DNA of 64,000 bases from Salegentibacter lacus. GTDB taxonomy: Bacteria; Bacteroidota; Bacteroidia; Flavobacteriales; Flavobacteriaceae. Location of the stretch: NCBI RefSeq assembly GCF_020164555.1, contig NZ_JAIQZB010000017.1, forward strand, positions 1-64,000, in the 5' to 3' direction. Positions 1 to 64,000 of the stretch are shown here, piece after piece (position 1 is the stretch's first letter; each line of letters opens with the position of its first letter). The notes under the pieces were generated by a model. The model saw only the letters and a list, made by a program, of their open reading frames with translations, was not told the DNA's origin and searched no databases. Position numbers and translations under genes: made by a program.

Positions 1-111
1 TCATTCAGTGCTTTGAAACCCAGTAGGGCTATAACCAATACTAGCAGGGGGATAGAAAGAAATCGGTATTCCTAAATTCTGAGTATTATACCACCCATCT
101 ACTACTTGTAG

Positions 112-267
112 TTGCTCGGATGGATACAAGATGCCGATGGTGAGCTAGATTTAGATGGAGAAATAGAGGCTATTACCACTTCAGAAATAGATCTTTTAGG
201 CTTTTCTGTAGGTGCAAATTCAGAAGTAAATTTTGATATTTTATTGGTTGGATTACTGGATCTATAA
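112..267 (+). pseudogene. C-terminal fragment of an unidentified gene
   Basis: A reading frame ending in TAA at 265-267 codes for an acidic, hydrophobic-patterned tail (W-I-Q-D-A-D-G-E-L-D-L-D-G-E and further on ...D-I-L-L-V-G-L-L-D-L) and is followed 21 nt later by a good terminator, as expected for a real gene end. The frame is closed upstream by TAG at 109-111 and has no ATG; the other two plus frames are closed too. The sequence left of about 110 shows no coding on the plus strand, so this looks like the 3' end of a truncated gene. The family is not recognised, and it could also be chance. Confidence 0.3.
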
Positions 268-288
268 AATGCCAAAAACTTAATTATT

Positions 289-313
289 AAAACCAACTTT
301 GGGTGGTTTTTTT
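289..313 (+). terminator. Rho-independent terminator
   Basis: The arms AAAACCA (289-295) and TGGTTTT (304-310) pair around an 8-nt loop and run into T residues. It lies just after the gene fragment ending at 267, which supports that fragment having once been the end of a transcribed gene. Confidence 0.6.
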
Positions 314-375
314 GTTCTATTCAAATTTCTAAAATTTCGATTATAACTTGTGGTTAGTCTCTTTCCAGATAGTTT

Positions 376-398
376 CATTAATCAAAAGCTGATTAATG
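376..398. promoter_or_regulatory. Perfect 9-bp dyad upstream of pta (possible operator)
   Basis: CATTAATCA (376-384) and TGATTAATG (390-398) are perfect inverted repeats separated by 5 nt, AAAGC. The dyad sits about 55 bp upstream of the putative pta -7 box, where activators often bind. There is no T-tract, so it is not a terminator. That it binds a regulator is inference from symmetry and position only. Confidence 0.4.
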
Positions 399-452
399 TC
401 AGGTTTACTTTCTTTTAGGAATAACTTAAAAGCTGTTTTCTTTTATTAACTT

Positions 453-460
453 TATTTTTG
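453..460 (+). promoter_or_regulatory. Putative -7 box of the pta-ackA promoter
   Basis: TATTTTTG matches the Bacteroidota -7 consensus TAnnTTTG and lies 18 nt upstream of the pta ATG at 479, which would give a leader of about 12 nt. No convincing TTG is present at the -33 position. Confidence 0.4.
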
Positions 461-478
461 CCGAACAATTTACATACT

Positions 479-2572
479 ATGAACAAAGGAATTTATATCG
501 CTACGCTGGAATCCCACAGCGGAAAATCTATGATCTCATTAGGCTTAATGAGGACACTTTTAGGGAAAATGGTTAAAGTAGGCTATTTCAGGCCCATTAT
601 AAACGATGTTCCAAAAGGCGAAAAAGATAATCATATTGATACTGTTTTAAGTTATTTTGATTTAAAAATCCCTTATGAAGATACTTTTGCATTTACCCGA
701 AGTGAGGTAATTCAGAAAACGAATGATGGGAAATCGGGGGAGATTATTGATACCATAATAACCAAGTATAAAAAGCTGGAAGAGGATTTTGATTTTATCC
801 TGGTAGAAGGCAGTGATTTTTCTGGTGATGGTAGTGTTTTTGAGTTTGATGTAAATGTGGTTATCGCTAAAAATTTAGGAATTCCGGTTATAATTGTGGT
901 TAGCGGTCAGTTTAAGACCTGGGAAGAATTATTAGGAAACCAGCAAATGGCTTATCGTGCTTTTAGAGATAAAGAAGTTCAGGTTATTGCTATGGTTAGT
1001 AACAAAATCCAGGAAGAGAATCTGGAGCCTGCTACGAAGAATATGCGAGGATTTCTACCGCAGGAAGTTGATGTATTTGCAATTCCGTTAATCGATACGC
1101 TTAATAACCCTACTTTAAAAGAAATACTAAAGGCCCTGGATGGAACGGTTTTGTTTGGTCACGATTTTCTGGATAATCAAACCGGAAATTTTGGAGTGGG
1201 CGCAATGCAGCTTAGAAATTATCTAACAACTCTAAAGCATGAAAGTTTAGTAATTACTCCCGGTGATCGTGCCGATATTATTTTGGGTGCATTACAAGCT
1301 AATATTTCGAGTAATTATCCAAGAATTTCAGGAATTATTCTAACTGGTGGCTTAAGACCGGAAGAATCAATTTTAAAGTTAATTGAAGGTTTATCTGATA
1401 TCGTTCCAATTATTTCAGTTCAGGAAGGAACTTTTGTAGTTACCAATAAAGTAGGCGCCATAAAGTCTAATATTTATGCCGATAGTATTCAGAAAATACA
1501 AACCACCATCAGTATTTTTGAACGCTACGTATCTTTTGATCCGCTGGTAGAAAAACTAACAAATTATAAACCGCAGGGTAGAACTCCCAGAATGTTTCAG
1601 TATGATTTAGTGAAACGCGCCAGACAAAGTAAAAAACATATAGTTTTACCGGAAGGAACTGATGAGCGTATCCTTTCAGCAGCAAAACGGCTTATAGATA
1701 TGGACCTGGTAGATTTAACTTTGTTAGGCGATTTCAATACGATTCAGAAAACCGTGGCTAAGATTGCGCTAGATCTTGATTTTTCGAAAGTAAATATTAT
1801 AGATCCTGTTAACTCTCCAAATTTTCAGGATTATGCAGAAACTTTTTATGAATTAAGAAAGCATAAGGGTGTGAATATGGATATGGCGAAAGACCGTATG
1901 AGTGATGTTTCTTACTACGGAACAATGATGATCTATAAAGGTCACGCAGACGGAATGGTATCTGGAGCGGCACATACCACCCAGCATACAATTTTACCAG
2001 CACTGCAATTCATAAAAACAAAACCAAATGTTTCAGTTGTTTCTTCTGTATTCTTTATGTGTTTAGAGGATAGGGTTTCAGTATTTGGAGATTGCGCAAT
2101 TAATCCTAATCCTACTGCAGAAGAATTGGCAGAAATCACCATTTCTTCTGCTGAAAGTGCTTCAGCATTCGGTATTGATCCAAAGATTGCTATGCTTTCT
2201 TATTCATCGGGAACTTCCGGAAAAGGAGAAGATGTAGATAGGGTAAGAGAGGCCACTGAAATAGTTAAAAAACGTAGACCAGATCTTAAAATTGAAGGTC
2301 CAATTCAATATGATGCTGCTGTAGATATTAGTATTGGGAAAAGTAAGTTGCCCGATTCTGAAGTAGCAGGCCAGGCCAATGTTTTAATTTTCCCCGATTT
2401 AAATACAGGTAACAATACTTATAAAGCTGTGCAACGTGAAACCGGAGCTTTGGCCATAGGACCAATGCTTCAAGGCTTAAATAAGCCGGTAAACGACCTG
2501 AGTCGCGGATGTACTGTAGCAGATGTTTATAACACTGTAATTTTAACCGCCATACAAGCACAAGGAATTTAA
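479..2572 (+). CDS. pta: Phosphate acetyltransferase (long form)
   Basis: Interconverts acetyl-CoA and acetyl phosphate in the cytoplasm and forms the acetate pathway with the acetate kinase encoded next. The 697-residue protein has the long-form layout: an N-terminal BioD-like P-loop domain (E-S-H-S-G-K-S at residues 11-17), a central DRTGG domain (about 210-330) and the catalytic PTA_PTB domain from about residue 371 to the end, with the typical IVLPEGTDERI and SYSSGTSGKGEDV segments. A TTG at 458 would add seven residues, but it overlaps the putative -7 box, so ATG 479 is preferred. ackA starts 43 nt downstream, so the two form an operon. Confidence 0.95.
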   Translation: MNKGIYIATLESHSGKSMISLGLMRTLLGKMVKVGYFRPIINDVPKGEKDNHIDTVLSYFDLKIPYEDTFAFTRSEVIQKTNDGKSGEIIDTIITKYKKLEEDFDFILVEGSDFSGDGSVFEFDVNVVIAKNLGIPVIIVVSGQFKTWEELLGNQQMAYRAFRDKEVQVIAMVSNKIQEENLEPATKNMRGFLPQEVDVFAIPLIDTLNNPTLKEILKALDGTVLFGHDFLDNQTGNFGVGAMQLRNYLTTLKHESLVITPGDRADIILGALQANISSNYPRISGIILTGGLRPEESILKLIEGLSDIVPIISVQEGTFVVTNKVGAIKSNIYADSIQKIQTTISIFERYVSFDPLVEKLTNYKPQGRTPRMFQYDLVKRARQSKKHIVLPEGTDERILSAAKRLIDMDLVDLTLLGDFNTIQKTVAKIALDLDFSKVNIIDPVNSPNFQDYAETFYELRKHKGVNMDMAKDRMSDVSYYGTMMIYKGHADGMVSGAAHTTQHTILPALQFIKTKPNVSVVSSVFFMCLEDRVSVFGDCAINPNPTAEELAEITISSAESASAFGIDPKIAMLSYSSGTSGKGEDVDRVREATEIVKKRRPDLKIEGPIQYDAAVDISIGKSKLPDSEVAGQANVLIFPDLNTGNNTYKAVQRETGALAIGPMLQGLNKPVNDLSRGCTVADVYNTVILTAIQAQGI

Positions 2573-2582
2573 TTTAGAATGA

Positions 2583-2607
2583 AACCAGTAAGATGCTGGA
2601 CTCAAAA
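2583..2607 (+). repeat. Intercistronic hairpin element, copy 1 (pta-ackA)
   Basis: In the gap between pta and ackA lies AACCAG..AGATGCTGGA followed by CAAAA. It matches 21 of 25 positions of the element at 54031-54055 between btuB and the btuG-like gene. CCAG and CTGG can pair to make a small hairpin with no T-tract. Both copies lie at or just after a stop codon inside an operon. Confidence 0.35.
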
Positions 2608-2615
2608 ATAAACAG

Positions 2616-3803
2616 ATGAAGAATATTTTAATTATAAATTCAGGAAGTTCGTCTCTAAAATTTCAATTAATAAAAATGCCTTCAGAAGAAGTTTTAGCTT
2701 CGGGAATGGTAGAGCGTATAGGATTGGAAGGCTCAAAACTTCATTATAAAACAGAAAACGATTCAATTTCTGAAGAGCTTTCAGCAAAAGATCACGCCAT
2801 AGCATTAAAAGCTATCACCGATCTTTTAATGGATTCTGAAAAAGGCGTTATTAAAAACGCTGAAGAAATACCTGCTATCGGGCACAGGGTTGTACACGGC
2901 GGGGATAGTTTTTCTAAAACCATAGTGATAGACGAAAAGGTAAAGGCGAAAATTAAAGAATATTTTTCCCTGGCACCATTACACAATCCGCCAAATTTAA
3001 AAGGTATTGAGGTAGCAGAAGACCTTTTTCCAAAAGCCACACAGGTTGCAGTTTTTGATACTGCATTTCATAGAAGTATCCCCGAAAAGGCTTCACAGTA
3101 TGCAATTCCTACAGAATTTTTTGAAAAGCATCATATCCAGTTGTACGGATTTCACGGAACAAGTCATAAATATGTGACCGAAAGAGCAATTGAATATCTA
3201 CAAAAAGAGAATTCTAAAATAATAAGTATTCACCTGGGAAATGGGTGTAGTATTACGGCTGTAAAAGATGGGAAAAGTGTAGACCATTCCCTTGGTTTTG
3301 GGCCTGTTAACGGACTTATTATGGGAACCAGGAGTGGAGATATAGACCAGTCGGTTATTTTTTATCTGGTGGAACAATTGGGATATTCAGCCCAGGAAGT
3401 AAGTGATATTTTGCATAATAAAAGCGGTATGTATGGGCTTACCGGTTATAGTGATCTTAGGGATATTGAAGAACAGGCCGAAAAGGGAAATAGGCAGTGC
3501 CAGTTGGCATTGGAAATGAATGCCTACCGAATTAAAAAATATATAGGAGCTTATACAGCTGCGATGAATGGGGTGGATGCGCTTGTGTTTACTGCTGGAA
3601 TAGGTGAAAACAGCGACGTTATTCGAAGTCTGGTTTGTAAGGATATGGATTTCTTCGGAATAAAACTGAATGAAGAAAAAAACAAACAACGCCTGAAAGA
3701 ATTGAGAACTATAAATGCTGAAGATTCTCAAGTCCGCGTGTTGGTTATTCCTACAAATGAAGAATTAGAAATTGCACAGCAAACTTATAAATTGAAAATA
3801 TAA
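2616..3803 (+). CDS. ackA: Acetate kinase
   Basis: Converts acetyl phosphate and ADP to acetate and ATP, completing the Pta-AckA pathway. The 395-residue length is normal for the family. Characteristic ASKHA segments are visible in order: NSGSSSLKFQ near the N-terminus, GHRVVHGG, the catalytic-region DTAFH, GFHGTSHKY, the phosphate loop HLGNGCS, GTRSGDID, and TAGIGEN near the C-terminus. It is the second gene of the pta operon. The gene downstream is convergent and only 18 nt away. Confidence 0.96.
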   Translation: MKNILIINSGSSSLKFQLIKMPSEEVLASGMVERIGLEGSKLHYKTENDSISEELSAKDHAIALKAITDLLMDSEKGVIKNAEEIPAIGHRVVHGGDSFSKTIVIDEKVKAKIKEYFSLAPLHNPPNLKGIEVAEDLFPKATQVAVFDTAFHRSIPEKASQYAIPTEFFEKHHIQLYGFHGTSHKYVTERAIEYLQKENSKIISIHLGNGCSITAVKDGKSVDHSLGFGPVNGLIMGTRSGDIDQSVIFYLVEQLGYSAQEVSDILHNKSGMYGLTGYSDLRDIEEQAEKGNRQCQLALEMNAYRIKKYIGAYTAAMNGVDALVFTAGIGENSDVIRSLVCKDMDFFGIKLNEEKNKQRLKELRTINAEDSQVRVLVIPTNEELEIAQQTYKLKI

Positions 3804-3821
3804 TAAGGGGAAAGTAAAGTC

Positions 3822-4268
3822 TTAAATAAGATATTTACTTACCAGGTTTAATTTTTCCTGTAAAGCTTTAGATTGATGTTTGTGACTCAATAAAGTGTTT
3901 CTCAAACTTCCGTCTGTTAATAATTGAAGTGTTTGATACAGCTGTTTGAAAAACCGATTTTCCATTTCGGTGCAAATTTGTCCCGATTTAGGGTTCGTAT
4001 TCATACTTAAATTTTGGTGCATTTTCAACACTTCTTTTTTACATTTTAATAGAAGATCTTCCAGATATTCCTGGTCTTTTGCATCTAAAATATGCCTGTC
4101 TAAATCATCCTTCAATGCTTTTTTATGATTGTATAATGATTTAAACAATTTCTTTAAAAAGATTTTTTTAGTCGTTAAAATACAGTGTTTATAGTATATC
4201 GCCGAAGTGTAATTAGCAATATAATATTTTTCCAGATGGTCTACTTCAGAAGGTTTCCTCAACATCAT
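3822..4268 (-). CDS. Hypothetical helical protein (possibly DUF2383-like)
   Basis: A 148-residue, Lys/Leu-rich, predicted all-helical protein without signal peptide or membrane segment. The spacing of helices (a helix near LKKLFKSLYNHKKAL, another near LLKCKKEVLKMHQ, a third near RFFKQLYQTLQLL and a last with SHKHQSKALQEKL) resembles four-helix-bundle proteins of the PA2169/DUF2383 type, but I cannot confirm this by eye. Two adjacent ATG codons (4268 and 4265) could start it. It converges on ackA and appears to be a single-gene unit. Confidence 0.6.
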   Translation of the reverse strand: MMLRKPSEVDHLEKYYIANYTSAIYYKHCILTTKKIFLKKLFKSLYNHKKALKDDLDRHILDAKDQEYLEDLLLKCKKEVLKMHQNLSMNTNPKSGQICTEMENRFFKQLYQTLQLLTDGSLRNTLLSHKHQSKALQEKLNLVSKYLI

Positions 4269-4469
4269 TTTCCCGCTTTCATTTTTAATACATTCCTTAA
4301 TTGGAAGTATTAATTATTTGTAAGAAATTTACAGGAAAACTGGAAAAATACCTGTTAAATAAGATTAAACAATTATTAAAAATTACTTAATGTAATTGAT
4401 TCGTTTTGAGATTTTAATTCAATTATATTAAATAGATATTATTGGGCTAGCGCTCTTAGTTAAATTAAA

Positions 4470-4514
4470 AAATAATAGCTGCCCCGGAAGTTTATTCCGG
4501 GGCAACTATTATTA
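4470..4514 (-). terminator. Strong terminator of the PLP-enzyme gene
   Basis: Read on the minus strand, a long hairpin with a GC core (GCCCCGGAA paired with TTCCGGGGC, flanked by paired AATAATAG/CTATTATT) ends in a T-run 9 nt after the stop codon of the gene at 4523-6376. Confidence 0.85.
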
Positions 4515-4522
4515 AAATCATT

Positions 4523-6376
4523 TTAACTGGCTTTAATTTGCTCAACGAAATCTGAAAATACTTTTTTATGAAGTTCAAGATCCAAATCGGGGGATACAGA
4601 TACACGGGCAATATAATCTTTGTCGTCTTCTTTGGTCGTTCCTTGCGTAGATGTTGCAGGTATCGTCCAGTAACATCCTTTTAACTGCCCATAACTCACA
4701 CAATACTTACTTTCATTCGGGATATTACTAATCATCATATCGATCAGTTTTTGATTTAATGCTCGTTTATAAGCCTCTCTTTCTTCATCTGTATTTCCTT
4801 TCGTAGGAAGATCTAATGAAAAAACAGATGGTGTAAAGCCCTGTTCAGCTAATTCTTCTGATACAAAATTGATTTTCGCCGTTGGTAAAGTCTCTTTGAT
4901 ATAGTTTACAAATTCACGTGTGTTTTTATAAGCATCTTTAATCCTTTGATTCATAGAAGGCAATTGCTCTGCTAAAATTTGAACTTGAAGATCTGTAGCT
5001 TCGTTATCACAAATTATCAGGTGTTTTTCTATTTTATCTAACAAAGCTTCAGCTTTATCATTAGTTACACAGTAACCGGCAGTACATTTTCCGCCACTTG
5101 GAAATTTTGATCCACTAACATAAGAAATGGTCCTGATATCTGAGAGTATGCCATCATCAGCTAAGAATTGTACGTTAGGACAAAATGTTTGATCTAAAAT
5201 AAATACGGGATCAATTGCAGTTTCACCGGTTGTAGTTTTACGCACTTTACTTAAAACCTCTTTTAATTTTAAAAGATCCGGAACTTCCACCCTGGGATTG
5301 GTCGGGATTTCCGCAATAATGTAAGGAACAGCATCATTTTTAGCAATTTCCTCTAATACAGAGTCAATACTTTGAACCATATCGTTATCGCCGTCAACAA
5401 GTAAATCGACTATTTCAACATTATCAATACAAGCAGCTACCCGCCGGGCCTGGTCGTTTGTTCCGCCATAACAATTTGGAGGCACAACAATTTTGATAGC
5501 CTTTCCTGGATGTTTTTCAAGAGCATCGTCTATGAGCCCCATCATGATCGCATATTGAACAGATAGCCCACAAGAACCAAGTAGCGCTGTTGTATCTGTG
5601 CCTGTAATCTTTTTAATTGAATCAATTACAATTGCTTTGTTTGTTTCAACATCAGATTTCTTTTGATTAGAAACTGATTTTCCTGTTAACTGCTGCAAGG
5701 CAGAAAAACAATCGGCCGGTGTCATTGCAATGGTCTCTCTTCTTCGCACGTGTTGTATACCGGAAACGTAACTCTCGTTTTCATTCCCATTTACTATTAA
5801 AACACTTCCCAAGTCAGGATGTATACTAACAAAAAAGTCGATATTAGGATTAAGATCAATTTTGCCAATTTCGTCTTCTTGGGAAATAAAAACAGTACTG
5901 CCGTCAAATTCAGAAATCCCTTCAGTATTCTCAATCTGCTTCAATTGAAAATTATAACCGTAAACACGTTTTATTGCATCTGCATCAAAATAATCGGGTA
6001 GTTCCCCGGTATATACGATTTGAGTCTTTTTATTGTCGAATAAATTCTTTCGTAGAACGGCTAAAGCAGGAATCGTCCTTGATGAAAAACTAATAACATT
6101 ATCTGGTTCCAGGTCATTTAGTTTAGCTATTGCCCATTCCAGGATCGAGGATAAAGGATGACCTAATCGAATATAGTCGAAAGCCGTTGGTAATTTACTA
6201 AGTGGTGATGTTTCAGAATTGTTAGCTGCAAACAAGCTTTCAAACTGCTCTAAAAACTCAGTTTTAGCTAATTTTTCATTATAAATATCTAATCGATGGG
6301 TTGTTAGTTTCAACCAATCTGTTGGCATATTTTGTAATATATCATCAATATAATTTAGCACTTTATCGTCCTTCAT
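4523..6376 (-). CDS. Long PLP-dependent enzyme, Cys/Met-metabolism family
   Basis: The C-terminal two thirds looks like a fold-type I PLP enzyme of the cystathionine gamma-synthase/methionine gamma-lyase group: VVPPNCYGGTNDQ (substrate loop), AEIPTNPRVEVPD (the E-xx-TNP segment), ILDQTF, and SGSKFPSGGK, which should carry the PLP lysine. At 617 residues it is about 200 longer than typical members. The extra N-terminal part contains a segment (Y-I-R-L-G-H-P-L-S-S-I-L-E, then F-S-S-R-T-I-P-A-L) that resembles the start of the same fold, as if half a domain were duplicated. The track-like start at 6403 is a TTG; ATG 6376, preceded by an A/G-rich stretch, is preferred. Substrate is unknown. Confidence 0.75.
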   Translation of the reverse strand: MKDDKVLNYIDDILQNMPTDWLKLTTHRLDIYNEKLAKTEFLEQFESLFAANNSETSPLSKLPTAFDYIRLGHPLSSILEWAIAKLNDLEPDNVISFSSRTIPALAVLRKNLFDNKKTQIVYTGELPDYFDADAIKRVYGYNFQLKQIENTEGISEFDGSTVFISQEDEIGKIDLNPNIDFFVSIHPDLGSVLIVNGNENESYVSGIQHVRRRETIAMTPADCFSALQQLTGKSVSNQKKSDVETNKAIVIDSIKKITGTDTTALLGSCGLSVQYAIMMGLIDDALEKHPGKAIKIVVPPNCYGGTNDQARRVAACIDNVEIVDLLVDGDNDMVQSIDSVLEEIAKNDAVPYIIAEIPTNPRVEVPDLLKLKEVLSKVRKTTTGETAIDPVFILDQTFCPNVQFLADDGILSDIRTISYVSGSKFPSGGKCTAGYCVTNDKAEALLDKIEKHLIICDNEATDLQVQILAEQLPSMNQRIKDAYKNTREFVNYIKETLPTAKINFVSEELAEQGFTPSVFSLDLPTKGNTDEEREAYKRALNQKLIDMMISNIPNESKYCVSYGQLKGCYWTIPATSTQGTTKEDDKDYIARVSVSPDLDLELHKKVFSDFVEQIKAS

Positions 6377-6647
6377 AATCTTTACTTTTAGATAGGTCGG
6401 CAATATAAATTAATTAGATTTATTTTATAATTTTTCCGTTCGTTTTGTTGAATTCCATTATAGCTTTTGGTTATTGAAAAGTTGTGGAGGAACGAGTATC
6501 ATTATTATTACATAGAGGAATTTTCAGGCTTGGATATATTGCCGTGCTGCCTTGTTTTAATTGAAGATGTAGCAGAACAAAAAACGGGGGATAAGATATT
6601 ATCACCTATTGCTTTTAAAATATCTAATTATTTCGGAAAGCTTAATC

Positions 6648-7802
6648 TTACAATAGTAATAGGGGAGCGATAACACCAACTCTTAATTCATTTCTGTTAT
6701 AGTTGGCTGCTCCCAGTGTTTCTTTGGCATAAGTTGAATAATCATAATACCGGCCAATATAAGCTAAGAAAAACCGAATGTCAATGTCTTTAAACGGACT
6801 GTAATAAATGGTTGGGATTATTCCATAACTGGTTCTCATGTGGTCATTATCGGTTTCCATATTGTCATAGGCGCTGCTAGTCATCAGGGTTAGTAAGCCT
6901 TTGAATTTTGGGCTGAAGCGATGTTCTGCTCTTAACCAGTTTTCGATATACCTAACATTTTCAGCCAAAGTACCGTCAGCGAGAAGATTGGTCATAATAC
7001 CCTTGGTATCCACCTGTTCATAACTGTAATGAAAATCGTACATTAGGGTGAAATCCCGGTTTTGGTATTTATGGCCTAAGGTAAAAAAATAGGTTCCTCT
7101 GTTTTTTACTTCATTGCCATAACTAAGGCTATAAATGGTTTCTAGTTTTCCATCAAAAAAGTTTCCACGCCAATTTCCAACAACGGAAACCGGCCAGATA
7201 GGTTCCTGGATATTTTCTGCAATCACATCGCCGTAAAGATCCTCATAAAGCATAGTACGCGAATTTAATACCTGCAAGCCAAATACGTGGTTTTCAAAAG
7301 CCTGATAAGTGATTCCGGCTCCTGTGACAAATGCCAGGGCATTGCCATAAATATCATTATATTCCAAAACATACAGAGGGCTGAACTCATATTCATAACC
7401 TCCATAAAACGGATTCATTTTTCCAAGTCTAATATTAAGTAACGGACTCGCTTTAACATCTATATAGGCAATTTCGATATTGTTGCCCAGTTGGTCCAGG
7501 CTTTGCACATTCCCGCCTTTATTAAAACGGTGTCTAAACCGAAAATCCACTTTTTCGTGTAATTTGCCCGAAATTCCAAGGGCTGTAAATCCATTTTGAA
7601 ACTGCATCCCGTTGTAATACTGGTCTCCGCCTCTAAATTTATATGCTCTAAACTCCATACGCATATCGAAGGTGAAATTTATATTTTTTAGGAGCTTTTT
7701 CTGGTCTACGGAAATTAAAGGTTCAGCCAGACTGTCGTTTTGTTGTGAAAATCCCAATAAGGAGATCAATAAAAACACGCTTATTAAAAATGACTTTATC
7801 AT
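6648..7802 (-). CDS. Outer-membrane porin, phosphate-selective O/P type
   Basis: A 384-residue exported protein: signal peptide MIKSFLISVFLLISLLGFS-Q, then a periplasmic/coil segment and a run of amphipathic beta-strands rich in aromatic residues (for example FDMRMEFRAYKF, VDFRFRHRFNKGG, INIRLGKMNPFYGGYE-like segments, FTLMYDFHYSYEQV and IDIRFFLAYIGRYYDY). The R-x-G-x-x-x-P-F-G-like turn (RLGKMNPFYGGYE) is typical of OprP/OprO porins (PF07396). It probably forms a small-molecule channel in the outer membrane; substrate is not shown by the sequence. The nearest genes on the same strand are more than 190 nt away on both sides, so it is likely monocistronic. Confidence 0.75.
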   Translation of the reverse strand: MIKSFLISVFLLISLLGFSQQNDSLAEPLISVDQKKLLKNINFTFDMRMEFRAYKFRGGDQYYNGMQFQNGFTALGISGKLHEKVDFRFRHRFNKGGNVQSLDQLGNNIEIAYIDVKASPLLNIRLGKMNPFYGGYEYEFSPLYVLEYNDIYGNALAFVTGAGITYQAFENHVFGLQVLNSRTMLYEDLYGDVIAENIQEPIWPVSVVGNWRGNFFDGKLETIYSLSYGNEVKNRGTYFFTLGHKYQNRDFTLMYDFHYSYEQVDTKGIMTNLLADGTLAENVRYIENWLRAEHRFSPKFKGLLTLMTSSAYDNMETDNDHMRTSYGIIPTIYYSPFKDIDIRFFLAYIGRYYDYSTYAKETLGAANYNRNELRVGVIAPLLLL

Positions 7803-7999
7803 AAAATTTAAGATTTAAATTTTAGTGGAATTGTTCGCAGAAACGTAATCAATTAAAGCGTTTGGTTTAATAAGTAAACTTTATTTCTACAGTATCCTTC
7901 TAAATTTACTGAAATTAATTAAAATTAGAATAATTTTTAGAGAAGCTATTGCAGGAAAGTGCGTGTTTTAAGCCATTTTCAGAAGTTTTTGGCTACAAT

Positions 8000-8332
8000 T
8001 TATAGTATTAATTCACCTTTTAATTCATAATGTTCGGCAGTCTTATCATACCTTTTTAAAAGTGGTTTTGCATTTTCCGGAATATAGGCTTGTTCATAAT
8101 TTTTTCCGGCAAAGATCTTTACAGAATCCATTGAATCAAATTGAAGCGTTAGAAAGAATTCTACTTCATCAATTTTGTTCTTTGCAGCGATATTAACTTT
8201 TTCCAGCCCATCAACTCCGTTCTTTTTTACTGTAGGGAATACTTCATTAACTAACAGATCTTCATAAGCAGAAGCATTTTCTAAGGTAGTCCAGCCTTTC
8301 CAGGTTCTGATAATTTTTAATTTTTTATTCAT
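8000..8332 (-). CDS. Antibiotic-biosynthesis-monooxygenase-fold protein
   Basis: A 110-residue cytoplasmic protein with the pattern of small dimeric alpha/beta-barrel (ABM) proteins: RTWKGWTT at the first strand, a helix with YEDLLVNEVFPTV, GLEKVNI, EFFLTLQFDSMDSVKIFAG, and an ending KRYDKTAEHYELKG that is typical of the group (the H-Y-E motif). Members include heme-degrading and quinol oxidising enzymes, but many have no known function, and nothing here selects one. It stands alone between the porin and the RDD gene. Confidence 0.65.
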   Translation of the reverse strand: MNKKLKIIRTWKGWTTLENASAYEDLLVNEVFPTVKKNGVDGLEKVNIAAKNKIDEVEFFLTLQFDSMDSVKIFAGKNYEQAYIPENAKPLLKRYDKTAEHYELKGELIL

Positions 8333-8431
8333 TATGGTTTGATTGTGTTGTTTTCCGTTCCTGGTCCTAAAAATATTAATTCTTAAAGTGAAATGCGCTA
8401 GGAACTTTAAACCATGTTCTAATATGGTGGT

Positions 8432-8860
8432 TTAGTGCTTTTTCACAACATAAGTCTTTGTTAACTTATCATATAAGTTCTGATTCTTTTCGTCCCATAA
8501 GATCCAAATATTTGGAATTATTAAATAACCCGACAAATTTTTAAGAGCTTCTCTTAAGGCTCCTTCGTCGTACTTTTTAAAATCCTCGCCGTTTTCTACG
8601 GAAATAACTTTAAGTCCAAAAATCTTGTGACCAATATTCCCTATAAAGAGAGGATAGAAGATAGCTCCTAAGATTAAACTTTGAATTATTCCAAAAAGCA
8701 TATCTGTTAAATCTGCATCAGAGTTTAAAACTTCAGAAATAGGAGTTCCTAAGACTGTGTAGATTAATATGAAAGCCATTAAAATAATTATGGATCTTAC
8801 AATTGCAGCTACTAATCTGTCGCCTTTGGAAGCTAGCTCGTATCCGTGAACTCTTTTCAT
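8432..8860 (-). CDS. RDD family membrane protein
   Basis: A 142-residue integral membrane protein with the RDD layout: SKGDRLVAAIVRSIIIL (first helix, with the R-D/L-V-A-A signature), a second helix around LFGIIQSLILGAIFYPLFIG, GHKIFGLKVISVENGE, and the C-terminal LYDKLTKTYVV (the D-xx-xxT-V/I end motif). The usual Asp late in helix 1 is Arg here. Transport functions have been shown for some RDD proteins, but not predicted from this sequence. A TTG at 8872 is possible; ATG 8860 with the preceding AATTGAAAATAGAA is preferred. Confidence 0.7.
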   Translation of the reverse strand: MKRVHGYELASKGDRLVAAIVRSIIILMAFILIYTVLGTPISEVLNSDADLTDMLFGIIQSLILGAIFYPLFIGNIGHKIFGLKVISVENGEDFKKYDEGALREALKNLSGYLIIPNIWILWDEKNQNLYDKLTKTYVVKKH

Positions 8861-8913
8861 TTCTATTTTCAATTAAGATGATTTGCCGGTTTAACTGTTT
8901 TTTAATTATAATG

Positions 8914-9561
8914 TTAAATTAGATTTTCTCGAAAACACTCATTATTTTTCTTAATGCGACTTAAGTTAAATTTTAAAAATTTTCTTAGACTTTTCCATTC
9001 AGCCTTAATTACACTTTTGGAAATTTCTGTGATTTTTTCAATCTGTTTGTCTATAAGATTACCATCCAGTTTATTTAAGTCTTCTCGATGTAGTTGTATT
9101 GAAATTTTCTGTATTATCTCCTCTATTTTTTTATGATCTTTTTCTTCAGAATTCAGTTATAAGAATATTCTTTGTGCTAGAACATCTGATCTCATATGAG
9201 ACTCAATATAGTCGGAATAATATTTTTTTGAAACAGTATAAATTTCCTCCTCGCTTTTTCCTTTGCTTTCGACTATTTGACGTTCTAAAATCATAGAGCA
9301 ATGAGCGATTTCTGTTGTATAACTGCTAATATCACTTCTTAGATTTTATATCCATTTTATTCTTGAACTAGAAATTATATTACTTTTTACTTGATATAAT
9401 GCAATTAAACTAGCGACTAATGCTAAAAAAATTGTGATAGCATTTGTCCAAATTTGAGAATAACCGGAACTTGCTGTCAGTTCTAGTGTATGTTGAAAAT
9501 GATAAATTGAATCTTCTATTTTCAAAGTATCGGATACTATTGAATCTTGAGGTATTTTCAT
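8914..9561 (-). pseudogene. Membrane protein gene with two in-frame TAA codons
   Basis: Starting at ATG 9561, one minus-strand frame stays coding-like for 216 codons to TAA at 8914-8916, but is broken by TAA at 9346-9348 and at 9157-9159 without any frameshift. The first part has a single transmembrane helix (AITIFLALVASLIALYQV) followed by KSNIISSSRIKWI; the first stop stands where GAA (Glu) would fit, continuing as NLRSDISSYTTEIAHC. The middle and last parts are charged and helical (EEEIYTVSKKYYSDY; KIEEIIQKISIQLHREDLN). Lack of frameshifts suggests recent decay. The product family is unnamed. Alternatives are a translated 71-residue N-terminal peptide or sequencing errors. Confidence 0.7.
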
Positions 9562-9667
9562 ATTTTACTTATGCGCCACGGTGTTATATCCCGCGAAATA
9601 TAAAGCTTTAATCAGAAATATTTCAGGATAATAGCAGGTTTAGACCCTTTTAGCAATAATTTGATAA

Positions 9668-10093
9668 CTACCTAAAAAGATCCTTATACTCCACAAAGAA
9701 AGCTTCCATTTGTTCCATATTATCATTCAGGAATTTCATCGCTTCCGGCCATTGGTTTCGGTTATGGATACTCACATTGTTTAACTGAACATAAACCCGG
9801 GAGATTAATTTTCCTTCAGGAAGTTCGTATTCTTCATCAAATTCAGCTTCAGGTAAATATTCCGAAGTCAGGATTTTTTTCAGTGAAAGCAGCTTTTGAA
9901 AGTAATAGGCTCGAATCAGTGGGTCTTCATCTAAAACATCTATGGAAACCTGGGCAAATTTTCGGTTAAACGTGAATTTTAACTGTAGCTCTTTTATACC
10001 GGTATCATAAAGCAGCCATTTTCTACGAAAAACGATTCCAAAACTTGTCCAGAACTGCTGTCTTAATTTTTTGCTTTCGGCTTTGCTAAACAT
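9668..10093 (-). CDS. DUF4268 domain protein
   Basis: A 141-residue cytoplasmic protein beginning FSKAESKKLRQQFWTSFG and containing WLLYDTGIKELQLKFTFNRKFAQVSIDV and ISRVYVQLNNVSIHNRNQWPEA-type segments that I associate with DUF4268, whose members are often stand-alone or fused to nuclease-like domains; function unknown. Start: ATG 10093 lies 1 nt after the stop of the ZIP transporter gene (10095), so the two are probably co-transcribed and translationally coupled. An upstream TTG at 10129 would overlap the ZIP gene and is rejected. Confidence 0.7.
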   Translation of the reverse strand: MFSKAESKKLRQQFWTSFGIVFRRKWLLYDTGIKELQLKFTFNRKFAQVSIDVLDEDPLIRAYYFQKLLSLKKILTSEYLPEAEFDEEYELPEGKLISRVYVQLNNVSIHNRNQWPEAMKFLNDNMEQMEAFFVEYKDLFR

Positions 10094-10094
10094 A

Positions 10095-10763
10095 TTAAAT
10101 AAAATAAGCCAGTAAAATTCCGCCGACAATCACCGCCAGCTTAGAAATGTTGAATTTATGATTCTTTGAAGCTTCGAATAGGATAGTGGTAGAAACGTGC
10201 AGAAAAATACCAATCACCAGCGCGTTGATGTAAATTGAAATGTCCTGAAGCAAACTGAACTGCGATTTAAAGAAACTACCAAGTGGCGTCATTAAAGCGA
10301 AAACCGCCAGAAATAATACGACTTTAAGTTTACTCAAATTAGAATGAATAAGAAAGACCGAAAGTATGGTCGCTACCGGAATTTTATGAATCACAACGCC
10401 GTGGAGAATATGATCGCCTTCATCCATTGGGAAACCCTCCAGGAAAGCGTGAATGCTTAAACTTATTAATAATAAAATCGGGAATTTATTCATCCCCTCC
10501 TGTTGATGTAAATGCCCGTGCTCAATCCCTTTTGAAACAAATTCAAGCATAATTTGCAGCAATAAACCAAGCATAATGAAAATGCCAACTTCCTCGGTTC
10601 CGTTTAAATAAACTTCGGGTAGCAATTCAAATATGGTAACTGCGAGGAGATACGCACCACTAAAACTAAGCAGCAATTTAAAACCGGTGGAGGAGGAGGG
10701 TTTTAAGAAAACAGCAATAAGGTAACCGCCAATTACAGAAATTAAGGGTAAAATATAGATCAT
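10095..10763 (-). CDS. ZIP family metal transporter
   Basis: A 222-residue polytopic inner-membrane protein with about seven or eight transmembrane helices. The two metal-binding helices are recognisable: SLSIHAFLEGFPM (the H-xx-xEG signature of helix IV) and GVVIHKIPVA (helix V). A His-rich loop, HGHLHQQ, lies between helices III and IV as in many ZIP proteins. The predicted role is uptake of divalent metal such as zinc, iron or manganese into the cytoplasm; the exact metal cannot be told. First gene of a two-gene unit with the DUF4268 gene. Confidence 0.85.
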   Translation of the reverse strand: MIYILPLISVIGGYLIAVFLKPSSSTGFKLLLSFSGAYLLAVTIFELLPEVYLNGTEEVGIFIMLGLLLQIMLEFVSKGIEHGHLHQQEGMNKFPILLLISLSIHAFLEGFPMDEGDHILHGVVIHKIPVATILSVFLIHSNLSKLKVVLFLAVFALMTPLGSFFKSQFSLLQDISIYINALVIGIFLHVSTTILFEASKNHKFNISKLAVIVGGILLAYFI

Positions 10764-10968
10764 TAATTAAGGTCAAAATAATTAGTAAACTTCCCCGGGA
10801 CACACCTCAAGGCCTTGCCCGAAGCTAATCGGGATTAAAAAATAAATAAGCGACACTGGTGACGGCTATTTAAAATCTCATTAATCGAGTTAAAAAACTA
10901 AGTCGTAAATGCATCGGTTATATTTCAGCATCCCCAGCCGGCAATACCATTATTCAGCAAAATTACCC

Positions 10969-10976
10969 TATTTTTG
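10969..10976 (+). promoter_or_regulatory. Putative -7 box of the RlmL-like gene
   Basis: TATTTTTG matches TAnnTTTG and lies 20 nt before the ATG at 10996, in the 232-nt divergent region between the ZIP gene and the methyltransferase. No clear -33 TTG. The rest of this gap shows no gene. Confidence 0.4.
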
Positions 10977-10995
10977 TGGACTATAAAAAACCGAT

Positions 10996-12153
10996 ATGGA
11001 AAATAATTTTAAAATGATTGCCAAGACCATGTATGGTTTTGAGCCAGTTTTGGCCAAAGAATTAATGGCACTTGGCGCTATGGATGTAAAAGAAGGAACA
11101 AGGAACGTGAGTTTTGTGGGCGATCTCGGCTTTATGTATAAGGCCAATCTTTGCCTGAGAACCGCAATTAAAATCCTGAAACCATATCAAAGTTTTAAAA
11201 TATTTTCTGAAGAAGATCTTTACAAGCAAATCTACGAATTACCTTGGGAAAACTTTATGGATGTGGACGATACCCTGGCTATTGATGCTACGGTACATTC
11301 TGAAACTTTTACGCATTCCCAGTATATTTCCCTTAAAACCAAAGATGCCATTGTGGACAGGTTTCGGGATAAGTTTGATAAGAGACCAAATGTAGATCTT
11401 GATTTTCCAACCTTGAGAGTCAATATTCATATTGAAAAGAATTTTTGCAATGTTTCTTTTGATTCCTCGGGGCAGTCTTTGCACAAACGTGATTATAAAA
11501 CCGCAACCAATATCGCACCAATAAACGAAGTTTTAGCTGCTGGAATGTTATTGCTTTCAGGTTGGGACGGGCAATGCGATTTTCTGGATCCTATGTGTGG
11601 TAGTGGTACCATTTTAATTGAAGCCGCAATGATTGCCTGCAATATTCCGCCAAATTTAAACCGAAAGGAATTCGCTTTTGAACGTTGGAAGGACTGGGAC
11701 GAAGATCTATTTGAAAAAATTGAAGTTTCTGTGCTGAAAAAAGTAAGGGAATTTCATTTTAGTATTAAAGGTTATGATACCGCTCCATCTGCAGTGCATA
11801 AAGCCATTGATAATATTGAAAATGCCAATCTTACTGAATTTATAAAAGTAAAAAGGCAGGATTTCTTTGAATCTGAAAAAGAAGGAGAAAGGCATTTACA
11901 TATGTTATTCAATCCGCCTTACGGGGAACGTTTGGAAATCGATATGCCAAAATTCTATAAATCAATTGGAGACACGCTGAAGCAGGCCTACCCGGGAACC
12001 GATGCCTGGTTTATTACTTCTAATCTTGAAGCCATAAAACACGTTGGTTTAAGGCCATCCAGAAAAATAAAACTTTACAACGGTGCCCTGGAATCTAAAT
12101 TGCTGAAGTACCAGATCTATCAGGGATCAAAAAAGGCGAAGTATCAGGAGTAA
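10996..12153 (+). CDS. THUMP-domain class I SAM-dependent RNA methyltransferase (RlmL/YpsC-like)
   Basis: Predicted to methylate a guanine N2 of 23S rRNA. The N-terminal part (about 1-155) is a ferredoxin-like plus THUMP RNA-binding region; a bridge SGQSLHKRDYK follows, as in RlmL N-terminal halves; then the Rossmann methyltransferase domain with FLDPMCGSGTILIEAA (SAM-binding motif I) and FNPPYGERL (catalytic NPPY motif IV). At 385 residues it corresponds to the stand-alone YpsC/RlmL-N form and lacks the RlmK half of the E. coli fusion. It seems monocistronic; the gene after it is convergent. Confidence 0.88.
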   Translation: MENNFKMIAKTMYGFEPVLAKELMALGAMDVKEGTRNVSFVGDLGFMYKANLCLRTAIKILKPYQSFKIFSEEDLYKQIYELPWENFMDVDDTLAIDATVHSETFTHSQYISLKTKDAIVDRFRDKFDKRPNVDLDFPTLRVNIHIEKNFCNVSFDSSGQSLHKRDYKTATNIAPINEVLAAGMLLLSGWDGQCDFLDPMCGSGTILIEAAMIACNIPPNLNRKEFAFERWKDWDEDLFEKIEVSVLKKVREFHFSIKGYDTAPSAVHKAIDNIENANLTEFIKVKRQDFFESEKEGERHLHMLFNPPYGERLEIDMPKFYKSIGDTLKQAYPGTDAWFITSNLEAIKHVGLRPSRKIKLYNGALESKLLKYQIYQGSKKAKYQE

Positions 12154-12171
12154 AATTTTGATCTGTATTCT

Positions 12172-12205
12172 CGCAGTTTGAGAGCTGAAGAACTTTTAAA
12201 CTGCG
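12172..12205. terminator. Possible terminator in a convergent gap
   Basis: CGCAGTTT (12172-12179) and AAACTGCG (12198-12205) form an 8-bp stem between the convergent genes ending at 12153 and 12220. The T-run begins only about 10 nt later on the plus strand, so the call is weak. Confidence 0.4.
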
Positions 12206-12219
12206 GGAAAACTACTTTT

Positions 12220-12939
12220 TTATTTCTTATAAAAAGGAATCAAATAACTAATAGTGTAGCCATAACCAACCCCAATATTGCTGTCGTCGTAAGTTCGGTT
12301 AAAACCGGGAATAGCGAGATTATCGAAATTATTCGGAGTGGTTTGGAATAATCTTCTTTTTAACTGAACATTAAACGAGAGAAATAGATTATTAAGTACT
12401 TCAACCTTAATCCCTGCAATTAACTCTACCCAACTAGCAGTTAAGCCGGAATATTCAATAGTTTCAGAGCTTATATCAGGTTCAAAAAAAGGATTTGTGG
12501 TATAAATCTGGTATTCCTCAAGATCTTGAGTGAAAGTTGAAAATCCATAACGCGCACCTATAAAAATCAGGTTTTCCATTCCTGTCCAGTTTTCATAGGC
12601 ATTATAATCGGCGCCGAGTTTTATATAACTTCCACGAGACGTTAGGCTAATATTATCTTCAGTATAACCAATACTTTCATTCCCTAATTCTGCGGCAGCG
12701 TAATAATTTTTATAAACTCTGTAATCTCCTAAAATCTCAAAACCCGAATAATCATCCTGAAAAGCAGTTCTTAAAAGTTTGCTTATATCAGCACCTACCC
12801 GAAGCCCGAATTTTTCACGATTGGCCAGACTATCCTGTATTTCTGTTTGTTGTACCGCCGTTTCCTGGCTCAGCAATGGCCCGGCAAGAAACAGGAAAAG
12901 TATACTAAAAATATATGTTGATATGTGATTCTGTATCAT
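12220..12939 (-). CDS. DUF6048 family exported protein
   Basis: A 239-residue protein with an N-terminal signal sequence (IFSILFLFLAGPLLS-Q) and a beta-rich, aromatic pattern ending IGVGYGYTISYLIPFYKK, which suggests a small outer-membrane beta-barrel. It corresponds to the flavobacterial family DUF6048, usually found next to DUF6452 and rlmD as here. Start: a TTG at 12945 is possible, but ATG 12939 directly precedes the signal sequence; either way the gene overlaps the 3' end of the DUF6452 gene by about 35 bp, implying translational coupling. Function is unknown. Confidence 0.7.
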   Translation of the reverse strand: MIQNHISTYIFSILFLFLAGPLLSQETAVQQTEIQDSLANREKFGLRVGADISKLLRTAFQDDYSGFEILGDYRVYKNYYAAAELGNESIGYTEDNISLTSRGSYIKLGADYNAYENWTGMENLIFIGARYGFSTFTQDLEEYQIYTTNPFFEPDISSETIEYSGLTASWVELIAGIKVEVLNNLFLSFNVQLKRRLFQTTPNNFDNLAIPGFNRTYDDSNIGVGYGYTISYLIPFYKK

Positions 12940-13429
12940 CTTCAATATTGGGTTCTTCTATAATATAAGAATCTATCCATTCGCCGTCTTCCCCGCCTTC
13001 AATAGTTAATTTTAGACTATTATAAATTACTTTATAAGCACAGGCACGATTTACATAAACTTCCTCGGTTCCATAGGTAAAGGTTAAAGTATCGGTATCT
13101 GGCGTGAATTCAGGATCTTCTTCGTCTACTTCAGCATCGAAAAGCGTGAAAGTATAGGTTGTAGTATTTTGATTAGTCCTTAATGGAATTTGAATGGAAT
13201 CTCTATTTATTCTTTGATATAAAGTCTTAACAGAATCGTTTACTATAGACCTTACACTTAAATTGGTAGGTCTTTTGAAGCTTTCACGATCATCAACATC
13301 ATAAAAACTCAATATCAGCATAGGCGTGGTTGGAGTGCTTTCAGGACAGATATCGTCACGTTGGCAACCCAGAAGGAGCAAAAGCAAACCAAGCAGTGGA
13401 ATAGACCTTTTTAAAAAACTTTTATTCAT
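12905..13429 (-). CDS. DUF6452 family lipoprotein
   Basis: A 174-residue lipoprotein: LLLLLLGC (lipobox, Cys at about residue 22) is followed by QRDD-ICPE, where a conserved Cys near the mature N-terminus fits DUF6452, and a beta-sandwich-like body (MLILSFYDVDDRESFKRPTNL; a late conserved Cys in NRACAYKVIYNSL). It lies directly after rlmD (stop and start are adjacent) and overlaps the DUF6048 gene. Its place with that putative barrel suggests that the two form an envelope pair, but the role is unknown. Confidence 0.72.
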   Translation of the reverse strand: MNKSFLKRSIPLLGLLLLLLGCQRDDICPESTPTTPMLILSFYDVDDRESFKRPTNLSVRSIVNDSVKTLYQRINRDSIQIPLRTNQNTTTYTFTLFDAEVDEEDPEFTPDTDTLTFTYGTEEVYVNRACAYKVIYNSLKLTIEGGEDGEWIDSYIIEEPNIEDDTESHINIYF

Positions 13430-14839
13430 TTATTTTCTTTCTAAGCAAACAACATTTTCTACGTGGTGAGTTTGTGGGAACATATCTACGGGCTGTACTT
13501 TGGTAACCTTATAAAATTCATCCAGCATAGAGAGATCGCGGGCTTGTGTGGCCGAGTTACAACTCACGTAAACAATGCGCTTTGGCAATATACCAATTAT
13601 TTGAGCAATTACATCTTTGTGCATTCCGTCCCGTGGCGGATCAGTAATTATAACGTCTGGCTGGCCGTGATTATTGATAAATTCTTCAGAAAAAACTTTT
13701 TTCATATCGCCTACAAAAAACTCGGCATTTTCAATCTGGTTGCGTTCGGCATTTTCTTTGGCGTCAATAATGGCTTCCGGAACAACTTCAACCCCAATTA
13801 CTTTTTTTGCCTTTTTCGCAACAAATTGAGCGATGGTTCCGGTTCCTGTATAAAGATCGTAAACAATTTCGTCTCCTTTTAAATTGGCAAAGTCACGGGT
13901 TATTTTATATAATTCGTAAGCCTGGGCAGAATTGGTTTGATAAAAAGACTTTGCGTTTATTTTAAACTGAAGTCCTTCCATTTGTTCAAAAATATGGTCA
14001 CGCCCTTTATAACAAATCACCTCCTGATCGTAAATAGTGTCGTTTCCTTTTTCGTTAATTACATATTGAAGCGAAGTGATCTCAGGAAACATTTCGGCCA
14101 CCGCATCCAATAGCAATTCCCGCTTCTCCTTGTTTTCGTGAAAAAACTGGATTAATATCATAATTTCACCGGTAGAAGAGGTACGAATCATTAAAGTTCT
14201 TAATAAACCTTCCTGTTTGCGGGCATTGAAAAAGCTTAAACCGTTAGCTGTACCAAATTCTTTTACAAAATTTCTAATGGCATTGCTGGGATCCTCCTGT
14301 AAGTGACACTTCTTTATATCAAGGATCTTATCCCACATTCCCGGAATATGAAAACCGAGGGCATTTTTATCGTCGAAATCTTTTCCACTGTTTATTTCAT
14401 CAGGAGTGAGCCAACGGCTATCGCTGAAGGAAAATTCCATTTTATTACGGTAAAAGTAAATTTCTTTACTTCCTAAAATAGGAGTAACCTCGGGCAGTTC
14501 AACTTTACCTACCCGAATAAGATTATTTAAAACCTCATCTTGTTTGTATTCCAGTTGATATTCGTAACCCATATTTTGCCATTTGCAACCTCCGCAGGTT
14601 CCAAAATGCTGGCAAACCGGTTCTACACGTTTATCTGAAAATTTTTGAAATTGAATAGCAGTTCCCTGGTAGTAAGATTTTCGTTGTTTGGTGGTTTTTA
14701 TGTCGGCTACATCACCGGGTACCACATTATCAATAAATATTACACGGCCATCTGGCGATTTCCCAATTCCTTTTCCTTTTCCGCCGGCACCGGTAACTTC
14801 TACGGCTTCAAATACCTTGTTTTTATTCCTTCTTCCCAT
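13430..14839 (-). CDS. rlmD: 23S rRNA (uracil-C5)-methyltransferase RlmD
   Basis: Methylates the uracil equivalent to U1939 of 23S rRNA using SAM. The 469-residue protein has an N-terminal TRAM domain (VTGAGGKGKGIGKSPDGRVIFI), an iron-sulfur cysteine cluster (CQHFGTCGGCKW, with a fourth Cys near KKCHLQ), a central domain, and the methyltransferase core: YDLYTGTGTIAQF (SAM motif), ITDPPRDGMH, and YVSCNSATQARDL with the catalytic cysteine. Starting at ATG 14839 (MGRRNKNK) gives the usual family N-terminus; the longer frame to 14902 has no support. First gene of an operon with DUF6452 and DUF6048. Confidence 0.92.
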   Translation of the reverse strand: MGRRNKNKVFEAVEVTGAGGKGKGIGKSPDGRVIFIDNVVPGDVADIKTTKQRKSYYQGTAIQFQKFSDKRVEPVCQHFGTCGGCKWQNMGYEYQLEYKQDEVLNNLIRVGKVELPEVTPILGSKEIYFYRNKMEFSFSDSRWLTPDEINSGKDFDDKNALGFHIPGMWDKILDIKKCHLQEDPSNAIRNFVKEFGTANGLSFFNARKQEGLLRTLMIRTSSTGEIMILIQFFHENKEKRELLLDAVAEMFPEITSLQYVINEKGNDTIYDQEVICYKGRDHIFEQMEGLQFKINAKSFYQTNSAQAYELYKITRDFANLKGDEIVYDLYTGTGTIAQFVAKKAKKVIGVEVVPEAIIDAKENAERNQIENAEFFVGDMKKVFSEEFINNHGQPDVIITDPPRDGMHKDVIAQIIGILPKRIVYVSCNSATQARDLSMLDEFYKVTKVQPVDMFPQTHHVENVVCLERK

Positions 14840-15007
14840 AGCGCAAAAATAGAATAATTGTAAAGATTTATTCCCTGTGTTCCTAAAAATTCCGACAAAC
14901 ATTTAGTAATTTGCGAAAACTGAATTATTTGGATGATTTCTCTCCAAAAGTGCCTTACAGGCTTGCAAAGAAGGAATTATAAAAGTTAACAGATAAAAAA
15001 CATTCAA

Positions 15008-16288
15008 ATGCCATTAGCAGAAATTAAATCTTCAGAAGAAGCAATTAAACTGGAAGACAAACATGGAGCGCATAATTACCATCCGCTACCTGCAGTTTTA
15101 AGCAAAGGGGAGGGAGTTCACGTTTGGGATGTGGAAGGAAATAAATATTACGATTTTCTTTCGGCTTATTCCGCTGTAAACCAGGGGCACTGCCATCCAA
15201 AAATTGTAAATGCTATGTATGAGCAGGCTTCTAAGTTAGCGCTAACTTCAAGGGCTTTCCATAATGATATATTGGGAGCTTATGAGCAATATGCTACCGA
15301 GTATTTTAAATTTGATAAAATACTGCCTATGAACACAGGGGCAGAAGCCGTGGAAACCGCGATTAAAATCGCTAGAAAATGGGCTTATGAGAAAAAAGGA
15401 GTTAAAGAAACCGATGCTCAAATAATTGTTTGTGAAAATAATTTTCACGGAAGAACAACCACCATCATTTCGTTTTCCAACGATGAAGGAGCCAGAAAGA
15501 ACTTTGGACCTTATACCCCAGGATTTATAAAAATAGCTTACGATGACATTGACGCGTTAGAAAGAACTATAAAAGACAACGACAATATCGCCGGTTTTCT
15601 GGTAGAACCTATTCAAGGTGAGGCTGGAGTTTACACCCCTGCCAGCGATTATATGATGAAAGCTAAAGAAATCTGTAATAAAAATAATGTTCTTTTTATG
15701 GCAGATGAGATACAAACAGGTATCGCCAGAACCGGAGCATTACTTGCGGTTTGTGGAGACTGTACATGCGAAGGCCATTGTGAGCGTCAGGAAACCTATA
15801 GTAGACCAGATTTGCTTATTTTAGGAAAAGCACTTTCTGGAGGAAATTATCCTGTTTCTGCTGTATTAGCAGACGATGAGATTATGAATGTTATTCAGCC
15901 CGGGCAACACGGTTCTACTTTTGGGGGAAACCCTGTAGCCGCTGCAACTGCGGTAGCTGCACTAGACGTAGTTAAGGACGAGAATCTTGCACAAAATGCC
16001 CGAAAACTGGGTAATTTGTTTAGAAGACTTATGAACGATTATATAAAGGACTCCAATATTGTTGAACTGGTAAGAGGTCGCGGACTTTTAAATGCAATTG
16101 TGATTAATGATTCAGAAGATAGCTCAACAGCCTGGGATATTTGTATGGCATTAAAAGAGAACGGACTTTTAGCCAAACCGACCCACGGTAATATTATTCG
16201 TTTTGCACCGCCGTTAGTGATGAACGAAGAGCAAATTAGAGATTGTGTAGATATTATTACTACTACTCTAAAGCAATTTGAGAAGTAA
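15008..16288 (+). CDS. rocD: Ornithine aminotransferase with Cys-rich insert
   Basis: Transfers the delta-amino group of ornithine to 2-oxoglutarate, linking arginine catabolism to glutamate and proline. The 426-residue protein matches class III aminotransferases: HNYHPLPAVLSKGEG, GQGHCHPKI-like VNQGHCHPKIV, NTGAEAVETAIK, FHGRTTTIIS, DEIQTGIARTG and LGKALSGGNYPVSA with the PLP lysine. Between LLAV and RPD, where other OATs have a short turn, this protein carries an insert with C249, C252, C254, H257 and C258, which looks metal-binding. It has its own terminator and appears monocistronic. Confidence 0.93.
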   Translation: MPLAEIKSSEEAIKLEDKHGAHNYHPLPAVLSKGEGVHVWDVEGNKYYDFLSAYSAVNQGHCHPKIVNAMYEQASKLALTSRAFHNDILGAYEQYATEYFKFDKILPMNTGAEAVETAIKIARKWAYEKKGVKETDAQIIVCENNFHGRTTTIISFSNDEGARKNFGPYTPGFIKIAYDDIDALERTIKDNDNIAGFLVEPIQGEAGVYTPASDYMMKAKEICNKNNVLFMADEIQTGIARTGALLAVCGDCTCEGHCERQETYSRPDLLILGKALSGGNYPVSAVLADDEIMNVIQPGQHGSTFGGNPVAAATAVAALDVVKDENLAQNARKLGNLFRRLMNDYIKDSNIVELVRGRGLLNAIVINDSEDSSTAWDICMALKENGLLAKPTHGNIIRFAPPLVMNEEQIRDCVDIITTTLKQFEK

Positions 16289-16313
16289 ATTTTATTTTCA
16301 AAATACATTAACT

Positions 16314-16345
16314 AAAAAAGCCAGCTATTTCTAGCTGGCTTTTTG
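16314..16345. terminator. Bidirectional terminator after rocD
   Basis: AAAAAAGCCAGCTA pairs with TAGCTGGCTTTTT around TTTC, 25 nt past the rocD stop. A/T tails on both sides mean it can also serve the convergent gene ending at 16366. Confidence 0.88.
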
Positions 16346-16365
16346 CTTTTTAAGGGAAAAACAAA

Positions 16366-16698
16366 TTATTGATTTTGTTCAATTTCTCTTAAAATTTCTT
16401 CCTGCATTTCGTAGATTCCTTCAAAACCTCCATACATAATAAGCATTACAATAGAGCTAATTAAACTAATGGCACTCAATACAAGACCAATAATAGCAAG
16501 GATTTTTCCAGTTTTTACATTTTGATAACCGGTGTATAATTCAGGTTCGGCGTTGTAGATCTCGGTGGCGCGTTTGGCCATTACAAGAGCTATAATTCCG
16601 AAAATAATTCCCAGAACACCATAACAGCAGCATCCTATAATAGAGAGGATCCCGAAAATTAAAATTAAAGTTGAATTTGGTAGTTGTTGTCTTTCCAT
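16366..16698 (-). CDS. CCC-motif small membrane protein (DUF4190-like)
   Basis: A 110-residue protein with two or three transmembrane helices. The first helix contains the C-C-C triplet in ILSIIGCCCYGVLGIIFGIIAL, followed by a cytoplasmic-type loop (KRATEIYNAEPELY) and a second hydrophobic stretch (ILAIIGLVLSAISLISSIVMLIM). This matches the flavobacterial 'CCC motif membrane protein' group related to DUF4190. It is the last of a three-gene run with the DUF2752 gene (10 nt gap) and the T9SS protein gene. Function is unknown. Confidence 0.72.
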   Translation of the reverse strand: MERQQLPNSTLILIFGILSIIGCCCYGVLGIIFGIIALVMAKRATEIYNAEPELYTGYQNVKTGKILAIIGLVLSAISLISSIVMLIMYGGFEGIYEMQEEILREIEQNQ

Positions 16699-16708
16699 AA
16701 AGATTGGT

Positions 16709-17002
16709 TTATTGGGTTAGTTGTAAGTAATTATTCATTTTTATTAAATAGCTAATCAGCATTACTGCCCCGCTCAAAATAATAAGCGCGATTTTTATCT
16801 GAAAATCATACCTGAATTTTACAAATAGATTTACAATTAGAAAAGCGAGTAAAATTAAGATGGGATAGATTCCCGGAAACATATAAAAAGCCTGACTAAA
16901 TTCTGCTTTAAATACAAGTAATAAGGCACGTTGTCCACCACAACCAAAACAATCTACTCCAAAGAGGCTTTTGTTAAGACACGGCAACATAAAATCTTCC
17001 AT
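16709..17002 (-). CDS. DUF2752 domain membrane protein
   Basis: A 97-residue membrane protein. The signature CLNKSLFGVDCFGCGGQRALLLVF, with the C-x8-C-xx-CG-xx-R-A arrangement, identifies DUF2752 (function unknown). Two further hydrophobic helices follow (IYPILILLAFLIVNLFV; IKIALIILSGAVMLISYLI). Its ATG at 17002 lies next to the stop codon of the T9SS protein gene (17005), so it is translationally coupled to it. Confidence 0.78.
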   Translation of the reverse strand: MEDFMLPCLNKSLFGVDCFGCGGQRALLLVFKAEFSQAFYMFPGIYPILILLAFLIVNLFVKFRYDFQIKIALIILSGAVMLISYLIKMNNYLQLTQ

Positions 17003-17004
17003 AA

Positions 17005-18750
17005 CTAATTTTTAATGCTAATCTTACTGGTGAATTCTATATTGTCAGAAGAGATTAGTTTCAGGATATAGATGGCGTCCTGCAATCCCGAAGTGGGTAC
17101 GGTATAGTTAACACTTCCTACTGGCATTGTTTTATTATATATCATTTGTCCGTTAAGATCATATAACAATATTTGTTTTAAATCAGATTGCACCATCTGT
17201 ATCTCCAATTGCGCCTTTAGATTATTTTGAACAACCAAGGCTTCAGGAATTAAAAATTCTAATTCTTCTTCTGGCAGTTCAGATTGCAAATTATCTTCTT
17301 TTTCTTGAATAAAACTAATAAAAAATCGGTTACTATAGTTTCCTTTTGGTAAATCTATTGATAAAACACCTTCATCTAAACGATTATAGGAATCTATTTC
17401 GGCGTCAAAAAGATAAATGTTTTCTGTCTCAAATTGCCTGAAATCATTCAGGTTGAAAGTCAAATGAGAATCTTCAGATAAATTAATCAGCAACGGAATT
17501 TTATCATTCTTTCTAAACGGTCTAACCTGAATATTATAAAACGCTTCTTCAATATTCCAGCCTACATCATTTTCCAGAACCCCATAAACCTTAGCATCCA
17601 TCGCCCAATCGGCATCTTTAGAAGAATCTTCCCGAAAAGCTAAAAGCAAGGGGCGGGTGTAAAGATCATTAAATGCTACATTGAGTTTTAGTAACGGGAT
17701 CTCACTTCTTTGCTGATTTTTAAATTCTGAAGTTTGAGAATTCTCTTTCTGAAATCTCCGTTGGGAATTTTTAAAATGGATGAAACCGTTGTTTCTGCCT
17801 CTTACCATAAAACCTTGGGCAATGGGAGAATATTCGCGAGCAATTTCACTGCCGGTTTCCCCGGAATTTCCGGTTTCTTCTCCGCCTCCATTATAAGTTT
17901 TAAAAACTGCAGGAGCATAAGCATTAGCACCGGGAGAATAAGAGCCATAACCGCCTTCATAGTCTTTTAGATCGTGTGAGTTACCATTGGTTCTGGAATC
18001 CCAGAAATAAGCAATTCCTGTACTAACCGGATTTTCCAGTAAAAAACTTTGTAAATGCAGCGCTGAAGGATAGGGGTTGCCCACTAAAACGTTTTGGTCT
18101 TCATTAATTGGGACTTTAATTTCACCATCATTAGGTAAACCTCTAAAATCGTAGCGTTGCTGGTTACCGGGGTTATTTTCTACACCATTAATAAGCCTGT
18201 GGTCGGTACCATTTACACCTTTCATGCTAAAGCCTTCTCCGGGTTCAACATCAAAATTAACGCCTACATATTGCCAATCAGAATATTCGGTGCCGGAATA
18301 TTTATAGATCCATCGACGGGAAATTTTTAAAGGATTGGAACTGCCTTCTAAGCCGCCTGTAACTTGAACGGGGTTGCTGTTGGTTTTGCTTTTTGGTTGA
18401 AAAATCATTGAACCGAATTGATTCGGACTAATATTGTCTTTTACCGGAAGCGCCCAATAATTATAATCGAAAGCGTTTGAGGTGCCTTCCTGAAAAACTG
18501 AGATAAATCCGTTCCCCGAATTTAGATTTGTGCTTTTTTCTCCTTGCAGTAATTGTGATTCTTTTCGAAGATAAATGCTCGCTTCCGTTTCAGGAGAGTT
18601 GTTTTTTTTCAGGTTAATTTCATCTTCAACATACAAAAAGCGATCACTAAGATAAATATACGAATCTCCGGTTATGGAGGGCGAAATGTGCAATTGTGCA
18701 TTTCCGTAGTAAAAAGAGAAAATAAAAGCTAAGAAGTATATTTGCCTCAT
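17005..18750 (-). CDS. T9SS type A sorting-domain surface protein
   Basis: A 581-residue secreted protein with signal peptide (IYFLAFIFSFYYGNA-Q) and a C-terminal type IX secretion sorting domain of about 75 residues (EIQMVQSDLKQILLYDLNGQMIYNK ... AIYILKLISSDNIEFTSKISIKN, abbreviated here), which directs export across the outer membrane and attachment to the surface. The body has repeated segments typical of flavobacterial T9SS cargo (GNPYPSALHLQSFLLEN, IAYFWDSRTNG, IAQGFMVRG). No catalytic domain is recognised. First gene of an operon with DUF2752 and CCC-motif membrane proteins. Confidence 0.85.
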   Translation of the reverse strand: MRQIYFLAFIFSFYYGNAQLHISPSITGDSYIYLSDRFLYVEDEINLKKNNSPETEASIYLRKESQLLQGEKSTNLNSGNGFISVFQEGTSNAFDYNYWALPVKDNISPNQFGSMIFQPKSKTNSNPVQVTGGLEGSSNPLKISRRWIYKYSGTEYSDWQYVGVNFDVEPGEGFSMKGVNGTDHRLINGVENNPGNQQRYDFRGLPNDGEIKVPINEDQNVLVGNPYPSALHLQSFLLENPVSTGIAYFWDSRTNGNSHDLKDYEGGYGSYSPGANAYAPAVFKTYNGGGEETGNSGETGSEIAREYSPIAQGFMVRGRNNGFIHFKNSQRRFQKENSQTSEFKNQQRSEIPLLKLNVAFNDLYTRPLLLAFREDSSKDADWAMDAKVYGVLENDVGWNIEEAFYNIQVRPFRKNDKIPLLINLSEDSHLTFNLNDFRQFETENIYLFDAEIDSYNRLDEGVLSIDLPKGNYSNRFFISFIQEKEDNLQSELPEEELEFLIPEALVVQNNLKAQLEIQMVQSDLKQILLYDLNGQMIYNKTMPVGSVNYTVPTSGLQDAIYILKLISSDNIEFTSKISIKN

Positions 18751-18758
18751 AATTCCTG

Positions 18759-18766
18759 TAACTTTG
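18759..18766 (+). promoter_or_regulatory. Putative -7 box for the small membrane protein/Smr operon
   Basis: TAACTTTG matches TAnnTTTG, 60 nt upstream of the ATG at 18827 and just outside the divergent T9SS gene. The -33 TTG is not at standard spacing. Confidence 0.4.
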
Positions 18767-18826
18767 CAGAAAATACAAGAACCGTTATTTTAAGCATTTT
18801 ATAAATAAGGGATAACAGGTAAAAAA

Positions 18827-19024
18827 ATGAATAATTCTCAGGTAATAAATACAATTTTAATAGTAGTAGGTGGTGCACTTTTAATCTATGCGATTGCAGT
18901 TGAAAATGCTCACGCCTATTTTAAAATTGGGGGACTCATAGTAATTATGCTCGGTCTTTACCGGGCTACAAATTTTTGGGTAGCTACCAAAGACGATCAC
19001 AAGGAAGACGAAAATAACGAATAA
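18827..19024 (+). CDS. Small two-helix membrane protein
   Basis: A 65-residue protein with two hydrophobic helices (VINTILIVVGGALLIYAIAV and FKIGGLIVIMLGLYRATNFWV) and a charged, acidic tail (DDHKEDENNE). The stop codon overlaps the start of the Smr gene (TAATG), so the two are translationally coupled. The same small protein next to an Smr protein is familiar from flavobacterial genomes, but no function is known. Confidence 0.75.
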   Translation: MNNSQVINTILIVVGGALLIYAIAVENAHAYFKIGGLIVIMLGLYRATNFWVATKDDHKEDENNE

Positions 19025-19569
19025 TGGAGCTTAAAAAAGGGGATAAAGTCGCGGTTTTAGATGATGTGCTGGAAGGTTATGTAATAAAAACCGAAGCCGG
19101 CACCGTTTATATTGAAACTACCGATGGTTTTGAAATGGAATTTTCTGAAGAGGAATTAGTGAAAATTGAAACTCCTATTGAAGCATTGTCTGATGATGTT
19201 GATTTTGAAAAAGTTTTAGCTGAAAAAAAGCTGCCTCCAAAACCAAAGTCACAACGAATAAAACCTAAAGAAAGAAATCTGCCTCCAATGGAAGTAGATT
19301 TGCACATTGAAAAACTTACCGCTTCCTCCCGCGGAATGAGCAATTATGATATGCTTAACCTCCAAATGGAAACCGCCAAAAGACAAATAGAATTCGCAAT
19401 GAGAAAACGAATTCAAAAAATTGTGTTTATTCACGGGGTAGGCGAGGGCGTACTCAAAGCCGAGTTGGATTTTTTACTGGGCCGATACGATAACCTTAAA
19501 TTTTATGATGCCGATTACCAAAAATATGGTCTTGGCGCTACCGAAGTCTATTTCTTTCAAAATACTTAA
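19024..19569 (+). CDS. Smr/MutS2-C-like domain protein
   Basis: A 181-residue cytoplasmic protein. The N-terminal 50 residues form a small beta-rich domain (KGDKVAVLDDVLEGYVI; GFEMEFSEEELVKIE, like the KOW/SH3-like part of DUF2027 proteins), a Lys/Pro-rich linker follows, and the C-terminal half is an Smr domain: MEVDLHIEKL, IQKIVFIHGVGEGVLKAEL (the HGxGxGxL motif) and YGLGATEVYF. Smr domains are associated with nucleic-acid nicking, ribosome rescue or recombination control; which applies is unknown. Coupled to the small membrane protein gene. Confidence 0.85.
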   Translation: MELKKGDKVAVLDDVLEGYVIKTEAGTVYIETTDGFEMEFSEEELVKIETPIEALSDDVDFEKVLAEKKLPPKPKSQRIKPKERNLPPMEVDLHIEKLTASSRGMSNYDMLNLQMETAKRQIEFAMRKRIQKIVFIHGVGEGVLKAELDFLLGRYDNLKFYDADYQKYGLGATEVYFFQNT

Positions 19570-19578
19570 TCTACTGTA

Positions 19579-20616
19579 TTAATTTTCCTCTTCATCATTT
19601 TCTTCTTCCTCTTCGTTTTCCTGTTGCAGGTTAGTAAATTGCTGAAAAGGAATTCTTGTTACATCTAACCTTCCCAGTACATAGGAGTCAAAACGGATAT
19701 CTTCACCACTTCCATCTTGTCGAATTAAATTGAAATCTTTAATCTCAATGGTAGACCTATAACTTCTTGTAATATGATGATCTAACTGAAGATCGTGTTC
19801 AAAATTAGGCAAAGAAACTCCTTCATTTAAATAATTAGGGAGCCCATCTACTTCAGCCGTTGGTATGGGACTTAAGAAATCATCGCTATTTTCGTCAATA
19901 GCTCGTTGTACATCCTCGGGATCAATTTCGTGGCGCGTTAAAACCCCATCATTATCGTCATCAGGATCAAGATAATCGGGTATTCCATCTTCATCTGTAT
20001 CTAAATAACCTTCTGCTGTTGTAGGATCTTCTGGACTGGCATTTTTTTCAGTTGCTGTTGGTACATTATCATTGTCATCATCAATATCTAAATAATCCGG
20101 GATACCATCGCCATCAGTATCCAGGTGATTGCCATCGGGATCATAACCTTCTTCACCATTTAATACGCCGTCCCCATCGGCATCGGCATCCAGCCTTATA
20201 TCATTAAACCTAGTTCTGATTATCACAACTCCACCGGCAGAAACATACTCCTCTAAAACCCTTGGTTCACCGGGTGGAACTCCCTGACAAAAATATTCTC
20301 TACCGTTAACTTCACTGTCATAAATTCTGTATACCAGGCGATTATCCTCTCCAGATAGATTAATCTCTATATCCTCGCTAACATCTAATGTTAAGATTGC
20401 TTGCGTAAGCGTATCGTTTAAACTATTATCTTTTAATTCCAGAGACATAGATTCGTAAACATCTTCATTATTTACAGCCCAAAGCACTTTTTTATCATCT
20501 ATTTCACACAAGGTTAGGTCACTATTCTCCAAATCGAAACTGGTCACGGTAATATCCCCGTCGTCACAGGAATAAAGGGCAAAAGAGAAAAATAAAGCGG
20601 CAAGAATCTTTTTCAT
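19579..20616 (-). CDS. Lipoprotein with thrombospondin type 3-like calcium repeats
   Basis: A 345-residue lipoprotein (lipobox ALYSC, Cys at about residue 16). The middle of the protein (roughly 130-230) holds D-rich calcium-binding repeats of thrombospondin type 3 character (DADGDGVLNGEEGYDPDGN, DTDGDGIPDYLDIDDDNDN, DTDEDGIPDYLDPDDDNDG). The N-terminal part is beta-rich with a few Cys, the C-terminus is extremely acidic (poly E/D/N). Likely attached to the outer membrane, binding Ca2+; partner unknown. It converges on the Smr gene with a 9-nt gap. Confidence 0.8.
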   Translation of the reverse strand: MKKILAALFFSFALYSCDDGDITVTSFDLENSDLTLCEIDDKKVLWAVNNEDVYESMSLELKDNSLNDTLTQAILTLDVSEDIEINLSGEDNRLVYRIYDSEVNGREYFCQGVPPGEPRVLEEYVSAGGVVIIRTRFNDIRLDADADGDGVLNGEEGYDPDGNHLDTDGDGIPDYLDIDDDNDNVPTATEKNASPEDPTTAEGYLDTDEDGIPDYLDPDDDNDGVLTRHEIDPEDVQRAIDENSDDFLSPIPTAEVDGLPNYLNEGVSLPNFEHDLQLDHHITRSYRSTIEIKDFNLIRQDGSGEDIRFDSYVLGRLDVTRIPFQQFTNLQQENEEEEENDEEEN

Positions 20617-20701
20617 AATATGGTAATATATTCTAAGTGAAACAAAAATAGCGGAATTCAGGATTTTTAGGGCAGGTTCTTTTAAATAATTTTATTTCGC
20701 T

Positions 20702-20709
20702 TAATTTTG
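20702..20709 (+). promoter_or_regulatory. -7 box abutting the cysteine desulfurase start
   Basis: TAATTTTG matches TAnnTTTG exactly and ends 5 nt before the ATG at 20715. With a start site about 6-7 nt after the box, the transcript would begin at or next to the start codon (leaderless or nearly so). No good -33 TTG is visible. Confidence 0.45.
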
Positions 20710-20714
20710 CGGCG

Positions 20715-21863
20715 ATGAAAAATGTATACCTCGATTCTGCCGCAACCACGCAAATGCGTGAAGAAGTTATAAACCGAATGACCTCTGTAATGAAAGAGGT
20801 TTATGGAAACCCTTCATCTACCCATTCTTTTGGGAGATCTGCCAAGTCGCTAATAGAGCAGGCCCGTAAAACCGTTGCCGGTTATTTAAACGTAAAAGCT
20901 TCAGAAATAGTGTTTACTTCTGGCGGGACCGAAGCCGATAACCTGGCTTTAAATTCTGCCGTTCGCGATCTTGGGGTAAAGCGCATAATAACTTCAAAAA
21001 TAGAGCACCACGCAGTTTTGTATACCGTAGAGCAGCTTCAGGATTGTTTTGATGTTGAGGTAGTTTATGTTGATCTGGATTCCTGCGGAAATGTAAAAGA
21101 GGCTCATTTGGAGGAATTACTGAAAACTTCCAATAAAAAGACACTGGTTAGCCTGATGCACGTAAACAACGAAATCGGGAATAAACTGGATATTAAAAAA
21201 GTTGGGAAGCTGTGTGAAGAACACGGTGCACTATTTCATTCAGATTGTGTACAGTCGGTAGGGCATTACAACCTTGATTTTAGTGAAATGCCCGTAGATT
21301 TTACTGCGGTAAGCGCCCATAAATTCCACGGACCAAAAGGTGTTGGCTTTGCTTTTGTCAGAAAAAACAGCGGTCTAAAACCACTTATTTTTGGAGGAGA
21401 ACAGGAGCGTGGCCATCGTGCCGGAACCGAAGGCGTACATAATATTGTAGGCCTGGAAGAGGCATTAAAACTTTCATTAGATAATTTAGAGGAAGAAAAA
21501 GCTTATATCGCCGATTTGAAAGCTCACTTCATCAAAAAATTAAAAGCGGAAATCCCCGGTGTAAAATTTAACGGCGATTGTGTCGATTTAGAAAAAAGCA
21601 CATACACCTTAATCAACGTATGTTTGCCGGTACCCGCAGATAAAGCTCTGATGCTGTTATTTCAACTGGATTTAAAAGGAATTGCCTGTTCCAAAGGCAG
21701 CGCCTGCCAGAGTGGAAGCGATAAAGGTTCTCACGTTCTAAATGCATTTCTAGAAGAAGAAGATCTTAAAAAACCATCGGTGCGTTTTTCATTTTCAAGA
21801 TATAACACCAAAGAAGAATTAGATTATGTGGTGAATACCCTTAAAGAGTTTATTGAATCTTAA
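20715..21863 (+). CDS. Cysteine desulfurase (NifS/IscS family)
   Basis: PLP enzyme that takes sulfur from cysteine to make a protein persulfide for iron-sulfur clusters or thio-modification of tRNA. The 382-residue protein begins VYLDSAATTQM and shows YGNPSSTHSFGR, FTSGGTEADNLAL, HVNNEIGN, SVGH, SAHKFHGPKGVGF (PLP lysine), GGEQERGHRAGTE and the active-site loop ACSKGSACQSGS with the catalytic Cys. No iscU/sufE neighbour is present, so the pathway is not fixed. The next gene (OsmC) follows at 98 nt. Confidence 0.92.
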   Translation: MKNVYLDSAATTQMREEVINRMTSVMKEVYGNPSSTHSFGRSAKSLIEQARKTVAGYLNVKASEIVFTSGGTEADNLALNSAVRDLGVKRIITSKIEHHAVLYTVEQLQDCFDVEVVYVDLDSCGNVKEAHLEELLKTSNKKTLVSLMHVNNEIGNKLDIKKVGKLCEEHGALFHSDCVQSVGHYNLDFSEMPVDFTAVSAHKFHGPKGVGFAFVRKNSGLKPLIFGGEQERGHRAGTEGVHNIVGLEEALKLSLDNLEEEKAYIADLKAHFIKKLKAEIPGVKFNGDCVDLEKSTYTLINVCLPVPADKALMLLFQLDLKGIACSKGSACQSGSDKGSHVLNAFLEEEDLKKPSVRFSFSRYNTKEELDYVVNTLKEFIES

Positions 21864-21960
21864 AAATATTTTTTCGAAGCTGACCTGAGTCATATTTTAT
21901 AGTTTTTAAGAGCTGTTTCTTTGTACAGAAATACTCCCGTTTGGGGGAAAATATAAAGAT

Positions 21961-22413
21961 ATGGCTGAGAAACACGAATATCAGGTAGACCTTACCTGGA
22001 AAGAAGACCGTAAAGGAGAAGTTAGCTCTCCCGAATTAACCGATACTATTGAAACTGCAACTCCACCGGATTTTCCTAAAGGAATGCCAAACATCTGGTC
22101 TCCCGAACATTTTCTTGTTGCCGCGGTAGAAAGTTGTTTAATGACCACCTTCCTGGCAATTGCCGAAAACTCTAAACTGGATTTTATCAGTTTCAAATCT
22201 AAAGCGATTGGAAAACTAGATAAGGTAGAGGGAAAATTTCAAATGACAGAGATCGTTCTAAAACCGGTACTGGAAATCGCCGATGAGAATAATGCTGAAA
22301 AAGCAAAACGCATCATAGAAAAAAGCGAAAAAGCCTGTTTGATCTCTAATTCGATAAAAAGTAAAATTATCCTGGAATCTGAGATTGTAATTGTTTCTGA
22401 AGAAAAGGTGTAG
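21961..22413 (+). CDS. OsmC/Ohr family peroxiredoxin-like protein
   Basis: A 150-residue cytoplasmic protein of the OsmC family, thiol-dependent peroxidases that act on organic hydroperoxides. It shows SPEHFLVAAVESCLMTTFLAIA with the first catalytic Cys and IEKSEKACLISNSIKSKI with the second, plus the central GKLDKVEGKFQMTEIVL strand. Length is normal. It follows the cysteine desulfurase gene on the same strand, possibly co-transcribed. The 249-nt gap after it holds dispersed repeats. Confidence 0.88.
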   Translation: MAEKHEYQVDLTWKEDRKGEVSSPELTDTIETATPPDFPKGMPNIWSPEHFLVAAVESCLMTTFLAIAENSKLDFISFKSKAIGKLDKVEGKFQMTEIVLKPVLEIADENNAEKAKRIIEKSEKACLISNSIKSKIILESEIVIVSEEKV

Positions 22414-22439
22414 GAGAATATTTAATAATCAGCTTGTTA

Positions 22440-22546
22440 TCGTCACTCTGAATTTATTTTAGGGTCTAAGTTGTTGATTTTCTTAACCTCCTTACAATGA
22501 TCTTCTCCTCGTCATCGCGAGCGGATGAACGAAGTGCGGCGATCTG
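22440..22546 (+). repeat. Dispersed palindromic repeat (copy 1) plus a second repeat type
   Basis: 22440-22470 (TCGTCACTCTGAATTTATTT then TAGGGTCTAAG) matches 27 of 31 positions of the unit at 32510-32540 (opposite strand) and is related to those at 32459 and 58978. About 40 nt later, 22510-22546 (CGTCATCGCGAGC ... GCGGCGATCTG) resembles a different intergenic repeat common in Bacteroidota genomes (CGTCATTGCGAG... type). Neither codes for protein. Confidence 0.6.
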
Positions 22547-22611
22547 TTTTAATGAATTCCTGTATAAAAATTATCAACAAAACAATGTTTTCCTAAAACA
22601 ATAATTGTTGG

Positions 22612-22619
22612 TATCTTTG
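22612..22619 (+). promoter_or_regulatory. Putative -7 box of mtaB
   Basis: TATCTTTG fits TAnnTTTG, 43 nt upstream of the mtaB ATG. The -33 element is not clear. Confidence 0.45.
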
Positions 22620-22662
22620 CAGCCCTAAAAATCGTTTAACTTCTACAGAAACAGGCAGGTGT

Positions 22663-23994
22663 ATGAATAATAAGAAGGTCGCATTTTATACCTTGGGTTG
22701 CAAGCTCAATTTTTCAGAAACTTCTACCATTGCAAGATCTTTTAAAGAGGAAGGTTTTGAACGTGTAGAATTCACTGAAGAAGCCGATATATATGTGATC
22801 AATACCTGTTCGGTTACAGAAAATGCCGATAAACGATTTAAAACCATCGTAAAACAAGCGCAAAAAGTTAACGAAGATGCTTTTGTGATTGCCGTAGGCT
22901 GTTATGCGCAATTAAAACCGGAAGAACTCGCCGATGTTAATGGCGTGGACCTGGTTTTGGGAGCTACTGAAAAATTCAAGATCACCGATTACCTTAACGA
23001 TCTTACTAAAAACGATCTAGGTGAAGTACATTCTTGTGAAATTGATGAAGCCGATTTCTACGTGGGCGCTTATTCAATAGGAGACAGAACCCGTGCCTTT
23101 CTAAAAGTTCAGGATGGTTGCGATTATAAATGTACCTATTGTACAATTCCGCTGGCACGTGGGATTTCTCGAAGTGATAAACTTGAAAATGTATTAACCA
23201 ATGCTGCAGAAATTTCAGCAAAAGGAATTAAGGAAATCGTTCTTACCGGGGTAAATATTGGCGACTACGGAAAAGGGGAATTCGGCAATAAAAAACATGA
23301 ACATACTTTTCTCGATCTGGTAAAAGCTTTAGATGAGGTAAATGGTATTGAAAGGTTAAGGATTTCTTCTATAGAACCAAATTTGTTAAAAAATGAAACT
23401 ATTGATTTTGTAGCTCAAAGCAATACGTTTGTTCCTCACTTTCATATTCCTTTACAAAGTGGCAGTGACGATTTGCTTAAATTGATGAAACGGCGCTATA
23501 TGAGTTCACTTTATACCGATAGGGTTAAGCAAATCAAAGAGGTAATGCCAAACGCATGTATTGGGGTAGATGTTATTGTCGGTTTCCCCGGGGAAACTGA
23601 AGAACGTTTCCTGGAAACCTATAATTATTTAAACGAACTGGATATTTCCTATCTGCACGTCTTTACTTATTCTGAAAGAGATAATACTCCAGCAGCAGAA
23701 ATGGAAGGCGTTGTCTCTACTAAAATAAGAAAGAAAAGAAGCAAAATGCTCCGCGGACTTTCAGCTAAAAAGAGAAGGGCTTTTTATGAAAGTCAGTTAG
23801 GGAATGTATGCACCGTTCTTTTTGAAGGTGAAAACAAAGAAGGCTATATCCATGGGTTTACAGAAAACTACGTAAAGGTAAAAGCGCCATGGGATCCTGG
23901 ATTGGTAAATACACTGCATCAAATTGAATTAATATCAATAGATGAAGATGGTTTGGTTAGGTTTGAATTTGTTTCAGAAAAAATAGCGGTTTAA
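22663..23994 (+). CDS. mtaB: tRNA t6A37 methylthiotransferase MtaB
   Basis: Radical-SAM enzyme that adds a methylthio group to N6-threonylcarbamoyladenosine 37 of tRNAs. The 443-residue protein has the UPF0004 N-terminal domain with its three cluster cysteines (TLGCKLN, NTCSVTENAD, VGCYAQLKPEE), the radical-SAM domain with CDYKCTYCTIPLARG, the HIPLQSGSDDLLKLMKRRY segment, and a C-terminal TRAM domain (VLFEGENKEGYIHGFTENYVKV). KLN after the first Cys favours MtaB over MiaB/RimO. It overlaps the convergent GNAT gene by 4 bp. Confidence 0.93.
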   Translation: MNNKKVAFYTLGCKLNFSETSTIARSFKEEGFERVEFTEEADIYVINTCSVTENADKRFKTIVKQAQKVNEDAFVIAVGCYAQLKPEELADVNGVDLVLGATEKFKITDYLNDLTKNDLGEVHSCEIDEADFYVGAYSIGDRTRAFLKVQDGCDYKCTYCTIPLARGISRSDKLENVLTNAAEISAKGIKEIVLTGVNIGDYGKGEFGNKKHEHTFLDLVKALDEVNGIERLRISSIEPNLLKNETIDFVAQSNTFVPHFHIPLQSGSDDLLKLMKRRYMSSLYTDRVKQIKEVMPNACIGVDVIVGFPGETEERFLETYNYLNELDISYLHVFTYSERDNTPAAEMEGVVSTKIRKKRSKMLRGLSAKKRRAFYESQLGNVCTVLFEGENKEGYIHGFTENYVKVKAPWDPGLVNTLHQIELISIDEDGLVRFEFVSEKIAV

Positions 23995-24296
23995 ATATTG
24001 ATCCCAACCGGCAGCAGGTCTTTGTATTTTCTTCGGTTTTTGCGCATAAATTTAGCAACATCTGGGCTGGTGGGCATTACACGCGTATTTCGCTCTTTAA
24101 TTTCTTCTAAAACAGCTTCAATAAAAATATCCATATAGCCATCTTCTTTAAGAGCTTCGGGCATAAAAACTTTGGTTAAAAATATTTTTCGCTCCTGTTG
24201 CGCATATTCTATGGTGGCAAGCTGTTGATTTATGGTAGTTTCAAATTGTCTTAAGAACTCATTATCGGTAATTATAATTTCTTCGGCATTCATCAT
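23991..24296 (-). CDS. YjdJ-type small GNAT-fold N-acetyltransferase
   Basis: A 101-residue cytoplasmic protein whose layout matches the compact GNAT family PF14542: a first strand pair (RQFETTINQQLATIEYAQQERKIFL, abbreviated), TKVFMPEALKEDGYMDIFIEAVLEEI (equivalent of the TEVP..L-G.G..L core) and RVMPTSPDVAKFMRKN (equivalent of the VxPxCPFVxxxLRRH motif). The usual Gly-rich acetyl-CoA loop reads KEDGYMD, which is weaker than in active enzymes, and the motif Cys is Ser. Substrate unknown. Two adjacent ATG codons (24296, 24293) could start it. Confidence 0.68.
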   Translation of the reverse strand: MMNAEEIIITDNEFLRQFETTINQQLATIEYAQQERKIFLTKVFMPEALKEDGYMDIFIEAVLEEIKERNTRVMPTSPDVAKFMRKNRRKYKDLLPVGINI

Positions 24297-24655
24297 TTCT
24301 CTTTTTTCTGTTATGAACCATTATTACAGCATATATAATCGCTAAGCGCGATAACAATTAACTGATAAAATTTTGTTTGGATGGTTAGTGTAAAGGTAGG
24401 TAAATAAAGCCTTTAAAGTTGAATTATTAACAGCAAACAATAAAATTACAGGCTTTAAGAAATTCTCCATTATTTTTAATCTTTCGGTTGTGAAAGCCAA
24501 ATAAATAGCAGTAATTTTGAGACGTAAACTACTCTGGAATAAGCTTCCGGAGTATTTAAATGAATTATTCGATAAAAAATCGTAATACTTCAAAACTCAC
24601 TTCTTACGTAAATTTAAGGCATTAAGCCCTTGTTGAGTGTTATATACTTGTTAAA
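24297..24655. other. Gene-free stretch with a hairpin and a possible promoter
   Basis: No convincing gene. An 83-codon minus-strand frame exists but has no family resemblance. The stretch contains a TTG (24488-24490) and TAATTTTG (24512-24519) at 21-nt spacing, a plausible promoter for the alpha/beta hydrolase operon at 24656 with a long leader, and right after it a hairpin (ACTCTGGAA 24531-24539 with TTCCGGAGT 24545-24553). Confidence 0.4.
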
Positions 24656-25354
24656 ATGACTGAAGAAAACCAGTTGATTCACGTTTATTTTATGCCGGGA
24701 ATGGCTGCTAATTATTCTATTTTTGAATTTATAAAACTCCCCGAAGATCGGTTTAAAATGCATTTTTTAGAATGGATTATTCCTAAGAAGGATGAAAGTC
24801 TAAAAAATTACGCCGGGCGCATGAATAAATATATTGAACATGACAATGCGGTATTAATTGGGGTTTCTTTTGGCGGGATTATTGTGCAGGAAATGGCTAA
24901 GAGCCTTAATCTTAAAAGGCTTATTATAATTTCCAGTGTAAAGTGTAGAGAAGAGTTACCAAGACGAATGCGTTTTGCGGCCAAAACAGGTTTATTTAAG
25001 CTTATTCCCACCAGCCTGCTGGATTATGTAGATCATTTTGAAAAGATTGCGGTTGGCGATTTTATTAAAAAAAGGGCAAAGCTTTACAGGCAATACCTTT
25101 CGGTTAGGAATCAGCGTTATTTAGATTGGTCCATAAAAAATATGGTTTTATGGAATTGTGCTAAGGCCCAGAAAGGCATTGTTCATATTCACGGGGATAA
25201 AGATGAGATTTTCCCTATTAAATATATTTCAGAATGTATTACTGTAAAAGGCGGTACTCATATAATGATTTTGAATCGTTATCGTTGGTTTAATAAATAC
25301 CTTCCTGAAATAATCCTTTCAGGAAATATTGAAAATAAAAATAAATTAATATGA
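24656..25354 (+). CDS. Alpha/beta hydrolase
   Basis: A 232-residue cytoplasmic hydrolase. Visible elements: YFMPGMAAN (oxyanion region), LIGVSFGGIIVQEM with the nucleophile Ser in G-x-S-x-G, HIHGDKDEIFPI with the acid Asp, and KGGTHIMIL with the catalytic His. The cap region is Lys/Arg rich and short. The substrate cannot be told. The gene overlaps the next one, a lytic transglycosylase, by 4 bp, and cls follows, so an envelope-related operon of three genes is likely. Confidence 0.85.
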   Translation: MTEENQLIHVYFMPGMAANYSIFEFIKLPEDRFKMHFLEWIIPKKDESLKNYAGRMNKYIEHDNAVLIGVSFGGIIVQEMAKSLNLKRLIIISSVKCREELPRRMRFAAKTGLFKLIPTSLLDYVDHFEKIAVGDFIKKRAKLYRQYLSVRNQRYLDWSIKNMVLWNCAKAQKGIVHIHGDKDEIFPIKYISECITVKGGTHIMILNRYRWFNKYLPEIILSGNIENKNKLI

Positions 25355-26310
25355 AAATTTTAAAATCTGCCCTGGTAATAGTAGGGCTTTTTACCATTCT
25401 GTTTGTAAGTATACAGGCAGCTCAACAGTCTCCTGAGACAGGGAGCGAAAATCAGGTTGAATCTGCAGAGGCTAATCAAAAAGACCGACCAGTAAAAGAC
25501 TATAATATCTACGCACTCCCAATGCCCGAAAATATAAACTTTGCCGGGGAAGAAGTGCCTATGAACGATCCCGATATTCACGAGAGAATGGATAGGGAAT
25601 TACTGGTAAATACCTATTGGCAATCTAATGCTTTGCTTTTAATAAAGCGGGCAAATAAATATTTCCCGATTATTGAACCAATTCTTGAAGAAGAAGGTGT
25701 TCCAGATGATTTTAAATACCTGGCCGTAATTGAAAGTGGCTTAACCCAGGCGGTTTCTCCTGCCGGAGCCAAAGGTTTTTGGCAGATTATGGAAGGCACC
25801 GGAAAAGACTACGGTTTGGAAATTAATGGCAACGTAGACGAACGTTACCACATCGAAAAATCAACCAGGGTAGCAGCTGATTATTTAAAAAAATCAAAAG
25901 AAAAATTCGGTACCTGGACGATGGCTGCAGCAGCTTACAATGCCGGAAACAGAGGAGTTGAAAGACAATTAGACCGTCAAAAAGTAGATAATTATTACGA
26001 ATTGCTACTTGGAGAAGAAACCGGAAGATATATGTTTAGAATCCTGGCGTTAAAAGAAATTTTAAGCAATCCAGAAAAATATGGATTCAATTTTGAAGAA
26101 AAACACCTTTATACACACATTCCAACCAAAACAGTTAAGGTTGATACCGTGGTGAACGATTTTGCTGATTTTGCGAAGCATTTCGATATTAATTACAAAA
26201 TATTAAAAATTCATAATCCCTGGCTTAGGGAAGCGCATTTAAACAACGCCTCGCGAAGAGAATATGAAATCAAGATTCCTGAAGAAGATACTTATACTGC
26301 TGTGAAATAA
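25351..26310 (+). CDS. Lytic transglycosylase (MltD-like)
   Basis: Cleaves peptidoglycan glycan strands to 1,6-anhydro products in the periplasm. The 319-residue protein starts with a signal sequence (SALVIVGLFTILFVSIQA) and carries an SLT domain: YLAVIESGLTQAVSPAGAKG with catalytic Glu, GFWQIM, and MAAAAYNAGNRGVER. Unlike E. coli MltD, no LysM repeats are seen; the C-terminal 70 residues contain a LysM-like fragment at best. It overlaps the hydrolase gene and directly abuts cls. Confidence 0.88.
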   Translation: MKILKSALVIVGLFTILFVSIQAAQQSPETGSENQVESAEANQKDRPVKDYNIYALPMPENINFAGEEVPMNDPDIHERMDRELLVNTYWQSNALLLIKRANKYFPIIEPILEEEGVPDDFKYLAVIESGLTQAVSPAGAKGFWQIMEGTGKDYGLEINGNVDERYHIEKSTRVAADYLKKSKEKFGTWTMAAAAYNAGNRGVERQLDRQKVDNYYELLLGEETGRYMFRILALKEILSNPEKYGFNFEEKHLYTHIPTKTVKVDTVVNDFADFAKHFDINYKILKIHNPWLREAHLNNASRREYEIKIPEEDTYTAVK

Positions 26311-27774
26311 ATGGATTACCTCCTGGATAATATTTGGTGGATCTTGTTATCTGCCAATTTTCTAATCGTTCTTATAACGGCCGGTTATGAATTAATGCAT
26401 TTTAGGGAGCCTGTGAAAAGCATTTCCCTGATTTTCGCATTATTCGTGTTGCCGGTTGTTGGGCTTTTAGTGTATTACTTTTTTGCACAGGAATTCAGAA
26501 AAAGCAAATTATTTAACCGAAAAAAACTCTACGACCAGAAAATCATTAAGGATTGGGAAGACAAACTCTTGCTTAATGAGAAAGATTTAATTGACATAGA
26601 TCGGCATTGTATTGAGCAAAAGATTAAACTGGTTCGTTTACTTCAGAATAATCAGAAAAAGCCGGTCACTTTTCTAAATAAAGTCAGGGTCCTTATAAAT
26701 GGCGAAAATAAGTTCTCAGCCTTATTTGAAGATATTAATAAGGCCAAGCATCATATTCATATAGAATATTACATTTTTAATAGTGGTAGAATAGGAAACC
26801 GACTTATTTTATTGCTCTGTGAGAAGGCAGAAGAAGGTGTGAAGGTTCGCGTGAGTTATGACTATGTGGCTAGCAGACTTTCGTCTAAAGCCGTTAAGAA
26901 AATGAAATCTTGTGGAATTGAGGTTTATCCTTTTATGCCGGTTTGGTTTCCAAACCTAACCCGTAAATTAAATTACAGGAATCACCGAAAAATGGCGATC
27001 ATAGATGGCAGCATTGGATTTATTGGGGGGATTAATATCTGCGATGAATATGTAAACTTTGAGGAAAACCCTAAAGAAAAGCTCTTCTGGCGGGATACGC
27101 ACCTTAGAATTGAAGGCCACGCGGTAAAATCGTTACAGGCGCAATTTCTGCTGAATTTCAATTTTATCAGCGGGAAGCATCTAACAATTGAAGATAGTTT
27201 TTTTCCGAAGATAGATATCCCCGAAACAACAGCGGTACAAATAGCTGCCAGTGGTCCCGATACCGATTGGCAGAATATTATGGAAGCCATTCTAACCGCC
27301 ATAAATACAGCCGACAAATATATCTATATCACAACCCCATATTTTATTCCGAACAACCAGATACTTACTGCGCTTTGTATGGCAAGTAGAATAGGGGTGG
27401 AGGTTAAAATTATTATTCCTGAAAAAGGAGACTCGGTGATCGCCCGTTATGCTACCAATTCTTATATCGAAAAATTACTGGAATCTGGAGTTCAGGTTTT
27501 TCATTATCATAAGGGTATGGTGCACGCCAAAACTATGGTGGTAGATGGTGTATTGACTAGTGTTGGTTCCTGTAATCTTGATAATCGTAGTTTTGATATC
27601 AACTTTGAAATCAATGCATTTTTATATGACGAGGAAGTTGCTACTGAAATGACTGAAGTCTACAATAATGATCTTAAAGAAACTACCGTATTAACTTTAA
27701 ATGAATGGATGCAAAGGCCGGCTTTAGAAAAAATTAGAGAAGCACTTGCCAGGCTCTGGGCACCGTTGCTTTAA
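26311..27774 (+). CDS. cls: Cardiolipin synthase
   Basis: Makes cardiolipin from phosphatidylglycerol at the inner membrane. The 487-residue protein has two N-terminal transmembrane helices (about 9-28 and 38-60) and two phospholipase D motifs: YRNHRKMAIIDGSIGFIGGIN and YHKGMVHAKTMVVDGVLTSVGSCN (abbreviated, both H-x-K-x4-D). Segments HIHIEYYIF and ITTPYFIPN are typical for the family. It begins on the base after the transglycosylase stop, and its stop codon is adjacent to that of the convergent redoxin gene. Confidence 0.93.
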   Translation: MDYLLDNIWWILLSANFLIVLITAGYELMHFREPVKSISLIFALFVLPVVGLLVYYFFAQEFRKSKLFNRKKLYDQKIIKDWEDKLLLNEKDLIDIDRHCIEQKIKLVRLLQNNQKKPVTFLNKVRVLINGENKFSALFEDINKAKHHIHIEYYIFNSGRIGNRLILLLCEKAEEGVKVRVSYDYVASRLSSKAVKKMKSCGIEVYPFMPVWFPNLTRKLNYRNHRKMAIIDGSIGFIGGINICDEYVNFEENPKEKLFWRDTHLRIEGHAVKSLQAQFLLNFNFISGKHLTIEDSFFPKIDIPETTAVQIAASGPDTDWQNIMEAILTAINTADKYIYITTPYFIPNNQILTALCMASRIGVEVKIIIPEKGDSVIARYATNSYIEKLLESGVQVFHYHKGMVHAKTMVVDGVLTSVGSCNLDNRSFDINFEINAFLYDEEVATEMTEVYNNDLKETTVLTLNEWMQRPALEKIREALARLWAPLL

Positions 27775-28488
27775 TTATTCAGGAGAAATCACACTCAAGT
27801 TTATAGGTTCTTGCTTTGTAGAATTTTCTATAAGATTATCTGTGATAGCCGAATTTATTGCCTCGTAATTGAGTTCAAAAGATTCTTTTTTTGAAATATT
27901 GAAGGGATGAAAAACACTCCTTTGTATGTCCATAATTTCACGATCCCCCGCAATTAAATAGCAAGTTGGTAAACCTAAAGAATGTTTCAGGTTTTCTACT
28001 ACATATGCATGATTGTTTCTGGTTTCATCTACATATAACACATTAATATGTGAATTGAATTGTTTAGAAAGTTTCCTGGCGGTTTCTTTTTTATCCCAAA
28101 ACAGGATTACAAATTCAATTTTATCCCGGTACTTATCGGCGAGTTCGTTAAGCGCAGGTATTTCTCCTTTGCCAGGAATACACCAGGAGGCGTAGGTTAA
28201 TAGGTAAACCGGTTTTTTGTAATTGTATAATGCAACTTCTTTTCCTTTAAGATTTAAAAATTTAAAGTTATCTATATATGTACCTTTAAGTTTGGTTTCT
28301 ACGAAAGTATCAAATAATCTGTCAGCTTCTTTAAATTGTCGGTGTCTATAAGCGTCTTTAGCTTCTTGGTTGTATTTAGGTAAGTGCATAACAAGTGCGT
28401 CAGAGAAATAAAGCTTATCGCTTTTCTCTGGCTGGGCTTGAATATTTGAGCCTAAAATAATAAAAAAGAGGAGTAAAAGTCTCTTCAT
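27775..28488 (-). CDS. Exported thioredoxin-fold protein with a single active-site Cys
   Basis: A 237-residue protein with signal peptide (LLLLFFIILGSNIQA-Q) and a TlpA/ResA-like redoxin domain from about residue 75: FKFLNLKGKEVALYNYKKPVYLLTYASWCIPGKGEIPAL, here abbreviated. The usual W-C-x-x-C is W-C-I-P-G, so only one active-site Cys is left, and the cis-Pro segment reads LGLPTCYLI. This argues for a monothiol, chaperone or inactive role instead of disulfide exchange. Location periplasm. It converges on cls without spacing and has no operon partner. Confidence 0.75.
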   Translation of the reverse strand: MKRLLLLFFIILGSNIQAQPEKSDKLYFSDALVMHLPKYNQEAKDAYRHRQFKEADRLFDTFVETKLKGTYIDNFKFLNLKGKEVALYNYKKPVYLLTYASWCIPGKGEIPALNELADKYRDKIEFVILFWDKKETARKLSKQFNSHINVLYVDETRNNHAYVVENLKHSLGLPTCYLIAGDREIMDIQRSVFHPFNISKKESFELNYEAINSAITDNLIENSTKQEPINLSVISPE

Positions 28489-28626
28489 GTACCTTGATAA
28501 TTTGGGTAAAACAAAGATACTTTGTAAGAAACAAGCACTGAAATATTATCGCTAAAGGGTCAATATTTCGGCTAAAAGTTATGGAATATTTAAGAAAAGC
28601 AGAAATTAACTAAAATTATCTAAAAA

Positions 28627-29142
28627 TTAGATTTTTTTCAATTGTTGCTTCATCATCTTGATCTGATCTTTCATCATTCCGTGTTTGTCCAGCTTTTTAG
28701 CTTCAGCGAGTAAATTAGTAGCTTCTCTTTTTCGGCGTTTGGTCATCGCGATTCCGGCAAGGTTAAGTTTGGCCATTGCCAGATCCTGATCCATTGCGAG
28801 ACCTAATTTAATGGCGCGTTTAAAGAATTTTTCGGCCTGGGTTATATTGGTTTGAGAAACCATCAACCCGTGCAGGTACCAGTAATAGCCCTGTTGCTTC
28901 TGTGTAAGTGCAGTTTCCGGATTCTTAATTCGGTCTAACCATTTTTTTGCACCGGGAAAATCCTGCTTTCTAAGCCTTAGAAAAGCGAGCAATATCATTT
29001 CATTTTTAAAATACAGGAATACAAAAATTAAGGAAAGTAGAACGAACATAATGCCATTTCCAATGTTTCCTTCTATAAATTGCCAGATGGCAAGCCCTAA
29101 AATGGCTCCTGCTAAAACTAATTTGATATTCTTGTTAAACAT
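28627..29142 (-). CDS. Membrane-anchored TPR-like protein
   Basis: A 171-residue protein: two N-terminal hydrophobic helices (IKLVLAGAILGLAIWQFI and NGIMFVLLSLIFVFLYF) followed by a cytoplasmic helical-repeat region with TPR-like pairs (KQQGYYWYLHGLMVSQTNITQAEKFFKRAI; DLAMAKLNLAGIAMTKRRKREATNLL) and a Lys-rich tail. Such proteins are common and uncharacterised in flavobacteria. It is divergent from rpmH; function unknown. Confidence 0.7.
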   Translation of the reverse strand: MFNKNIKLVLAGAILGLAIWQFIEGNIGNGIMFVLLSLIFVFLYFKNEMILLAFLRLRKQDFPGAKKWLDRIKNPETALTQKQQGYYWYLHGLMVSQTNITQAEKFFKRAIKLGLAMDQDLAMAKLNLAGIAMTKRRKREATNLLAEAKKLDKHGMMKDQIKMMKQQLKKI

Positions 29143-29206
29143 AAATGCTTTTATTTTAGAAGCGGCAAAGGTAAGAAAAACAATTAAAAATAATTTAAAT
29201 TAGCTC

Positions 29207-29236
29207 TTGTAATAGTTAAAAAGCTTTGTATATTTG
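29207..29236 (+). promoter_or_regulatory. rpmH promoter
   Basis: TTG (29207-29209), 19 nt, then TATATTTG (29229-29236): a full match to the Bacteroidota consensus. The start site would fall near 29243, giving a leader of about 50 nt before the rpmH ATG. Confidence 0.65.
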
Positions 29237-29295
29237 CACGCAGTTTTACAGAGAGCTATAAAAACGATTATTCAGAAGATTTAAAGATATTTAAA

Positions 29296-29454
29296 ATGAA
29301 AAGAACGTTTCAACCATCCAAGAGAAAAAGAAAAAACAAGCACGGTTTTCGAGAAAGAATGGCTAGTGCAAACGGAAGAAAAGTCCTCGCCAGAAGAAGG
29401 GCTAAAGGAAGAAAGAAAATATCAGTCTCTTCTGAAAACAGACATAAGCACTAA
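29296..29454 (+). CDS. rpmH: 50S ribosomal protein L34
   Basis: A 52-residue basic protein beginning [19 protein letters not shown], followed by [19 protein letters not shown], the universally conserved L34 sequence, with a flavobacterial C-terminal extension ([12 protein letters not shown]). Structural component of the large ribosomal subunit. The neighbours usually found in other phyla (rnpA, dnaA) are absent; here it stands alone with its own promoter and terminator. Confidence 0.97.
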
Positions 29455-29478
29455 TGAGAATTAGGTTTTAAAATATTT

Positions 29479-29511
29479 AAAGGTGTTACTTTCTTAGTAA
29501 CGCCTTTTTTT
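29479..29511 (+). terminator. rpmH terminator
   Basis: AGGTGTTACT (29481-29490) pairs with AGTAACGCCT (29496-29505, one G-T pair) and is followed by seven T residues. Confidence 0.88.
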
Positions 29512-29563
29512 ATATCCAATCGCTTCCTTACTTTTATGTTTCATATACTATAATCCTCTTAAA

Positions 29564-32416
29564 ATGCCCAAAAACAACAACCTTAAAAGTATCCTGATTA
29601 TTGGCTCTGGACCTATTATTATAGGACAGGCCTGCGAATTCGATTATGCTGGAACACAATCTTTGCGCTCTTTACGCGAAGATGGGATAGAAACCATCCT
29701 GCTTAATTCCAATCCGGCAACGATAATGACAGATCCGTCAATGGCAGATCACGTTTACCTGAAACCTTTAACCACAAAATCTATTGTGGAAATTTTAAAA
29801 GATCATCCAAATATAGATGCGGTTTTACCAACAATGGGAGGGCAAACTGCTTTAAATCTCTGTATTGAAGCCGATGAAAAAGGAATCTGGGAAGATTTCG
29901 GAATAAAATTAATTGGGGTAGATATTGACGCAATCAACATTACCGAAGATCGTGAGAAGTTTAAACAACTTATGGGACGAATTGGAATTCCTGTAGCACC
30001 GGCAAAAACGGTGACTTCCTATCTTCAGGGAAAAGAGGTTGCCCAGGAATTTGGTTTTCCATTAGTAATTCGTGCTTCTTTTACTTTAGGTGGAAGTGGT
30101 GCTTCATTTGTACACGGCCCCGAAGATTTTGATGAAATGCTTACTTATGGGCTGGAAGCTTCTCCAATTCACGAAGTGCTAATCGATAAAGCGCTTTTGG
30201 GTTGGAAGGAATATGAACTTGAACTTCTAAGAGATAAGAACGATAATGTAGTAATTATTTGTTCTATAGAAAATATGGATCCGATGGGCATCCACACCGG
30301 AGATTCTATTACGGTAGCTCCGGCTATGACCTTAAGCGACACTGCTTACCAGCGTATGCGTGATATGGCAATAAAAATGATGCGTAGCATTGGAGATTTT
30401 GCCGGGGGGTGTAACGTGCAGTTTGCCGTAAGCCCGGACGAAAAAGAAGACATTATCGCCGTAGAGATCAACCCAAGGGTTTCAAGGTCTTCAGCTTTGG
30501 CGTCTAAAGCTACCGGATATCCAATTGCAAAAATAGCTACTAAACTGGCTATTGGTTATAATTTAGATGAGCTGGAAAACCAGATCACTAAATCTACTTC
30601 AGCTTTATTTGAGCCTACTTTAGATTACGTAATTGTAAAAATTCCTCGTTGGAATTTCGATAAATTCGAAGGTGCAGATCGCACCTTAGGCCTTCAAATG
30701 AAATCTGTAGGTGAAGTGATGGGTATTGGACGTTCCTTCCAGGAAGCGCTTCATAAAGCCACCCAGTCACTTGAGATTAAGAGAAACGGACTTGGAGCCG
30801 ACGGAAAAAGTTACACCAAGTACGACGAAATTATAGAAAAACTTACCTACCCCAGCTGGGACCGCGTTTTTGTGATTTACGATGCGATACAGGCGGGAAT
30901 TCCGCTTAGCCGCATTCACGAGATCACGAAAATAGATATGTGGTTCTTAAGGCAATATGAAGAGCTTTACGCTTTAGATGTTGAGATTTCTAAATATGAT
31001 AAAGAGTCTTTACCTAAAGATCTATTGCTGGAAGCCAAACAAAAAGGTTTTGCTGATAGACAAATAGCTCATATGCTTGATTGTTTGGAAAGTGAGGTTT
31101 ATAATAAACGTGTAGAATTAGGCGTAAATAGAGTTTACAAATTAGTAGATACCTGTGCCGCCGAATTTAAAGCCGAGACACCTTATTACTATTCCACTTT
31201 CGAAGCCGATATCGAAACTCCAGACGGAAAGCGTTATGTAGATAACGAAAGCAAGGTGAGTGATAGAAAGAAGATTGTGGTTCTTGGTTCCGGTCCAAAC
31301 CGTATTGGGCAGGGAATTGAGTTTGATTATAGCTGTGTGCATGGTGTTTTAGCCGCCTCAGAATGTGGTTATGAAACCATAATGATTAACTGTAACCCTG
31401 AAACTGTTTCAACCGATTTTGATGTTGCTGATAAACTTTATTTCGAACCGGTTTTCTGGGAACATATTTATGATATCATCCGTCACGAAAATCCTGAAGG
31501 GGTAATCGTTCAACTTGGTGGACAAACTGCGTTGAAGTTAGCCGAAAAGTTAGATCGCTATGGAATAAAAATTATGGGAACCAGTTTTGAAGCTTTGGAT
31601 CTTGCAGAAGATCGTGGAAGTTTTTCAAAATTACTTCAGGCTAACGATATTCCTTATCCTGAATTTGGAACTGCTGAAACTGCAGATGAAGCCCTGGCAC
31701 TTGCAGATGAACTTGATTTCCCAATTTTGGTAAGACCTTCTTATGTATTAGGTGGGCAGGGGATGAAGATCGTGATTAATAAAGATGAGCTGGAAGAAAC
31801 GGTAGTAGACTTGCTTAGAAAAATCCCGAATAATAAATTATTGCTGGACCATTATTTAGATGGTGCCATTGAAGCTGAAGCAGATGCAATTTGCGACGGG
31901 GAAGATGTTCACATTATAGGAATAATGGAACATATTGAACCTTGCGGAATCCACTCTGGAGATTCTAATGCATTGCTACCTCCTTTTAACCTTGGGGACC
32001 TGGTAATGGAGCAAATTAAAGACCATACCCGAAAAATAGCTTTAGCCTTGAATACAGTTGGTTTAATAAATATTCAGTTTGCGATTAAAGATGATATGGT
32101 CTATATCATTGAAGCCAATCCAAGAGCGTCCAGAACGGTTCCATTTATCGCGAAAGCTTATAAAGAACCTTATGTGAATTATGCTACCAAAGTGATGCTT
32201 GGTGAAAAGAAAATCAAAGATTTCAAATTTAATCCTCAGTTAGAAGGTTATGCGATAAAACAACCAGTATTTTCTTTCAATAAATTTCATAAAGTGAACA
32301 AGCAACTTGGACCGGAAATGAAAAGTACCGGGGAAAGTATTCTCTTTATTGATAGTTTAAGAGATGATGCCTTTTACGACCTGTATAGCAGAAGGAAAAT
32401 GTATTTGAGCAAATAA
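29564..32416 (+). CDS. carB: Carbamoyl-phosphate synthase large subunit (without MGS domain)
   Basis: Makes carbamoyl phosphate for arginine and pyrimidine synthesis from bicarbonate, ATP and ammonia supplied by CarA. The 950-residue protein has the two homologous halves: GSGPIIIGQACEFDYAGTQ at the N-terminus and GSGPNRIGQGIEFDYSCVH at about 577, each followed by an ATP-grasp domain (LVIRASFTLGGSGASF; ILVRPSYVLGGQGMKI). It ends shortly after the second synthetase domain (RRKMYLSK) and lacks about 120 residues of the allosteric MGS domain found in the 1073-residue E. coli protein. carA is not in this window. Confidence 0.95.
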   Translation: MPKNNNLKSILIIGSGPIIIGQACEFDYAGTQSLRSLREDGIETILLNSNPATIMTDPSMADHVYLKPLTTKSIVEILKDHPNIDAVLPTMGGQTALNLCIEADEKGIWEDFGIKLIGVDIDAINITEDREKFKQLMGRIGIPVAPAKTVTSYLQGKEVAQEFGFPLVIRASFTLGGSGASFVHGPEDFDEMLTYGLEASPIHEVLIDKALLGWKEYELELLRDKNDNVVIICSIENMDPMGIHTGDSITVAPAMTLSDTAYQRMRDMAIKMMRSIGDFAGGCNVQFAVSPDEKEDIIAVEINPRVSRSSALASKATGYPIAKIATKLAIGYNLDELENQITKSTSALFEPTLDYVIVKIPRWNFDKFEGADRTLGLQMKSVGEVMGIGRSFQEALHKATQSLEIKRNGLGADGKSYTKYDEIIEKLTYPSWDRVFVIYDAIQAGIPLSRIHEITKIDMWFLRQYEELYALDVEISKYDKESLPKDLLLEAKQKGFADRQIAHMLDCLESEVYNKRVELGVNRVYKLVDTCAAEFKAETPYYYSTFEADIETPDGKRYVDNESKVSDRKKIVVLGSGPNRIGQGIEFDYSCVHGVLAASECGYETIMINCNPETVSTDFDVADKLYFEPVFWEHIYDIIRHENPEGVIVQLGGQTALKLAEKLDRYGIKIMGTSFEALDLAEDRGSFSKLLQANDIPYPEFGTAETADEALALADELDFPILVRPSYVLGGQGMKIVINKDELEETVVDLLRKIPNNKLLLDHYLDGAIEAEADAICDGEDVHIIGIMEHIEPCGIHSGDSNALLPPFNLGDLVMEQIKDHTRKIALALNTVGLINIQFAIKDDMVYIIEANPRASRTVPFIAKAYKEPYVNYATKVMLGEKKIKDFKFNPQLEGYAIKQPVFSFNKFHKVNKQLGPEMKSTGESILFIDSLRDDAFYDLYSRRKMYLSK

Positions 32417-32458
32417 GAATTGAATTTAAAAGAGCGAGGTTTTAGGAAAACACTGGTT

Positions 32459-32540
32459 TCGTCAAGCTGAATTTGTTTCAGCTTCTAACAGGTTTTAGAC
32501 TATCAATATCTTAGATTCTGAAATAAATTCAGAATGACGA
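32459..32540. repeat. Inverted pair of the dispersed palindromic repeat (copies 2 and 3)
   Basis: 32459-32489 (TCGTCAAGCTGAATTTGTTT then CAGCTTCTAAC) on the plus strand and 32510-32540 on the minus strand (TCGTCATTCTGAATTTATTT then CAGAATCTAAG) are copies of one unit facing each other across 20 nt. Each contains its own palindrome (GCTGAA/TTCAGC; TTCTGAA/TTCAGAA), and the pair can fold into a larger structure. It sits between carB and its terminator. Confidence 0.65.
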
Positions 32541-32573
32541 TTTATCTTACTTTTTCAGACAGCCTAATAAACT

Positions 32574-32610
32574 AAAAATCCTGCAAGGTTTTTAAACCTC
32601 GCAGGATTTT
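32574..32610 (+). terminator. Terminator between carB and the DUF423 gene
   Basis: AAAATCCTGC pairs with GCAGGATTTT, extended by AGGTTT/AAACCT, with A/T tails on both sides. It ends only 12 nt before the DUF423 start codon, so any transcript for that gene must start inside or read through it. Confidence 0.85.
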
Positions 32611-32621
32611 AATTATAATTA

Positions 32622-33014
32622 ATGAAAGAACTTGTACTCATAATTGGTGGAATTTACGGCACATTGGCCGTGGTTTTCGGTGCTTTTGGAGCGCACGCCC
32701 TAAAGAAACGTTTTACTGAAGATCAGCTAAAAAGTTTTGAAACTGGCGTAAAATACCAGATGTATCATGCAATTATGCTCATAATTTCAGGAATAGTCTT
32801 TCCCTTTATGGAGACCTCACAGCAACTTGTTGCCTGGTTTTTTATTATAGGAATTTTTCTGTTTTCTTTCAGTATTTATGGTTTGACCTTAAGTGCTTCT
32901 GCAGGAAAGAAAATAAGGATTTTAGGCCCTATCACGCCACTTGGCGGACTTCTATTTATTCTTGGTTGGATTTTCTTCACCATAAATATTGCTGAAATCG
33001 CGCAGTATCTATAA
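32622..33014 (+). CDS. DUF423 family small membrane protein
   Basis: A 130-residue inner-membrane protein with four helices and the DUF423 signature AVVFGAFGAHALKKRF near the N-terminus, VKYQMYHAIMLI, and ILGPITPLGGLLFILGWI at the C-terminal end. Function is unknown for the family. Its start is 12 nt after a strong terminator, and no promoter box is seen between them. It overlaps the convergent BASS gene by 6 bp. Confidence 0.85.
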   Translation: MKELVLIIGGIYGTLAVVFGAFGAHALKKRFTEDQLKSFETGVKYQMYHAIMLIISGIVFPFMETSQQLVAWFFIIGIFLFSFSIYGLTLSASAGKKIRILGPITPLGGLLFILGWIFFTINIAEIAQYL

Positions 33015-33983
33015 CGCCTCTCCTGAAGTTTCTATGCGAATTACACGTTTTCTATATTTTTCAGCATAATAAGCGATCAACAATAATTGCAACGAATGAT
33101 AGATCATAATGGGCAGCAATAAAAGCCCGGTGTTTGCTGAATTTCCAAAGATTACTTTTACCATTACAGAGCCGTGTACCAGGGATTTTTTAGTTCCGCA
33201 GAACTGCGCTGTAATCTTGTCTTTTAAGTTGAATCCTAAGAAATTGCAAATTAGTCCAAGTCCAAAATATACTACGAAAAATAACAAAACTACTATTCCC
33301 GTTAGCTTAAGTAAATCATCTGTTTCTACGCTGCTAAATATATTGGATGTGAACGAATTACTAAAGCTGGAGTAAACAATTAGTATAATAGTAGTTTTGT
33401 CTAATAAGCCTAATTTCTTGCTATGTTTTCTAGCGAAATCTCCAAGAAATTTTTGTAGAAATAATCCCAATATTAAGGGAATAATTATTTGCCAGCATAA
33501 CTTTATAAGTACATCCAGAAATTCAAAATCAGCGCTTCCACTCAGGAAGAAACTTAACCAAATGGGTGTGGCAAATATCCCGATTAAACCAGAAAGACTG
33601 GCGTTAAAAATAGCGGTAGGTAAATTCCCTTTGGCCAGTGAAACCATAACGATTGAAGACGAAACGGTGGAGGGTAGTGTACCCAGGAAAAACAGGGCGA
33701 TCCAAAGATCTGAACCTGTCCCTGCTTCAAAAAGCGGTAAACACAGAAGCGCCAATAACGGAAATACTATAAATGTGGTTAACTGAATTACGATATGAAC
33801 TTTGTAATTCAGAAGACCCAATTTAAATTCAGCGGGAGATAATTTTAATCCGTAGAAAAAGAAAATAAAACCAATCCCAATATCGGTAATGGTTTTTAAA
33901 GGGAAAAGTACAATCCCTTCCGGAAAAAAATAGGCGATGATTATCGCTACAAAAATCGCCGCTATAAATCCGTTAAATTTCAA
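33009..33983 (-). CDS. Bile acid:sodium symporter family (SBF-like) transporter
   Basis: A 324-residue inner-membrane protein with about nine or ten helices. Segments typical of the SBF-like/YfeH group are IGIGFIFFFYGLKLSP, FFLGTLPSTVSSSIVMVSLAKGN (the substrate/sodium crossover) and CGTKKSLVHGSVMVKVIFG. The substrate is not bile acid in such bacteria and is unknown. No ATG is available; the frame opens with TTG 33983, 9 nt after the upstream gene's stop. It is the last gene of a run rmuC - serine hydrolase - membrane protein - thioesterase - this gene. Confidence 0.85.
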   Translation of the reverse strand: MKFNGFIAAIFVAIIIAYFFPEGIVLFPLKTITDIGIGFIFFFYGLKLSPAEFKLGLLNYKVHIVIQLTTFIVFPLLALLCLPLFEAGTGSDLWIALFFLGTLPSTVSSSIVMVSLAKGNLPTAIFNASLSGLIGIFATPIWLSFFLSGSADFEFLDVLIKLCWQIIIPLILGLFLQKFLGDFARKHSKKLGLLDKTTIILIVYSSFSNSFTSNIFSSVETDDLLKLTGIVVLLFFVVYFGLGLICNFLGFNLKDKITAQFCGTKKSLVHGSVMVKVIFGNSANTGLLLLPIMIYHSLQLLLIAYYAEKYRKRVIRIETSGEAL

Positions 33984-33992
33984 ACTGATGCC

Positions 33993-34535
33993 TTAAATTT
34001 CGATTTTTACCTTATATTTTTCCAATAAGTGCACATATTCTTCCGAAGAAAAATCGGTCTCGTGAAACTCTTTTTTACGATTCAGCTTCATCTTATTACG
34101 TTTTATACTTTTCGCAAATCGGCGTATATCGTGTTCGTTAGTTAGAATTAACCCGGGGACCTGCAATGATTTTCCGTCCTCGGTTTTAGCTACCATTGTG
34201 AAATAGGAAGAATTGCAATGTTTTACCTCTCCGGTCCTAATATTTTCGGCCTCTACACGAATTCCAATTACCATAGAACTATTGCCAACGTAATTTACGG
34301 AAGCTTTCATAGTTACCAGTTCGCCAATTTCTATAGGTTTTAGAAAATCTACGGTATCCACACTCGCGGTCACACAATAGGCACCTGAATGTTTGGAGGC
34401 GCAGGCAAATGCAATGCGGTCCATTAGGGAGAGTACGTAGCCCCCGTGAATTTTCCCGTTGAAATTTGAATGGGAAGGCAGCATTAATTCTGAAATATCT
34501 ACCTGTGAGTCTTTTACGTGTTTAAATTGAGTCAT
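33993..34535 (-). CDS. Acyl-CoA thioesterase (hotdog, YciA/BACH type)
   Basis: Hydrolyses acyl-CoA thioesters in the cytoplasm. The 180-residue protein has one hotdog domain: HSNFNGKIHGGYVLSLMDRIAFACASKH (abbreviated; the N-x-x-G-x-x-H-G-G-x-x-L-x-x-x-D catalytic motif), ASVDTVDFLKPIEIGELV and NSSYFTMVA. The C-terminal 50 residues are basic and helical, probably for oligomer contact. It lies 3 nt after the preceding gene and 9 nt before the transporter, inside the five-gene run. Confidence 0.88.
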   Translation of the reverse strand: MTQFKHVKDSQVDISELMLPSHSNFNGKIHGGYVLSLMDRIAFACASKHSGAYCVTASVDTVDFLKPIEIGELVTMKASVNYVGNSSMVIGIRVEAENIRTGEVKHCNSSYFTMVAKTEDGKSLQVPGLILTNEHDIRRFAKSIKRNKMKLNRKKEFHETDFSSEEYVHLLEKYKVKIEI

Positions 34536-34538
34536 AAA

Positions 34539-34907
34539 TTATCGGTCTCTAAAGTGAGGGGATTCAGCTTCTTCTACTTCGGTTATAAAATATTTAGTAT
34601 CGCCCCAAAAGAAAAAAGTTGCATAACGTTCTACATATTTAAGCCTAACGTAATTGCCTTCGTTCTCCTGTAGCGCTTCAATCGATTCCTGATTGCTGTC
34701 TAAAACTGAGAATTGAAAGATTTGGGCACCACTAATACCCTGGCTCATTTCTCCTTCCCAGGTTTTTGAAATCACACCTTTTTTACTGAATTTGATTAGC
34801 TCGCCACTTCTTGTACCTTCACTATAGGGTACAAAATAAATAAAGGCAAACCAGGCTATAAACAGGAGTACAATGCCTCCCAAAATGCCAAAAAGTGTTT
34901 TTCTCAT
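34539..34907 (-). CDS. Membrane-anchored hypothetical protein
   Basis: A 122-residue protein with one N-terminal hydrophobic helix (LFGILGGIVLLFIAWFAFIYF), then a beta-rich extracytoplasmic domain (SEGTRSGELIKFSKKGVISKTWEGEM; NYVRLKYVERYATFFFWGDTKYFIT, both abbreviated). Relatives are often labelled '6-phosphogluconate dehydrogenase' in databases, but there is no Rossmann fold or dehydrogenase motif here, so I do not accept that name. It is in the rmuC-BASS run, 6 nt after the serine hydrolase gene. Function unknown. Confidence 0.68.
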   Translation of the reverse strand: MRKTLFGILGGIVLLFIAWFAFIYFVPYSEGTRSGELIKFSKKGVISKTWEGEMSQGISGAQIFQFSVLDSNQESIEALQENEGNYVRLKYVERYATFFFWGDTKYFITEVEEAESPHFRDR

Positions 34908-34913
34908 ATTCTT

Positions 34914-36056
34914 TTAATTATAAATTTTATGAATAAATTCTTCTACTTTAGAAGGTTCCAGCCAGCGGGTAACAATTACCAAGTTTTCTTTACGATCTAC
35001 AATAATAAAATTTCCGCCGAAACCTGCCGCATAAAATATGTCTTTATCTCTATTTTTCCATTGTCTGGGCCCATCGACATTTAACCACCACATATATCCA
35101 TAATTTGGATTGGTAGCTGAAGGCTGGACCGCTTCTTCAATAAGATCTTCTGAAATTAATTGTTCTCTATTCCAATTACCGTTATTCATAAATAACAAGC
35201 CAAAACGCGCCATATCTTCGGTATTGATAAACATTCCGCCTCCGGAATGCCCACCACCGCTAACCGATTGCATTTTGAACCCGTCTATGGTAGCCCAGGA
35301 ATTCTCATAACCTAACCAACGCCAGCTGGATGAGGCGTTGATTGGATCCATAATTTCTTCTTTTAAAACTGTGGGGAGTGGTTTTCTAAAAACGTTTAAT
35401 AATGAATAGGCAAGTACATTCACTCGAACATCGTTGTATTTAAAATGCGTTCCGGGTTCGTGAAGTTCTCGATTTCTCCAATCGTCTATGGTTTCTTCCT
35501 GCGATGGCCTGTCGGCCCAATCGTAAGAACCCCAGAGTTCCCCACTCCAATCTGAGTTTTGCTCAAGCAAGTGTTTCCAGGTGATTTTTGAATTGTGTTC
35601 GCCTTCAAAAGTATCGTCCCAAACGTAATTCACTACCCGATCTTCCAAATCGGCAATCAGATTTTTATCAAAAGCTAGTAGAGCCGTTGTAGATAGAAAG
35701 CTCTTAGTAACGCTAAACGTCATATCTACGCGTTTGGTATCACCCCATTTAGCTACGAGATAACCATCTTTTAAAATCATCCCTGCCGGGCCACCACGTC
35801 TTTTTGTAGGGCCTAATATTTCGTGATAAGGTTCGTGCTGAAATCCTTTTAAAATTGCCTGTCGTAAATCTTTGGATTCTGAATATTCATTGGCTTCAGC
35901 AAACTGAACCGCTTCAGAAAAATCTAAACTAAAAGTAGCTGGATCTTTTTCTTCCCAGTTTCCGCTTTCGGGAAAATAAATCTCCTGTGCAGAAAAATTC
36001 AGTATAAAAAAGCTGAACAATAACAGACTGAAAAGCGATTTTGTAGTTATTTTCAT
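34914..36056 (-). CDS. Beta-lactamase-family serine hydrolase (class C/esterase type)
   Basis: A 380-residue exported protein: signal peptide SLFSLLLFSFFILNFSA-Q, then the serine hydrolase domain with MTFSVTKSFLST (S-x-x-K), GTHFKYNDVRVNVLAY (Y-x-N as YND), and YAAGFGGNFIIV (H/G-x-G region). Likely a periplasmic or surface peptidase/esterase related to penicillin-binding proteins; it need not act on antibiotics. Start: ATG 36056 directly precedes the signal peptide; ATG 36095 would overlap rmuC by 20 nt. Neighbouring genes are less than 25 nt away. Confidence 0.85.
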   Translation of the reverse strand: MKITTKSLFSLLLFSFFILNFSAQEIYFPESGNWEEKDPATFSLDFSEAVQFAEANEYSESKDLRQAILKGFQHEPYHEILGPTKRRGGPAGMILKDGYLVAKWGDTKRVDMTFSVTKSFLSTTALLAFDKNLIADLEDRVVNYVWDDTFEGEHNSKITWKHLLEQNSDWSGELWGSYDWADRPSQEETIDDWRNRELHEPGTHFKYNDVRVNVLAYSLLNVFRKPLPTVLKEEIMDPINASSSWRWLGYENSWATIDGFKMQSVSGGGHSGGGMFINTEDMARFGLLFMNNGNWNREQLISEDLIEEAVQPSATNPNYGYMWWLNVDGPRQWKNRDKDIFYAAGFGGNFIIVDRKENLVIVTRWLEPSKVEEFIHKIYN

Positions 36057-36075
36057 GTTAAGTAATAGTTTGATT

Positions 36076-37464
36076 TTATTCAATCTCTTCTTCATCTATA
36101 GCTGAAAGCATTTTAGGATCTATTTGTTTACTGGCTTTCGCGCCCAGTTTTTTGAGTTTTTCTACCCGGCGAAGTAGATTACCTTTTCCGGTAAGCTTTT
36201 TCATCGCTCCTTCATAGGAATTCTGAACTGTTCCCAACTGCCTTCCGATTTTGGTAAGCTCTTCGGTCAATGCGGTAAACGAATCGTACAAAGCACCTGC
36301 CTGAGTGGCGATAGCAATGGCATTTTGCTTTTGTTTCTCGTTTTGCCACATACTGTCTATGGTTTTGAGTACGGCAAGCAGGGTAGTGGGCGTAACGATT
36401 ATAATATTTTTATCAAAAGCTTCAGAATACAATCCAGGATATTCGTTTGAAGCTACGGCAAAAGCAGCTTCAATAGGGATAAAAAGCAAGACAAAATCCG
36501 GGCTTTCCATCTGGTATAATTGATGATAATTTTTGCTGCCGAGTTCGTTTACCCGATTTCTAATGGCCGTAAGATGATTTTTTAAATGTTGTTTCCTGTC
36601 GGTTTCTTCGGTTTCATTGCTGTAGCGCTCGTAGGCATTAAGAGAAACTTTAGAATCTACAATCATCTTTTTATCGCCGGGAAGATTAATCACCACATCG
36701 GGTAAAACCCGTTTTCCATCGGCATTGGTGAAACTTTGCTGTACCGTATATTCGCTGCCTTTTTGCAGTCCGCTGCGTTCCAGGACCCGCTCCAGGATCA
36801 TTTCGCCCCAGTTCCCCTGCGTTTTAGTGTCACCTTTTAGCGCTTTAGTAAGGTTGGTGGCTTCCTTGCTCATTTGTTCGTTAAGCTCTTTTAACCCTAT
36901 AATTTGCTGCCGGAGCATCGCGTGGCGGTCTATACTTTCTTTATTTCCCTCTTCGATGCGTTTTTCAAAATGAAGAATTTTTTCCTGCAAAGGATTTAAT
37001 ATATTCTGAATGTTTTCTTTATTCTGAAGCGTGAATTTCTCAGATTTTTGCTCTAGAATTTTATTGGCGAGGTTTTCAAATTCTTTTTCAAATTTCTTCT
37101 GAAGTTGTTCAACTTCATTCTTTTGCTCTTTATTTCTTTTTTCTAAGTTTTTAAATTCGGCATTTCTACGGGTGAGTTCAGTATTTAAAAAATCTTTTTC
37201 TCTACGTATTTCTTCTCGTTCGTTTTCTAGTTTTTCAGCCTGTAGTTTAGCGGTATTTTTATAATCTGATAATTCAGATTTATAATTCTCTAAATTGCTG
37301 TTTAGTTGAATCTTAAGATCTTCGTTTGTAAGTAATAATTGATTGTTTTTTTCCTCAAGAATAGCCTCTTTATTTTTATTTTTTAATCCTGAAATAAGTT
37401 TTCCGAAGTAAAGTCCGAGCAGTAAAGCGGCAAAAATTAAAGCAATAAGTAAGTAATCGTTCAT
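36076..37464 (-). CDS. rmuC: RmuC family protein
   Basis: A 462-residue protein: one N-terminal membrane helix (LLIALIFAALLLGLYFGKLI), a long coiled coil (about 30-190, rich in K/E/N), and the RmuC domain with GDTKTQGNWGEMILERVLE, VDSKVSLNAYERY and VTPTTLLAVLKTI. The domain belongs to the PD-(D/E)XK nuclease-like fold; RmuC has been linked to limiting inversions and recombination of DNA. First gene of the five-gene minus-strand run. Confidence 0.9.
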   Translation of the reverse strand: MNDYLLIALIFAALLLGLYFGKLISGLKNKNKEAILEEKNNQLLLTNEDLKIQLNSNLENYKSELSDYKNTAKLQAEKLENEREEIRREKDFLNTELTRRNAEFKNLEKRNKEQKNEVEQLQKKFEKEFENLANKILEQKSEKFTLQNKENIQNILNPLQEKILHFEKRIEEGNKESIDRHAMLRQQIIGLKELNEQMSKEATNLTKALKGDTKTQGNWGEMILERVLERSGLQKGSEYTVQQSFTNADGKRVLPDVVINLPGDKKMIVDSKVSLNAYERYSNETEETDRKQHLKNHLTAIRNRVNELGSKNYHQLYQMESPDFVLLFIPIEAAFAVASNEYPGLYSEAFDKNIIIVTPTTLLAVLKTIDSMWQNEKQKQNAIAIATQAGALYDSFTALTEELTKIGRQLGTVQNSYEGAMKKLTGKGNLLRRVEKLKKLGAKASKQIDPKMLSAIDEEEIE

Positions 37465-37545
37465 TGGGAAACAGGAGTTTTCTCAAAGATACTTATTTGC
37501 CCGAATTGTTTTAAAATTTCGGACTTAGATTAGCAGGGATTTAAA

Positions 37546-38526
37546 TTATTCTTTGGCTTCAAAATACTGATAACCGTCTATAATATCCAGATAAACACCG
37601 TCAAAGTCGGCATTAGTTATTTTGGTTAGATACGCGTTTTCGCTTCCATATATTATTTTTTTCCAATCCTCGTTCCAGTATTCTACCTTAAAATTTCCTT
37701 CCCAATAGGGATTCTCTTCTACAAGCCAGTTTGGATAATTAGAACTCCACTTATCTTTCCAGTAGAAACGGTAATTTTCAGCTTCACCAATAGACATATA
37801 AGCAATTACTAATCGGTCTCCACCGTTTTTCTTCTTTTTCAACTGCTTAATTTCTTCAGAGGTGAATGTTTCGTTGTTAAAAAATAGATCCATTACAATT
37901 AGGTCGTAATTAGTAAAGGAAAGTTCAGCAATTAGGTCTTGCTTATTAGAATATTCAGCGTAGTTAATCAGATATAAGAAGTTCTGTGCTTCAGTAAGTA
38001 CATTTATGTCTTTGCTGTTTTCATTAAAAACCGAATATACAGGAATTCTATCCAGCCCTCGGCTTGACGCAGCAAAAGAAATGTAATTGTTCTCTTCATT
38101 TAGCTGATACGAGTTCTTCATTAGTTGAGGATTGTAGCAATAATCTGTAACAAGTACTTGTTTTCCATATTCTTTTGCGAGATCAAGGTATTCTCTCAAA
38201 TATGTATTGTCAGCTTTTGGTGTGATTTGGTTGAACTTAGGATAACCATAAAAAAGATCTTCCTGGGCTACCGCGTCTATAGCATTTAAATAATCTAATG
38301 CAGGAGTTTTATGAGAATTGCACTTTTTTGAAACCAGCTGAACGCCATTTTGGGGTATAATAATAAAATTAGGATCATCAGCTTTTGTAGCTTCACTTAG
38401 CTCAATTACAAACTGCTGCATTTCGTGACGGTAATCTATATTTACTATCGGTTCCTGTGCCTTATGTTCAAAGCAGGAAAGTAATAAGCAACATAGCATA
38501 TAGGTGCTTATTTTAAAGAAGTTCAT
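37546..38526 (-). CDS. GH114-type (endo-alpha-1,4-polygalactosaminidase-like) lipoprotein
   Basis: A 326-residue lipoprotein (lipobox LLSC, Cys18). The body is a TIM-barrel hydrolase of the TM1410/GH114 type: YDLIVMDLFF, LVIAYMSIGEAENYRFYWKDKW (abbreviated), NPYWEGNFKVEYWNEDW and FDGVYLDIIDGYQYF, where the Glu of SIGEAE and Asp of YLDIID are likely active-site residues. GH114 enzymes cleave alpha-1,4-galactosaminoglycan, and the PelA hydrolase domain is of a related type. It is divergently transcribed from the PelF-like gene, so it probably belongs to that exopolysaccharide system. It has an N-terminal extension of about 170 residues compared with the paralogue at 41862. Confidence 0.78.
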   Translation of the reverse strand: MNFFKISTYMLCCLLLSCFEHKAQEPIVNIDYRHEMQQFVIELSEATKADDPNFIIIPQNGVQLVSKKCNSHKTPALDYLNAIDAVAQEDLFYGYPKFNQITPKADNTYLREYLDLAKEYGKQVLVTDYCYNPQLMKNSYQLNEENNYISFAASSRGLDRIPVYSVFNENSKDINVLTEAQNFLYLINYAEYSNKQDLIAELSFTNYDLIVMDLFFNNETFTSEEIKQLKKKKNGGDRLVIAYMSIGEAENYRFYWKDKWSSNYPNWLVEENPYWEGNFKVEYWNEDWKKIIYGSENAYLTKITNADFDGVYLDIIDGYQYFEAKE

Positions 38527-38545
38527 AGTAGCGGTAAATTTCCTA

Positions 38546-38553
38546 CAAATGTA
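38546..38553 (-). promoter_or_regulatory. Putative -7 box of the GH114 lipoprotein gene
   Basis: On the minus strand TACATTTG matches TAnnTTTG and lies 19 nt upstream of the ATG at 38526. No clear -33 TTG. Confidence 0.45.
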
Positions 38554-38689
38554 AGTGAAATTACATTACATAAATTGTCATTAAAAAGAATCATTCTTTA
38601 TAAGATAAAATCCTACAGGCCTGAATATTTATCAAATTAACGAGCAAATTTAAATTTAAGTTTTGTATTCAAAATTTATGATATAGAAG

Positions 38690-38720
38690 TTGCCAAGTGA
38701 ATGATTTTAACATATTTTTG
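38690..38720 (+). promoter_or_regulatory. Promoter of the Pel-like operon
   Basis: TTG (38690-38692), 20 nt, then TATTTTTG (38713-38720): a full consensus match. The start site would be near 38727, between a GTG codon at 38697 and the ATG at 38736, so the promoter decides for ATG 38736 as the pelF start. Confidence 0.65.
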
Positions 38721-38735
38721 GCACAAAGCGTTTTA

Positions 38736-40259
38736 ATGGCTAAACCATCTGTATTGCTTATTTTGGAAGGTACCTACCCTTTTAATGGAGGCGGCGTCTC
38801 TACCTGGGCGCATACTTTATGCAACAGGGTTAGTAATGTAGATTTTAAATTGTATTCTATAAATGCTTCTTTCGAGAAGGAATTTAAGTATAAACTAAGC
38901 GATAATATTAGCGAAGTAATACAAGTTCCTCTTTGGACTCCAGATGAGCCTTATGACTATATAAGTTACGGGGAGGAATATTACAAAACGGTAGCTAAAA
39001 AGGAATGGACTAATGATGAGGTAGTTGCCCAAAAGTTTATTCCTATTTTTAGAGGTTTACTGGAATTTATTTATAGCGACGACAGGGATATTGAGGACCT
39101 TGATATAATTTTTCACCAACTGTGGTTTTATTTTGAAGATTACGATTATAAAGAAACCATTAGAAATGAGCAGGTTTGGTTAACTTATCGAGATACCCTT
39201 GCAGAATTTATTATCGGGGAACGTAACCCTGATGCTTCTTTAATAGATATCACCATTGGTTTACGCTGGATTTACAGATTTTTGATCCCTCTTGCCATTG
39301 TAAATATTCCCAGGGTAGATGTATCCCATTTAACTCTTAGCGGATTTCCCGTAATCCCGGCGCTTATTGCGCATTATAAGTACGGGACGCCTATTATATT
39401 AACGGAGCACGGAGTTTTTATAAGAGAAAGGTTACTGGCCATTAATAATTCAGAATACCCGTATTTTCTAAAGAATTTACTTATTCGGTTTTCTGAAGCC
39501 ATTGCCCGTTTGGTTTATCATAAGGCCGAGGTAATTATTTCGGTAAATAAATTCAATCAAAAATGGGAAAAATGGTATGGTGCCGATCCGGAGAAATTTA
39601 GAATAATTTATAACGGTATTGATCCTAATGTATTTAAACCTGGTCCAAAACCGGCGCACCTAAAAGATATTCCTACAGTAGTAGCCTTGGCAAGGATATT
39701 CGAATTAAAAGATATTCTTACTATGATTAGATCTTGCGCCGTAGTTAAGAGAACCATTGCCAACGTGCAATACCTGGTTTATGGTGATGATGATGCCGTG
39801 CCTGAATATACCAAAGAATGTCTTGATCTTATCGCAGAATTAGATTTACAAAACAATTTTAAGTTGATGGGAACAAGGAGTAATCCGCAGGACGTTTTTC
39901 TAGAGGGAGATATTTCCATCTTAACTTCTATTTCTGAAGGATTTCCTTATACAGTTATTGAATCTATGGGTTGCGGTATCCCCGTGGTCTCTACCGATGT
40001 GGGCGGAGTAAAAGAAGCGCTTGATGATAGCTGTGGTTTTACCTGCAAACCAAAGGATGCCGAAGAGATTGGTAAAAATGTGCTTAAATTGCTTTTAAAT
40101 GAAAATTTAAGAAAAACTATGGGGAAAAATGCCAGGGAAAGAGTCTTAGGTAATTTTACCTTATCTAAATTTATAGGAGAATATGAAGCAATTTATGAAG
40201 AGATTGTAAAAACAGGCAAAGTAGAAAAAAAGCTTACCAAGATTGAAGATTTTTCCTGA
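38736..40259 (+). CDS. pelF: PelF-type glycosyltransferase (GT4)
   Basis: A 507-residue cytoplasmic GT4 glycosyltransferase, in Pel systems the enzyme that polymerises UDP-activated sugar (GalNAc type). The start LLILEGTYPFNGGGVSTWAH is diagnostic for PelF (EGTYP...GGVSxW). Other elements: LTEHGVFIRER, RIIYNGIDPNVFKPG, VVALARIFELKDI and the E-x7-E nucleotide-sugar motif SEGFPYTVIESMGCG (Glu401, Glu409). First gene of a five-gene unit with a 2-nt gap to the PelG-like gene. GTG 38697 is rejected because it precedes the predicted transcription start. Confidence 0.92.
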   Translation: MAKPSVLLILEGTYPFNGGGVSTWAHTLCNRVSNVDFKLYSINASFEKEFKYKLSDNISEVIQVPLWTPDEPYDYISYGEEYYKTVAKKEWTNDEVVAQKFIPIFRGLLEFIYSDDRDIEDLDIIFHQLWFYFEDYDYKETIRNEQVWLTYRDTLAEFIIGERNPDASLIDITIGLRWIYRFLIPLAIVNIPRVDVSHLTLSGFPVIPALIAHYKYGTPIILTEHGVFIRERLLAINNSEYPYFLKNLLIRFSEAIARLVYHKAEVIISVNKFNQKWEKWYGADPEKFRIIYNGIDPNVFKPGPKPAHLKDIPTVVALARIFELKDILTMIRSCAVVKRTIANVQYLVYGDDDAVPEYTKECLDLIAELDLQNNFKLMGTRSNPQDVFLEGDISILTSISEGFPYTVIESMGCGIPVVSTDVGGVKEALDDSCGFTCKPKDAEEIGKNVLKLLLNENLRKTMGKNARERVLGNFTLSKFIGEYEAIYEEIVKTGKVEKKLTKIEDFS

Positions 40260-40261
40260 AA

Positions 40262-41875
40262 ATGAATAAAGATCAAATTAAAGCTATTGCTAAACTTGTG
40301 GTTGCGGTTAAAGAGCGTAACGGTAAACCTGTGAATGTTTTTGTAGTTGCTGCCACAATAGAATCTTTTGGAATTAGGGAAGTAGATGTAAAAGAAGATT
40401 ATGGATTTGAAAGTATAATGCATCTTTCAAACTATATTTATAAAGCTTACGATGCCATAACCCTGGCAAATCTTAAAAATAATAACCAGCGTATTGCCGA
40501 GGCAAAAACCTATAAAAGGCTGGCTCTAACCGAATATATTACTACAAAAAATACTAAACGCTTTCTTGTAGATTACAGTTCTGGGCTTTTTCATTTATTT
40601 CCGGTTTTTCTCCAGGTGTTTGCTATAATATTATTTGGATTTTCTTTATGGACCTACTCACACTTTAATAACCTGCAATCTACCTCGGTAGTGCTTGGGG
40701 TGATTATTGGATTTATTACCAGTGCGGGCTTTGTACAGGTTATAGGGAAACAAGTATCGTACTATTGGTATAACAAAGATTACCATATGGCCAGGTATTC
40801 TACCATACAAATTATAAAAAACGGGACTATTGCTATATTAGGTTTTTTCGTATTTTCGGTAATTATCAATTTTGTTATTCCACTCTACAGCTTTCTATTT
40901 GTGGTGATTACTTTTGTTTATGCCCTGTTTATAGGGTTTCTCCTCTTAGTTTTAGCGCCCTTATACGCCTTAAAACAAAGATGGATGCTTTCTTTAAGCG
41001 TTTTTGTAGGTACTGCTTTGGCACTTTTCCTTCATTTTTATACTGATTTGCATCCGTATTTTATTCATTGGATTGGTATTCTAGTTGCTTCTTTAATTTC
41101 AGTAGGTTATATCTATACTTTCTTTTATTATAAACTAAAAAATAACACAGCGGTAAAAAAGAAGCCTAAAGTAATGCTTTCGTTATATCGAAATTTTAAT
41201 TACTTCTTATACGGAACGTTTATTTTTCTTTTTGTTTTCCTGGACAGGATTGTTGCGTGGTCTTCTACTTTAAACAGAGATATTCCCTATATAATATATT
41301 ACGAAAAAGATTATGAGATAGGAATGGATCTCGCTATTCTAATTTTCTTTTTATTAGGTGGGGTAATGGAATATGCAATTCATTCCTACATACGGCACAT
41401 GGATTTTCATCAATTACAAACAAATTATTCAGATTTTCAGAGTTTCAACGATAAAATGAAAAGGATGTACTTTAAACATTTACGTCTCTTTGCACTTAGT
41501 GCCTCTGGTATTGCTGTATTATTATATCTTATCGTTACACAACCCTGGGGATATACCTCTGGTTTTGATGAAATTCTTAGTCCTTTGAGCATAAAAGTTT
41601 GTATTCTTGGAAGTATTGGCTATTTATTTCTTAGCCTGGGGATGCTTAATGTATTGTATCTTTATACGTTAGGGCAACATAGAAAACCACTTATTGCTAT
41701 TATAAGCGCTTTTTTAGTCAATTTTATAATTGGGGTTCTTTTAAGTAGATGGGTCTCCTATGAATACAGCGTTATTGGAATGCTGGTAGGCTCCTTACTA
41801 TTTGCAACGCTCACCACACGGGAAACATACAGTTTCTTTAAAAATCTGGATTATTACTATTATGCATCTTATTAA
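40262..41875 (+). CDS. pelG: PelG-like polysaccharide transporter with N-terminal extra domain
   Basis: A 537-residue polytopic protein with about 12 membrane helices, thought to move the glycan over the inner membrane as PelG (MOP superfamily) does. Segments such as FVFLDRIVAWSS, YIIYYEKDYEIGMDLAILIFF, GVMEYAIHSYIRHMDFHQLQ and a C-terminal LDYYYYASY resemble PelG. PelG is about 456 residues; here about 105 N-terminal residues before the first helix are additional, soluble and helical (KAIAKLVVAVKERNGKPVNVFVVAATIE; GFESIMHLSNYIYKAYDAI, abbreviated), of unknown type. Starts 2 nt after pelF and overlaps the next gene by 14 nt. Confidence 0.75.
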   Translation: MNKDQIKAIAKLVVAVKERNGKPVNVFVVAATIESFGIREVDVKEDYGFESIMHLSNYIYKAYDAITLANLKNNNQRIAEAKTYKRLALTEYITTKNTKRFLVDYSSGLFHLFPVFLQVFAIILFGFSLWTYSHFNNLQSTSVVLGVIIGFITSAGFVQVIGKQVSYYWYNKDYHMARYSTIQIIKNGTIAILGFFVFSVIINFVIPLYSFLFVVITFVYALFIGFLLLVLAPLYALKQRWMLSLSVFVGTALALFLHFYTDLHPYFIHWIGILVASLISVGYIYTFFYYKLKNNTAVKKKPKVMLSLYRNFNYFLYGTFIFLFVFLDRIVAWSSTLNRDIPYIIYYEKDYEIGMDLAILIFFLLGGVMEYAIHSYIRHMDFHQLQTNYSDFQSFNDKMKRMYFKHLRLFALSASGIAVLLYLIVTQPWGYTSGFDEILSPLSIKVCILGSIGYLFLSLGMLNVLYLYTLGQHRKPLIAIISAFLVNFIIGVLLSRWVSYEYSVIGMLVGSLLFATLTTRETYSFFKNLDYYYYASY

Positions 41876-42668
41876 AATACTTATGATAACAGGCGCAATT
41901 TGTTTAAATACTGCCCAGTCGGTCGCCCAAAAACTTACTCAGGAAAAGCAGGTGCTTTTCACTTATGGCGATTTTTATCCGGCAGAGGTTTCAGGCTATG
42001 AAATTCTGGTTATAGAAAGTGCACATTTTGATAGTGAAGATATCGCTGTTTTAAAACAAAACAACAATACGGTTTTAGCCTACATAAGTCTTGGAGAAGT
42101 AAATGAAGCTGCAGCCCACTTTCCCGTATTAAAAGATTTCACCTTCGGAAAAAATGAAATATGGAATAGCCATATTTTGGATATTGAAAATGAAGAAACA
42201 CGGGAAGCGCTAATGGCCATTTTTGATTACAATATGAAAAAAGGACTGGACGGAATGTTTTTAGATAATATTGATAATTATACAGAATTTGGGCCTACTC
42301 CAGAGAAGAAGGAGGCATTAATTGATTTTTTAAAGGTTTTAAATATAGTTTATCCCAATATTTATTTAATGCAAAATGCCGGAGTTTCGATTATAAAAGA
42401 TACTCATCCTTATATAGAATCGGTAGCAAAAGAAAGCATAGCTACAGATTTTAATTTTTTATACAGCAAATATCAATTGAGAGATGAAGAAGTATTTAAA
42501 CAGCTTTTAGAGGAACTTAATGAAGTTTACAAGAAATATGAAGTCCCGGTTGTTTTAATTGAATATGCTGAGACACCAGAATTAAAAAAAGCTATTAAAC
42601 AAAGATTAGAGCAGACCAATTGGCCCTATTTTATTGGGAAAATAGACTTACAAGATATTCCTGATTAA
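41862..42668 (+). CDS. Secreted GH114-type polygalactosaminidase-like hydrolase
   Basis: A 268-residue exported protein: signal peptide LIKILMITGAICLNTAQSVA-Q, then a compact TIM barrel: YEILVIESAHFDSED, VLAYISLGEVNEAAAHFP, DGMFLDNIDNYTEFGPTPEK and VPVVLIEYAETPE. The LxYISLGE and FLDNIDNY segments match the GH114/TM1410 family and the paralogue at 37546. It could correspond to the PelA hydrolase domain as a separate protein. ATG 41862, inside the end of the PelG-like gene, is preferred to TTG 41802 because it begins the signal peptide. It has no lipobox, unlike the paralogue. Confidence 0.8.
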   Translation: MHLIKILMITGAICLNTAQSVAQKLTQEKQVLFTYGDFYPAEVSGYEILVIESAHFDSEDIAVLKQNNNTVLAYISLGEVNEAAAHFPVLKDFTFGKNEIWNSHILDIENEETREALMAIFDYNMKKGLDGMFLDNIDNYTEFGPTPEKKEALIDFLKVLNIVYPNIYLMQNAGVSIIKDTHPYIESVAKESIATDFNFLYSKYQLRDEEVFKQLLEELNEVYKKYEVPVVLIEYAETPELKKAIKQRLEQTNWPYFIGKIDLQDIPD

Positions 42669-42684
42669 GGTTGAAATTTTTTAT

Positions 42685-44676
42685 ATGTTTTTAGAACCCT
42701 ACCTATTAACCGGCCCCTTGAGGATCATTCTGTTGTTTGTATTAATTTTATTAATACATCGCATAATTTCTACCAGGATTTCGGCACAAACAGCCTTAAA
42801 CTTCCTGGTTCCAACCATTACACTGGTTATGGCTGCCGTGTTGCTCGGTGGTTTTATATTGATTCTAGCCAATATTTTTGATCTCTTCGTTATAATAAGT
42901 ATTGTAATTGCCCTGACTATTTTAACCTTTATGAACCTTAATTTTAATCATTCGATAAAAGGTCAGCTACGCAAAATTTACACCCGAATTATTTTATATG
43001 TTACCATAAAACTTGAAAGAGGCCAGAATTTTCTGGATAGAGATAATATTATTAAACCAACATATAAACATCCAGAACACGGACTTTCCCAATACAATAA
43101 AAACTGGCAATTAGCCATAGGGCTTTTGTTACCGGTAGTAACATATATTTCCCGAAGTTCACTTTTTCAAGAGGACATTTATACACTTTCTCCGGCCTGG
43201 TTCAGTAAACTGGATTTTATAAACGGTATATCTTCTAAAACTTGGTTTTTTCAATCTGGGGAAATGATGGGAGATTATTTACTTATAAATCTATACGCTA
43301 AATTAACTCACATTACCAACGCACAAGCTTTGCAATCTTTTGGACTCTTAGAATCGGCTTTGCTTTCCTTAATAATTTATTGGATAGTTTTTAAAATTTC
43401 AAGAAAACACGCTCCCGGTATATTCGCAGGTTTAAGTTTTGCGCTTTTTTATGCCTTTCTGCCTATAAATATAGAGTTGCTTGCCGAGCACAAATCGGTT
43501 TTTACCGCGCTTATTATTGCTTTGCCTACTATGTTTTTCTGTATTTATCCTCAAAGTTTTCGGTTTAATAAAAAGGCTAAATTTAATTGGTTAATTGCGT
43601 TGTTTAGTGCTATTCTATTGTTAGACTTATTTGTTGGCATTCTACTTGTATTTCCTTATTTAATCATACTTTTCTTTTTTAAGCTTAAAGATAATTTAAG
43701 GCAAATCACACAAATCTTTCTAGCCTATTTTTCTTCTGTAGCTTTTATAGGAGTAATTTATGGTGTTGCTGCATTTATCACTAAAGAGGATTTCGGCGAA
43801 TTTATTTCATCTAATTTCTACTCTTTTGATACTTACACCTATAATCCACATTTAGTTGCTCCATTAAAAGACCTTATGTATTATTACCAGATAGCAGCTT
43901 TGGCTTTTTTGATTATTACGGTGTACAGCTATATTAAAAAACCAAAAAAATGGTTAGCCAGTATTGTCTTTCTTATTTTTATAAACGTTTTATTCGGAGT
44001 TTACCGGTTAGACAAAGTTTTGGTTGACCTGGATGTTTTAAGTCAGGTGCTTTGCATATTCATTCCCATATTCTTTGGTATTGTTCTTAACGTAATAGTT
44101 AATCTGTTTTCCATTTTTAATTTTTCGTCCCGGGTAGGAACACGTCTGGAAGTAGGAATAGGTGCTTCAGTAATTGCGGCACTTACATTCTTGACTTTTC
44201 CGCCTGTTGCGACTTTAAATTTTGAAGAAAGTAAAACAGAAAATATGATTTTTGAGGCTTACTCAAAAATACAATCAGATAATTTACCTTATTCGTATGC
44301 GGTTGTGAATGCTTTACCATACTTCAGTTTTAGTAAGAACAGTCATTATTATTATAACTACGATTATTTTAATAATACCTACATAGAGCGAGATAGAAGA
44401 TTCAATAGGTATAAAGACAACTTACAATACCTGCAGAATAACCCCGATATTATTTTACCCGAAACAATGTATGTCTTTGTCTATGAGGATAAAAAGGAAA
44501 GCAAGGTAGCTATGCAAAAAATAATTAGCAAACAAAGAGATTTAACTATTGAAAGAATTGAACTTTTAGAATTAAAAGGAAGAAATGTTGGAGTGTATTA
44601 TGAAGATAAAAATTTAAAAGTCTACCAGATTGAGAACAGGGAGCGTGCTAGTAATATTAATCAACTATTATTTTGA
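42685..44676 (+). CDS. Unrecognised 663-residue polytopic membrane protein of the Pel-like operon
   Basis: Three helices at the N-terminus (about 10-30, 40-65, 68-90), a basic cytoplasmic segment (KGQLRKIYTRII; about 95-140), then about ten more helices to residue 510, and a soluble C-terminal part of 150 residues rich in Tyr/Asn/Asp (YYYNYDYFNNTYIERDRRF). The helix pattern with long loops is reminiscent of GT-C-type glycosyltransferases, but no family can be named by eye. There is no GGDEF/GAF or TPR part like PelD or PelE. It sits 16 nt after the hydrolase gene and overlaps the next by 1 nt. Confidence 0.7.
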   Translation: MFLEPYLLTGPLRIILLFVLILLIHRIISTRISAQTALNFLVPTITLVMAAVLLGGFILILANIFDLFVIISIVIALTILTFMNLNFNHSIKGQLRKIYTRIILYVTIKLERGQNFLDRDNIIKPTYKHPEHGLSQYNKNWQLAIGLLLPVVTYISRSSLFQEDIYTLSPAWFSKLDFINGISSKTWFFQSGEMMGDYLLINLYAKLTHITNAQALQSFGLLESALLSLIIYWIVFKISRKHAPGIFAGLSFALFYAFLPINIELLAEHKSVFTALIIALPTMFFCIYPQSFRFNKKAKFNWLIALFSAILLLDLFVGILLVFPYLIILFFFKLKDNLRQITQIFLAYFSSVAFIGVIYGVAAFITKEDFGEFISSNFYSFDTYTYNPHLVAPLKDLMYYYQIAALAFLIITVYSYIKKPKKWLASIVFLIFINVLFGVYRLDKVLVDLDVLSQVLCIFIPIFFGIVLNVIVNLFSIFNFSSRVGTRLEVGIGASVIAALTFLTFPPVATLNFEESKTENMIFEAYSKIQSDNLPYSYAVVNALPYFSFSKNSHYYYNYDYFNNTYIERDRRFNRYKDNLQYLQNNPDIILPETMYVFVYEDKKESKVAMQKIISKQRDLTIERIELLELKGRNVGVYYEDKNLKVYQIENRERASNINQLLF

Positions 44677-47600
44677 TGAAAATATACTTATCAATCCGAG
44701 TATTAAAAGCAATTTTTATAGCGTTTTTCCTATTTGTAACAGGTTGCGCGAAAGATATAGATGAGGAAAAGATAGAAGCAGATAATCCAAGGGTGGAGTA
44801 TGACCAAATGAGTAGTACTCCTTTGGTAACTTATCTCCAGGAGCCTGGAAATGATTTAAGCATTCAGAATAGTAGGCATATTAGAAAAGCGCTTAATTAC
44901 GCTAAAATTCCTTACAATGAAATAAATAGATTTGATTTTAATGAGAAACCTGAAGTAGCTAATTCTGCAAAGGTAATTGTAGTTTATGATCTTGAACGAT
45001 TGAATAAATTGGCAATGAATTATCTAATTGATTTTGTTGCAAAAGGCGGCCATATATTTATTCCTTCGGTAGGCACTAATAAAAATTATGGATTTTTAGC
45101 GGGAGTAAAGGGAGATGCAGGCTTTCAAATTGATACTGCAGCACAGGGGTTTTTATTCCAGTCAAATTTTCTTCCGGCATTAAAAGGAAAAAAATATAGA
45201 AATGGAAATAAACATTTTGGCCTGCAAGCCGATAACTTCAAAGATGATATTGAGATTATAGCCACTTCAATTTCTGTAGAAGATTATCCTTTGATAATAA
45301 GAAATAAAATAGGCAATGGTTCGGTAATTTCATTTAATACAGACCAGTATTCAGAAAAACGGGAGAGAGGATTATTCTTTGCTGCAATTTTGCAGGGTTT
45401 AGAGGGTGTGCCTTACCCCATAGCAAATGTATCAAGTATCATGTTAGACGATTTCCCGGCGCCGCTTTATAACGTGAAAATGGAGCCGATACAATCAGAA
45501 ATGAATATTAGTCAGGCACGTTTTTATACGGAAGTTTGGTGGAAAGATATGCTTAAACTAGCCAGGGAAGAAGGACTGGAGTATTCAGCTTATGTTTGTT
45601 TTGATTATTCTAATCGTACATCGCCGCCGTTTAATTTTCCAGAATGGGAACAGTCTGTCTTAACAGGTTCGAATGGTGCCAATGCAGCAGATAAACTAAT
45701 GGTAGAGTTTGATAATTCTATTCATGAAGTAGCTTTACACGGTTACAATCACGCTTCTCTTACAATTGAAGAATGGCCCAATAAAAACTATATGGGCTTA
45801 AGTCTTCAAGCGGTAAAAAAACGCTGGTCGGCGCTGGGTTATGGTGAATTACCAGTTTCTTATGTACCACCATCTAATACTATAGATAGTATTGGCTTTG
45901 TTGCCTTAGAAGAGAATATACCCAAAATTATATACAATGCCAGTATTTACCTGGGAAATTTTGAAGACGGTGGAGATAGAGAATTTGATAGTGAACCTTA
46001 TAATAACCATTTTTTTAATTTTCCACGAATCACCAGCGGCTTTGCTTTGACTTCTACCAGGCAATTCAATCAGCAATCTTTATATCTCTATACGGGCTTA
46101 TGGACGCATTTTATTCACCCGGATGATATTTACCAGATTCCCGGGGAGGAGCCCCTGGAAAGTGCGGGTGATTATACTTTAAGGAATATAAACTCTTATG
46201 GTTGGAAAGTTTCAGAAGATGGGTCTCCGGGTTTATTTCCAAGGTTTCGTCAGTACATTAAAGATGTAAAGAAAACCTTTCCTTTGATTCGATTTTTAAA
46301 AGTTTCAGAAGCAGCAAAAATTACTCAAAACTGGAGGGAAATACCTTATAATTTTACTGAAAATGATAGTGAAGTTGAAGTTGCTGCAAGTATTCAAAAT
46401 AGCGAGAACCAAAACTTCTGGTTCGCCTATATTTCAGAAAAAAATACTGTTGAGGCTGAAGATTACCTGAAAAGTAAGCAACTTAAATTTACCAAAACTC
46501 CTTTTTTAGAGGGGTTTCTTTTCAATATTCAAACCCAGGAAAAAACATTAAGCTTACCGAAGTTTGATAATAAATATTCTGAAAATTTACTAGGCGGACT
46601 AATGGAAAATTATGAATCTTATCTTTTGGTAGAAGCTTCACAAGAACTTGGTGATATTGAAAAAGAAATAAATGATTTAAAATCTAAAATTTCTCAAAGT
46701 AACCAATTTGAACGTGAGGATTGGACGAATCTATTTCAGTATTTAGGTTGGGAAAGTCGGCAAAATGAGATCTGGCCTTTGCTGGAAAAAAAATACAGCC
46801 AGGATAAATCTTCAGTTTACGTAAATCTTTCATCAGAATTCACAAGTCAAAGCGATTATTCAGATCTTGAAACCAGAAAGCGCTGGATGCTTAGACAAAT
46901 AGAGTTGCGTCCCGAAAATGTAAAACTTAGAAGAAATTTTATAGCTTATTTTGGAAATGATACCGATGTGCAGTTAAGTAGAGAAGAATTACTGAAACTT
47001 ATAGAAAACACTGAGGTAGATGAAGAGCGTTTTGCCTATTTCTTACTGCTTAACGATAAACATCCTGAAGCAGCTTTTAATTTGGTAAAGGATATAGAAC
47101 CTTGTCGGGAAGATTTTAGCCTGGCGGCTTCTACAATATCTTGGGTATTTGCCGATGCTAAAGAGTATGAAAAGGCAATTTCCTGGTCTAAATGCAGTGA
47201 AGACATTCCTGAAAGTGCCATAGTTGACTGGCGGGTGCAATCAGGGGAATATGAATTTTTAGAAGAAAAGAATTTTCCACTTTATATAGAATATCTTATT
47301 GCCGATAAGGATAAAAGAGCCGCACAGGAATTATTGGAAATAGAACCTTGCCGCGAAGACTTAAAACATTTGGCAACAACAATCGCCTATACTTATGGCG
47401 GCCAGGGAAGTTATAGAAAAGCCCTGGAATGGTCTTCCTGCGCTTCGGGTTTCCCTTTAGTTGAACGAATGCAATGGTTATACTCTCTGGAGAATTTCAG
47501 CGAAGTAGAGCGTTTGTATGCAAATTATTCTAAAAAGGCTAATCCAAAAGAAAAGGAAGCTATTCAGGTTTTTATGACTGAATATTATTTAGGACGTAGC

Positions 47601-48668
47601 GAAATGCTTAAAGCCTGGGAGCTCGCTTCAGAATTGCCAAATTCAATCAATAAAGAACGCATAAGAACACAACTAAATAGTAGCGTTGTTTATCTTAATA
47701 CTGAACAAAAAAGATTTTTATTAAAAGAATATCCATCTTTCTTTTATCCAGAGGTCGCTTCTAAAATAAAGCAAAATCTAAGGTTAACTGAAGGTGATTT
47801 TTTACAAATTGGCAGTAATATTATTAGTGATAGGTTAGATCCAACGTCTGTGGGTATAGAAGCCGTGTATGGTACTCGAGATCAGAAGTACAATCAACAT
47901 CAATTTGGGCTAAATCGTTATAATGCCTATGCAATTCCGTTCCAGGGCGAATTGGAGAGTAATGAAGACATGGAGTTATACGGCTTGGTTTACAGGTTTA
48001 AAACCAGGGAAAGAATTGAAAAATTTAATTATGGTTTGGGAACACGGCTGGAATTTAATGAAGCAGGGAAAGCCTATCTTCATTTAGAAGCTTCAGCTTC
48101 TATCGCAAAAGACAGCTTGTATAGCTCCTTTCAATTTTTTAGAAAACCGGCAATTACCGGCCCGGCTTATACTCTGGATATTTATCAAACACAATTAAAT
48201 GTATATGAAGAACTTCGGTTTAAAAAGAAATTTCAGGCTGTTTTTTATTTAGAAGGAAACCATTATAACGACGAAGATATAATGGATGTGCAGGCCCTTA
48301 CCAGTTTATCTATGGATTTTAAACTGAATAAAATGGCCAAATTTAGACCTTATACCGAATTTTCAGGAATGTTGGGTAATTCTAATAGATCTAGCGGCTT
48401 TCCATATTGGACTTTAGATGAAAGATTTTATGGCGGTTTAGGAATGGCTTATGAATATGTAAATGAAAATAATTTATGGAAGATTAACCTTGACGCCGGA
48501 TATTTTCTGGATACGTTTTCCGATGAATTTCAAAGGTATCGTGGGAGTGTGGTATGGCCAATCACGAAGTATCTCCATCTTAATACGCAAGCCGAATTCT
48601 ATACCCTTAAAAACTTTTATTCCAACAACTTCACTTTTGGCTTAAAATACTTTTTGAAAGATAATTAA
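44676..48668 (+). CDS. Fusion lipoprotein: DUF2194 deacetylase-like + helical repeats + outer-membrane beta-barrel (PelA/PelB-like)
   Basis: A 1330-residue protein. Residues 1-24: signal with lipobox VTGC. About 40-245: GATase/flavodoxin-like region of DUF2194. About 250-560: polysaccharide-deacetylase-like part with MLDDFPAP (Asp258, Asp259), ALHGYNHAS (His355, His359) and YVPPSN, matching the PelA deacetylase role. About 650-1045: helical repeats of TPR/SEL1 character, including two with EPCRED...WSxC. About 1050-1330: alternating aromatic strands ending FTFGLKYFLKDN, an outer-membrane barrel as in PelB. The start ATG 44676 overlaps the preceding stop (TGATG); TTG 44673 is less likely. Predicted to deacetylate and export the polymer. 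The end overlaps the convergent btuD by 4 bp. Confidence 0.78.
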   Translation: MKIYLSIRVLKAIFIAFFLFVTGCAKDIDEEKIEADNPRVEYDQMSSTPLVTYLQEPGNDLSIQNSRHIRKALNYAKIPYNEINRFDFNEKPEVANSAKVIVVYDLERLNKLAMNYLIDFVAKGGHIFIPSVGTNKNYGFLAGVKGDAGFQIDTAAQGFLFQSNFLPALKGKKYRNGNKHFGLQADNFKDDIEIIATSISVEDYPLIIRNKIGNGSVISFNTDQYSEKRERGLFFAAILQGLEGVPYPIANVSSIMLDDFPAPLYNVKMEPIQSEMNISQARFYTEVWWKDMLKLAREEGLEYSAYVCFDYSNRTSPPFNFPEWEQSVLTGSNGANAADKLMVEFDNSIHEVALHGYNHASLTIEEWPNKNYMGLSLQAVKKRWSALGYGELPVSYVPPSNTIDSIGFVALEENIPKIIYNASIYLGNFEDGGDREFDSEPYNNHFFNFPRITSGFALTSTRQFNQQSLYLYTGLWTHFIHPDDIYQIPGEEPLESAGDYTLRNINSYGWKVSEDGSPGLFPRFRQYIKDVKKTFPLIRFLKVSEAAKITQNWREIPYNFTENDSEVEVAASIQNSENQNFWFAYISEKNTVEAEDYLKSKQLKFTKTPFLEGFLFNIQTQEKTLSLPKFDNKYSENLLGGLMENYESYLLVEASQELGDIEKEINDLKSKISQSNQFEREDWTNLFQYLGWESRQNEIWPLLEKKYSQDKSSVYVNLSSEFTSQSDYSDLETRKRWMLRQIELRPENVKLRRNFIAYFGNDTDVQLSREELLKLIENTEVDEERFAYFLLLNDKHPEAAFNLVKDIEPCREDFSLAASTISWVFADAKEYEKAISWSKCSEDIPESAIVDWRVQSGEYEFLEEKNFPLYIEYLIADKDKRAAQELLEIEPCREDLKHLATTIAYTYGGQGSYRKALEWSSCASGFPLVERMQWLYSLENFSEVERLYANYSKKANPKEKEAIQVFMTEYYLGRSEMLKAWELASELPNSINKERIRTQLNSSVVYLNTEQKRFLLKEYPSFFYPEVASKIKQNLRLTEGDFLQIGSNIISDRLDPTSVGIEAVYGTRDQKYNQHQFGLNRYNAYAIPFQGELESNEDMELYGLVYRFKTRERIEKFNYGLGTRLEFNEAGKAYLHLEASASIAKDSLYSSFQFFRKPAITGPAYTLDIYQTQLNVYEELRFKKKFQAVFYLEGNHYNDEDIMDVQALTSLSMDFKLNKMAKFRPYTEFSGMLGNSNRSSGFPYWTLDERFYGGLGMAYEYVNENNLWKINLDAGYFLDTFSDEFQRYRGSVVWPITKYLHLNTQAEFYTLKNFYSNNFTFGLKYFLKDN

Positions 48669-49459
48669 GGATTAATTTTAAATGAAGCTGAAGCTTTATC
48701 AAAAACGATTAACCCTTCCGGAAAAACAGTAGAAAATGCTCCTGATTCCAGTAGTTCTTTAGGAGAACCGGTGGTAACTTTATTGTTTTGCATCAAAATA
48801 ATCTTATCACAAAGCTGAATTGCCAGGTTAATTTCGTGCGAGGCAAAAACAATGGCTTTATTTGTTTTCCGGGTGAGTTTTTTGAGCAATTTCAGTACGT
48901 AGGCTTTATGATATAGATCTAAATGCGTGGTGGGTTCATCTAAAATAACCAGTGGCGTATTTTGGGCAATGGCACGGGCAATTAACACTTTTTGAAGCTG
49001 GCCATCACTTAACTCGTAGCATTTTTTGTGCTGCAAATCTTCAATCCCTACATTCTGCAAAGATTTTTTGATTTGGCGTAAATCGTTTTTACTTAATCTC
49101 CCAATCCAATTGGTATAGGGTTGTCGGCCAAGCGCTACCAGTTCAAAAACGCTTAAATTTTTGGAAATAGGTTGTTCGGTGAGCACGAGACTCACTAAAG
49201 AAGCAAGTTCTAAAGAATCTATATCCTGAATTTGCTCATTTTTAACCAATACTTTTCCCTTCAGCGCATCCTGAACTCCGCTTAAAGTTCTTAAAAATGT
49301 AGATTTTCCGACTCCGTTAACGCCAATAACAGCAACCAATTCCCCTTCGTTTACTTCAATATTAATCGCTTCAGTAATAATGGTTTTTTCGGTTTTATTA
49401 CTGTAACCAATATCAAGATCAATGGTTTTAAGGATGCTATGTTTTTCAGTATGGTTCAA
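48665..49459 (-). CDS. btuD: ABC transporter ATP-binding protein, B12/iron type
   Basis: ATPase of a periplasmic-binding-protein-dependent importer. The 264-residue protein has Walker A GVNGVGKST, Q-loop LVLTEQPIS, signature LSDGQLQKVLIARAIAQ, Walker B LVILDEPTTHLD and the H-loop VFASHEINLA, as in FecE/BtuD. Start: TTG 49459, 2 nt after the stop of the permease gene; no ATG is available before the Walker A. Location next to a cobalamin riboswitch and btuB favours vitamin B12 over iron-siderophore as the substrate. Confidence 0.85.
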   Translation of the reverse strand: MNHTEKHSILKTIDLDIGYSNKTEKTIITEAINIEVNEGELVAVIGVNGVGKSTFLRTLSGVQDALKGKVLVKNEQIQDIDSLELASLVSLVLTEQPISKNLSVFELVALGRQPYTNWIGRLSKNDLRQIKKSLQNVGIEDLQHKKCYELSDGQLQKVLIARAIAQNTPLVILDEPTTHLDLYHKAYVLKLLKKLTRKTNKAIVFASHEINLAIQLCDKIILMQNNKVTTGSPKELLESGAFSTVFPEGLIVFDKASASFKINP

Positions 49460-49461
49460 CT

Positions 49462-50493
49462 TCAGAATAAAAATTTGCGTTTACGCACTAAAAGCCAAAT
49501 TACTACCGGTGCGCCAATTAGCGAAGTTATAGCATTTATAGGTAAAGTATATTCCTGTCCCGGCATTTGTGCGGCGATATCACAAATAAGCATTAAAGCT
49601 GCACCGCCCAAAATAACGGCAGGAACTAAAATACTGTGGTTATTTACAGGAATTATTTGCCGAATCAAATGCGGAACGGCTAAACCTACAAAAGCAATTG
49701 GCCCGGCAAAAGCGGTTATGCTTCCTGCAAGTAAACTGGTAGCAATTATTATAATAAGTCGGTTTTTTTGAATACTTACACCCAGGCTTTTGGCATATTG
49801 TTCGCCCAGTAATAAGGTGTTGAGGTTTTTTATACAGGAAACCGCTAAAATTATTCCCACAAACCAAAACATTGCCAGAATTCCAACTTCATTCCAGGAG
49901 AGATCGCCCAAACTTCCAAAAGACCAGAATACATATTGCTGAAGTTGGGCTGCCGGACTAAAATATGAAAGCACGCTTACCACTGCAGCGGTTAAACTTG
50001 CAAACATTAAACCTATAATTAGAATAGCCATAGTATCGCGAAGTCGAAGCGAAGCAAGCATGACGGCGATAAGCACCAGTAAACTCCCTAAGCTGGAAGC
50101 AATAACCAAACTCCATTTTGAAAGTAAAATACCGGCAAAAGCGCCCCCAAAGACCGAAGCTCCCATAATAACAATTGCCACACCCAAACTGGCACCACTG
50201 CTCAAGCCTAAAACATAGGGTCCAGCAAGGGGATTGCGAAATAGGGTTTGCATTAAAAGCCCGCTAATGGCAAGTCCGGAGCCGGTTATGATTGCTGTGA
50301 TTGCTTTGGGTAACCGGTATTCCACAATTATATATCGCCAGGTTTCTTTAGAAACTTCTAAATTAAAAATTGACGCAAAAACATCTTTAAATGGAATATT
50401 TACTGAGCCCAAACTGATGTTTAAAAAACCCAGAAAGATTACCCCAAAAAAAAGGAGTAGAAGTGGAAGTACATATTTTTGGGACTGCAACAA
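49462..50493 (-). CDS. btuC: FecCD/BtuC-family permease
   Basis: Inner-membrane permease with about ten helices and 343 residues. Family segments include YRLPKAITAIITGSGLAISGLLMQTLFRNPLAGPYVLGLSSGASLG (abbreviated), WSFGSLGDLSW, GPIAFVGLAVPHLIR and EYTLPINAITSLIGAPVVIWLL. No ATG is present at the 5' end; TTG 50493 or 50490 is the likely start, so the exact N-terminus is unsure. It lies 136 nt after the binding-protein gene and 2 nt before btuD. Confidence 0.87.
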   Translation of the reverse strand: MLQSQKYVLPLLLLFFGVIFLGFLNISLGSVNIPFKDVFASIFNLEVSKETWRYIIVEYRLPKAITAIITGSGLAISGLLMQTLFRNPLAGPYVLGLSSGASLGVAIVIMGASVFGGAFAGILLSKWSLVIASSLGSLLVLIAVMLASLRLRDTMAILIIGLMFASLTAAVVSVLSYFSPAAQLQQYVFWSFGSLGDLSWNEVGILAMFWFVGIILAVSCIKNLNTLLLGEQYAKSLGVSIQKNRLIIIIATSLLAGSITAFAGPIAFVGLAVPHLIRQIIPVNNHSILVPAVILGGAALMLICDIAAQMPGQEYTLPINAITSLIGAPVVIWLLVRKRKFLF

Positions 50494-50629
50494 GGCCGGT
50501 GATTTATTTCGATGTAAATATCTGAAATAAAATGAGGAGATAAAATTAAAGAAGAAGGATAATACAATATTAGCCTATATCTATTACAATGGACAAATTT
50601 CTATTTGAGTTCAAATTCCAAGCAGAAGA

Positions 50630-51784
50630 TTAATCTTTCAACGCCTTAAAAAATGTGGTTTGGTAATCTGATAGTAAATCGGGATGAAAAATTGAAACTA
50701 AATCTTTCAGGACCAAATCCGGGCGTTGAGGGCCAAGTTCAAAGTATAGTACACCACCGGTTTCTCCTTTGGTTAGGCTTACGCTGTAAACATTTTTATT
50801 CTGTACGGCTTCAAATTGCTGGTAATGTTGAGATTCTTTTAAAAGCTGTGTATAAGAAGTATATTGTCCCGCGCTTATCCAAAAATCGGAATCCTGGGCT
50901 TTGTCAAGTACATTTTCAAAAGATAAAGCCATACTACCGTTACCTTCTGTATCGGCATAAATATAATTAGCATTAGCATCTTTTATAAATTGGGCCTGCC
51001 AGGAATTTCCGTACGGTAAATACCACTGGTCTTTGTACATTGCTCCGCTTAGAACTTTCGGAGTCTTTTCTGCCGATTTTGCTAATTCTTTCGCCTTAGT
51101 ATAATCGGTTTCTATTTCATTAAAAATTTTTTCAGCTTCATCTAATTTATCGTAAAATACGCCGAAGAATTTAATCCATTCGGCTTTTCCCAAAGGAGTT
51201 TTTTCAGTCCAATCGCCGTTGTACATAACGGGAATTCCAGTTTTCTGAATAGTTTCAAATGTTTTATTATTTCCGTCTATGGCAAAACCAATCACTAATT
51301 GAGGATCAAGATTTATAAGCACTTCGGTGTTGATGTTTTCGTTCTTCCCTAATTCCTTAATTTTTCCTGAATTAATTAGTTTTCTGGTTTTTTCTGAAGA
51401 AATATAATCAAGACCGGGAAATCCTTTTAGGCTGGTTTCTTCATTTAAAGCTTCTAACGCCGGAATATGTGTAGTAGAAGTCACCACCATTTTCTCTATC
51501 GGAATTTTTACTTTTTGATCGTAGTTTAAATCTTCTGGGATCTCAGTATTTTTTCTCGTAAGAAGGTAAGTAAAAGTCTTTTCAGCATCCGGCCAGGGTG
51601 TTTCTATATCTAAAATATAATAATCTCCGAAATCACTGATACTAAAATTGTTAGCATAGCTTAAATCAATGGATTTTTCAGGTTGAGCAGAAACTGTATT
51701 TTGATTGTTTTGCTCGTTTTTGCAGGCGGTAAATACTAAAAACAGGAGTAAGAAATTAAGCCTTTTTACAGTCTTTATTTTCAT
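50630..51784 (-). CDS. btuF: BtuF-like periplasmic binding lipoprotein
   Basis: A 384-residue lipoprotein (LVFTAC, Cys about 21) of the helical-backbone metal/vitamin-receptor family: VVTSTTHIPALEAL, FPGLDYISSEKTRKLINSGKIKELG (abbreviated), LDPQLVIGFAID, and a C-terminal lobe with PYGNSWQAQFIKDANANYIY and GPQRPDLVLKDLVSIFHPDL. It brings substrate to the BtuCD transporter. At the head of the divergent transcript facing the cobalamin riboswitch and btuB, so corrinoid is the likely ligand. No riboswitch is seen on its own side. Confidence 0.83.
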   Translation of the reverse strand: MKIKTVKRLNFLLLFLVFTACKNEQNNQNTVSAQPEKSIDLSYANNFSISDFGDYYILDIETPWPDAEKTFTYLLTRKNTEIPEDLNYDQKVKIPIEKMVVTSTTHIPALEALNEETSLKGFPGLDYISSEKTRKLINSGKIKELGKNENINTEVLINLDPQLVIGFAIDGNNKTFETIQKTGIPVMYNGDWTEKTPLGKAEWIKFFGVFYDKLDEAEKIFNEIETDYTKAKELAKSAEKTPKVLSGAMYKDQWYLPYGNSWQAQFIKDANANYIYADTEGNGSMALSFENVLDKAQDSDFWISAGQYTSYTQLLKESQHYQQFEAVQNKNVYSVSLTKGETGGVLYFELGPQRPDLVLKDLVSIFHPDLLSDYQTTFFKALKD

Positions 51785-51907
51785 TTTTTAATTGGTTAAA
51801 TGAAATTGAATTAAAGTGATTTTATTTAAAACAGGAATTCTCAAAAGTAAGATTATTTAGAATTTTATCGTTGCAACTCAGATAAATGTTTAATTTCGCA
51901 TTGAAAT

Positions 51908-52150
51908 TTTTGGTTCGGATGTGATTTTTTCATGCCGATTAAAAGGGAATCAGGAAGAAGTAGGAAATTAGAAATATTTCATTTCATATTTCAAACTTTG
52001 CAAAGCCTGAGCTGTTCCCGCAACTGTAAGCTTAGTTCCGATTTTTACATCGGAATGCTTGTTGTTATCACTTCAAAAACCACTGTTCCTTTTTAGGGAT
52101 GGGAAGGTAAACAACAAGACGCGAGCCAGGAGACCTGCCAGAATATAACC
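51908..52150 (+). promoter_or_regulatory. Cobalamin riboswitch upstream of btuB
   Basis: Conserved cobalamin-riboswitch blocks occur in order: AAAAGGGAATCAGG (51941-51954), GCTGTTCCCGCAACTGTAAG (52011-52030) and GCGAGCCAGGAGACCTGCC (52121-52139). GGTT at 51912 can pair with AACC at 52147-52150 as the closing stem. Downstream, GACTTT (52163-52168) and AAAGTC (52176-52181) form a small hairpin just before the AGAGGG ribosome-binding site and the ATG at 52191, so control is probably at translation. A near-consensus -7 box, TAATTTCG, lies at 51891. Confidence 0.93.
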
Positions 52151-52190
52151 AATAAATTCTTAGACTTTCGGGATAAAAGTCAGAGGGCAG

Positions 52191-54032
52191 ATGAAAAAAA
52201 CGCACTTTTATACTATATTCCTTGGCCTGCTTTGTGGCTTGCCGGTACTTGCTCAAAACGACACATTAAACGTTTTGGACGAGGTATTTTTGACCGATAC
52301 CAAGTTGAAAGATTTTTCTACCGGCCAGCAGGTTACTGTTTTAAATGATTCAATTTTAAAGAAAAACGGGGCGCTGCTAACTTCAGCCTTAAATTTTAAT
52401 ACTAATATCTATTTTAAAGAAAATGGCCTGGGGATGGTTTCCTCACCTTCTTTTCGAGGCACGAGCGCTTCACAAACTGCAGTTTTATGGAATGGGATTA
52501 ATATTAATTCACAGTTTAATGGCCAAACCGATTTCAACACACTAAACGCTGCCGGATACGATAATATTAGTGTTCGCGGTGGGGGAGGAAGTGTAGTTTA
52601 CGGTACCGGAGCTATTGGTGGAACTGTGCATTTAAATACGAATCTTGATTTTAGCGAAAAGACGAAGCAGGATATCTTTTTGAAATATGGAAGTTTTAAT
52701 ACTCTGGATGCCCGGTATAAAGTAAAAACTTCAGGAAATAAATGGAGTTTAAGTGTTGCTGCGGCCCGGAATTCTTCAGATAATGACTATGAATGGCCCA
52801 TTGAAGGTAAAAAGAACGAAAACGGTGAATTTTATAACAACAATCTAAACCTGGGTTTTGCTTACCGATTAAATGAAAAAAGCACTTTAAAATTTTACAG
52901 TGAAATTTTTGACGGGGAAAGGCATTTCTCACTTATTCGTCCTTCGGAAACCAAAACAAAATATCAGAATTTTGATACCCGAAACCTACTGGAATGGGTA
53001 AGTGAATTTGGAGATTTTGTCTCGGTGGCCCGGCTGGCACTTCTGGATGAGAACTACCGGTATTACGCGAATATAGCTACTGAAAACTATTCTTCAGGAG
53101 ATGCACAAACCTTTATTGGTAAATACGATTTGAATTATTCGGTATCAAAAACCCTGGAACTTAATTCCGTATTAACAAATACCTATACCGATGGCAACGG
53201 CTCTGGAATTACAGAGAATACCCGAAACATCTTTTCTTCGGCAGTATTAATGAAACACAGGCCGTTTCAGAAATTTCAATACGAATTGGGAATTAGAAAA
53301 GAAATAACCGATAATTATGAGAGTCCATTGTTATTTTCTGCAGGCACACATTATAAATTTAACGATTTCTATAGCTTAAAGATGAATATTTCCAGGAATT
53401 TTAGAATTCCTACCTACAATGACTTATACTGGGCGGGAGCAGGAAATCCAGAGCTTAACCCCGAAACTTCCAATCAGGTAGAACTGGGAAATCATTTTAA
53501 ACATAAAGACTTCAAATTTAGCCTTACCGGATATTATATTCAAATTGATGATATGATTCGGTGGTTGCCATCCGAAACTGGAATGTGGCGCCCCAGGAAC
53601 GAAGAAAGTGTGGAAACTTATGGTATTGAAGTGCTAACCGGTTGGCAGAAACAAATTTTTAAAGGCCATCAAATAAGCGCTTCAGGTACCTATGCCTATA
53701 CGGTTTCTGAAAATATGAATACCGGTTACCAGCTTATTTATGTTCCCTTTCACAAGGCTACAGGGTCACTCACTTATGCTTTCAAAGATTTCAGCATAGA
53801 TTATCAGTTGCTTTACAATGGGGAAGTTTATACCAGATCTGATAATAATTCCCGCTATAATATGGATGCCTATTTAGTTTCAAACCTTGGGTTGTCATAT
53901 AATTTTGGCAAGAAAAATACTTATAAAATTGGTGCAAGAGTGCTTAATTTTTTTGATGAAGAATACCGAAGTGTAGAAGACCGGTGGATGCCCGGCAGAA
54001 ATTTTAATATATACCTAAACCTTAATTTTTAA
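52191..54032 (+). CDS. btuB: TonB-dependent vitamin B12 receptor
   Basis: Outer-membrane receptor of 613 residues. After a signal peptide (HFYTIFLGLLCGLPVLA-Q) comes a TonB-box-like VLDEVFLTD, a plug domain (NIYFKENGLGMVSSPSFRGTSASQTAVLWNGI, abbreviated; GGGSVVYGTGAIGG) and a 22-strand barrel with typical motifs (LKFYSEIFDGERHF; NFRIPTYNDLYWAGAGNPELNPE) ending in NIYLNLNF. The length is like E. coli BtuB. The upstream cobalamin riboswitch shows that the substrate is B12 or a relative. Followed by a BtuG-like lipoprotein gene in the same transcript. Confidence 0.92.
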   Translation: MKKTHFYTIFLGLLCGLPVLAQNDTLNVLDEVFLTDTKLKDFSTGQQVTVLNDSILKKNGALLTSALNFNTNIYFKENGLGMVSSPSFRGTSASQTAVLWNGININSQFNGQTDFNTLNAAGYDNISVRGGGGSVVYGTGAIGGTVHLNTNLDFSEKTKQDIFLKYGSFNTLDARYKVKTSGNKWSLSVAAARNSSDNDYEWPIEGKKNENGEFYNNNLNLGFAYRLNEKSTLKFYSEIFDGERHFSLIRPSETKTKYQNFDTRNLLEWVSEFGDFVSVARLALLDENYRYYANIATENYSSGDAQTFIGKYDLNYSVSKTLELNSVLTNTYTDGNGSGITENTRNIFSSAVLMKHRPFQKFQYELGIRKEITDNYESPLLFSAGTHYKFNDFYSLKMNISRNFRIPTYNDLYWAGAGNPELNPETSNQVELGNHFKHKDFKFSLTGYYIQIDDMIRWLPSETGMWRPRNEESVETYGIEVLTGWQKQIFKGHQISASGTYAYTVSENMNTGYQLIYVPFHKATGSLTYAFKDFSIDYQLLYNGEVYTRSDNNSRYNMDAYLVSNLGLSYNFGKKNTYKIGARVLNFFDEEYRSVEDRWMPGRNFNIYLNLNF

Positions 54033-54055
54033 CCAGCATGATGCTGGAGGCAAAA
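54031..54055 (+). repeat. Intercistronic hairpin element, copy 2 (btuB-btuG)
   Basis: AACCAGCATGATGCTGGA with CAAAA after it begins in the btuB stop codon. CCAGCA (54033-54038) pairs with TGCTGG (54042-54047). It matches 21 of 25 positions of the element between pta and ackA at 2583. No T-tract, so it is not a terminator; it might stabilise the btuB 3' end. Confidence 0.4.
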
Positions 54056-54119
54056 TAGATAACAACCAAATTATTTAAATCCCTCTATTTGCTCAGCTTA
54101 TTGCTAAATTTTAAAACCA

Positions 54120-55187
54120 ATGAAAAGAATCAGTAAACTATTAACTATGGCCATTTTGAGTGGCTTCTTTTTGAATTCATGTAGCAGCGATGATGATATT
54201 GTTGATCCAATTGAAGAACCACAACCAGAGCAAGCTTACTCTGATGGGTTTTTTGTTCTAAATGAAGGCGGTTCCGGTGGCGGTTCGGTTACTTTTATAG
54301 ATAATGATTTACAAAATGTTGAAAATGAAATTTATCAGCAGGTAAATGCAGAAGATGATCCTGGACAATATATACAGTCAATTTTCTTTAATGAAGACTT
54401 AGCTTATATTGTTTCTAATGGATCAAATATGATAACCATAGTTGATCGTTATACTTTTGAATATGTAGATAGGATTGATAGTGGCCTATTATCTCCAAGA
54501 TATGGAGTTATTGAAAATGGAAAAATTTATGTAACCAATCAGGGTAATTATGAAGCTCCCGGAATAACCGAATTTGACGATTTTATAGCAATAATTGATT
54601 TGGAAACTCTGGAAATTGAACAAACTATAGAAACAAATACCGTGCTTGAGTATATTCATGAAGAAGATGGATTAATCTATGTGCAAAAGGCTGCATTTGG
54701 GACGGGTAATGAAATAGCGGTGATTGATTCTAATTCAGATGAAATTATCACCACGATTGGTACTGAAGAAACTCTAAATTCTTTTGAAATTGAGGACGGA
54801 GTGCTTTACGCCTTAAGTTCTAATAAATTAGAGAAAATTGATTTAGCCACCGGAGAACTTTTAGTTGAATTTGAGATTAATTCTGACGCCGGAAACGCAG
54901 GTAATCTTGAATTTGAAAATGATATGATTTACTATACCATAGGTAATTCCGTATTTATGATGGAAGAAAGCGCTGATACGGTACCAGAGGAAGCTTTATT
55001 TTCTTATACTTCCAATTCAGATTATGGGGTAATGTATGGTTTTGAAGTAGAAAATGACAGAATTTATATCGCTGATGGTGGAGACTTTGCTTCCAACAGT
55101 TTTGTGGAAATTTATACTACCAGTGGAGAATTAATTGAAAATATAGAAGTGGGAGTAGGGCCTAATGGTTTCTATTTTAACGACTAA
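54120..55187 (+). CDS. BtuG-like beta-propeller lipoprotein (DUF5074)
   Basis: A 355-residue lipoprotein (LNSCSSDDD; Cys about 21) with a seven-bladed YVTN/NHL-like beta-propeller pattern: repeated segments such as GFFVLNEGGSGGGSVTFID, LAYIVSNGSNMITIVDRY, KIYVTNQGNYEAPGITEFDDFIAIID (abbreviated), LIYVQKAAFGTGNEIAVID and RIYIADGGDF. Bacteroides BtuG, a surface propeller of this type, binds cobalamin tightly and hands it to BtuB; its place after btuB under a B12 riboswitch suggests the same job. S-C-S-S-D-D-D after the Cys fits a surface lipoprotein export signal. Confidence 0.85.
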   Translation: MKRISKLLTMAILSGFFLNSCSSDDDIVDPIEEPQPEQAYSDGFFVLNEGGSGGGSVTFIDNDLQNVENEIYQQVNAEDDPGQYIQSIFFNEDLAYIVSNGSNMITIVDRYTFEYVDRIDSGLLSPRYGVIENGKIYVTNQGNYEAPGITEFDDFIAIIDLETLEIEQTIETNTVLEYIHEEDGLIYVQKAAFGTGNEIAVIDSNSDEIITTIGTEETLNSFEIEDGVLYALSSNKLEKIDLATGELLVEFEINSDAGNAGNLEFENDMIYYTIGNSVFMMEESADTVPEEALFSYTSNSDYGVMYGFEVENDRIYIADGGDFASNSFVEIYTTSGELIENIEVGVGPNGFYFND

Positions 55188-55216
55188 AAATTGTTTTTCT
55201 GTTTGTTTAAATTTGA

Positions 55217-55254
55217 ATAAAAAAGCCCCATTTCAATTAAGAAACGGGGCTTTT
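55217..55254. terminator. Bidirectional terminator between btuG-like gene and S41 protease gene
   Basis: AAAAGCCCC(A)TTTC pairs with GAAA(C)GGGGCTTTT around AATTAA, with A/T tails on both sides. It lies between the convergent genes ending at 55187 and 55276. Confidence 0.88.
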
Positions 55255-55275
55255 GCATTTAATATGGTTTTAAAA

Positions 55276-56766
55276 TTATTTCTTGAATTCAGCAGCTTTT
55301 TTTCTGATTTCTTCTGGAATTTCGTCAACATACATTCTTTGATAATCTACATCAGTATCACCACGTTCTCCAATTTTAGTAAATCTGGAATCGTGAGAAA
55401 CTGCCGGGATTGCCATTCTGTTACCAGTAATATCGGCTAAAGCAGCAGCAAGTAATGGCTCTTCAGGATCACCTAATGGCAAGAGGTTTACAATATCTTC
55501 TTCAGCTTCAATATCAGGAATTAGACCTTCCTCGTAATAAGCATCTTCATTCGCATTCTTAGATTCATAAATAAGTGGTTGTATTACGTATTTATGATTA
55601 GGGTTGCGGTTTTGACGTGTGAAGTTAGGAGAATCATATAAAGGGGCAGCAGCCTGGAATTTTCCAACTGTACCTTCTCCAACGTGTATAACATCTATGT
55701 AAGGAGCCAAGCCATTCATCACCAACTCGCTGGCTGAGGCTGTATATCTCGTACCAATAATGTAAACCTTGGTTAGCCCAAGGCTGTTGATCATTTCTTC
55801 GGTTCTAATTTTATCATTGAACCTGTCTACCAATTCTTCTTGTGTAAACTGGCTTTGCAAAAGATCGTTCCAGGTTTGTTTAGAAAAAATTTCACCTTCA
55901 AACTGCCCAGTAATCATACTGGAAAGATCTACCGCACTTTCTACAGAACCACCACCATTATATCTAAGATCTAAAACCAATTCGTCTACACCTGCAGCTT
56001 GCAATTCTCCAAAAGCAGCATTTAATTCACCATCAAAATCTGCAGTAAAACTATTGTACATGATGTAGCCTACATTTACACCATCTACTTCTAAAACTTT
56101 AGATAGAAGAACAGGATTTTCGGTGATTTCTATTCTATTTAGCGCTATAACTTCATCGGTATTACTAATAGTGTTTGTCTCATTATTAATTTGAGCTACA
56201 CTTATTTCATAGCCATCTCTTCCTAAAAGAGATTGATAATTATCAAGGGTCATTGTTTCACCATCAATATCGGTAAAAAGCACACCTCGTGTAACTCCGG
56301 CTTCGTCTGCAGGGCTTCCGGGAATTACGTACCGAACATAGGCCAACACACCATTATCTCCAATTCTTACCAAACCGTAGTCCATACCGGTTGTAGTGCT
56401 AATTCCACTCTGGCTGTTTTCTAAAATAGTATAATCGTCTACTATAAAACTAAAGCGATCTTTAGGTGCAGGAACTTTGAGTCCGTTTCTAAAAAGATCT
56501 TCGGGAGAGTCAAAACCAGCCAACCATTCCTCCTTATCGGTTTCAGAATCAAAATAATTCTGTCCTAATTCAGGAACATCAGCTTCATATACATAATAGA
56601 TGCTCATGGCATCATATAAATAATTCTCAATTTCTAAATTAGGAGTTTCGTCTGGATCCTTACCTCCTGGTTCCACTGGAAAACGTTCATCGTCATCGTC
56701 TTTAGAACAGGAGCTTAAAATCCCGGCAGATAAGAATAAAAGTAAAATAAGTTTATTAATCTTCAT
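55276..56766 (-). CDS. S41 family C-terminal processing peptidase, lipoprotein
   Basis: A 496-residue lipoprotein (ILSSCSKDDDD; surface-export-like acidic stretch). An N-terminal helical part (NYLYDAMSIYYVYEADVPELG) is followed by a PDZ-like domain (LAYVRYVIPGSPADEAGVTRG) and the S41 protease domain: ELVLDLRYNGGGSVESAVDLSSMI (abbreviated) and YIIGTRYTASASELVMNGL, in which the Ser of SASE is the nucleophile. It likely processes proteins on the outside of the cell. Divergent from an ECF sigma-factor operon, 121 nt apart. Confidence 0.87.
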   Translation of the reverse strand: MKINKLILLLFLSAGILSSCSKDDDDERFPVEPGGKDPDETPNLEIENYLYDAMSIYYVYEADVPELGQNYFDSETDKEEWLAGFDSPEDLFRNGLKVPAPKDRFSFIVDDYTILENSQSGISTTTGMDYGLVRIGDNGVLAYVRYVIPGSPADEAGVTRGVLFTDIDGETMTLDNYQSLLGRDGYEISVAQINNETNTISNTDEVIALNRIEITENPVLLSKVLEVDGVNVGYIMYNSFTADFDGELNAAFGELQAAGVDELVLDLRYNGGGSVESAVDLSSMITGQFEGEIFSKQTWNDLLQSQFTQEELVDRFNDKIRTEEMINSLGLTKVYIIGTRYTASASELVMNGLAPYIDVIHVGEGTVGKFQAAAPLYDSPNFTRQNRNPNHKYVIQPLIYESKNANEDAYYEEGLIPDIEAEEDIVNLLPLGDPEEPLLAAALADITGNRMAIPAVSHDSRFTKIGERGDTDVDYQRMYVDEIPEEIRKKAAEFKK

Positions 56767-56887
56767 AAATGTTAAGTTTGTTTTAGATTGCTAAAAATAC
56801 CCACAATAAATTAAATTCAAAATCCTTTTGTAACAATTATTACCGCTAATCGTTTTAAAGGTAAGAAGGTTATTAAACCAACTATCA

Positions 56888-57403
56888 ATGAAACAACAAG
56901 CCTTCCTGGACAAAATAAACCCGGTTAAAGATAAAATGTACCGGCTCGCATTGCGAATGCTTATTTCTAAAGAAGCAGCCGAAGATGCTACCCAGGAAGT
57001 AATCTTTAAACTATGGGCTCGGAAAGATAAAATCAAGGATTATACCAATGTTGAAGCTTTTGCAATGACAACTACAAAAAATTACTGTTTAGATGAATTA
57101 AAAGCTAAAAAGAACAATAATTTAAGAATTGTTCATCAGAATTATGAAAACAATTCAATTTCGCTTCAAAAGGGATTGGAAGTTAAAGATGAAATGCACT
57201 GGATAGAGAAAATTGTAAGCCAGCTGCCCGAACAACAAAAAATTGTTTTTCAGCTAAGAGATATTGAGCAATTGGAATTTGAAGAAATTATTGAAATTAC
57301 AAAGATGAAACCAACGGCCATTAGGGTAGCATTATCCAGAGCAAGAAAGAAAATTCGGGAAAGCTTAACAAACAAGCATAATTATGGAATCACAAAAAAT
57401 TAA
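56888..57403 (+). CDS. ECF-type RNA polymerase sigma factor
   Basis: A 171-residue sigma-70 factor with region 2 (MYRLALRMLISKEAAEDATQEVIFKLWARK, abbreviated; AFAMTTTKNYCLDELKAKK) and region 4 (LPEQQKIVFQLRDIEQLEFEEIIEITKMKPTAIRVALSRARKKIRESL, abbreviated) with the helix-turn-helix. It should direct transcription of an envelope-related set, including its own operon. The next gene overlaps it by 20 bp and encodes a membrane protein of anti-sigma type. Confidence 0.9.
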   Translation: MKQQAFLDKINPVKDKMYRLALRMLISKEAAEDATQEVIFKLWARKDKIKDYTNVEAFAMTTTKNYCLDELKAKKNNNLRIVHQNYENNSISLQKGLEVKDEMHWIEKIVSQLPEQQKIVFQLRDIEQLEFEEIIEITKMKPTAIRVALSRARKKIRESLTNKHNYGITKN

Positions 57404-57836
57404 AGAATTACTGGAAAAATATGATGCCGGGGAAACATCTTTGACTGACGAAAAAGCACTTCGGGAATATTTCCAAAATAATGAAGTGACGGATAATTTA
57501 AAAACATATCAGTTATTATTTGCATATTCTGAAAAAACCGGTGCGCAAAAAATGGAACGGGAAGTAGAAATGCCTGCATCAAAACAAGGTAATAGGTATC
57601 TCTGGACTGCGATTGCAGCAAGTATAATTTTAGTAGTCGGACTTTTCTTTTTTCAGAATAAACCTATGGAAATGAATCAAAGCGATCTTGGCACTATTCA
57701 GGATAAAGAAGAAGCATTGCAAAAAAGTATGGAGGCTTTAAAAATGGTTTCCGAATTAATGAACGAGGGCAAAGAAAACCTTATTTACCTAAAAGAATTT
57801 AATAACACCAAAGATAAATTTATCAAAACTGAATAA
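57384..57836 (+). CDS. Putative anti-sigma factor, membrane-anchored
   Basis: A 150-residue protein: N-terminal cytoplasmic part (KIKELLEKYDAGETSLTDEKALREYF, abbreviated, a pattern frequent at the N-terminus of flavobacterial anti-sigma proteins), one membrane helix (about 72-90, YLWTAIAASIILVVGLFFF) and a short extracytoplasmic helical tail. The gene overlaps the sigma-factor gene by 20 bp, which fits a coupled sigma/anti-sigma pair. No ZAS-type zinc motif is visible, so the call rests on layout and context. Confidence 0.7.
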   Translation: MESQKIKELLEKYDAGETSLTDEKALREYFQNNEVTDNLKTYQLLFAYSEKTGAQKMEREVEMPASKQGNRYLWTAIAASIILVVGLFFFQNKPMEMNQSDLGTIQDKEEALQKSMEALKMVSELMNEGKENLIYLKEFNNTKDKFIKTE

Positions 57837-57839
57837 CCC

Positions 57840-58367
57840 ATGAGAAAGATAGCAATAGTTATTATTATTGGACTTTTACCAATAATAACGCAGGCCCAGT
57901 CGTTTGCCAAGTATGAAAACATGAAGGATGTTGATGCGATGGTGATGACCAGCAAGATGTTTAAAATGCTTGCTAAAGTAGATTTAAGTGAAGATAATCC
58001 TGAAGCCCGGGAATATCTAAAGCTTATAGAAAACCTTGATGAGATTAAAATGTTCACCAGTACCACGGCGTCGGTTAGAAGTGAGATGCAAAAAGACGTA
58101 GAGAGCTATTTAAGCTCAAATTCTTTAGAGCAGTTAATGCGGATAAATGAAGACGGTAAGAACATTCGGTTTTATTCAAAAGGAGGAAAAAACGATAATT
58201 ATGTAAGCGAGCTGTTTATGTTTATGGAAGGTGAAAAAGAAGGAGAACTAATTTCTGTGATCTTGAGTATTACCGGGGAAATAGACCTTTCGCAATTATC
58301 GCGCTTAACATCAGACCTTAAAATTCCCGGTGCTGAAGAGCTTAAAAATGTAGAAAATAAATCTTAG
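57840..58367 (+). CDS. DUF4252 exported protein
   Basis: A 175-residue protein with signal peptide (IAIVIIIGLLPIITQA-Q). The body, with FAKYENMKDVDAMVMTSKMFKMLAK, LIENLDEIKMFTSTTASVRSEM and a closing GEIDLSQLSRLTSDLKIPG (parts abbreviated), matches DUF4252, a family frequent in sigma-factor operons of this phylum. It starts 3 nt after the putative anti-sigma gene. Function unknown; possibly a stress sensor in the periplasm. Confidence 0.78.
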   Translation: MRKIAIVIIIGLLPIITQAQSFAKYENMKDVDAMVMTSKMFKMLAKVDLSEDNPEAREYLKLIENLDEIKMFTSTTASVRSEMQKDVESYLSSNSLEQLMRINEDGKNIRFYSKGGKNDNYVSELFMFMEGEKEGELISVILSITGEIDLSQLSRLTSDLKIPGAEELKNVENKS

Positions 58368-58389
58368 AATAACTTTTAATTCATATAAA

Positions 58390-58935
58390 ATGAAATCAAT
58401 AAAAATTTTAGGTCTGGCTCTGGCTGCTGCTGCATTTGTTTCCTGTGCAAACGAGCCGAGTTTACAGGAATACTATGTAGAAAATCAGCAGGATAATAAG
58501 TTCATAGCTTTAGACGTCCCTACCAGTATGTTTACAAATACTGAAGAGCTGGATGAAAATCAAAAAGCAACACTGGAAAGTGTGAAGAAGATAAATTTGT
58601 TGGCTTTACCGGTGAAAGAAAACAAAGAAGAATATGAAGCTGAAAAAACAAAATTAAGCAGTATTCTTCAGGATGAAAAGTATCAGCTTTTAATGAAATA
58701 TGGCTCAAACGACCGTAGAGCGGAAATCTATTTTACCGGAAATGAAGATGCGATAGATGAAATTATCGTATATGGTTATGATGACACCAAAGGAGTTGGA
58801 GTAGCCCGTGTTCTAGGTGAAGATATGAATCCACAGAAACTAATGGAATTAATGAAATCCCTGGATAAAGGAGATATAGATGTAAACGGCCTTAAGGGAA
58901 TTACAGGAATGTTTAAAACTGAAATTGAAGAATAG
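58390..58935 (+). CDS. DUF4252-like lipoprotein
   Basis: A 181-residue lipoprotein (AAAAFVSCANEPS, Cys about 19) similar in layout to the product of the preceding gene: KFIALDVPTSMF, LESVKKINLLALPV, IIVYGYDDTKGVGVARVLGEDMNPQKLMEL (abbreviated). Second DUF4252-type protein of the operon, possibly its outer-membrane-anchored partner. The operon ends in the terminator at 58957-59023. Confidence 0.75.
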   Translation: MKSIKILGLALAAAAFVSCANEPSLQEYYVENQQDNKFIALDVPTSMFTNTEELDENQKATLESVKKINLLALPVKENKEEYEAEKTKLSSILQDEKYQLLMKYGSNDRRAEIYFTGNEDAIDEIIVYGYDDTKGVGVARVLGEDMNPQKLMELMKSLDKGDIDVNGLKGITGMFKTEIEE

Positions 58936-58956
58936 TTTTTTAGTTGAAAACTATTG

Positions 58957-59023
58957 AAGAGGTTGTTTAATGGAGATTCGTCACCCTCATCTTGTTTCAG
59001 GGTCTACCTTCAAACAACCTCTT
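58957..59023. terminator. Terminator whose loop holds a dispersed repeat
   Basis: AAGAGGTTGTTT (58957-58968) and AAACAACCTCTT (59012-59023) form a perfect 12-bp stem followed by a T-run. The 43-nt loop contains a full unit of the dispersed palindromic repeat. It lies between the convergent DUF4252 gene (ends 58935) and purB (ends 59031). Confidence 0.75.
58978..59008 (+). repeat. Dispersed palindromic repeat, copy 4
   Basis: TCGTCACCCTCATCTTGTTT then CAGGGTCTACC. It shares TCGTCA, TTGTTTCAG and TCTA with the copies at 22440, 32459 and 32510, and its inner arms CCCT...AGGG pair with each other. Located in the loop of a terminator. Confidence 0.55.
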
Positions 59024-59030
59024 TTTAATT

Positions 59031-60368
59031 TTAAATCCCCGTATAATTCTGTGGGGTGATTTTTTTAAGTTCTTCTTTTACAGATTCAGAAACATCTAAG
59101 GTTTCAATAAAATCTGCGATGCTCTTTTTATTGATTTTTTCGTTAGTTCGTGTTAGACCTTTCAAGGCTTCATATGGATTTTTAAATCCTTCCCGGCGCA
59201 GAATTGTCTGAATAGCTTCAGCAACCACAGCCCAATTCGCTTCCAGATCTTCATTCAGCTTTTCTTTATTAAGTAATAATTTATCCAGGCCTTTTAAAGT
59301 GCTTTTAAAAGCGATACTGGTATGTCCCATTGGTACGCCAATATTTCTTAGCACCGTACTGTCGGTAAGATCACGTTGCAGACGGCTAAGTGGTAATTTT
59401 GCTGAAAGGTGTTCAAAAATAGCATTGGCAATACCTAAATTTCCTTCGCTGTTTTCAAAATCTATAGGATTCACTTTATGCGGCATTGCCGAAGAACCTA
59501 TTTCACCTTCTTTTATTTTCTGCTTAAAATAATCCATAGAAACATAAGTCCAGATATCGCGATCTAAATCTATTAAAATGGTATTTATCCTTTTTAAGCC
59601 ATCAAATAAAGCGGCCATATGGTCGTAATGCTCAATTTGGGTAGTGGGAAAAGAATGGTGTAAACCGAGTTTTTCCTGAACAAAATTACTTCCGAATTCT
59701 TTCCAGTCAATATTTGGATAAGCCACTTTATGTGCATTGAAATTTCCCGTGGCACCTCCGAATTTCGCCGCGTGTGGTACTTTATTTAAAAGATCTAATT
59801 GAGACTCTAAACGGGTGATAAAAACTTCTATTTCTTTACCTAAACGGGTAGGGGAAGCAGGTTGGCCGTGGGTTCTTGCAAGTAAAGGTACGTTAGCCCA
59901 GTCTTGAGAAAATTGGGTTAATTTCCTGATAATCTGTTCTATTTCCGGAATATATTCGGCTTCAATTGCATCTTTTAAACTTAATGGAACGGCCGTGTTG
60001 TTAATATCCTGGGATGTGAGTCCAAAATGAATAAACTCTTTGTGAGCTTCCAGGCCTAATTCATCAAACTTATTTTTTATAAGATATTCTACCGCTTTTA
60101 CATCGTGATTGGTAGTTTTTTCAATCTCTTTTACCGCTTGCGCATCAATCGTAGTAAAATTTTCATAAATAGCTCGCAAGTCACTAAAAACCGAATGATC
60201 TACGTCTTTGAGCTGAGGTAGCGGCAATTCGCAAAGTGCGATAAAATATTCTACTTCAACCTTTACACGATACCTTATCAGCGCTTCTTCGCTAAAATAA
60301 GCTGAAAGTTGTTTGGTTTTGGAATGATATCTTCCATCTATTGGGGAAATGGCGGTTAGCGGTGTCAT
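59031..60368 (-). CDS. purB: Adenylosuccinate lyase
   Basis: Catalyses two steps of purine synthesis (SAICAR to AICAR; adenylosuccinate to AMP). The 445-residue protein is of the E. coli-like type: ISPIDGRYHSKTKQLSAYFSEEALI (abbreviated) at the N-terminus, TTNHDVKAVEY, HFGLTSQDINN, LARTHGQPASPTRLGKE and the flexible signature loop GSSAMPHKVNPIDFEN with the catalytic Ser. Stands alone on the minus strand; the sirtuin gene behind it is 97 nt upstream. Confidence 0.95.
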   Translation of the reverse strand: MTPLTAISPIDGRYHSKTKQLSAYFSEEALIRYRVKVEVEYFIALCELPLPQLKDVDHSVFSDLRAIYENFTTIDAQAVKEIEKTTNHDVKAVEYLIKNKFDELGLEAHKEFIHFGLTSQDINNTAVPLSLKDAIEAEYIPEIEQIIRKLTQFSQDWANVPLLARTHGQPASPTRLGKEIEVFITRLESQLDLLNKVPHAAKFGGATGNFNAHKVAYPNIDWKEFGSNFVQEKLGLHHSFPTTQIEHYDHMAALFDGLKRINTILIDLDRDIWTYVSMDYFKQKIKEGEIGSSAMPHKVNPIDFENSEGNLGIANAIFEHLSAKLPLSRLQRDLTDSTVLRNIGVPMGHTSIAFKSTLKGLDKLLLNKEKLNEDLEANWAVVAEAIQTILRREGFKNPYEALKGLTRTNEKINKKSIADFIETLDVSESVKEELKKITPQNYTGI

Positions 60369-60465
60369 GTATTTGATTTATAAATTAAAAGCCGTAAAGA
60401 TACTGCTTCCAAATAATCTTTAAAACCGCAGCGGCATTTCTTTTTCTATCATTACCCTCAATTTT

Positions 60466-61149
60466 TTATGCCGAATTTATTAAATCCTGAACGAGTTTAG
60501 GCACGCCTACTGAAGCTTTTTCTACAATGATATGTAAGTTTCCTTTTTCTGAAATATTTGGTTTCGGATCTATAAAATAAACAGGTATTCTATTTGGCGC
60601 AAAATCTACCAGGCCTGCCGCGGGATAAACCTGCATGGAAGTTCCTACAATAATAAGTATTTCAGCTTCTGCAACAATTTCCATCGCTTTTTCAAACATT
60701 GGTACAGCTTCTCCAAACCAAACAACGTGTGGCCTAAGCTGATAATTAAACTCGCAGAAATCTCCCGGATTAATATCCTGCTTCCAGTCCATTACTAGTT
60801 TTTCATTAAAAGTGCTTCTTGCTTTTAAAAGCTCGCCGTGTAAATGGGTGACATTTGTACTTCCGGCTCTTTCGTGCAGATCGTCTATGTTTTGTGTAAT
60901 AATTTCTACATCATAAATTTTTTCTAAATCGGCTAAAGCATTATGTGCAGCATTGGGTGCTACCGTTAATAATTGCCGGCGTCTTTTATTGTAAAAATCC
61001 AAAACTAACTCCTGGTTGTTTTCCCACCCCATAGGGGAAGCCACTTCCATAACATCGTGACCTTCCCAAAGGTTATCGGCATCCCTAAAGGTTTGGATAC
61101 CGCTTTCGGCACTAATCCCAGCACCGGTAAGAATTACTATTTTTTTCAT
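60466..61149 (-). CDS. cobB: NAD-dependent deacylase (sirtuin) lacking most zinc cysteines
   Basis: Removes acyl groups from protein lysines with NAD. The 227-residue protein shows GAGISAESGIQTFRD, TQNIDDLHERAGS, the catalytic HLHGEL, LRPHVVWFGEAVP and VGTSMQVYPAAGLVDFA. In the region between HGEL and LRPHVV, where sirtuins typically carry four zinc-binding cysteines, only one Cys is left (GDFCEF). Thus the zinc site is probably missing, as in some other bacterial class III sirtuins. Tyr/Arg for desuccinylation cannot be judged with certainty. Possibly co-transcribed with purB. Confidence 0.9.
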   Translation of the reverse strand: MKKIVILTGAGISAESGIQTFRDADNLWEGHDVMEVASPMGWENNQELVLDFYNKRRRQLLTVAPNAAHNALADLEKIYDVEIITQNIDDLHERAGSTNVTHLHGELLKARSTFNEKLVMDWKQDINPGDFCEFNYQLRPHVVWFGEAVPMFEKAMEIVAEAEILIIVGTSMQVYPAAGLVDFAPNRIPVYFIDPKPNISEKGNLHIIVEKASVGVPKLVQDLINSA

Positions 61150-61297
61150 ATTAACATAGTTTATGAGTCATTTTTATAAACCTTAACATCCGTTAAAACC
61201 TGGTAGCCCGTATCTATAGATAGATTAGATAACGGAAGCGAAAATTAATTGCGTCTTCCAAACTCTAAATTTACTAATAACTTAAATTTTTAAACTT

Positions 61298-63277
61298 ATG
61301 AAAAAATTTTTATTGGCTATGTTTTTAGCCTTACCGTTTATGATTATGAGCTGTAGCAGTGATGATGATGCAGTAGATCCCGATGGGGATGGCGACGATT
61401 TCGAAGGAGAAACAAAATCTTTCGAACTTTATTCGGTTGCCGATCCTTCAATCTCCGGTACAGCTACCTTTATGGAGAATGAAGATAATAGCACAACCGT
61501 TGAACTTGAACTAGACGGTACTCCGGACGGAGGAATGCACCCGGCACACATTCATTACAATACTGCTGCCGAAGGTGGTGATATCGCAGTTTCTTTTGAG
61601 CCTGTTGATGGATCTACCGGAATGAGTACTACAACATTTTCTACCTTAGATGATGGAACAAGTATTACTTATGAAGAAGCTATTAATTTTGATGGATATA
61701 TCAACGTGCATATAAGTGCCGACGATCTTGGTACTTTGGTAGCACAGGGAGATATCGGTGTAAATGAGCTTACGGGAGAATCTAAAAACTACATGCTTGA
61801 AGAAAGAGCTGTAGAAGGAATTTCTGGAAATGTAATGTTTCAGGAGAGAGTAAATGGTGAGGCTTTAGCAACCATTATGCTTGAAGGAACTCCGGAAGAC
61901 GGTGAGCACCCGGCACATATCCATATGGGTTCTGTTGCTGAAGCTCCGGGAAGTATTGCTTTCAGCTTTAATCCGGTTAACGGAGCAACAGGAATGAGTA
62001 AAACCAATGTTGCTGCATTAGACGATGGTACCACATTTATGTATAGCGATGTACTTAGTTACGATGGTTATGTAAATGTACACCTAAGCGCAGATGAACT
62101 TGGAACTCTAGTTGCCCAAAATGATATTGGTGGTAACGAACTTACAGGTGAGACTAAATCTTACGAGCTTGATGAAAGAGCTGTTGAAGGAATTAGCGGA
62201 ACAGTGATGTTTGAAGAACGTATGAGCGGTGCTGCTCTTGCAACGATCATGATTGATGGTACTCCGGAAGATGGAATGCACCCGGCTCATATTCATATGG
62301 GCTCTTTTACTGAAGGTCCAGGAGGTATTGCTTTTACTTTTAATCCTGTAAATGGAGCAACCGGAATGAGTATGACTCAGGTTGAGATGCTAGACGATGA
62401 TACAGAATTTGGTTACGAAGAAGTGCTGAATTATGATGGTTACGTTAACGTTCACCTAAGTGCAGAAGAACTTGGTACGGTCGTAGCTCAGGGAGATATA
62501 GGAGCTAACGAATTAACCGGTGAAAGCAAAACTTACGAATTAGGTGAGAAAGCTGTTGATGGAATTAGTGGTTCTGTAATTTTTGAAGAAAGAATGAGTG
62601 GAGAAGCTTTAGCAACTATTATGTTAGATGGAACTCCGGAAGATGGAATGCATCCGGCTCATATTCATATGGGAACTGCTGCTGAAGGTCCAGGCGGAAT
62701 TGCTTTCACTTTTACTCCAGTAAATGGAGCAACAGGAATGAGTATGACTCACGTAGCTATGCTTGATGATGATACTGAATTCGGATACGAAGATGTATTG
62801 AATTATGATGGTTATGTAAATGTTCACTTAAGCGCAGATCAACTTGATGTTCTTGTAGCACAGAGTGATATCGGTCAAAACGAATTGACTGGAGAGTCAG
62901 CTTCTTATAACCTTGGGACTGCAGATGTTGATGGAATAATGGGAACAGCAATGTTTGAAGAACGTGTAAATGGTGAGACTTTGGTAACTATTATGCTAGA
63001 AGGAACACTTGATGGAGGAATTCACCCTGCACACATCCACATGGGATCTGTTGCTGATGCTCCTGGAGATATCGCGATCTCTTTAAATTCAGTTAATGGT
63101 GATACCGGAATGAGTATGACCAATGTTTCCGCCTTTAATGATACTGAAGAAGGAGAAGATGGAGAAATGATAGATTATAATGAGCTTTTAGAATATAATG
63201 GTTATCTAAACGTGCACTTAAGTGCAGAAGATTTAGGAACTCTTGTAGCTCAGGGAAATGTAGGTTCTAATTCTTAG
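61298..63277 (+). CDS. Lipoprotein with five CHRD domains
   Basis: A 659-residue lipoprotein (MSCSSDDDAVDPDGDGDD; acidic surface-export signal) made of five tandem CHRD domains of about 124 residues. Each has the pattern ISGxxxFEERxxGxxLATIMLDGTP, EDGMHPAHIHMG, a G/A-rich segment, NGATGMS and YDGYVNVHLSAEELGTLVAQGDIG (segments abbreviated). The conserved HPAHIH and NVHLS histidines in every domain look like metal ligands. CHRD domains are known from chordin and from bacterial surface proteins; the function here is not known. It has its own terminator and no operon partner. Confidence 0.88.
   Translation: MKKFLLAMFLALPFMIMSCSSDDDAVDPDGDGDDFEGETKSFELYSVADPSISGTATFMENEDNSTTVELELDGTPDGGMHPAHIHYNTAAEGGDIAVSFEPVDGSTGMSTTTFSTLDDGTSITYEEAINFDGYINVHISADDLGTLVAQGDIGVNELTGESKNYMLEERAVEGISGNVMFQERVNGEALATIMLEGTPEDGEHPAHIHMGSVAEAPGSIAFSFNPVNGATGMSKTNVAALDDGTTFMYSDVLSYDGYVNVHLSADELGTLVAQNDIGGNELTGETKSYELDERAVEGISGTVMFEERMSGAALATIMIDGTPEDGMHPAHIHMGSFTEGPGGIAFTFNPVNGATGMSMTQVEMLDDDTEFGYEEVLNYDGYVNVHLSAEELGTVVAQGDIGANELTGESKTYELGEKAVDGISGSVIFEERMSGEALATIMLDGTPEDGMHPAHIHMGTAAEGPGGIAFTFTPVNGATGMSMTHVAMLDDDTEFGYEDVLNYDGYVNVHLSADQLDVLVAQSDIGQNELTGESASYNLGTADVDGIMGTAMFEERVNGETLVTIMLEGTLDGGIHPAHIHMGSVADAPGDIAISLNSVNGDTGMSMTNVSAFNDTEEGEDGEMIDYNELLEYNGYLNVHLSAEDLGTLVAQGNVGSNS
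61405..63274 (+). repeat. Five in-frame tandem repeats of about 372 bp (CHRD)
   Basis: Units begin near 61411, 61780, 62152, 62524 and 62896. The third and fourth are most alike at protein level, the first and last most divergent. The DNA of the units differs at many third positions, so the duplications are not recent or have been diversified. Confidence 0.8.
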
Positions 63278-63298
63278 AATTTGTAATTTCATTAAAAT

Positions 63299-63331
63299 TA
63301 AAAACCCGGTCTCGATGAGGCCGGGTTTTTC
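63299..63331 (+). terminator. Terminator of the CHRD gene
   Basis: AAAAACCCGG pairs with CCGGGTTTTT around TCTCGATGAGG (which can pair further inside), 22 nt after the stop codon. Confidence 0.9.
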
Positions 63332-63419
63332 TTTGTTATTAATGATCCGAGAATTAATAAGATCAGTATTATAGAGCCTAAAATTTTTAGCTGAAAAATT
63401 TTAAAATATTCCTCCTGAA

Positions 63420-63444
63420 AACGCCCGACTTCGAGTCGGGTTTT
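63420..63444 (+). terminator. Second hairpin before the TrmH-family gene
   Basis: CCCGACT (63424-63430) and AGTCGGG (63434-63440) form a tight stem followed by TTTTATAATTTT. It lies 18 nt before the start codon at 63458, so it may act as a back-up terminator or as part of that gene's leader. Confidence 0.6.
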
Positions 63445-63457
63445 ATAATTTTAGCCT

Positions 63458-64000
63458 ATGCAAAAAACTACCCTGTTAAACCATCTTGAAACTTTTCTCA
63501 CACCAAGACGAATCGGTTTGTTTGATAAAGTTATTCGGCAGCGCACCAATCATTTTACGGTTGCAACGCAAGACGTTTACCAGCTGCATAATACCAGTGC
63601 TGTAATTAGAAGTTGCGAGGTTTTTGGGATTCAGAACATTCATGTGATAGAGGAGCGCAAGCCTAAAAGAATAGACAGAGAGATTGCAATGGGGGCTCAA
63701 AAATGGGTAGATGTTAATCGGTATTCTACTTCAAAAGCATGTATTAAAGAATTACGAGCTAAAGGCTATCAAATTGTAGCCACCACACCTTACGGAGAAA
63801 GTACAACACTTAAAGATTTTGATATTGAAAAGCCATCAGCTATTTTCTTCGGAACTGAAAAAGATGGTCTAAGCGAGGAAATATTGAAAGAAGCCGATTG
63901 TAGATTGCATATTCCTATGGTTGGATTTACCGAAAGCCTTAATATATCGGTTTCTGCAGCTATAATTTTACAGAGCATTACTTCTCGTTTAAAAAACAGT
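63458..64000 (+). CDS. TrmH/SpoU-family 2'-O-methyltransferase (partial, runs off the window)
   Basis: 181 codons open to the right edge with no stop. The product begins MQKTTLLNHLETFLTPRR and has the three SPOUT motifs: HNTSAVIRSCEVFGIQ (motif 1, with the Arg), IFFGTEKDGLSEE (motif 2) and IPMVGFTESLNISVSAAI (motif 3). It methylates a ribose 2'-OH, most likely of tRNA (TrmH, G18), because the N-terminal layout fits TrmH (LTPRR-x-G and IHVIEERK) and not RlmB. It starts after two hairpins and has an ATG at 63458. Confidence 0.88.
   Translation, partial: MQKTTLLNHLETFLTPRRIGLFDKVIRQRTNHFTVATQDVYQLHNTSAVIRSCEVFGIQNIHVIEERKPKRIDREIAMGAQKWVDVNRYSTSKACIKELRAKGYQIVATTPYGESTTLKDFDIEKPSAIFFGTEKDGLSEEILKEADCRLHIPMVGFTESLNISVSAAIILQSITSRLKNS

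Follow-up and report, generated by a model that had tools for sequence, protein, structure and literature searches.

Known Pel systems and overview of the locus

In the known Pel and PNAG systems, the enzyme that modifies the polymer and the pore that exports it are distinct proteins, with both PgaB and PelA separate from the pore. The closest described relatives of the locus reported here are the proteobacterial PelABCDEFG system, the pelDEADAFG operon of Gram-positive bacteria and the Fusobacterium-type operon, the latter two of which have PelD and PelE. A split PelA is already known from Gram-positive bacteria (available part of PMC7112168), and a hydrolase is often found beside the Pel operon, sometimes in divergent orientation, just as a Pel system whose PelD is unable to bind c-di-GMP has been described (available parts of PMC7112168 and PMC12345266). 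The glycoside hydrolase families GH166 and GH191 are tied to alpha-1,4-galactosaminides, and the same source now classes TM1410 in GH191 and reports that one GH191 enzyme cut Pel and that TM1410 itself was inactive in assays (available part of PMC12054363).

The window analysed here is a stretch of 64,000 nucleotides from Salegentibacter lacus (contig NZ_JAIQZB010000017.1 of assembly GCF_020164555.1), taken from a genome of 4.05 Mb that is estimated to be 99.99% complete. At 37546-48668, we confirmed all six genes that a first-pass annotation had placed around a divergent promoter region, five of them packed on the plus strand and one divergent (Table 1), and we consider it probable that they form a Pel-type exopolysaccharide system of a Bacteroidota form that works through the steps proposed below. 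Like PelABCDEFG, the locus encodes PelF, a PelG-like protein, a PelA (GH166)-type hydrolase, a deacetylase and a pore of helical repeats and a 16-strand barrel. Unlike PelABCDEFG, it has hydrolase and deacetylase on separate polypeptides, as the first-pass annotation had proposed in calling PelA split, the DUF2194 deacetylase is fused to the pore, a predicted GT-C protein is added, no PelC, PelD or PelE gene lies between the five packed genes and no GGDEF domain was found in the genome. A deacetylase apart from the hydrolase is shared with the Gram-positive pelDEADAFG and Fusobacterium-type operons, as is, in Cetobacterium, a DUF2194 deacetylase gene; the PelD and PelE of those operons set them apart, and Gram-positive Pel systems come without an outer-membrane pore whereas the deacetylase is fused to one here.

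This cassette is a widely conserved variant of the Pel system. As far as our literature search reaches, its deacetylase-pore fusion, its GT-C member, the permuted GH191 hydrolase and the conservation across a phylum are new. Within open PMC, titles, abstract openings and main-text passages on Pel in Bacteroidota or Flavobacteria, on GT-C proteins with pel operons and on DUF2194 gave no description of the cassette; PMC8305213, which lies outside this reading, is the one paper in which pelF, pelG, Bacteroidetes and exopolysaccharide occur together. The main text of the operon survey PMC7112194, as available, does not contain the string "Bacteroid", though its supplements may differ.

Table 1. 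Features of the locus, with positions in the window
Positions	Strand	Feature	Basis
37546..38526	-	accessory lipoprotein-like hydrolase, circularly permuted GH191 (TM1410-type) barrel	profile matches; adjoins cassette in 23/80 loci
38527..38735	.	divergent intergenic region, accessory hydrolase / pelF	
38736..40259	+	pelF, GT4 family glycosyltransferase with DUF3492, ~507 residues	NF038011, PF11997, tree
40262..41875	+	pelG-like membrane transporter, ~100 extra N-terminal residues	PF16933, 28.7 bits; hhalign
41862..42668	+	secreted GH166-like hydrolase, corresponding to the hydrolase part of PelA	9cgy, E 2.8e-18; hhalign 99.6%
42685..44676	+	663-residue polytopic membrane protein, predicted GT-C glycosyltransferase fold	model, fold match, D164
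44676..48668	+	lipoprotein fusion: DUF2194 deacetylase, helical solenoid, 16-strand exopolysaccharide pore	profiles and model
44769..46454	+	DUF2194 deacetylase region	PF09960, E 1.9e-68; 9zau, E 1.7e-40; conservation in 73 rows
46581..47792	+	helical repeat (solenoid) region	structure model; TPR models match a distant homologue
47799..48653	+	16-strand beta-barrel, best matches PgaA, BcsC, PelB	structure model, fold comparison

Two gene starts were corrected: the most likely starts are the ATG at 38736 for pelF, in line with the 507 residues of its relatives, and 41862 for the GH166 gene. The locus is flanked by ordinary neighbours, namely genes for an RmuC-family protein and a hydrolase of beta-lactamase fold to one side and an ABC importer set with a TonB-dependent receptor to the other, which by gene size and order appear to be common to close Salegentibacter relatives. 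Distant relatives have other outer neighbours, e.g., a helicase, a carboxylase, a large AsmA-like protein or an oxidoreductase (named by eye from their sequences), and we therefore treat the unit as the five cassette genes (pelF, pelG-like, GH166-like, 663-residue and fusion) with the divergent gene as an accessory.

Conservation and distribution of the five-gene cassette

A PelG scan of named genomes yielded 101 relatives, and the 80 best of these were taken as loci; they come mostly from Flavobacteriaceae, with Roseivirga and another Cytophagales record in addition, and Salegentibacter salinarum has the closest PelG among them (93% identity). All five genes are present and in order in 75 of these best 80 loci, and the remaining five are cut by contig ends (L025, L047 and L057) or have broken frames (L071 and L092). 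Not all of the 75 are intact: L039 has a fusion gene split into two parts, the fusion gene of L045, L046 and L059 reaches the contig end, and in L028 it is PelF that extends to the start of the contig. The 300 intergenic gaps among the five genes of these 75 loci have a median of 1 base. Four further entries (L014, L015, L016 and L017) are the same places as L085, L087, L084 and L082 and add nothing to the 80. While the 80 loci are not independent because close species are included, their association in 75 ordered cases among the best 80 of 101 relatives is beyond chance. All of another 16 loci, 15 of which lie outside the class, have the same five genes, and 14 of the 16 carry an extra PelF-like GT4 gene as well as, between pelG and the hydrolase gene, a gene for a protein of 518-543 residues.

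The gene set is thus kept across Bacteroidota, and what the first-pass annotation had taken for an unusual composition in a flavobacterium is instead the usual form wherever a PelG of this type was found in the phylum. The cassette form was seen in this analysis only within Bacteroidota, where it may serve as a marker for a Pel-type matrix. Profile PF11997 has matches in 4 of 149 genomes of the family and in 10 of 395 genomes of the class (4 at E < 1e-40 and 6 weak), and the one other genome of the genus among the 149-genome family sample has no PelF match.

Predicted polymerase and transporter

The glycosyltransferase matches the NCBIfam equivalog for PelF, NF038011, with 177.6 bits (cut-off 100) and DUF3492 (PF11997) with E 1.2e-55. 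In a tree of 30 proteins, including other GT4 proteins as outgroup, the 15 sequences from Bacteroidota group together (100/100) and adjoin the PelF of Deinococcus, Thermus and Streptomyces (96/91), and a second group unites the PelF of six Proteobacteria with that of Cetobacterium (100/97). With low support (87/33) for the branch that sets all PelF apart from the rest of GT4, and with several outgroup branches of great length, the tree supports membership in PelF but does not prove it; the protein groups with the other PelF proteins there and, together with the equivalog match, this bears out its earlier naming as a PelF-type enzyme.

In the transporter, which had been called PelG-like, residues 113-534 align to positions 33-452 of the 452 positions of PF16933, but the score of 28.7 bits stays just below the cut-off of 29. 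The assignment to PelG is a remote one: PF16933 matches two of six scanned members of this family at E 0.01 or better (the window's protein included), no NCBIfam model matches the protein, a comparison with a single proteobacterial PelG gave nothing, and hhalign of an 80-row profile against seven PelG aligned 405 columns with E 0.0018 at a probability of only 15%. A part of the extra N-terminal region has a counterpart (E 4.2e-5) in the protein that follows PelF in a Streptomyces locus, and this part also aligns to a three-sequence set from Deinococcus, Streptomyces and Thermus with a probability of 48.5%.

The PelA-type hydrolase and the deacetylase-pore fusion

Both hydrolases of the locus match Pfam GH114, as the first-pass annotation had noted, but their finer families differ, with the one inside the cassette resembling GH166 and the divergent one being a circularly permuted GH191 (see below). 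The cassette protein matches PelA structure 5tcb (E 1.5e-17) much as it does 9cgy, is related to the PelA N-terminus by hhalign, and matches the fungal GH114 enzyme Ega3 far more weakly (E ~0.05). Its residues D155 and E211 are kept in at least 90% of 77 sequences.

The last gene encodes the fusion of deacetylase, repeats and barrel that had been read from the sequence before. Its N-terminal part matches DUF2194 (PF09960) with 231.7 bits, and an Asp-Asp pair and an HxxxH motif (D259, D260, H356 and H360) are conserved across 73 rows. No sequence relation to the deacetylase part of proteobacterial PelA is detectable by hhalign; DUF2194 does occupy the deacetylase position of the annotated pel operon of Cetobacterium, and that domain is related to the window's domain family with E 4.6e-40 (hhalign). 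The C-terminal solenoid and barrel were modelled with a mean pLDDT of 89.4, and in a fold comparison the five best matches to this half were the exopolysaccharide pores PgaA (4y25), BcsC and PelB, above all other barrels compared. The architecture of repeats followed by a 16-strand barrel is that of PelB and agrees with the earlier proposal of a deacetylase attached to a PelB-type pore, though PelB was found by fold comparison only and hhalign detects no sequence relation between the two. Like PgaA, BcsC and PelB, this protein has a helical solenoid followed by a 16-strand barrel, but unlike them it bears an N-terminal lipoprotein deacetylase domain. An enzyme-pore fusion present in a large part of a phylum makes the coupling of polymer modification and export directly testable.

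The 663-residue membrane protein

The large membrane protein had been called unknown, and it indeed has no usable match among Pfam, NCBIfam or PDB sequences; its model now points to a GT-C glycosyltransferase. This model has a mean pLDDT of 61.8, and the fold comparison finds the GT-C transmembrane fold in it, with Foldseek matches to GT-C enzymes at E 1.7e-3 or worse; the fold prediction bears mainly on the stretch between residues 130 and 515. Throughout the 76 sequences of the family, D164 and W172 do not vary, and D164 lies just after a model helix (135-162) in a part with pLDDT 63-71, as a candidate for the acidic residue that GT-C enzymes have in the first outer loop. Compared with the GT-C enzymes AglB, PglB, STT3, DPY19, ArnT and Pmt4, the protein differs by a lack of sequence similarity and by extra N-terminal helices. 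Should the prediction be true, Pel-type polymers could be glycosylated further or attached to something, a step that is absent from the known Pel model.

A reading of this protein as a replacement of PelD or PelE was considered, but hhalign finds no relation to either of them. The idea that the same GT-C protein occurs in the pel-like loci of Deinococcus, Thermus and Streptomyces was also dropped, as the large proteins there are Agd3-like deacetylases or unassigned secreted proteins, and no homologue was found in the five plasmid loci that were scanned.

Circular permutation of the GH191-type accessory hydrolase

The divergent hydrolase shares with GH191 endo-galactosaminidases (TM1410) the barrel family and the catalytic Asp and Glu, but its order is circularly permuted. 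For the window's sequence alone, residues 200-323 align to TM1410 positions 21-139 (piece E 3.8e-23) and residues 19-130 to positions 135-237, the latter with a piece E of 0.057 that is not significant by itself. A five-sequence profile gives the same inverted order with piece E of 2.2e-29 and 6.9e-7, and the profile of the permuted hydrolase matches TM1410 with E 5e-39. The pieces are inverted in all 24 members (the window's and 23 relatives) against each of two normal homologues, and when the sequences are rotated in a script the median member yields one stretch and not two, with median best-stretch scores of 77 and 145 bits, up from 45 and 114 bits, respectively. The putative catalytic pair of TmGH191, Asp156 and Glu225 (available part of PMC12054363), corresponds to D314 and E89 by counting along the profile alignment; the putative general acid/base E89 precedes the nucleophile D314 in sequence, and neither residue varies among the 24 members. 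The string "permut" is absent from the GH191 paper (PMC12054363). A truncated GH114 pseudogene, as the end of the Pfam match at profile position 119 of 231 might suggest, was rejected because four aligned relatives end alike and the missing half sits at the N-terminus.

The accessory gene adjoins the cassette in 23 of the 80 loci, where it is divergent in nine (one of them with a 91-codon ORF in between), upstream on the same strand in thirteen and downstream in one, so that 22 of the 23 lie just upstream of pelF. Away from pel genes, solo copies turned up in two genomes, of which one has no PelF match and the other has the solo copy as its second. With its intact catalytic residues, the permuted GH191 is a natural test of how much rewiring the barrel tolerates and a candidate matrix-cutting enzyme.

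Proposed pathway and alternative readings

From gene content, conservation, domain families, the permutation and predicted folds, we infer a substrate, an order of steps, what each enzyme does, a role of the GT-C protein and that PelC can be dispensed with. PelF would act in the cytoplasm and build the chain from a hexosamine, which is most likely GalNAc, and the PelG-like protein would move this chain through the inner membrane. Once in the periplasm, the chain would be trimmed by the GH166-like hydrolase and stripped of acetyl groups by the DUF2194 domain before it exits via the solenoid and barrel pore to which this domain is physically joined, so that deacetylation and export would take place on one polypeptide. 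The fusion would in this way stand in for the PelA deacetylase and PelB, and PelC is perhaps unnecessary. At the periplasmic face, the predicted GT-C enzyme would use a polyprenol-linked sugar and probably decorate or end-modify the polymer, and the permuted GH191 may be an accessory endo-galactosaminidase whose cuts in partly deacetylated polymer serve to release or remodel it.

The cassette polymer might differ from the Pel polymer if these PelF homologues use another UDP-sugar and the Pel-like parts thus make some other product, as could be suspected from the long Bacteroidota PelF branch, from its nearest relatives in Deinococcus, Thermus and Streptomyces, whose loci have other accessory genes, and from the remote PelG assignment. 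We regard this as quite unlikely, since the galactosaminide-linked families GH166 and GH191 (available part of PMC12054363) together with a deacetylase fit a GalNAc polymer. The permuted GH191 could also be unrelated to Pel production and attack the polymer of others or serve general matrix turnover, which its presence beside fewer than a third of the cassettes and its solo copies would fit; the position of nearly all adjoining copies just upstream of pelF, in both orientations, speaks against this, and we hold it to be somewhat unlikely.

Some proteins of GT-C fold are inactive subunits, and the 663-residue protein could similarly be an inactive inner-membrane scaffold in place of PelD and PelE, given that all cassettes uncut by contig ends, even those with broken frames, have its gene and that no PelD or PelE gene lies between the five. 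However, the invariant D164 and W172 are as expected for a working active site and hhalign relates the protein to neither PelD nor PelE, which makes this scaffold unlikely. Returning to the proposed pathway, the cassette may define a distinct Bacteroidota branch of Pel that makes a decorated galactosaminoglycan with a periplasmic polyprenol-dependent GT-C enzyme and one outer-membrane deacetylase-exporter, in a flavobacterial form without c-di-GMP and with an HD-domain protein at the regulatory position outside the class, although we offer this wider view only tentatively.

Missing components and regulation

The first-pass annotation had listed PelC, PelD and PelE as missing, which holds for the interval between the five cassette genes, where the 75 ordered loci among the 80 have no further gene of any kind. 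The PelD profile PF16963 has no match in the window's own genome, a result that is uninformative because its control gave no match anywhere either. GGDEF domains (PF00990) were found in none of six genomes, i.e., the window's own and those of five cassette-bearing relatives (controls were detected in 8 of 14 genomes), and a c-di-GMP control of the Pseudomonas type is therefore unlikely here. No PilZ domain was found in the window's genome either. Control of the cassette by PelD and c-di-GMP appears to be absent, in agreement with the earlier remark that none was evident.

The flavobacterial form has lost or never had the HD-domain gene at the regulatory position. In the distant loci, the gene for the 518-543-residue protein between pelG and the hydrolase gene encodes HD domains in the three that were scanned, and GGDEF proteins are present in 3 of 12 distant genomes that carry it.

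Variants of the cassette in other genomes

HD domains were detected in all three scanned products of a gene that belongs to cassettes of Bacteroidota beyond the class of the window's genome, and this HD-domain protein may be a regulator that stands where PelD, the c-di-GMP receptor of proteobacterial Pel systems, would otherwise be. These cassettes (L129-L138 and L141-L144) carry an extra PelF-like GT4 gene together with the gene in question, whose product is 518-543 residues long, between pelG and the hydrolase gene. At L141, the complete cassette is adjoined by a partial second copy. The cassette of L139 is rearranged, and the presence of genes for a GAF-SpoIIE phosphatase and a GAF-HD protein between its GT-C and fusion genes suggests partner-switch control.

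Two further cassettes (L045 and L091) lie on contigs of metagenome-assembled genomes titled Bifidobacterium breve and Limnohabitans; these contigs are probably of Bacteroidota origin, either strayed into those assemblies or mislabelled. Plasmid loci of Deinococcus, Thermus, and Streptomyces (L098, L099, and L100, respectively) apparently represent a further Pel-like variant in which PelF is accompanied by at least one galactosaminidase and, in the first two, also by Agd3-like deacetylases.

Neighboring genes and additional copies

The permuted GH191 protein also occurs in solo copies, each near a gene that appears similar by eye across both genomes. The extra 317-residue protein of Sediminicola luteus is encoded directly upstream of the accessory hydrolase. 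The importer set and receptor in the window are of a type serving cobalamin or siderophores.

Positions of additional copies and neighboring genes
Feature	Position	Remark
Permuted GH191 protein, solo copy	L117:8660-9643	Distant from pel genes
Permuted GH191 protein, solo copy	L118:8833-9894	Distant from pel genes
Extra 317-residue protein	L014:11563-12516 (Sediminicola luteus)	Resembles C-terminal part of PelG-like transporter
ABC importer set and TonB-dependent receptor	Window 48665-54032	Adjoins cassette
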